This document shows, piece by piece, positions 1 to 16,109 of a stretch of DNA of 16,109 nucleotides (within the stretch, counting starts at the first letter, position 1; each line of letters opens with the position of its first letter). This DNA comes from Anaerolinea sp. (GTDB lineage: Bacteria; Chloroflexota; Anaerolineae; Anaerolineales; Anaerolineaceae). The notes below the pieces were generated by a model. It had not been told where the DNA came from and ran no database searches. It saw only the letters and a program-made list of their open reading frames with translations. Where the stretch lies: NCBI GenBank assembly GCA_020216845.1, contig JAIWNK010000157.1:1-16109 (forward strand), in the 5' to 3' direction. The position numbers were made by a program, and so were the translations under genes.

Positions 1-32
1 TAAAATTGAGCGACTGAAACCACCAAAGACTG

Positions 33-64
33 ATAACAAAAACCACCGCATTGAACGGTGGCTT
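33..64 (-). terminator. Rho-independent terminator after tRNA-Pro
   Basis: Read on the minus strand, CCACCG (61-56) pairs with CGGTGG (48-43) around a 7-nt loop, and the hairpin is followed by TTTTTGTT (42-35). It starts about 10 nt past the tRNA 3' end, which is where an intrinsic terminator of the tRNA transcript should be. The stem is only 6 bp but GC-rich, and the U-tract is good. Confidence 0.65.
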
Positions 65-73
65 CTGATACAG

Positions 74-148
74 TCGGGGCGAAAGGATTTGAACCTTCGA
101 CCTCTTGCACCCCATGCAAGCGCGCTAGCCGGACTGCGCCACGCCCCG
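74..148 (-). tRNA. trnP: tRNA-Pro (anticodon GGG)
   Basis: A complete cloverleaf reads on the minus strand. The acceptor stem CGGGGCG/CGCCCCG is a perfect 7 bp match and the discriminator is A (position 74). The anticodon stem CTTGC/GCAAG encloses the loop ATGGGGT, so the anticodon GGG lies at 113-111. The T-arm contains GGTTCGAATCC. The C1:G72 pair is typical of bacterial tRNA-Pro. The 3' CCA is not encoded (the next bases are CTG), so it must be added by the CCA-adding enzyme. The gene lies downstream of the methyltransferase gene on the same strand but has its own promoter and terminator. Confidence 0.95.
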
Positions 149-171
149 ATCAGTTGTATCGAACGCTGTTT

Positions 172-205
172 ATTATACCGCGTTTTGAAAATTTGGGGAG
201 GGTTT
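172..205 (-). promoter_or_regulatory. Promoter of tRNA-Pro with AAACCCTC box
   Basis: On the minus strand a perfect TATAAT (177-172) is preceded by GCGG and lies 23 nt before the mature tRNA 5' end, implying a short leader removed by RNase P. There is no TTGACA-like -35. Instead AAACCCTC (205-198) sits exactly 20 nt upstream of TATAAT. The same octamer at the same distance, with the same GCGG, precedes the tmRNA gene at the other end of the window, which strengthens both calls. The box starts only 3 nt past the stop codon of the upstream methyltransferase gene. Confidence 0.65.
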
Positions 206-208
206 CGT

Positions 209-961
209 TTAAGTTTTCGCAACCCGACCCAGGGCATAAAAGGTTGGAATGTAAAGAACACGTTCACCGCGTTGGTAGGCTTGCTGTTCAACCTTTTGTA
301 GCGCGTCCAATTCTGTGGGGGTGCAAAAAGCGTGCAGGTCTTGGCGGAGCACGGACCATTCCAGATCATCTGCGGTTGTTGGGCGATCTTCGTCTTGCCA
401 AAAACCACCGAGCACGCCGCTTTGCACCTGTTGCAGACCGGCCTGGTGGAAGAGAGCAGACAAACGGCGTCCAATGAGGGGGTCGGCGCCTTGTTGCTGC
501 AAGGCGGCGGTCTGTAGCTTTCCCAGGTCGGCGAGAGCTGGCGGATAATCAATCCGTCCGCCGTAGTCGGGCTCAGCCAGGGCAAGCACCCAGCCGCCAG
601 CAATGGTGACGCGGCACATTTCCAACAGGGCGGCTAAGGGGTTGGGCAGCCAGAGGAGCAGAAAATGGCAAAAGCTCAGGTCAAACGAATTTGCGGCAAA
701 CGGCAGGTGGGTGGCGTCGCCGTTGAATAATGTTGACGCGGGGGCAACCTGACGGGCAAAGCACAGGGCTGACCGATCGTGATCAAGCCCGTAGACCAAC
801 GGTCCGGTTGGCATGTCGCAGAGCAGCGCGCCTGTGCCGCAGCCGACTTCTAGAATGCGGTGAGCTGCCTCTGCGTTGGATTGGGCGAACAGGTGTTGTC
901 GAAGGGAGCGTGTCCAGCTTGCCTGTTGCCGATAGCGGGTGTGCCACTCGGATAGGTTCAC
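209..961 (-). CDS. Class I SAM-dependent methyltransferase (last gene of the radical SAM operon)
   Basis: A 250-residue protein if started at GTG 961, which overlaps the TGA of the preceding gene as GTGA. An in-frame ATG at 997 is possible but would create a 40-nt overlap. Motif I ILEVGCGTGALL (about residues 37-48) binds SAM. An acidic residue in GLDHD ends strand 2, and DATHLPFAANSFD followed by a hydrophobic strand and a PNP segment is typical of the Methyltransf_11/UbiE-BioC-like group. The region after AEPDYGGRIDYP is less conserved and should hold the substrate site. The acceptor substrate cannot be read from the sequence. Because the gene is translationally coupled to the radical SAM pair, a role in tailoring the same product is a reasonable inference; an unrelated small-molecule methyltransferase is the alternative. 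Confidence 0.85.
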   Translation of the reverse strand: MNLSEWHTRYRQQASWTRSLRQHLFAQSNAEAAHRILEVGCGTGALLCDMPTGPLVYGLDHDRSALCFARQVAPASTLFNGDATHLPFAANSFDLSFCHFLLLWLPNPLAALLEMCRVTIAGGWVLALAEPDYGGRIDYPPALADLGKLQTAALQQQGADPLIGRRLSALFHQAGLQQVQSGVLGGFWQDEDRPTTADDLEWSVLRQDLHAFCTPTELDALQKVEQQAYQRGERVLYIPTFYALGRVAKT

Positions 962-2127
962 AGGCGGGCGCGCGCTTTTTGCCAGATGGCGACCCAATCG
1001 TCTTTGAGCAAATTGCCCAGCACTTCTTCAATACCTTGTGCGGGCAGCACATCGCCATCGGGTTCAACGTATAGCCAGGCACGTCCGGCACCTTGCACAG
1101 GTGTTTCCCCTTCGGAGAGTTCCAGGCTGAGCGGATGGAAGCTTGAATAGGGCACAGGCAAATCCCACGTCAATGAGAGGCCAAGGAGGAATGCCAGGTC
1201 GCGCAGGTCGTTCAATGCTGGGCGTAGCTCCGGGCTGCTTGCGCTGAGTGACAGGGAGTGGACATTCATCTGATGCAGTTTGCGGATCAGCTCTTCCATG
1301 TTGGCCTGATTGTTGGGCGTGAGCGTGAGGTGTACGGTGACGAATAGGTCTTCGGCCAGGGTGTCGCGCAGCGCTTCCCAGGCGGTTTCAGAGCTCGGGT
1401 CGAGGATCAGCATCAGGTGGTCGAGGCCGCTTTGTAGCACTTGTTGCAAGTATGTTGGCTTGCAAAGGCGTTGTCCATCACTGAGCAGACCCGTGACCTG
1501 ACCCAGTTTCTCAGCGTGGGCAATTAGTTCGGGCAGGTCAGGGCGCAGGGTTGGCTCGCCGCCGGTGAAGATGATGTGTGGAATGCCGGCTTGCCAGGCC
1601 TTATCCAGGATGGTTTTCCACTCTTGTGTTAGCAATTCGCGTGTGACGCGTGCGGTCGGCGCCAAATCGGGCGAGAAGCCTTCGCTCAGGCGGTACGTGA
1701 GGGCACAATCAAGCCGATAGGGGGCTGTCAGTGCACTGGCATAAGGGTCAACTCGTTCAAAGTCAAGGAAGGTTTCGGGGTCGAGGTCGGGGGTTTCAAT
1801 GAGCGTGTGCAGGCGCTCCTGAAAGTCACGAAAGTCATTGGCTGCCTTGGCCGCTGAAATCTGATAACGCCGTGCAATGAGGCGGGCAACTTGTTCGGCA
1901 GGAGTCTGTTGGATGAGATGATAGGCGTATTCAGCAGCGGTTTGGTTGAGGTGTAGGACGGTGCTGGCGTTGAGGATCAGCAGAGAGTCGCTGCCTGGGT
2001 CAATGCGCAAATGCATACGATAGGGCGGTTGGACCTCGGGGGGGGATTGGTAGGTGTAGATGCCGGGGGGCAAAGGGGCGGGGCGGCCAAAGATCCGGTC
2101 GAAGAGGGATTCAAACGTGCGTTTCAC
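958..2127 (-). CDS. Cluster-less radical SAM paralogue (pseudoenzyme) with PqqD-like N-terminal domain
   Basis: A 389-residue homologue of the radical SAM protein encoded two genes upstream. Shared blocks are PGIYTYQ (21-27), the PqqD-like domain (about 35-115; LHLNQTAAEYAYHLI), APYRLDCALTYR (135-146), IPHIIFTGGEPTLR (182-195) and DLPELIAHAEKLGQVTGL (197-214). The loop that should carry CX3CX2C aligns without gaps, but the three cysteines are Leu147, Phe151 and Asp154. In the SPASM-like C-terminus EPDGDVLPAQ replaces the partner's SDGSVLPCQ, and the protein ends just after IWQKARARL, so CX2CX5CX3C is absent. Only two cysteines remain (141, 222), so neither the SAM cluster nor an auxiliary cluster can form. 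The frame is intact, with a strong ribosome site and coupled neighbours, so this is a maintained protein rather than decay. Likely a non-catalytic partner or substrate-binding subunit (inference). Confidence 0.88.
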   Translation of the reverse strand: MKRTFESLFDRIFGRPAPLPPGIYTYQSPPEVQPPYRMHLRIDPGSDSLLILNASTVLHLNQTAAEYAYHLIQQTPAEQVARLIARRYQISAAKAANDFRDFQERLHTLIETPDLDPETFLDFERVDPYASALTAPYRLDCALTYRLSEGFSPDLAPTARVTRELLTQEWKTILDKAWQAGIPHIIFTGGEPTLRPDLPELIAHAEKLGQVTGLLSDGQRLCKPTYLQQVLQSGLDHLMLILDPSSETAWEALRDTLAEDLFVTVHLTLTPNNQANMEELIRKLHQMNVHSLSLSASSPELRPALNDLRDLAFLLGLSLTWDLPVPYSSFHPLSLELSEGETPVQGAGRAWLYVEPDGDVLPAQGIEEVLGNLLKDDWVAIWQKARARL

Positions 2128-2132
2128 AGTAG

Positions 2133-2139
2133 ACCTCCT
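2133..2139 (-). promoter_or_regulatory. Ribosome binding site fixing the GTG start of the radical SAM paralogue
   Basis: AGGAGGT on the minus strand lies five bases before GTG 2127 and overlaps the TAG stop (2140-2138) of the upstream membrane-protein gene. It decides the start: the open frame continues upstream to 2487, but that part is antisense-like sequence inside the membrane-protein gene, and homology with the active paralogue begins only after this GTG. Confidence 0.85.
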
Positions 2140-3667
2140 ATGGGGTAGGTGCATTGGATGGGAGCAATAGGGTGAGCAAACAAACGATGCTGAGGATGAG
2201 GACGCTGCTGATGATGCTGACGGTAAGCCATTTGTTGGTTTTGGGGATGTTTCCCAACTTAATTGTTGGTGCGATCGAATCCAGTTCTTCTGGCTTGCCA
2301 GTGAGCCGATGGCGACGGAAGAAAACAATGAAAAGGAGGTAAGGCAAGCCAAACACAAACACGCTGACAGCAAAAAGCAGGTTGACCATTTGCTGTAATT
2401 CGCGGCTAAGTAAGCCGGTTGTGGCATCACGCATATTGATGGAGATGATGGTGACACCGAGAACGGCCAATACCAGGCCAAAGCCAAGCAGAATGCGACC
2501 GCTACGCGGTGCCAGTTTGCCCTCTTTTTCCGATAGGCGGACGCCTAAGCTAAGCGTGCTATGGGTAATTAGAGCGGCAAAGACGAGTAATGATGGGCCA
2601 AGCCCCAATTGTTCGGCGGTGAATTCAAGCGGGTCATAGATGTTGGTGCCGAGCAGGGCGAGCACCAGGCCGAGTGTAAAGGCAGGGGAGGCAACGCTGA
2701 CTGCCAAGCAGGTAGCTGCGTTGCGGGCATTCCAGCGTCGGGCAATGAGCAGCACGACCGTAACGATGAGAACGGGGATTGAGAAGAAAAAGTCCACGCC
2801 GGCGGTCATATCCAATGGAGTGGGTTCGGGCAATTCGCCGCCGCCCGCTGCAAGAATGTCGTTCAGGGCAAGCAATAGGACTATGGCTGGGCGAGTGATG
2901 ATCACAAAGGCAGATAATGCTTTGAGAACATCATCGTCAAAGCGTTTTCTGACAAAGACGACGAGACGCTTGCCGAGGTCTACTGCCGCATCTACAACGG
3001 CGATGCCGGAGAACAGCCATATAGGAAGCAGCAGAAGTAAGATGATCGAAGAGATACCATCCAGTTGATAGGCAAGGTTTGAAAGGCTGCCGCTTCCGAG
3101 GACGTAAAGCAGAAAAAAGAAGAAGATGACGCCAAGCCAGATGAGGAACTCGCCAATTTGGAAGCTCTTCCAGAATGGTTTTTTGTGGGTGAAAAGGTAG
3201 GGGATGGTGCTGCCGATCCACAACAATGGCGCTGTGCAACACCAGAGGATCAAGGCGGCTTGTCTTTCAAAGGGTATGATGCAGAGCAGCTGTCCGCCAA
3301 ATAGCAAAGCAATGGGGATGAAGAAGAGCGGGCCATCTGTGGCGCCGGTAAGTAAAAAGGCCCAGCTGAGCATCAGTGCCAGCATGCCGCTGAATAAGGC
3401 TAAGATGGGGATTTCTCGCAATCCGAGCGTTTCGTTTGGTGGAAGGAAGGTGATACTGGGAATGCTTGAGTAGAAGATTTCAGTGACGAAAACGGAGATG
3501 AGCAATACTCCAGTGGATGTGTAACCGACAATGCTGAGAATGCGCAATTGGCGCGGCATTTCTTTGAGGTTGTGAAAGGCCTCTTCGAAGGGAATAAGAT
3601 AGAAATAATACGCGAATCGCCAAAGAATATTGCCAATAAAACGGAGGGAGCTGATTATTTGGTTCAT
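2138..3667 (-). CDS. Polytopic inner-membrane protein of unknown function (12-13 helices)
   Basis: A 509-residue protein starting at ATG 3667, which overlaps the TGA of the radical SAM gene as ATGA; the frame extends to 3742, but that part lies inside the upstream gene. After an N-terminal amphipathic stretch (about 1-45) there are 12-13 hydrophobic segments, for example ILSIVGYTSTGVLLISVFV, ILALFSGMLALMLSWAFLL, FLIWLGVIFFFFLLYVL, IILLLLLPIWLFSGIAVV and WLTVSIISSVLILSIVCLLTLLL close to the C-terminus. A charged loop KRLVVFVRKRFDDD lies mid-protein. I recognise no transporter, protease or ATPase motif and no known family. It sits between the active and the cluster-less radical SAM genes, so a role as membrane anchor, exporter or assembly partner for the operon product is plausible but unproven. 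Confidence 0.85.
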   Translation of the reverse strand: MNQIISSLRFIGNILWRFAYYFYLIPFEEAFHNLKEMPRQLRILSIVGYTSTGVLLISVFVTEIFYSSIPSITFLPPNETLGLREIPILALFSGMLALMLSWAFLLTGATDGPLFFIPIALLFGGQLLCIIPFERQAALILWCCTAPLLWIGSTIPYLFTHKKPFWKSFQIGEFLIWLGVIFFFFLLYVLGSGSLSNLAYQLDGISSIILLLLLPIWLFSGIAVVDAAVDLGKRLVVFVRKRFDDDVLKALSAFVIITRPAIVLLLALNDILAAGGGELPEPTPLDMTAGVDFFFSIPVLIVTVVLLIARRWNARNAATCLAVSVASPAFTLGLVLALLGTNIYDPLEFTAEQLGLGPSLLVFAALITHSTLSLGVRLSEKEGKLAPRSGRILLGFGLVLAVLGVTIISINMRDATTGLLSRELQQMVNLLFAVSVFVFGLPYLLFIVFFRRHRLTGKPEELDSIAPTIKLGNIPKTNKWLTVSIISSVLILSIVCLLTLLLPSNAPTP

Positions 3668-5016
3668 GGTTTTGGCGAGAGGTGGTTTCTTTCCAGTGGG
3701 CAGCCGCCGCCGCATTCGGAGAGCAGGCCACAAGTCTGACATTCGGTCGGCAGGTTACGCCGTTCACGCAGGCTGAGGGCTAACTCGTGATTCCAAATGT
3801 CCTGCCAGGGAGTTTCAAGAATGTTGCCCAGGCTGGTGTAATACGATTGACAGGGCAAGACACTGCCATCAGATTCGATGCACATGTTGTAGAGTGCGGC
3901 CGTGCAGCCTTTGACTCCCAAATCCATTTGGACGGGGTCGAAGTGACAATATTGGGTTGGCGTGTACCAGATTAGCCGCTGACCCTGTTGCTCGGTGATG
4001 GTGCGGGCCATTTCGAGCAGGGTGGGTAAGTCGCTGGCGGGCAGTCCACTGCCGACGTTGGCACCATGACCGGCATAAATGAGCGCATTCAGGCCAACGG
4101 TTGGCACGCCCATTTGCCCAAGAAAGCGCAGCGTTTCAGCCAAGGTGTGACGGTTGCTGCGGAGCATGGTGGTGTTGGTCATCACATAGAGGCGGGTGGC
4201 CAGGGCGTTGCGAATGCCTTGGGTTGTTTCTTGCCAGGCGCCGGTGGCGCGCACCATGCGATCGTGAACGCTGGCATCGTGCGATTCGAGCGTGATTTGT
4301 ACGTGGTCCAGCCCGGCATTGATCAGGGTCTGCAAATAGAGTGGATCGCTGAGACGGCGGCCATTGGTGTTGAGCCCGGTAATTTGGCCGAGGGATTCGG
4401 CGTGGGCAATTAGCTCTGGCAGGTCATCGCGCAGGGTCGGTTCTCCACCGGTGAAGACAATGTGGGGAATGCCGATTTGCCACAGCAAGTCCAGAATGCG
4501 TTTCCACTCTGCGGTAGGCAGCTCGGGGTAATTGCGCGGGCGGTCGTTGTAGCAGTGGGCACAGGCGTTGTTGCAGCGGTAGGTGAGAGCCAGGTCCATG
4601 CGGTAGGGTGCGCTTGGGTGCGAAGAGAACGGGGCAGTCGTTTCTAGATCCAGGTCGCAAACTGGGCACGCTCCCTCAGGGTCAAGCAGGGCTTGCAGCT
4701 GCTGACAGAAGTTGGCGTAGTCTTGCCTGGCTTGAGACGAGCGGACCTGATAGGTGTGCATGAGCGCTTGAATCGCTGTGCGTTGGGGGGTGTCATTGAG
4801 GGCCAGGTGCGCCATGAAGGTGGCGCTGGGGTTGAGGTGCAAGAAGCGGGCGGCGTTGATGATCAGTAAGCCACTGCCATCGCCTTCAACGCGCAGATGC
4901 AGGCGGGCCCGTCCTTGTGGGCTTTGGTGCTGAAAGGAATAGATCCCCGGGGCGGGGTGTTCGGGGAGTGGGGTTGGGCGCGCGGCTGCCCAAAGCTGCT
5001 CAAGCCAGAGCGGCAT
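3664..5016 (-). CDS. RRE/PqqD-like domain fused to radical SAM-SPASM peptide-modifying enzyme
   Basis: A 450-residue, probably cytoplasmic enzyme. Residues about 40-112 resemble PqqD-type RiPP recognition elements (LLIINAARFLHLNPSATFMAHL ... YQVRSSQARQDYANF). Residues 141-350 form the radical SAM domain: C148-X3-C152-X2-C155 for the [4Fe-4S] cluster, FTGGEPT at 188-194, and NTNG at 216-219. The C-terminus is SPASM-like: C371, C379, G384-X4-C389, then C426-X2-C429-X5-C435-X3-C439, which can ligate auxiliary clusters; the last canonical SPASM cysteine seems to be missing. An extra CPVC (117-120) lies between the two domains. Start ATG 5016 has AAGGGGA overlapping the TAA of the upstream gene. 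Enzymes with this layout generally install thioether or C-C crosslinks in peptides bound by the RRE (known for the family). The adjacent protein with a Cys-Ala tail is the obvious candidate substrate (inference). Confidence 0.92.
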   Translation of the reverse strand: MPLWLEQLWAAARPTPLPEHPAPGIYSFQHQSPQGRARLHLRVEGDGSGLLIINAARFLHLNPSATFMAHLALNDTPQRTAIQALMHTYQVRSSQARQDYANFCQQLQALLDPEGACPVCDLDLETTAPFSSHPSAPYRMDLALTYRCNNACAHCYNDRPRNYPELPTAEWKRILDLLWQIGIPHIVFTGGEPTLRDDLPELIAHAESLGQITGLNTNGRRLSDPLYLQTLINAGLDHVQITLESHDASVHDRMVRATGAWQETTQGIRNALATRLYVMTNTTMLRSNRHTLAETLRFLGQMGVPTVGLNALIYAGHGANVGSGLPASDLPTLLEMARTITEQQGQRLIWYTPTQYCHFDPVQMDLGVKGCTAALYNMCIESDGSVLPCQSYYTSLGNILETPWQDIWNHELALSLRERRNLPTECQTCGLLSECGGGCPLERNHLSPKP

Positions 5017-5028
5017 GGGAGTTTCCCC

Positions 5029-6732
5029 TTACCTGCCACCGCCGGCACAAGCACAGGCGCAACCGGCGCAGGCACAGGCGCATGCGCAAGAACGTCCGCC
5101 GCCGCCACCACTTCGCCCTCGCGAGGAGCTACTGCTGCTGCTGGGTTGTGGGATCGGATTGGTGCGGTTGGTGATGCCACTGGTGAAGCTGTTGACGTCA
5201 TTGACGATGCCAGAGGAGACGTTTTGGACGCTGTTGACGACGCGGGCAGCAAAATCGGAGCCGGGCAGGTGTGGCAAACTGCCAGGAGCAGCGCTGACCC
5301 CTGCTGCACCACTGCCCTGGAAAGCCGCCGGAGCACTGCCGCCGATTGGACGGGCAAAAGTTGGGTCGAGCCGTCCCCACCAACCGGGCACGTAGACGGG
5401 GCCGCTGGAAAATACCTCGCGGGTGCGGCGGTCGTAGTCACGGTCAAGCATTGTCCAACCAAGCAGTTCGTCGTAGCGCTGACTTTTGACTTCGGGGGTG
5501 TTGGCAGCTTCCACCTGTTCCCAGGCCTTTGTCATAATGCTCCGGTAATATTCAAGCGTTTCTTTACGGCTGAAGCCTTTCATCTTCTCGCCCACGCTCT
5601 TGACCAGCGCCACAACCATGGATTGAAGCGCTTTTTGGCGTGCTGGGCCGTCTTTTTCTTTGAAGGCGTCCAGGAATTCGATTTCGTAGGGTTGAAGTGT
5701 TTCGGGCAAGGGGTCGGCGCGTTCCAGCGTCAGCGGTTTGAGGCTGGTGACAGTTGCGGCACCTTTCTTGAGGATGCTGAAGAGGGTCATTGTCAGCACT
5801 TTGTCGAGCGGCTGTTCCATTAGGATGGCAGCTTCAATGGCTGTCAGGCCGCGCTTGATGCCATGTCCTTCAACCGAGATGCGCGGTGGCATGTATTGCA
5901 GACGGCGTTTTTTGGCAGCTTGCGCGCTCGAAACAGAAACCCACGTGATCAGGCCAAGGAAACCGGCACAGCAACCCACGGACATGGCGGTGTCGTCATC
6001 AATTCCCAGCGTATCCCACAGGGTGGGGCGTTTGAGCACGCCTTCTGGCATGAGGCGGGCGGGGAAGGAGGCGCCAAAACGATATTTGTTGGCGGTGTTA
6101 GCTTCAGTGCTGCGCCAACGATAGAAAACACTGCCTTGCTGGTCGTAGCCTGATTCGGGTTCTGCCGCCCCAGGCCAGCCAGCGGGGGTGAAATAACGCG
6201 GCTCTTCTGGCTCGATGCCAGGCGGCAGGTGCAGGGTAAGGGTGTAATCGGTGTTGCCGGTGACCAGGCTGGAATCAAAATAGTTCGGTTGGAAGTTGAA
6301 ACTGGCGTAGTCTTCGTTGTTGACCGGCTTGGTGTAGAAGAGCATGCCTTGAATGCCGGTGATGCGGGCGTGGAAGGTGCCCTTTTTGCCAGGGGGGATG
6401 GAGTTGGCGCCCAGGCCAAAGGCAATGCCGTTATCAATGTAGGCGGAGATGCTGATATCGGTAATCTTTTTGCCGTTTATATCGGCGCTGGCATTGGCAG
6501 TGCTGAATTGCGTGGTGGGCATGCCGATATCCACGTATTCGATGGTCGCGCCTTTGGGTTGGTTGGCAAAGACGTAAACGTAATCTACTGTCGCACTGCC
6601 ATCTGCATTGATATACAGATGGACTTCAGCTCGTTCAACGGCAAAGTAATAGGATTGGGCAGACGCGCTGACAAACGAACCGGCCAGGGCAAATACAATC
6701 AAAAGCAGGGATAGCCAACGAATGAGGCGCAT
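5029..6732 (-). CDS. DUF2207-like membrane protein with C-terminal Cys-Ala repeat tail (candidate modified substrate)
   Basis: A 567-residue protein starting at ATG 6732, with AAGGAG 6 nt upstream. Residues 1-25 are a signal peptide (hydrophobic core LLLIVFALAG, cleavage site ASA-Q). Residues 26-245 form a beta-rich extracytoplasmic domain with repeated Asn/Tyr motifs. A membrane segment at about 248-268 (VGCCAGFLGLITWV) is followed by AAKKRR, so the C-terminal 300 residues should be cytoplasmic by the positive-inside rule. That part has a helical region (AIEAAILMEQPLDKVLTMTLFSILKKGA) recalling DUF2207/TPM-type proteins, a linker rich in Gly, Ala, Pro and Asn, a seven-Ser run and an Arg/Gly stretch. 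It ends in (CA)4-G-(CA)3-GGGR. The stop codon is 12 nt from the radical SAM gene. The DUF2207 assignment is tentative; topology and tail are seen directly. Confidence 0.82.
   Translation of the reverse strand: MRLIRWLSLLLIVFALAGSFVSASAQSYYFAVERAEVHLYINADGSATVDYVYVFANQPKGATIEYVDIGMPTTQFSTANASADINGKKITDISISAYIDNGIAFGLGANSIPPGKKGTFHARITGIQGMLFYTKPVNNEDYASFNFQPNYFDSSLVTGNTDYTLTLHLPPGIEPEEPRYFTPAGWPGAAEPESGYDQQGSVFYRWRSTEANTANKYRFGASFPARLMPEGVLKRPTLWDTLGIDDDTAMSVGCCAGFLGLITWVSVSSAQAAKKRRLQYMPPRISVEGHGIKRGLTAIEAAILMEQPLDKVLTMTLFSILKKGAATVTSLKPLTLERADPLPETLQPYEIEFLDAFKEKDGPARQKALQSMVVALVKSVGEKMKGFSRKETLEYYRSIMTKAWEQVEAANTPEVKSQRYDELLGWTMLDRDYDRRTREVFSSGPVYVPGWWGRLDPTFARPIGGSAPAAFQGSGAAGVSAAPGSLPHLPGSDFAARVVNSVQNVSSGIVNDVNSFTSGITNRTNPIPQPSSSSSSSRGRSGGGGGRSCACACACAGCACACAGGGR
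5044..5088 (-). other. Cys-Ala repeat tail encoded at the 3' end of the DUF2207-like gene
   Basis: Residues 549-563 are four Cys-Ala pairs, one Gly and three Cys-Ala pairs, followed by GGGR and the stop. The seven Cys codons mix TGC and TGT and the seven Ala codons mix GCA, GCC and GCT. The repeat is therefore not a young DNA microsatellite and seems to be kept at protein level. No zinc-binding spacing (CX2C) is present. Evenly spaced CXC cysteines separated by small residues recall core peptides of thioether-forming radical SAM enzymes. Confidence 0.85.
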
Positions 6733-6754
6733 AGAAGGCTCCTTCAGGTGTGAC

Positions 6755-7135
6755 TTACCACTTTGGTTCTTCGCTAATTTGGTAGGTCGTTTTGCAATAG
6801 GGGCAACTGACCATTGCTGCGCCGTTGACAATTTTGATGTCATCGCTAGAGAGAACGCCGCCGCAAGACTGACATTTAATCGTTTCCATGGCCACTTTGC
6901 CGGGCAAGTCAATTTTGAGGGTGACTTGTGTGCCGGGGCCTGGTGCAGCGGGAGTGAGGAAGCGAAAAGCGACGAAAATGAGCACAAAACCAATGCCAGC
7001 CAGAATCAGACCGGTCAGAATGAGGCCGCCGGGTGAGCCTTGTGATTCGGGGCTGAACGCAGCAAGGATGAACAAGACTCCAAACAGAATCAGGACAGCC
7101 GCAATGATCAGGGCGATGATTTTGAGTGCTTTCAT
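6755..7135 (-). CDS. Small membrane protein with C-terminal zinc ribbon, first gene of the operon
   Basis: A 126-residue protein starting at ATG 7135, with GGAGGTG a few bases upstream. Two hydrophobic segments (about 5-28 and 36-60) form a hairpin. They are followed by a Pro/Gly linker and a soluble domain with C88-X2-C91 (CQSCGG) and C111-X2-C114 (CPYCKT), a classic zinc-ribbon pattern. Two helices without a signal peptide would place both ends on the same side, most likely the cytoplasm, as zinc ribbons usually are. The stop is 22 nt from the next gene, so it is almost certainly co-transcribed. Function unknown; a scaffold or metal-dependent interaction module near the modification machinery is one possibility. 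Confidence 0.85.
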   Translation of the reverse strand: MKALKIIALIIAAVLILFGVLFILAAFSPESQGSPGGLILTGLILAGIGFVLIFVAFRFLTPAAPGPGTQVTLKIDLPGKVAMETIKCQSCGGVLSSDDIKIVNGAAMVSCPYCKTTYQISEEPKW

Positions 7136-7159
7136 TAGGACACCTCCGAGGATATGTAT

Positions 7160-7191
7160 AGTGTAGCATATTCTGACGAAAATGAGGGCTT
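7160..7191 (-). promoter_or_regulatory. Possible promoter of the six-gene radical SAM operon
   Basis: On the minus strand TACACT (7165-7160) could be the -10, giving a leader of about 17 nt before ATG 7135 that includes the ribosome site. AAGCCCTC (7191-7184), one base different from the box at the two stable-RNA promoters here, lies 18 rather than 20 nt upstream. No TTGACA-like -35 is visible. Weak call. Confidence 0.3.
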
Positions 7192-7323
7192 GATTCGTTC
7201 CATATTGTGCGGAGAAAGCTGAGCAGAGATGATTGCTCTTGGTCTGCAAGCGCCATCCGGCCTTTGCTTCTCTTGAAAGGATGGGCGCTGTTTCCTTGGG
7301 ACAAATATCCCCGCAAGCGGCGC

Positions 7324-7352
7324 TTGACGCATGGCTACTCAAAGAGTATCAT
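7324..7352 (+). promoter_or_regulatory. Sigma70-type promoter of the tandem cyclase gene
   Basis: TTGACG (7324-7329) and TATCAT (7347-7352) are separated by exactly 17 nt, so transcription should start near 7359 and leave a leader of about 37 nt to ATG 7396. This also argues that the open frame upstream of 7396 is not translated. The rest of the 260-nt divergent interval (7136-7395) holds the possible opposing promoter and otherwise nothing I recognise. Confidence 0.55.
7336..7348. repeat. Short inverted repeat in the cyclase promoter (TACTC-AAA-GAGTA)
   Basis: A perfect 5-bp inverted repeat with a 3-nt centre, covering the end of the spacer and the first bases of the -10 box. The position would suit an operator for a small dimeric repressor, but such short palindromes also arise by chance. 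Confidence 0.3.
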
Positions 7353-7395
7353 TTCTTTACAAGGATATTTAAAAAAAGCGGTGAGGGTCTTTGAG

Positions 7396-10300
7396 ATGAA
7401 GAATTTGGTGCCACTTTTCATTCAAAATCAATACCGAAAAGGTTGTTTTGCTGGTCAAATGCAGGCTGTGACCATGTTTGTGGATATTTCTGGCTTCACC
7501 CGCATGACAGATGCATTGATGCAGCATAGAAAAGATGGCATTGAGACGCTTTCGGATATTCTTAGCTATGTTTTTGGGCCAACGGTTCGGAGCATCTACA
7601 AGGGGGGCGGTTTTGTTTCGACCTACGCAGGCGATGCCTTCACCGCGCTTTTCCCGGTTGAGTCCGATCCCGTTCAGGTGGCGCAACGGGCTTTGGCTGC
7701 GGCACAGGAGATCATTCAGTTCTTTCGCGTTAGCGGCAAGTATGAGTGCGCATTGGGGCAGTTTGCCTTTTCTGCCAAAGTGGGGCTTGGGCTTGGCCCT
7801 GTAGAATGGGCGATTGTCGGGGATGATGCTGCGCGGCTGTTTTATTTTCGCGGCGATGCAATTGATGCCTGTGCGCAGGCTGAACATCATGCTGTGGCGG
7901 GTGAAATTTGGGCAGAAGATGCGTTTATGCAAGCGGCGATGCTCAACCCGTCGTTGGATCGGGCGCAGGGACGTTTTGTGCCGTTAGACGTACAGCTGCA
8001 GCAAGAATTTGCTGATGTGGAGATTGCCTCGCCAATTTTTTCGGCGTCTGAGATGCGGTTGTTTAGTGGCGAGGCTGAGTTTGATTTCCCTGAGGGCGAG
8101 TTTCGCGAGGTCATTTCGGCTTTCATTGCCTGGGATGAATTGCCGGATATGCAAAGCTTTTTGCAGATGGCTTTGATGTTGCAACGGCGCTATGGTGGCA
8201 GTCATTTGCAGCTCGATTTTGGTGATAAGGGCAGCAAAATGGTGCTGTTTTTTGGGACGCCGGTGACGCATGAGAACAAAGAGGAACATGCTTTGCAGTT
8301 TATCCGTGAACTTTGGCGGCAAATGCCAGCTTTGGCAAAGGTCAAAGCTGGGCTGACGCGCGGTGTGGTTTACACAGGCTTTTATGGTTCACCGTTGCAG
8401 CAGGCTTTTTCTTGTCTGGGCAGTGCGGTCAATCAGGCGGCGCGCTTTATGGCGCGGGCTGAGTGGGGACAGGTGTTGTGCGATGGCGGGCTTGCCAAAA
8501 CGCCCGGTCATACATTCACGTACCTGGGCGATTTTTCATACAAAGGGCGTTCGCAACCGATCCCGACATATGCGTTGCAGGCTGCGGCAGCAACAGAAGC
8601 AGTGCGTTCGTCGCGCGCTGCGGCGGAGCAGGCACATTTGCTGATTGGACGGGAGAATGAGCTGCGCTTTTTGCATCATGCCTTGCAGCCTTTGCAAGAA
8701 GGGCGGTTTGGCGGTGTGTTGTATGTGGATGGTGAAGCAGGTTTGGGCAAGAGCCGTTTGTTACAGACTTTCAGACAACAAACGGCGCAATTTCGTTGGT
8801 TTGTTTTGCCCTGTGATGAGGTGTTGCGCAAAAGCCTGAATCCGTTGGTGTATTTTTTGAACGGCTATTTTGAACAAGATCAGGCAAGCAGCGCCGAGGA
8901 AAAACAACAACGCTTTGAGGCGCGCTTCAATCAGCTGCTTCAACAAACACGCGATGCAAATCTAACGCGCGAGCTCAAGCGTGGACGGCCATTTTTGGGG
9001 GCTTTGTTACAATTGCCGCAGGAAGAGGCGCAGTTGCGCCAATTTGACGCACAGGCGCGTTACGAAAACACGTTGGATGCCTTGAAAGTTCTTTTCAAGG
9101 CTGAAAGTGCACAACAACCGCTCATTTTGCACCTGGAAGATGCTCATTGGATTGACCCCGATTCGCGTGATTTCTTCCGCCTTCTGACCCGCAATGTGGA
9201 AGATTGCCCCTTTTTGTTGCTGACGGCTTGCCGTTATCAGGACGATGGCAGCTTGTTTGAGCTTTCGCTGGAAAGCGAGACGCCGGTTCAGCGTCTGACG
9301 CTTGGACCGCTTTCTGAGTCGGAGGCGGGAAAGCTGATTGCCTTTGTCACCCGGCGCGAGGCAGCTGTGCCGCCCGCAACCCTGGCGTTTATCCATCAGC
9401 GCAGTTCTGGAAACCCGTTCTTTATTGAGCAAATTACTCTTTATCTCATTGAAAACCAATTGTTGGATGAACAAAACAATTTGGATGAACGTTTGCTCAG
9501 CGGGCAAGCGGAACTGGAAATTCCGGCTACGATCAACGCGATTTTGGTGGCGCGCATTGATCGCTTGTCGGCCGAGTTGAAGAGAATCGTCAAAACTGCG
9601 GCGGTGTTGGGGCAGGAATTTGCAACCATCATTCTTTCCACGATGTTGCGCAAGGTGAATGCCGAGCCGGAAGACGAGCTCCATCGTTATTTGTCTGCTG
9701 GTGAGGAGCAAACCATTTGGACGGCGATTTCGGAATTGCGTTACATCTTTCGACACGCTTTGATTCGAGATGCTGTGTATGGAATGCAACTGAAGAAGCA
9801 GTTGCGCGCTTTGCACAACCTGGCGGGTGAAGCAATTGAAGAACTCTTTCAGTCCAACCTGTCGCCTTATTATGTTGACCTGGCGGAGCATTATGAAAAA
9901 GCGGAGCGACCGGAAAAAGCTATTTTTTATCTGACCCTGGCTGGGCAGGCGGCCTTGGATTCGTATCGAAATCAGCAGGCAATTGGACTGTATGACCGCT
10001 TGTTGCAATATCCGCTGCCGGCAGAGGCGGAATTGAGCGCATGGGAAAACAAAGGCAAGGCGCAGCGCATTGCCGGAGATTGGCAGGCAGCAAGGCAAAC
10101 CTATGCTCAGATGCTTGAGCGTGCCGAGGCGTTGGATTTGCCATTGTGGCAGGCAAAGGCCGCCAACGCATTGGCTTATTTCTTGCTCGTACATGGGGAG
10201 ATTGAGCAGGGCACGGCATTGGCGGAACGCGCTCAAAGGTTGGCCGTGCAAATAGGGGCGCGCGAGGAACAGGCTCAGGCGTTAAGAAATTTGGGGATTG

Positions 10301-11217
10301 CTTGTAACAAGAGCGGCGCATGGAGCCGCGCCCGAGAGATACACACAGAGATGCTGGCTCTGGCAAAGGAAATTGATGATTTGTCGGCGATTGTCTCAGC
10401 GCTTTTCCAGTTGCGTCAAGATCTGCTGGAAGAAGGCACGCTGATCCCTGAGTTTGAAAAATATTTGCGTCGCGCCGAGGAGAAAAACGACTTGCGTCTG
10501 GTGGCTTCGTTGTGGTTTTACATTGGCGATGTCTATCTCTTGCAGCATGATTATCCGGCTGCTGAACAGGCCAACCGGCATATGTATGAAATTGTTTATC
10601 AAATTGGCGACAAACACGGCATGTGTTACGCCATTGGCGATCGGGGCATTGTCTTATCGGAGCAGGGCCGGTTTGAGGAGTCAATTGAGTGCTATCGTGA
10701 AAAACTTGCTCTGGCGCGCGAACTTGGTGATGGCTACAATCTTTGGGAGGGGACGTTCAACTGGGCGGCAGTGCAGACGTATCAGGAAAAACATGCCGAG
10801 GCGCTGGAGCTGTTGCAAGCAGCTGCCGAAATTGCCCGAAAATATACCCTCAAGGGCGAATTGACGCTCACGCTGCTGACATTGGCTGAAAATGCTTGGG
10901 CGCGAGGGGCATTGGCAGAGGCACGCAACGCCCTGGCCGAAGCGGATGCCTTGAATGCAGATTTGGGCGATGAGACGTTTTCTCGGCAAAGCCGCTTGCT
11001 GACGGCAAAGCTTGAACACGACCTCGACCTGTTGGATGGATTGTTGCACTCTGCACGGACGGATGAGGAGCGCGCCGAGCTGTGCTTTGAGCGCTGGTGC
11101 ATGACGCATGCTGAAGAGGACCGTCAACAAGCGCTGCATTGGTATCAGTCAATTGATGGGCGGTTTTTGGGCTACACACAGAAGAACCGGCTTGCCAAAT
11201 TGACGGCGCAAGCATGA
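7396..11217 (+). CDS. Tandem class III adenylyl cyclase - ATPase - TPR protein (soluble-adenylyl-cyclase layout)
   Basis: A 1273-residue protein, probably cytoplasmic. Start ATG 7396 is preceded by GAGG at 7383-7386. Cyclase domain C1 (about 20-200) has FVDISGFT with metal-binding Asp30 and YAGDA with Asp80, but its transition-state positions read GDAIDACAQ (Asp157, no Arg). Domain C2 (about 236-395) lacks the metal aspartates (FIAWD) but has GSAVNQAAR with Asn346 and Arg350. C1 and C2 can thus build one heterodimeric site, as in mammalian ADCY10. Next comes an AAA/STAND ATPase: LIGRENEL (416), Walker A GEAGLGKS (446-453), Walker B LILHLED (576-582). From about 820 to the end are TPR-like helical pairs (for example AEHYEKAERPEKAIFYLTLA). 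The likely reaction is ATP to cAMP under control of the ATPase/TPR sensor. Cyclic product and signal are inferred. Confidence 0.9.
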   Translation: MKNLVPLFIQNQYRKGCFAGQMQAVTMFVDISGFTRMTDALMQHRKDGIETLSDILSYVFGPTVRSIYKGGGFVSTYAGDAFTALFPVESDPVQVAQRALAAAQEIIQFFRVSGKYECALGQFAFSAKVGLGLGPVEWAIVGDDAARLFYFRGDAIDACAQAEHHAVAGEIWAEDAFMQAAMLNPSLDRAQGRFVPLDVQLQQEFADVEIASPIFSASEMRLFSGEAEFDFPEGEFREVISAFIAWDELPDMQSFLQMALMLQRRYGGSHLQLDFGDKGSKMVLFFGTPVTHENKEEHALQFIRELWRQMPALAKVKAGLTRGVVYTGFYGSPLQQAFSCLGSAVNQAARFMARAEWGQVLCDGGLAKTPGHTFTYLGDFSYKGRSQPIPTYALQAAAATEAVRSSRAAAEQAHLLIGRENELRFLHHALQPLQEGRFGGVLYVDGEAGLGKSRLLQTFRQQTAQFRWFVLPCDEVLRKSLNPLVYFLNGYFEQDQASSAEEKQQRFEARFNQLLQQTRDANLTRELKRGRPFLGALLQLPQEEAQLRQFDAQARYENTLDALKVLFKAESAQQPLILHLEDAHWIDPDSRDFFRLLTRNVEDCPFLLLTACRYQDDGSLFELSLESETPVQRLTLGPLSESEAGKLIAFVTRREAAVPPATLAFIHQRSSGNPFFIEQITLYLIENQLLDEQNNLDERLLSGQAELEIPATINAILVARIDRLSAELKRIVKTAAVLGQEFATIILSTMLRKVNAEPEDELHRYLSAGEEQTIWTAISELRYIFRHALIRDAVYGMQLKKQLRALHNLAGEAIEELFQSNLSPYYVDLAEHYEKAERPEKAIFYLTLAGQAALDSYRNQQAIGLYDRLLQYPLPAEAELSAWENKGKAQRIAGDWQAARQTYAQMLERAEALDLPLWQAKAANALAYFLLVHGEIEQGTALAERAQRLAVQIGAREEQAQALRNLGIACNKSGAWSRAREIHTEMLALAKEIDDLSAIVSALFQLRQDLLEEGTLIPEFEKYLRRAEEKNDLRLVASLWFYIGDVYLLQHDYPAAEQANRHMYEIVYQIGDKHGMCYAIGDRGIVLSEQGRFEESIECYREKLALARELGDGYNLWEGTFNWAAVQTYQEKHAEALELLQAAAEIARKYTLKGELTLTLLTLAENAWARGALAEARNALAEADALNADLGDETFSRQSRLLTAKLEHDLDLLDGLLHSARTDEERAELCFERWCMTHAEEDRQQALHWYQSIDGRFLGYTQKNRLAKLTAQA

Positions 11218-11277
11218 GAGCAAATTGTGCTTGCTGTGATAGAAGAATTCGATGATCAATCGGTCAGCTTTTGCTTT

Positions 11278-11282
11278 GGAGG
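11278..11282 (+). promoter_or_regulatory. Ribosome binding site of ligA
   Basis: GGAGG lies five bases before ATG 11288. The 70-nt interval after the cyclase gene (11218-11287) shows no convincing promoter or terminator, so ligA may be read through from the cyclase gene or use a weak promoter. Confidence 0.75.
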
Positions 11283-11287
11283 CTTGA

Positions 11288-14486
<3,199 letters not shown>

Positions 14487-14499
<13 letters not shown>

Positions 14500-15497
14500 T
14501 GGCGGGTGCACCATATGGCGTCATTGCAACCCTTGGGCCGGCAACGTCACAAACAGCAGACTGGTTGGCCTTGCGCTCGGCAGGGGCGACGGGGTTTCGG
14601 CTGAATACGTCACATCTGACGTTGGATGCGTTGCAGGAGTGGTTGGCGCGCTGGCAGCAGGCTGACCTGGATTGTGGCCTGGTGCTCGATTTGCAGGGCA
14701 GCAAGTGGCGATTGGGGCAGCTTGCGGAGACTGAGCTTGGCGCGGGCAGGCAGGTGCGCTTTGTCCACGCCCGGCAGGCGGCGGCAGATGAACTGCCGGT
14801 GCCTCATGCTGATTTTTTTCGCGCCGCACAACAGGCGACAGGCGAGGTTGTGCTGAACGATGGACGGGTACGCGTGGCGCTGCAATGGGCTGAAGCTGAT
14901 GCCGCTGGCGGAACGGTGGTGCAGGGTGGCAGGGTTTCTGCTGCAAAGGGCATCACGCTGCCCAATAGTCCGTTTCGGGTGGAAGCATTGAGCGACAAGG
15001 ACGCGGCAATTGTGGAGCTCACCCGGCGCTTGTCAGGGATCGCCTACGCGGTGTCTTATGTGCGCGATGCGTTGGAGCTGGAGCAGTATCGCACATGGTT
15101 TGGTGGGGAGGCGCAGTTAATTGCCAAGATTGAACGTCCTTCGGCGGTGGACGATGCGCTATCCATTGGCAGGCAGGCGAATGCGGTTTGGGTTTGCCGG
15201 GGCGACCTGGGGGCAGAGATGGGGTTGCGCGGCATGGCACAGGCGGTGGCACGCCTTTCGGCGCAGTTGCAGGCGGGGCAGTTTTCTGTGCCGGTGTGGA
15301 TGGCCGGGCAGGTTTTGGAGCATATGACCCATTGCGCACAGCCAACACGTGCCGAGGTTTGTCAGTTGTATGATGTGCTGGCACAGGGCTATGCTGGGGT
15401 GGTGCTTTCTGATGAAACTGCGCTTGGGCACTTTGCTGAGGAGGCTTGCCGGGTTGCCGCCCTGTTTTGCGAAAGCAAACCGCCTTCCCGTGGTTAG
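14487..15497 (+). CDS. Short pyruvate-kinase-like protein lacking the C-domain
   Basis: A 336-residue protein against roughly 470 for ordinary pyruvate kinase. Recognisable blocks are VIATLGPAT, RLNTSH (Arg38, Asn40, Ser42), LVLDLQGSKWRLG (Asp68, Lys73, Arg75), NDGRV, KGITLPN, LSDKD, LIAKIERP (Lys214, Glu216), VCRGDLGAEMG (Asp240), PTRAEV and LSDETALG. The A barrel and B cap are present; the allosteric C-domain is not. Lys73 sits where K+-independent kinases carry Lys. The conserved Thr of the ATQMLESM motif, important for proton transfer to enolpyruvate, is Gly274 (MAGQVLEHM). Start ATG 14487 has AAGGGG five bases upstream; a second in-frame ATG lies at 14499 in a TGATG overlap. Either a minimal kinase or a paralogue with changed chemistry; the sequence does not decide. 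Confidence 0.82.
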
Positions 15498-15506
15498 GAA
15501 GGCGGT
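15469..15506 (-). terminator. Terminator of ssrA, overlapping the stop codon of the convergent gene
   Basis: On the minus strand ACCGCCTTCC (15506-15497) pairs perfectly over 10 bp with GGAAGGCGGT (15488-15479) around an 8-nt loop, followed by TTGCTTTCGC. It begins 5 nt past the tmRNA 3' end. The TAG of the kinase-like gene (15495-15497) lies at the loop edge. On the plus strand the hairpin is not followed by a T-run, so termination is expected mainly for the minus transcript. Confidence 0.65.
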
Positions 15507-15511
15507 GCAGG

Positions 15512-15909
15512 TGGAGATGGCGGGAATTGAACCCGCGTCCGAAAGATTCGACCCGCGGACCTCTACAAGCGTAGTCGGTTTTGGTCGTCACATGAGCGGA
15601 TGAAGCCGACAAAACAACGCTCACGCCAGCCGTTTAGACCCGAAAGCCCTCTTTCGCAACGCACACGGCAGACGTTGCGGCACCACTGGCTTTGTTGCGC
15701 CCGCTCCACCACCGGCCAGGGAGCGGGGTGGGCAGACGTGACCTCACGTGGAGATCAGGAGCTGTTTTTGCCTCTGCTTAGGCAGCGAGGGGCATAGCAG
15801 CGTAGGAGTTTGTGCGATTGGCACTTGTTTTTTGCACTGATTTTACGAGGTCGGTGCCTCTCGGCTCGCAGTCCGGGACCAGCCTCTCCCGTCGAAGCCT
15901 GTCATCCCC
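15512..15909 (-). ncRNA. ssrA: Transfer-messenger RNA (tmRNA)
   Basis: A 398-nt one-piece tmRNA that rescues stalled ribosomes and tags the unfinished protein. The 5' end GGGGATGACAGGCTTCGACG and the 3' T-arm/acceptor GGGTTCAATTCCCGCCATCTCC are hallmark sequences. The acceptor GGGGATG/CATCTCC forms 7 bp including G3-U70, the alanine identity pair, followed by discriminator A. The CCA is not encoded (CCT follows). A tag frame lies inside, and G/C-rich pseudoknot material fills 15545-15775. The gene is convergent with the kinase-like gene. Confidence 0.96.
15778..15822 (-). other. SsrA degradation-tag reading frame
   Basis: From resume codon GCC (15822-15820) to TAA (15780-15778) the frame encodes ANRTNSYAAMPLAA, which follows the alanine brought by tmRNA itself. 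The hydrophobic Leu-Ala-Ala end fits recognition by ClpXP/ClpAP. The choice of resume codon is by analogy with other tmRNAs. Confidence 0.8.
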
Positions 15910-15918
15910 GGTACAGCT

Positions 15919-15952
15919 ATTATACCGCATTTCTCAGACAAGATGAGGGTTT
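15919..15952 (-). promoter_or_regulatory. Promoter of ssrA with AAACCCTC box
   Basis: On the minus strand a perfect TATAAT (15924-15919), preceded by GCGG, lies 9 nt before the tmRNA 5' end, so transcription starts at or within a few bases of the mature end. AAACCCTC (15952-15945) is exactly 20 nt upstream of TATAAT, as at the tRNA-Pro promoter. A TTGTCT (15941-15936) is too close to be a normal -35. Confidence 0.7.
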
Positions 15953-15985
15953 GGGTGGGAAAACGTTGGCGGTTGTGCGATAGGT

Positions 15986-16012
15986 TTTGTCATAATGAGG
16001 AGGTGACAAATG
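15986..16012 (+). promoter_or_regulatory. Hairpin presenting a strong Shine-Dalgarno and start codon
   Basis: TTTGTCA (15986-15992) pairs with TGACAAA (16004-16010). The 11-nt loop contains AGGAGG (15998-16003), and the ATG (16010-16012) starts at the last base of the stem, six bases after the Shine-Dalgarno. The A of the start codon is thus paired. The stem is AT-rich and may be marginal at high temperature. Confidence 0.4.
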
Positions 16013-16109
16013 GTCTTTTTTTTTTTTTTTTTTTATGGGATACAATAATCTTGTTTATAGGTTGGTATTTAACGGGTTTTCAGCAACGGTTCAAGGTTCC
16101 TACAATCGA
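16010..16109 (+). pseudogene. Possible start of a gene interrupted or switched by a T-run; runs off the window
   Basis: After the strong ribosome site the frame reads Met-Val, six Phe codons, Tyr-Gly-Ile-Gln and TAA at 16046-16048. With one T fewer or one T more in the run, the frame stays open to the window end in both cases. The continuation with one extra T (LWDTIILFIGWYLTGF) looks like a membrane segment. Seen directly: ribosome site, ATG, T-run, frames. That a gene exists here is inferred. Confidence 0.3.
16016..16034 (+). repeat. Homopolymer run of 19 T
   Basis: Nineteen consecutive T in otherwise mixed sequence. Runs of this length are prone to replication slippage and also to sequencing and assembly errors, so the count should be treated as uncertain. 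It is the only long homopolymer in the window. Confidence 0.9.

Follow-up and report, generated by a model that had tools for sequence, protein, structure and literature searches.

A cysteine-alanine repeat that ends a 567-residue membrane protein of Anaerolinea sp. is very probably the substrate of the radical SAM enzyme encoded beside it. In our best explanation, to which we assign a probability of roughly 0.55 with the thioether included, the tail of the full-length membrane protein is crosslinked by an RRE/radical SAM/SPASM enzyme, most probably via thioethers. The window, that is, the whole 16,109-nucleotide stretch of DNA analysed, comes from a genome whose named relatives are Chloroflexota by annotation, and its operon is laid out in Table 1. 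An earlier note on this DNA had proposed that the partner of the enzyme is a large membrane-anchored protein rather than a short peptide, and the protein bearing the Cys repeat is indeed this membrane protein.

Table 1 Features of the window and of two loci with (CHSA)n-tailed proteins.
Location	Strand	Feature	Remarks
Contig C89 of genome G000		Source contig	Genome 76% complete
6755-7135	minus	Small protein with hydrophobic segments	C-terminal Zn-ribbon-like CxxC...CxxC; frequent first operon gene
5029-6732	minus	Tailed membrane protein	567 aa
5032-5088	minus	CACACACAGCACACAGGGR tail	Putative substrate
5149-5274	minus	Residues 487-528, two conserved helices preceding the Ser/Gly linker	Candidate enzyme docking segment
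3664-5016	minus	RRE (PqqD-like) + radical SAM (CNNACAHC) + SPASM protein	450 aa; putative modifying enzyme
2138-3667	minus	Polytopic membrane protein	Between the radical SAM and pseudo-radical SAM genes
958-2130	minus	Pseudo-radical SAM paralogue ("dead twin")	Start codon provisional
209-997	minus	Class I SAM-dependent methyltransferase	Frequent last operon gene; Methyltransf_11 E 1.1e-17
L225:6090-7847 (G232)		(CHSA)n-tailed membrane protein	
L227:4049-5824 (G110)		(CHSA)n-tailed membrane protein	

Positions 5029-5091 encode, on the minus strand, S-CACACACA-G-CACACA-GGGR-stop, with seven Cys in 14 residues. The mixed synonymous codons reported earlier were confirmed (TGC/TGT and GCA/GCC/GCT), and the accompanying claim that the repeat is not a slippage product was borne out by 62 loci that encode the identical peptide in 62 distinct DNA sequences. 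These loci, which carry the 4+3 tail, differ on average at 11.2 of 57 bases, and their pairwise differences fall at third codon positions in 20354 cases (96%), at first positions in 765 and at second positions in 0; distinct DNA with third-position changes under one peptide argues against both slippage and contamination. The same 19-residue end was found in 30 of the 30 best whole-protein matches (the window protein and 29 relatives, 50-61% identical), so that all 19 tail columns of their alignment are invariant, compared with 24/202 in the outside domain, 33/161 in the winged-helix-like domain, 10/42 in the two helices preceding the tail and 0 in the linkers. Judged by these alignments, the tail is under strong selection at the protein level. 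This claim is based on the set of 30, which was selected by similarity over the whole protein; in a 48-protein alignment spanning bacteria and archaea, 12 of the 23 invariant columns lay in the tail and 14 of 19 tail columns reached at least 90%, a conservation that is partly by construction and not independent evidence, as those proteins were picked by CACAxCACA. Pairing of the tail as two strands about its central G would put every Cys on the same face.

A CA-tailed ORF was present in 34 of 40 further fetched regions. Four of the remaining six are contig edges (L066, L071, L084 and L087), L078 is an enzyme locus in a genome whose tail gene lies elsewhere, and L088 holds a kinase-FGE-like paralogue. 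The last is a single ORF (L088:6442-9144, genome G043), in which we read a Ser/Thr kinase, an outside domain as in the tailed protein and a domain like that of FGE, with no CA tail.

The tailed protein is predicted to consist of a signal-like helix (residues 2-18), an outside beta domain (26-227), one TM helix (246-279), a winged-helix-like domain (about 298-440), a linker, two helices (491-509 and 513-524), a Ser/Gly linker and the CA tail. Residues 487-528 stand out from the linkers that flank them, with a mean share of the commonest residue of 0.74 versus 0.40 and 0.47 across 30 proteins. The tail is disordered in the structure model, and a single TM helix followed by KKRR would place it in the cytoplasm, consistent with the earlier prediction. 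The description of the protein as DUF2207-like held in part: it applies to one (CHSA)n-tailed paralogue (L227, 25.4 bits against PF09972, cut-off 24.4), but DUF2207 was rejected as the family of the window protein, since neither this protein nor any of 48 homologues had a Pfam match to it at E <= 0.01. DUF2207 proteins (PF09972) nevertheless have a layout similar to that of the tailed protein.

The radical SAM gene begins 12 bases past the tail gene, as stated earlier, with the stop of the latter ending at 5029 and the ATG of the former at 5016. The identification of its product as an RRE-like/radical SAM/SPASM enzyme was substantiated by matches to Radical_SAM (6.7e-27), SPASM (5.6e-11) and PqqD (3e-5), all above the Pfam cut-offs, and the CxxxCxxC and SPASM cysteines (C148, C152, C155, C357, C371, C389 and C439) are invariant in 31 diverse enzymes. 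The top structural match was SkfB, with an aligned range that starts at residue 37 and extends into the RRE; anSME, SuiB and EpeE were also among the structural matches, and sequence comparison placed PqqE among the nearest families. Both SkfB and CteB form thioethers, and by analogy with them thioether crosslinks lead, at slightly better than even odds. The enzyme could instead modify the tail by Cys oxidation as anSME does, by C-C bonds, by Ala epimerisation, or in combination with methylation by the methyltransferase of the operon. The structural matches to anSME, SuiB and EpeE favour such chemistry, as does the frequency of the methyltransferase (on the same strand within 7 kb at 35 of the 49 loci whose downstream flank spans 4.5 kb or more), but the likeness to the thioether makers SkfB, the best match, and CteB, together with the Cys density, points to thioethers, and we regard a modification of another kind as unlikely, if a serious contender. 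As a separate observation, the type-II radical SAM proteins of L066, L069, L075, L083 and L178 have a Cys-rich C-terminal extension of their own, containing CSGCSGSCGT.

The earlier note had named the finding that would speak against it, namely enzyme homologues regularly without a Cys-rich-tailed neighbour, and the search for this returned the opposite. Among 301 genomes drawn evenly across the phylum, the enzyme (E <= 1e-60) occurred in 21, the CACAxCACA DNA pattern in 21 and both in 20, leaving one enzyme-only and one pattern-only genome; enzyme and pattern lay no more than 700 bases apart in all 20, and a reversed control pattern was found in 2 of the 301. The enzyme-only genome, G232, was rejected as a counterexample, as its diverged enzyme (36% identical) has a neighbour with a (CHSA)n tail. 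The pattern match in G162 was set aside as chance, no ORF encoding the pattern. Among the 101 nearest relatives, a draw that overlaps with the phylum-wide one and, like it, consists of mutually related genomes, 73 had both enzyme and tail protein (one of them, G091, matching via the dead twin only) and 24 had neither; G095 and G100 had the enzyme only, at contig ends, and G024 and G052 only a piece of the tail protein.

A pattern scan of contigs gave at least 120 stretches, of which 60 passed a C-terminal-tail script; with L142, whose HGGAR ending the regular expression had missed, and L208, a Clostridia variant, 62 are real tails, and the remaining 58 are chance or out-of-frame matches. A radical SAM homologue was present in 54 of these 62 stretches versus 1 of the 58 chance stretches. 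When active enzymes were taken apart from type-II pseudo-enzymes, an active enzyme lay within 3 kb at 76 of 93 de-duplicated tail loci, and at 24 of the 25 loci with 3 kb on both sides, G081 being the exception. Eight genomes were searched whole, seven whose stretch had no enzyme and that of L208 as a check; the enzyme was found in all eight, on a different contig from the tail in five and just past the stretch in two. Such pairing bears on the reading that the two genes are mere operon neighbours and that the enzyme's substrate is a small molecule or lipid, an idea for which one might cite the other genes, one read as a CDP-alcohol phosphotransferase, in the operons of some relatives. The pair is kept where the genes lie apart, as in those five genomes, and in both domains of life, and we consider mere neighbourhood highly improbable. 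At L069, L078 and L083, the active enzyme adjoins a short, tail-less carrier paralogue and the tailed protein stands beside a dead radical SAM protein.

In G232 and G110, a PqqD/radical SAM/SPASM enzyme 36-37% identical to that of the window adjoins a membrane protein that shares the layout of the tailed protein but ends in a run of CHSA units, and G110 holds both the CA and the (CHSA)n systems. We propose that (CHSA)n is a second repeat code beside a diverged enzyme. On the enzyme tree, in which 80 of 89 rows were tail-labelled and very long branches lead to the Clostridia, L141 and outgroup rows, the tail labels need 17 changes versus a shuffled mean of 28.0 (0 of 200 shuffles as low). The signal is carried by broad types, 4+3 needing 13 changes and 5+3 doing no better than shuffled labels, and shared descent contributes to the agreement between tail and enzyme.

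The tail might, alternatively, be an unmodified metal- or Fe-S-binding segment, metallothionein-like or a donor of clusters or electrons to the radical SAM enzyme, which would then act elsewhere. With seven Cys packed into 14 residues, the tail would bind soft metals, and a small gene for a Zn-ribbon-like protein lies directly upstream of the tail gene at 58 of the 74 loci with at least 0.7 kb upstream, although the Zn-ribbon matches of the window's copy are weak and below cut-off. This account, however, does not explain why all 30 orthologues keep the Ala between their Cys and end in GGGR, nor why a diverged enzyme is paired with a different repeat, and PqqD/RRE domains mark peptide-modifying enzymes. 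The invariant Ala, the GGGR end and the disordered, linker-presented position favour a processed core over a free metal-binding tail, and we consider the metal-binding account improbable.

In another reading, the membrane protein would serve as a carrier that releases its modified tail, by cleavage, as a small cofactor or peptide, in the manner of PQQ. The flexible Gly-rich linker before the tail and the placing of PqqE among the closest families would suit release, but family models found no protease or exporter among the six window-operon ORFs scanned, the folded domains are themselves conserved, and one tail per 567-residue protein would be costly; we think this improbable too. The polytopic membrane protein was rejected as a member of the system and probably stands outside it: it has no family and no homologue in 40 regions at E <= 1e-5, and in relatives its place is taken by other genes. 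A large plus-strand ORF at 7207-11217 of the window reads as a cyclase-AAA-TPR regulator. Among named isolates, Ornatilinea apprima P3M-1 (L149) has all five genes, and Leptolinea sp. HRD-7 (L195) carries no fewer than the first three of them together with the beginning of the dead-twin gene.

The dead twin keeps its PqqD match and has lost the CxxxCxxC and SPASM cysteines. A copy was recovered from 30 of the 40 regions fetched within the same order, and C...C..C was absent from the searched stretch of all 67 ORFs assigned to it (from overlapping loci). Armatimonadetes, Planctomycetes and some Chloroflexota have a second set of pseudo-enzymes, in tandem with active enzymes of type II; the two sets form one clade each and are not sisters, the separating branch having 90% support, in a comparison in which the L141 row labelled CHSA is an unrelated radical SAM protein of a chance locus and L227 was left out. 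The members of these two clades include the window protein at 958-2130 and the second radical SAM genes of L066, L070, L075, L111, L151, L175, L204 and L206. The nearest precedent, by analogy, would be TrnC/TrnD of thuricin CD, which PMC12093266 describes as a complex of two radical SAM enzymes with one strictly essential activity, whereas the partner here is without cluster cysteines.

Tails were found under at least 15 phylum-level names from bacteria and archaea, as given by record titles, most records being MAGs, and the pairing with the enzyme recurs across them. Those listed include Chloroflexota, Fermentibacterota (Sabulitectum, Hyd24-12), Aminicenantes, Acidobacteriota, Zixibacteria, Coatesbacteria, Edwardsbacteria, Armatimonadetes, Zipacnadia, Planctomycetes and uncultured Clostridia, with Bathyarchaeota, Heimdall-, Hod- and Sigynarchaeota among the archaea; viral contigs searched with the radical SAM protein gave no match. 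The tails vary as (CA)2-5 G (CA)3-4 GGGR, that of G048 ending in GGGSGR, and those of Bathyarchaeota are mostly CVCACAxCACACACVSCACACAGGGxG. The Clostridia tail, CAHSSCACACASCACACACACAGGGRAGCTYKDFYRTDLKLRQL, is shared without change by two genomes, the proteins themselves being 71% identical; the Clostridia carriers have a Zn-ribbon-like CxxC...CxxC segment inside the tailed protein, the enzyme has no PqqD match, and its type occurs in 2 of the 149 genomes searched around and including that of L208. In the Clostridia loci L263 and L264, the carrier is shorter and about 20 conserved residues come after the CA repeat.

Among known systems, the sactipeptide and ranthipeptide maturases (SkfB, CteB; TrnC/TrnD) share the PqqD-like RRE, radical SAM and SPASM architecture. 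The window enzyme has two hallmarks of radical SAM-modified RiPP systems, an RRE/PqqD-like domain and the CxxxCxxC and SPASM cysteines; another, a short precursor with leader and core, is replaced here by a conserved 567-residue membrane protein. For the sulfatase maturases (anSME) and QhpD, the target is not a repeat tail of a membrane protein. The HxsA/HxsB/HxsC His-Xaa-Ser system has a short-repeat tail that is the proposed target of radical SAM enzymes, but its repeat is His-Xaa-Ser rather than Cys-Ala and the enzymes here fall far below the NCBIfam cut-offs (HxsC model, 73.1 bits in the window, cut-off 267.9); PMC9062424 mentions this system. According to PMC12452194, TIGR04222 membrane proteins have a C-terminal low-complexity Ser/Gly/Cys tail beside a putative modifying MNIO enzyme, the tails being predicted periplasmic, with more than a quarter lacking a C-proximal Cys and a third of genomes lacking the enzyme. 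The likeness to the system here lies in a large membrane protein with a Cys-containing C-terminal tail and an enzyme next door, and the difference in an MNIO iron enzyme and periplasmic tails as opposed to a radical SAM enzyme and a predicted cytoplasmic tail. The window protein does not match the TIGR04222 model, 3 of 48 homologues match it weakly (best E 0.0019), and no MNIO (DUF692) enzyme is among the six ORFs scanned in the window operon.

The tail system thus falls outside the sacti-/ranthipeptide, TIGR04222/MNIO and HxsA groups, having no short precursor, no match of the window protein to the TIGR04222 model, no MNIO enzyme in the window operon and a different repeat, and it would be a new form of radical SAM/RRE peptide modification, with a conserved membrane protein as the target. 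A literature text search, with most subscription journals and preprints outside its scope, returned no publication on the tail-enzyme system, no paper with 'radical SAM' and 'DUF2207' together and none with CACACAGCACACAGGGR, the matches listed carrying only GCACACAGGG; (CHSA)n alone may still occur among the other matches. These findings suggest a hitherto undescribed route by which an entire membrane protein would be chemically matured.

Under the crosslinking model, the inserted protein would expose its beta domain on the outside and keep the winged-helix-like domain, the linker and the tail on the cytoplasmic side, and the RRE of the enzyme would dock on it, perhaps on the conserved helices before the Ser/Gly linker, which would feed the tail to the active site. 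A 5'-deoxyadenosyl radical would take hydrogen from tail residues while auxiliary clusters bind Cys sulphur, most probably yielding several thioether crosslinks from Cys sulphur to carbon with the retained Ala as acceptors; the modified tail would remain on the protein, and the dead radical SAM paralogue, where present, may form a complex with the active one. What the tail does is a guess: it may be a redox- or metal-active device on a membrane sensor or scaffold, and the hosts, which we take to be anaerobic, and the Zn-ribbon-like neighbour hint weakly at redox or metal sensing. More broadly, and tentatively, at somewhat less than even odds, we envisage an old cross-domain family, spanning Chloroflexota, other bacteria, Bathyarchaeota and Asgard archaea, in which a C-terminal repeat code, either (CA)n-G-(CA)n or (CHSA)n, would be converted by radical SAM enzymes under RRE guidance, with the dead twin assisting in some lineages, to a permanent polycysteine device, cross-linked and at the cytoplasmic face of the membrane.

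The short, near-invariant tail and its dedicated enzyme make the proposal directly testable and offer a very short substrate for new enzymology, and the pseudo-radical SAM partner is a subject for dissection. If true, radical SAM/RRE peptide chemistry would reach beyond small natural products and take in a conserved membrane protein that occurs in two domains of life and also in Asgard archaea, and RiPP-type chemistry would serve the cell's own membrane machinery rather than a secreted product.
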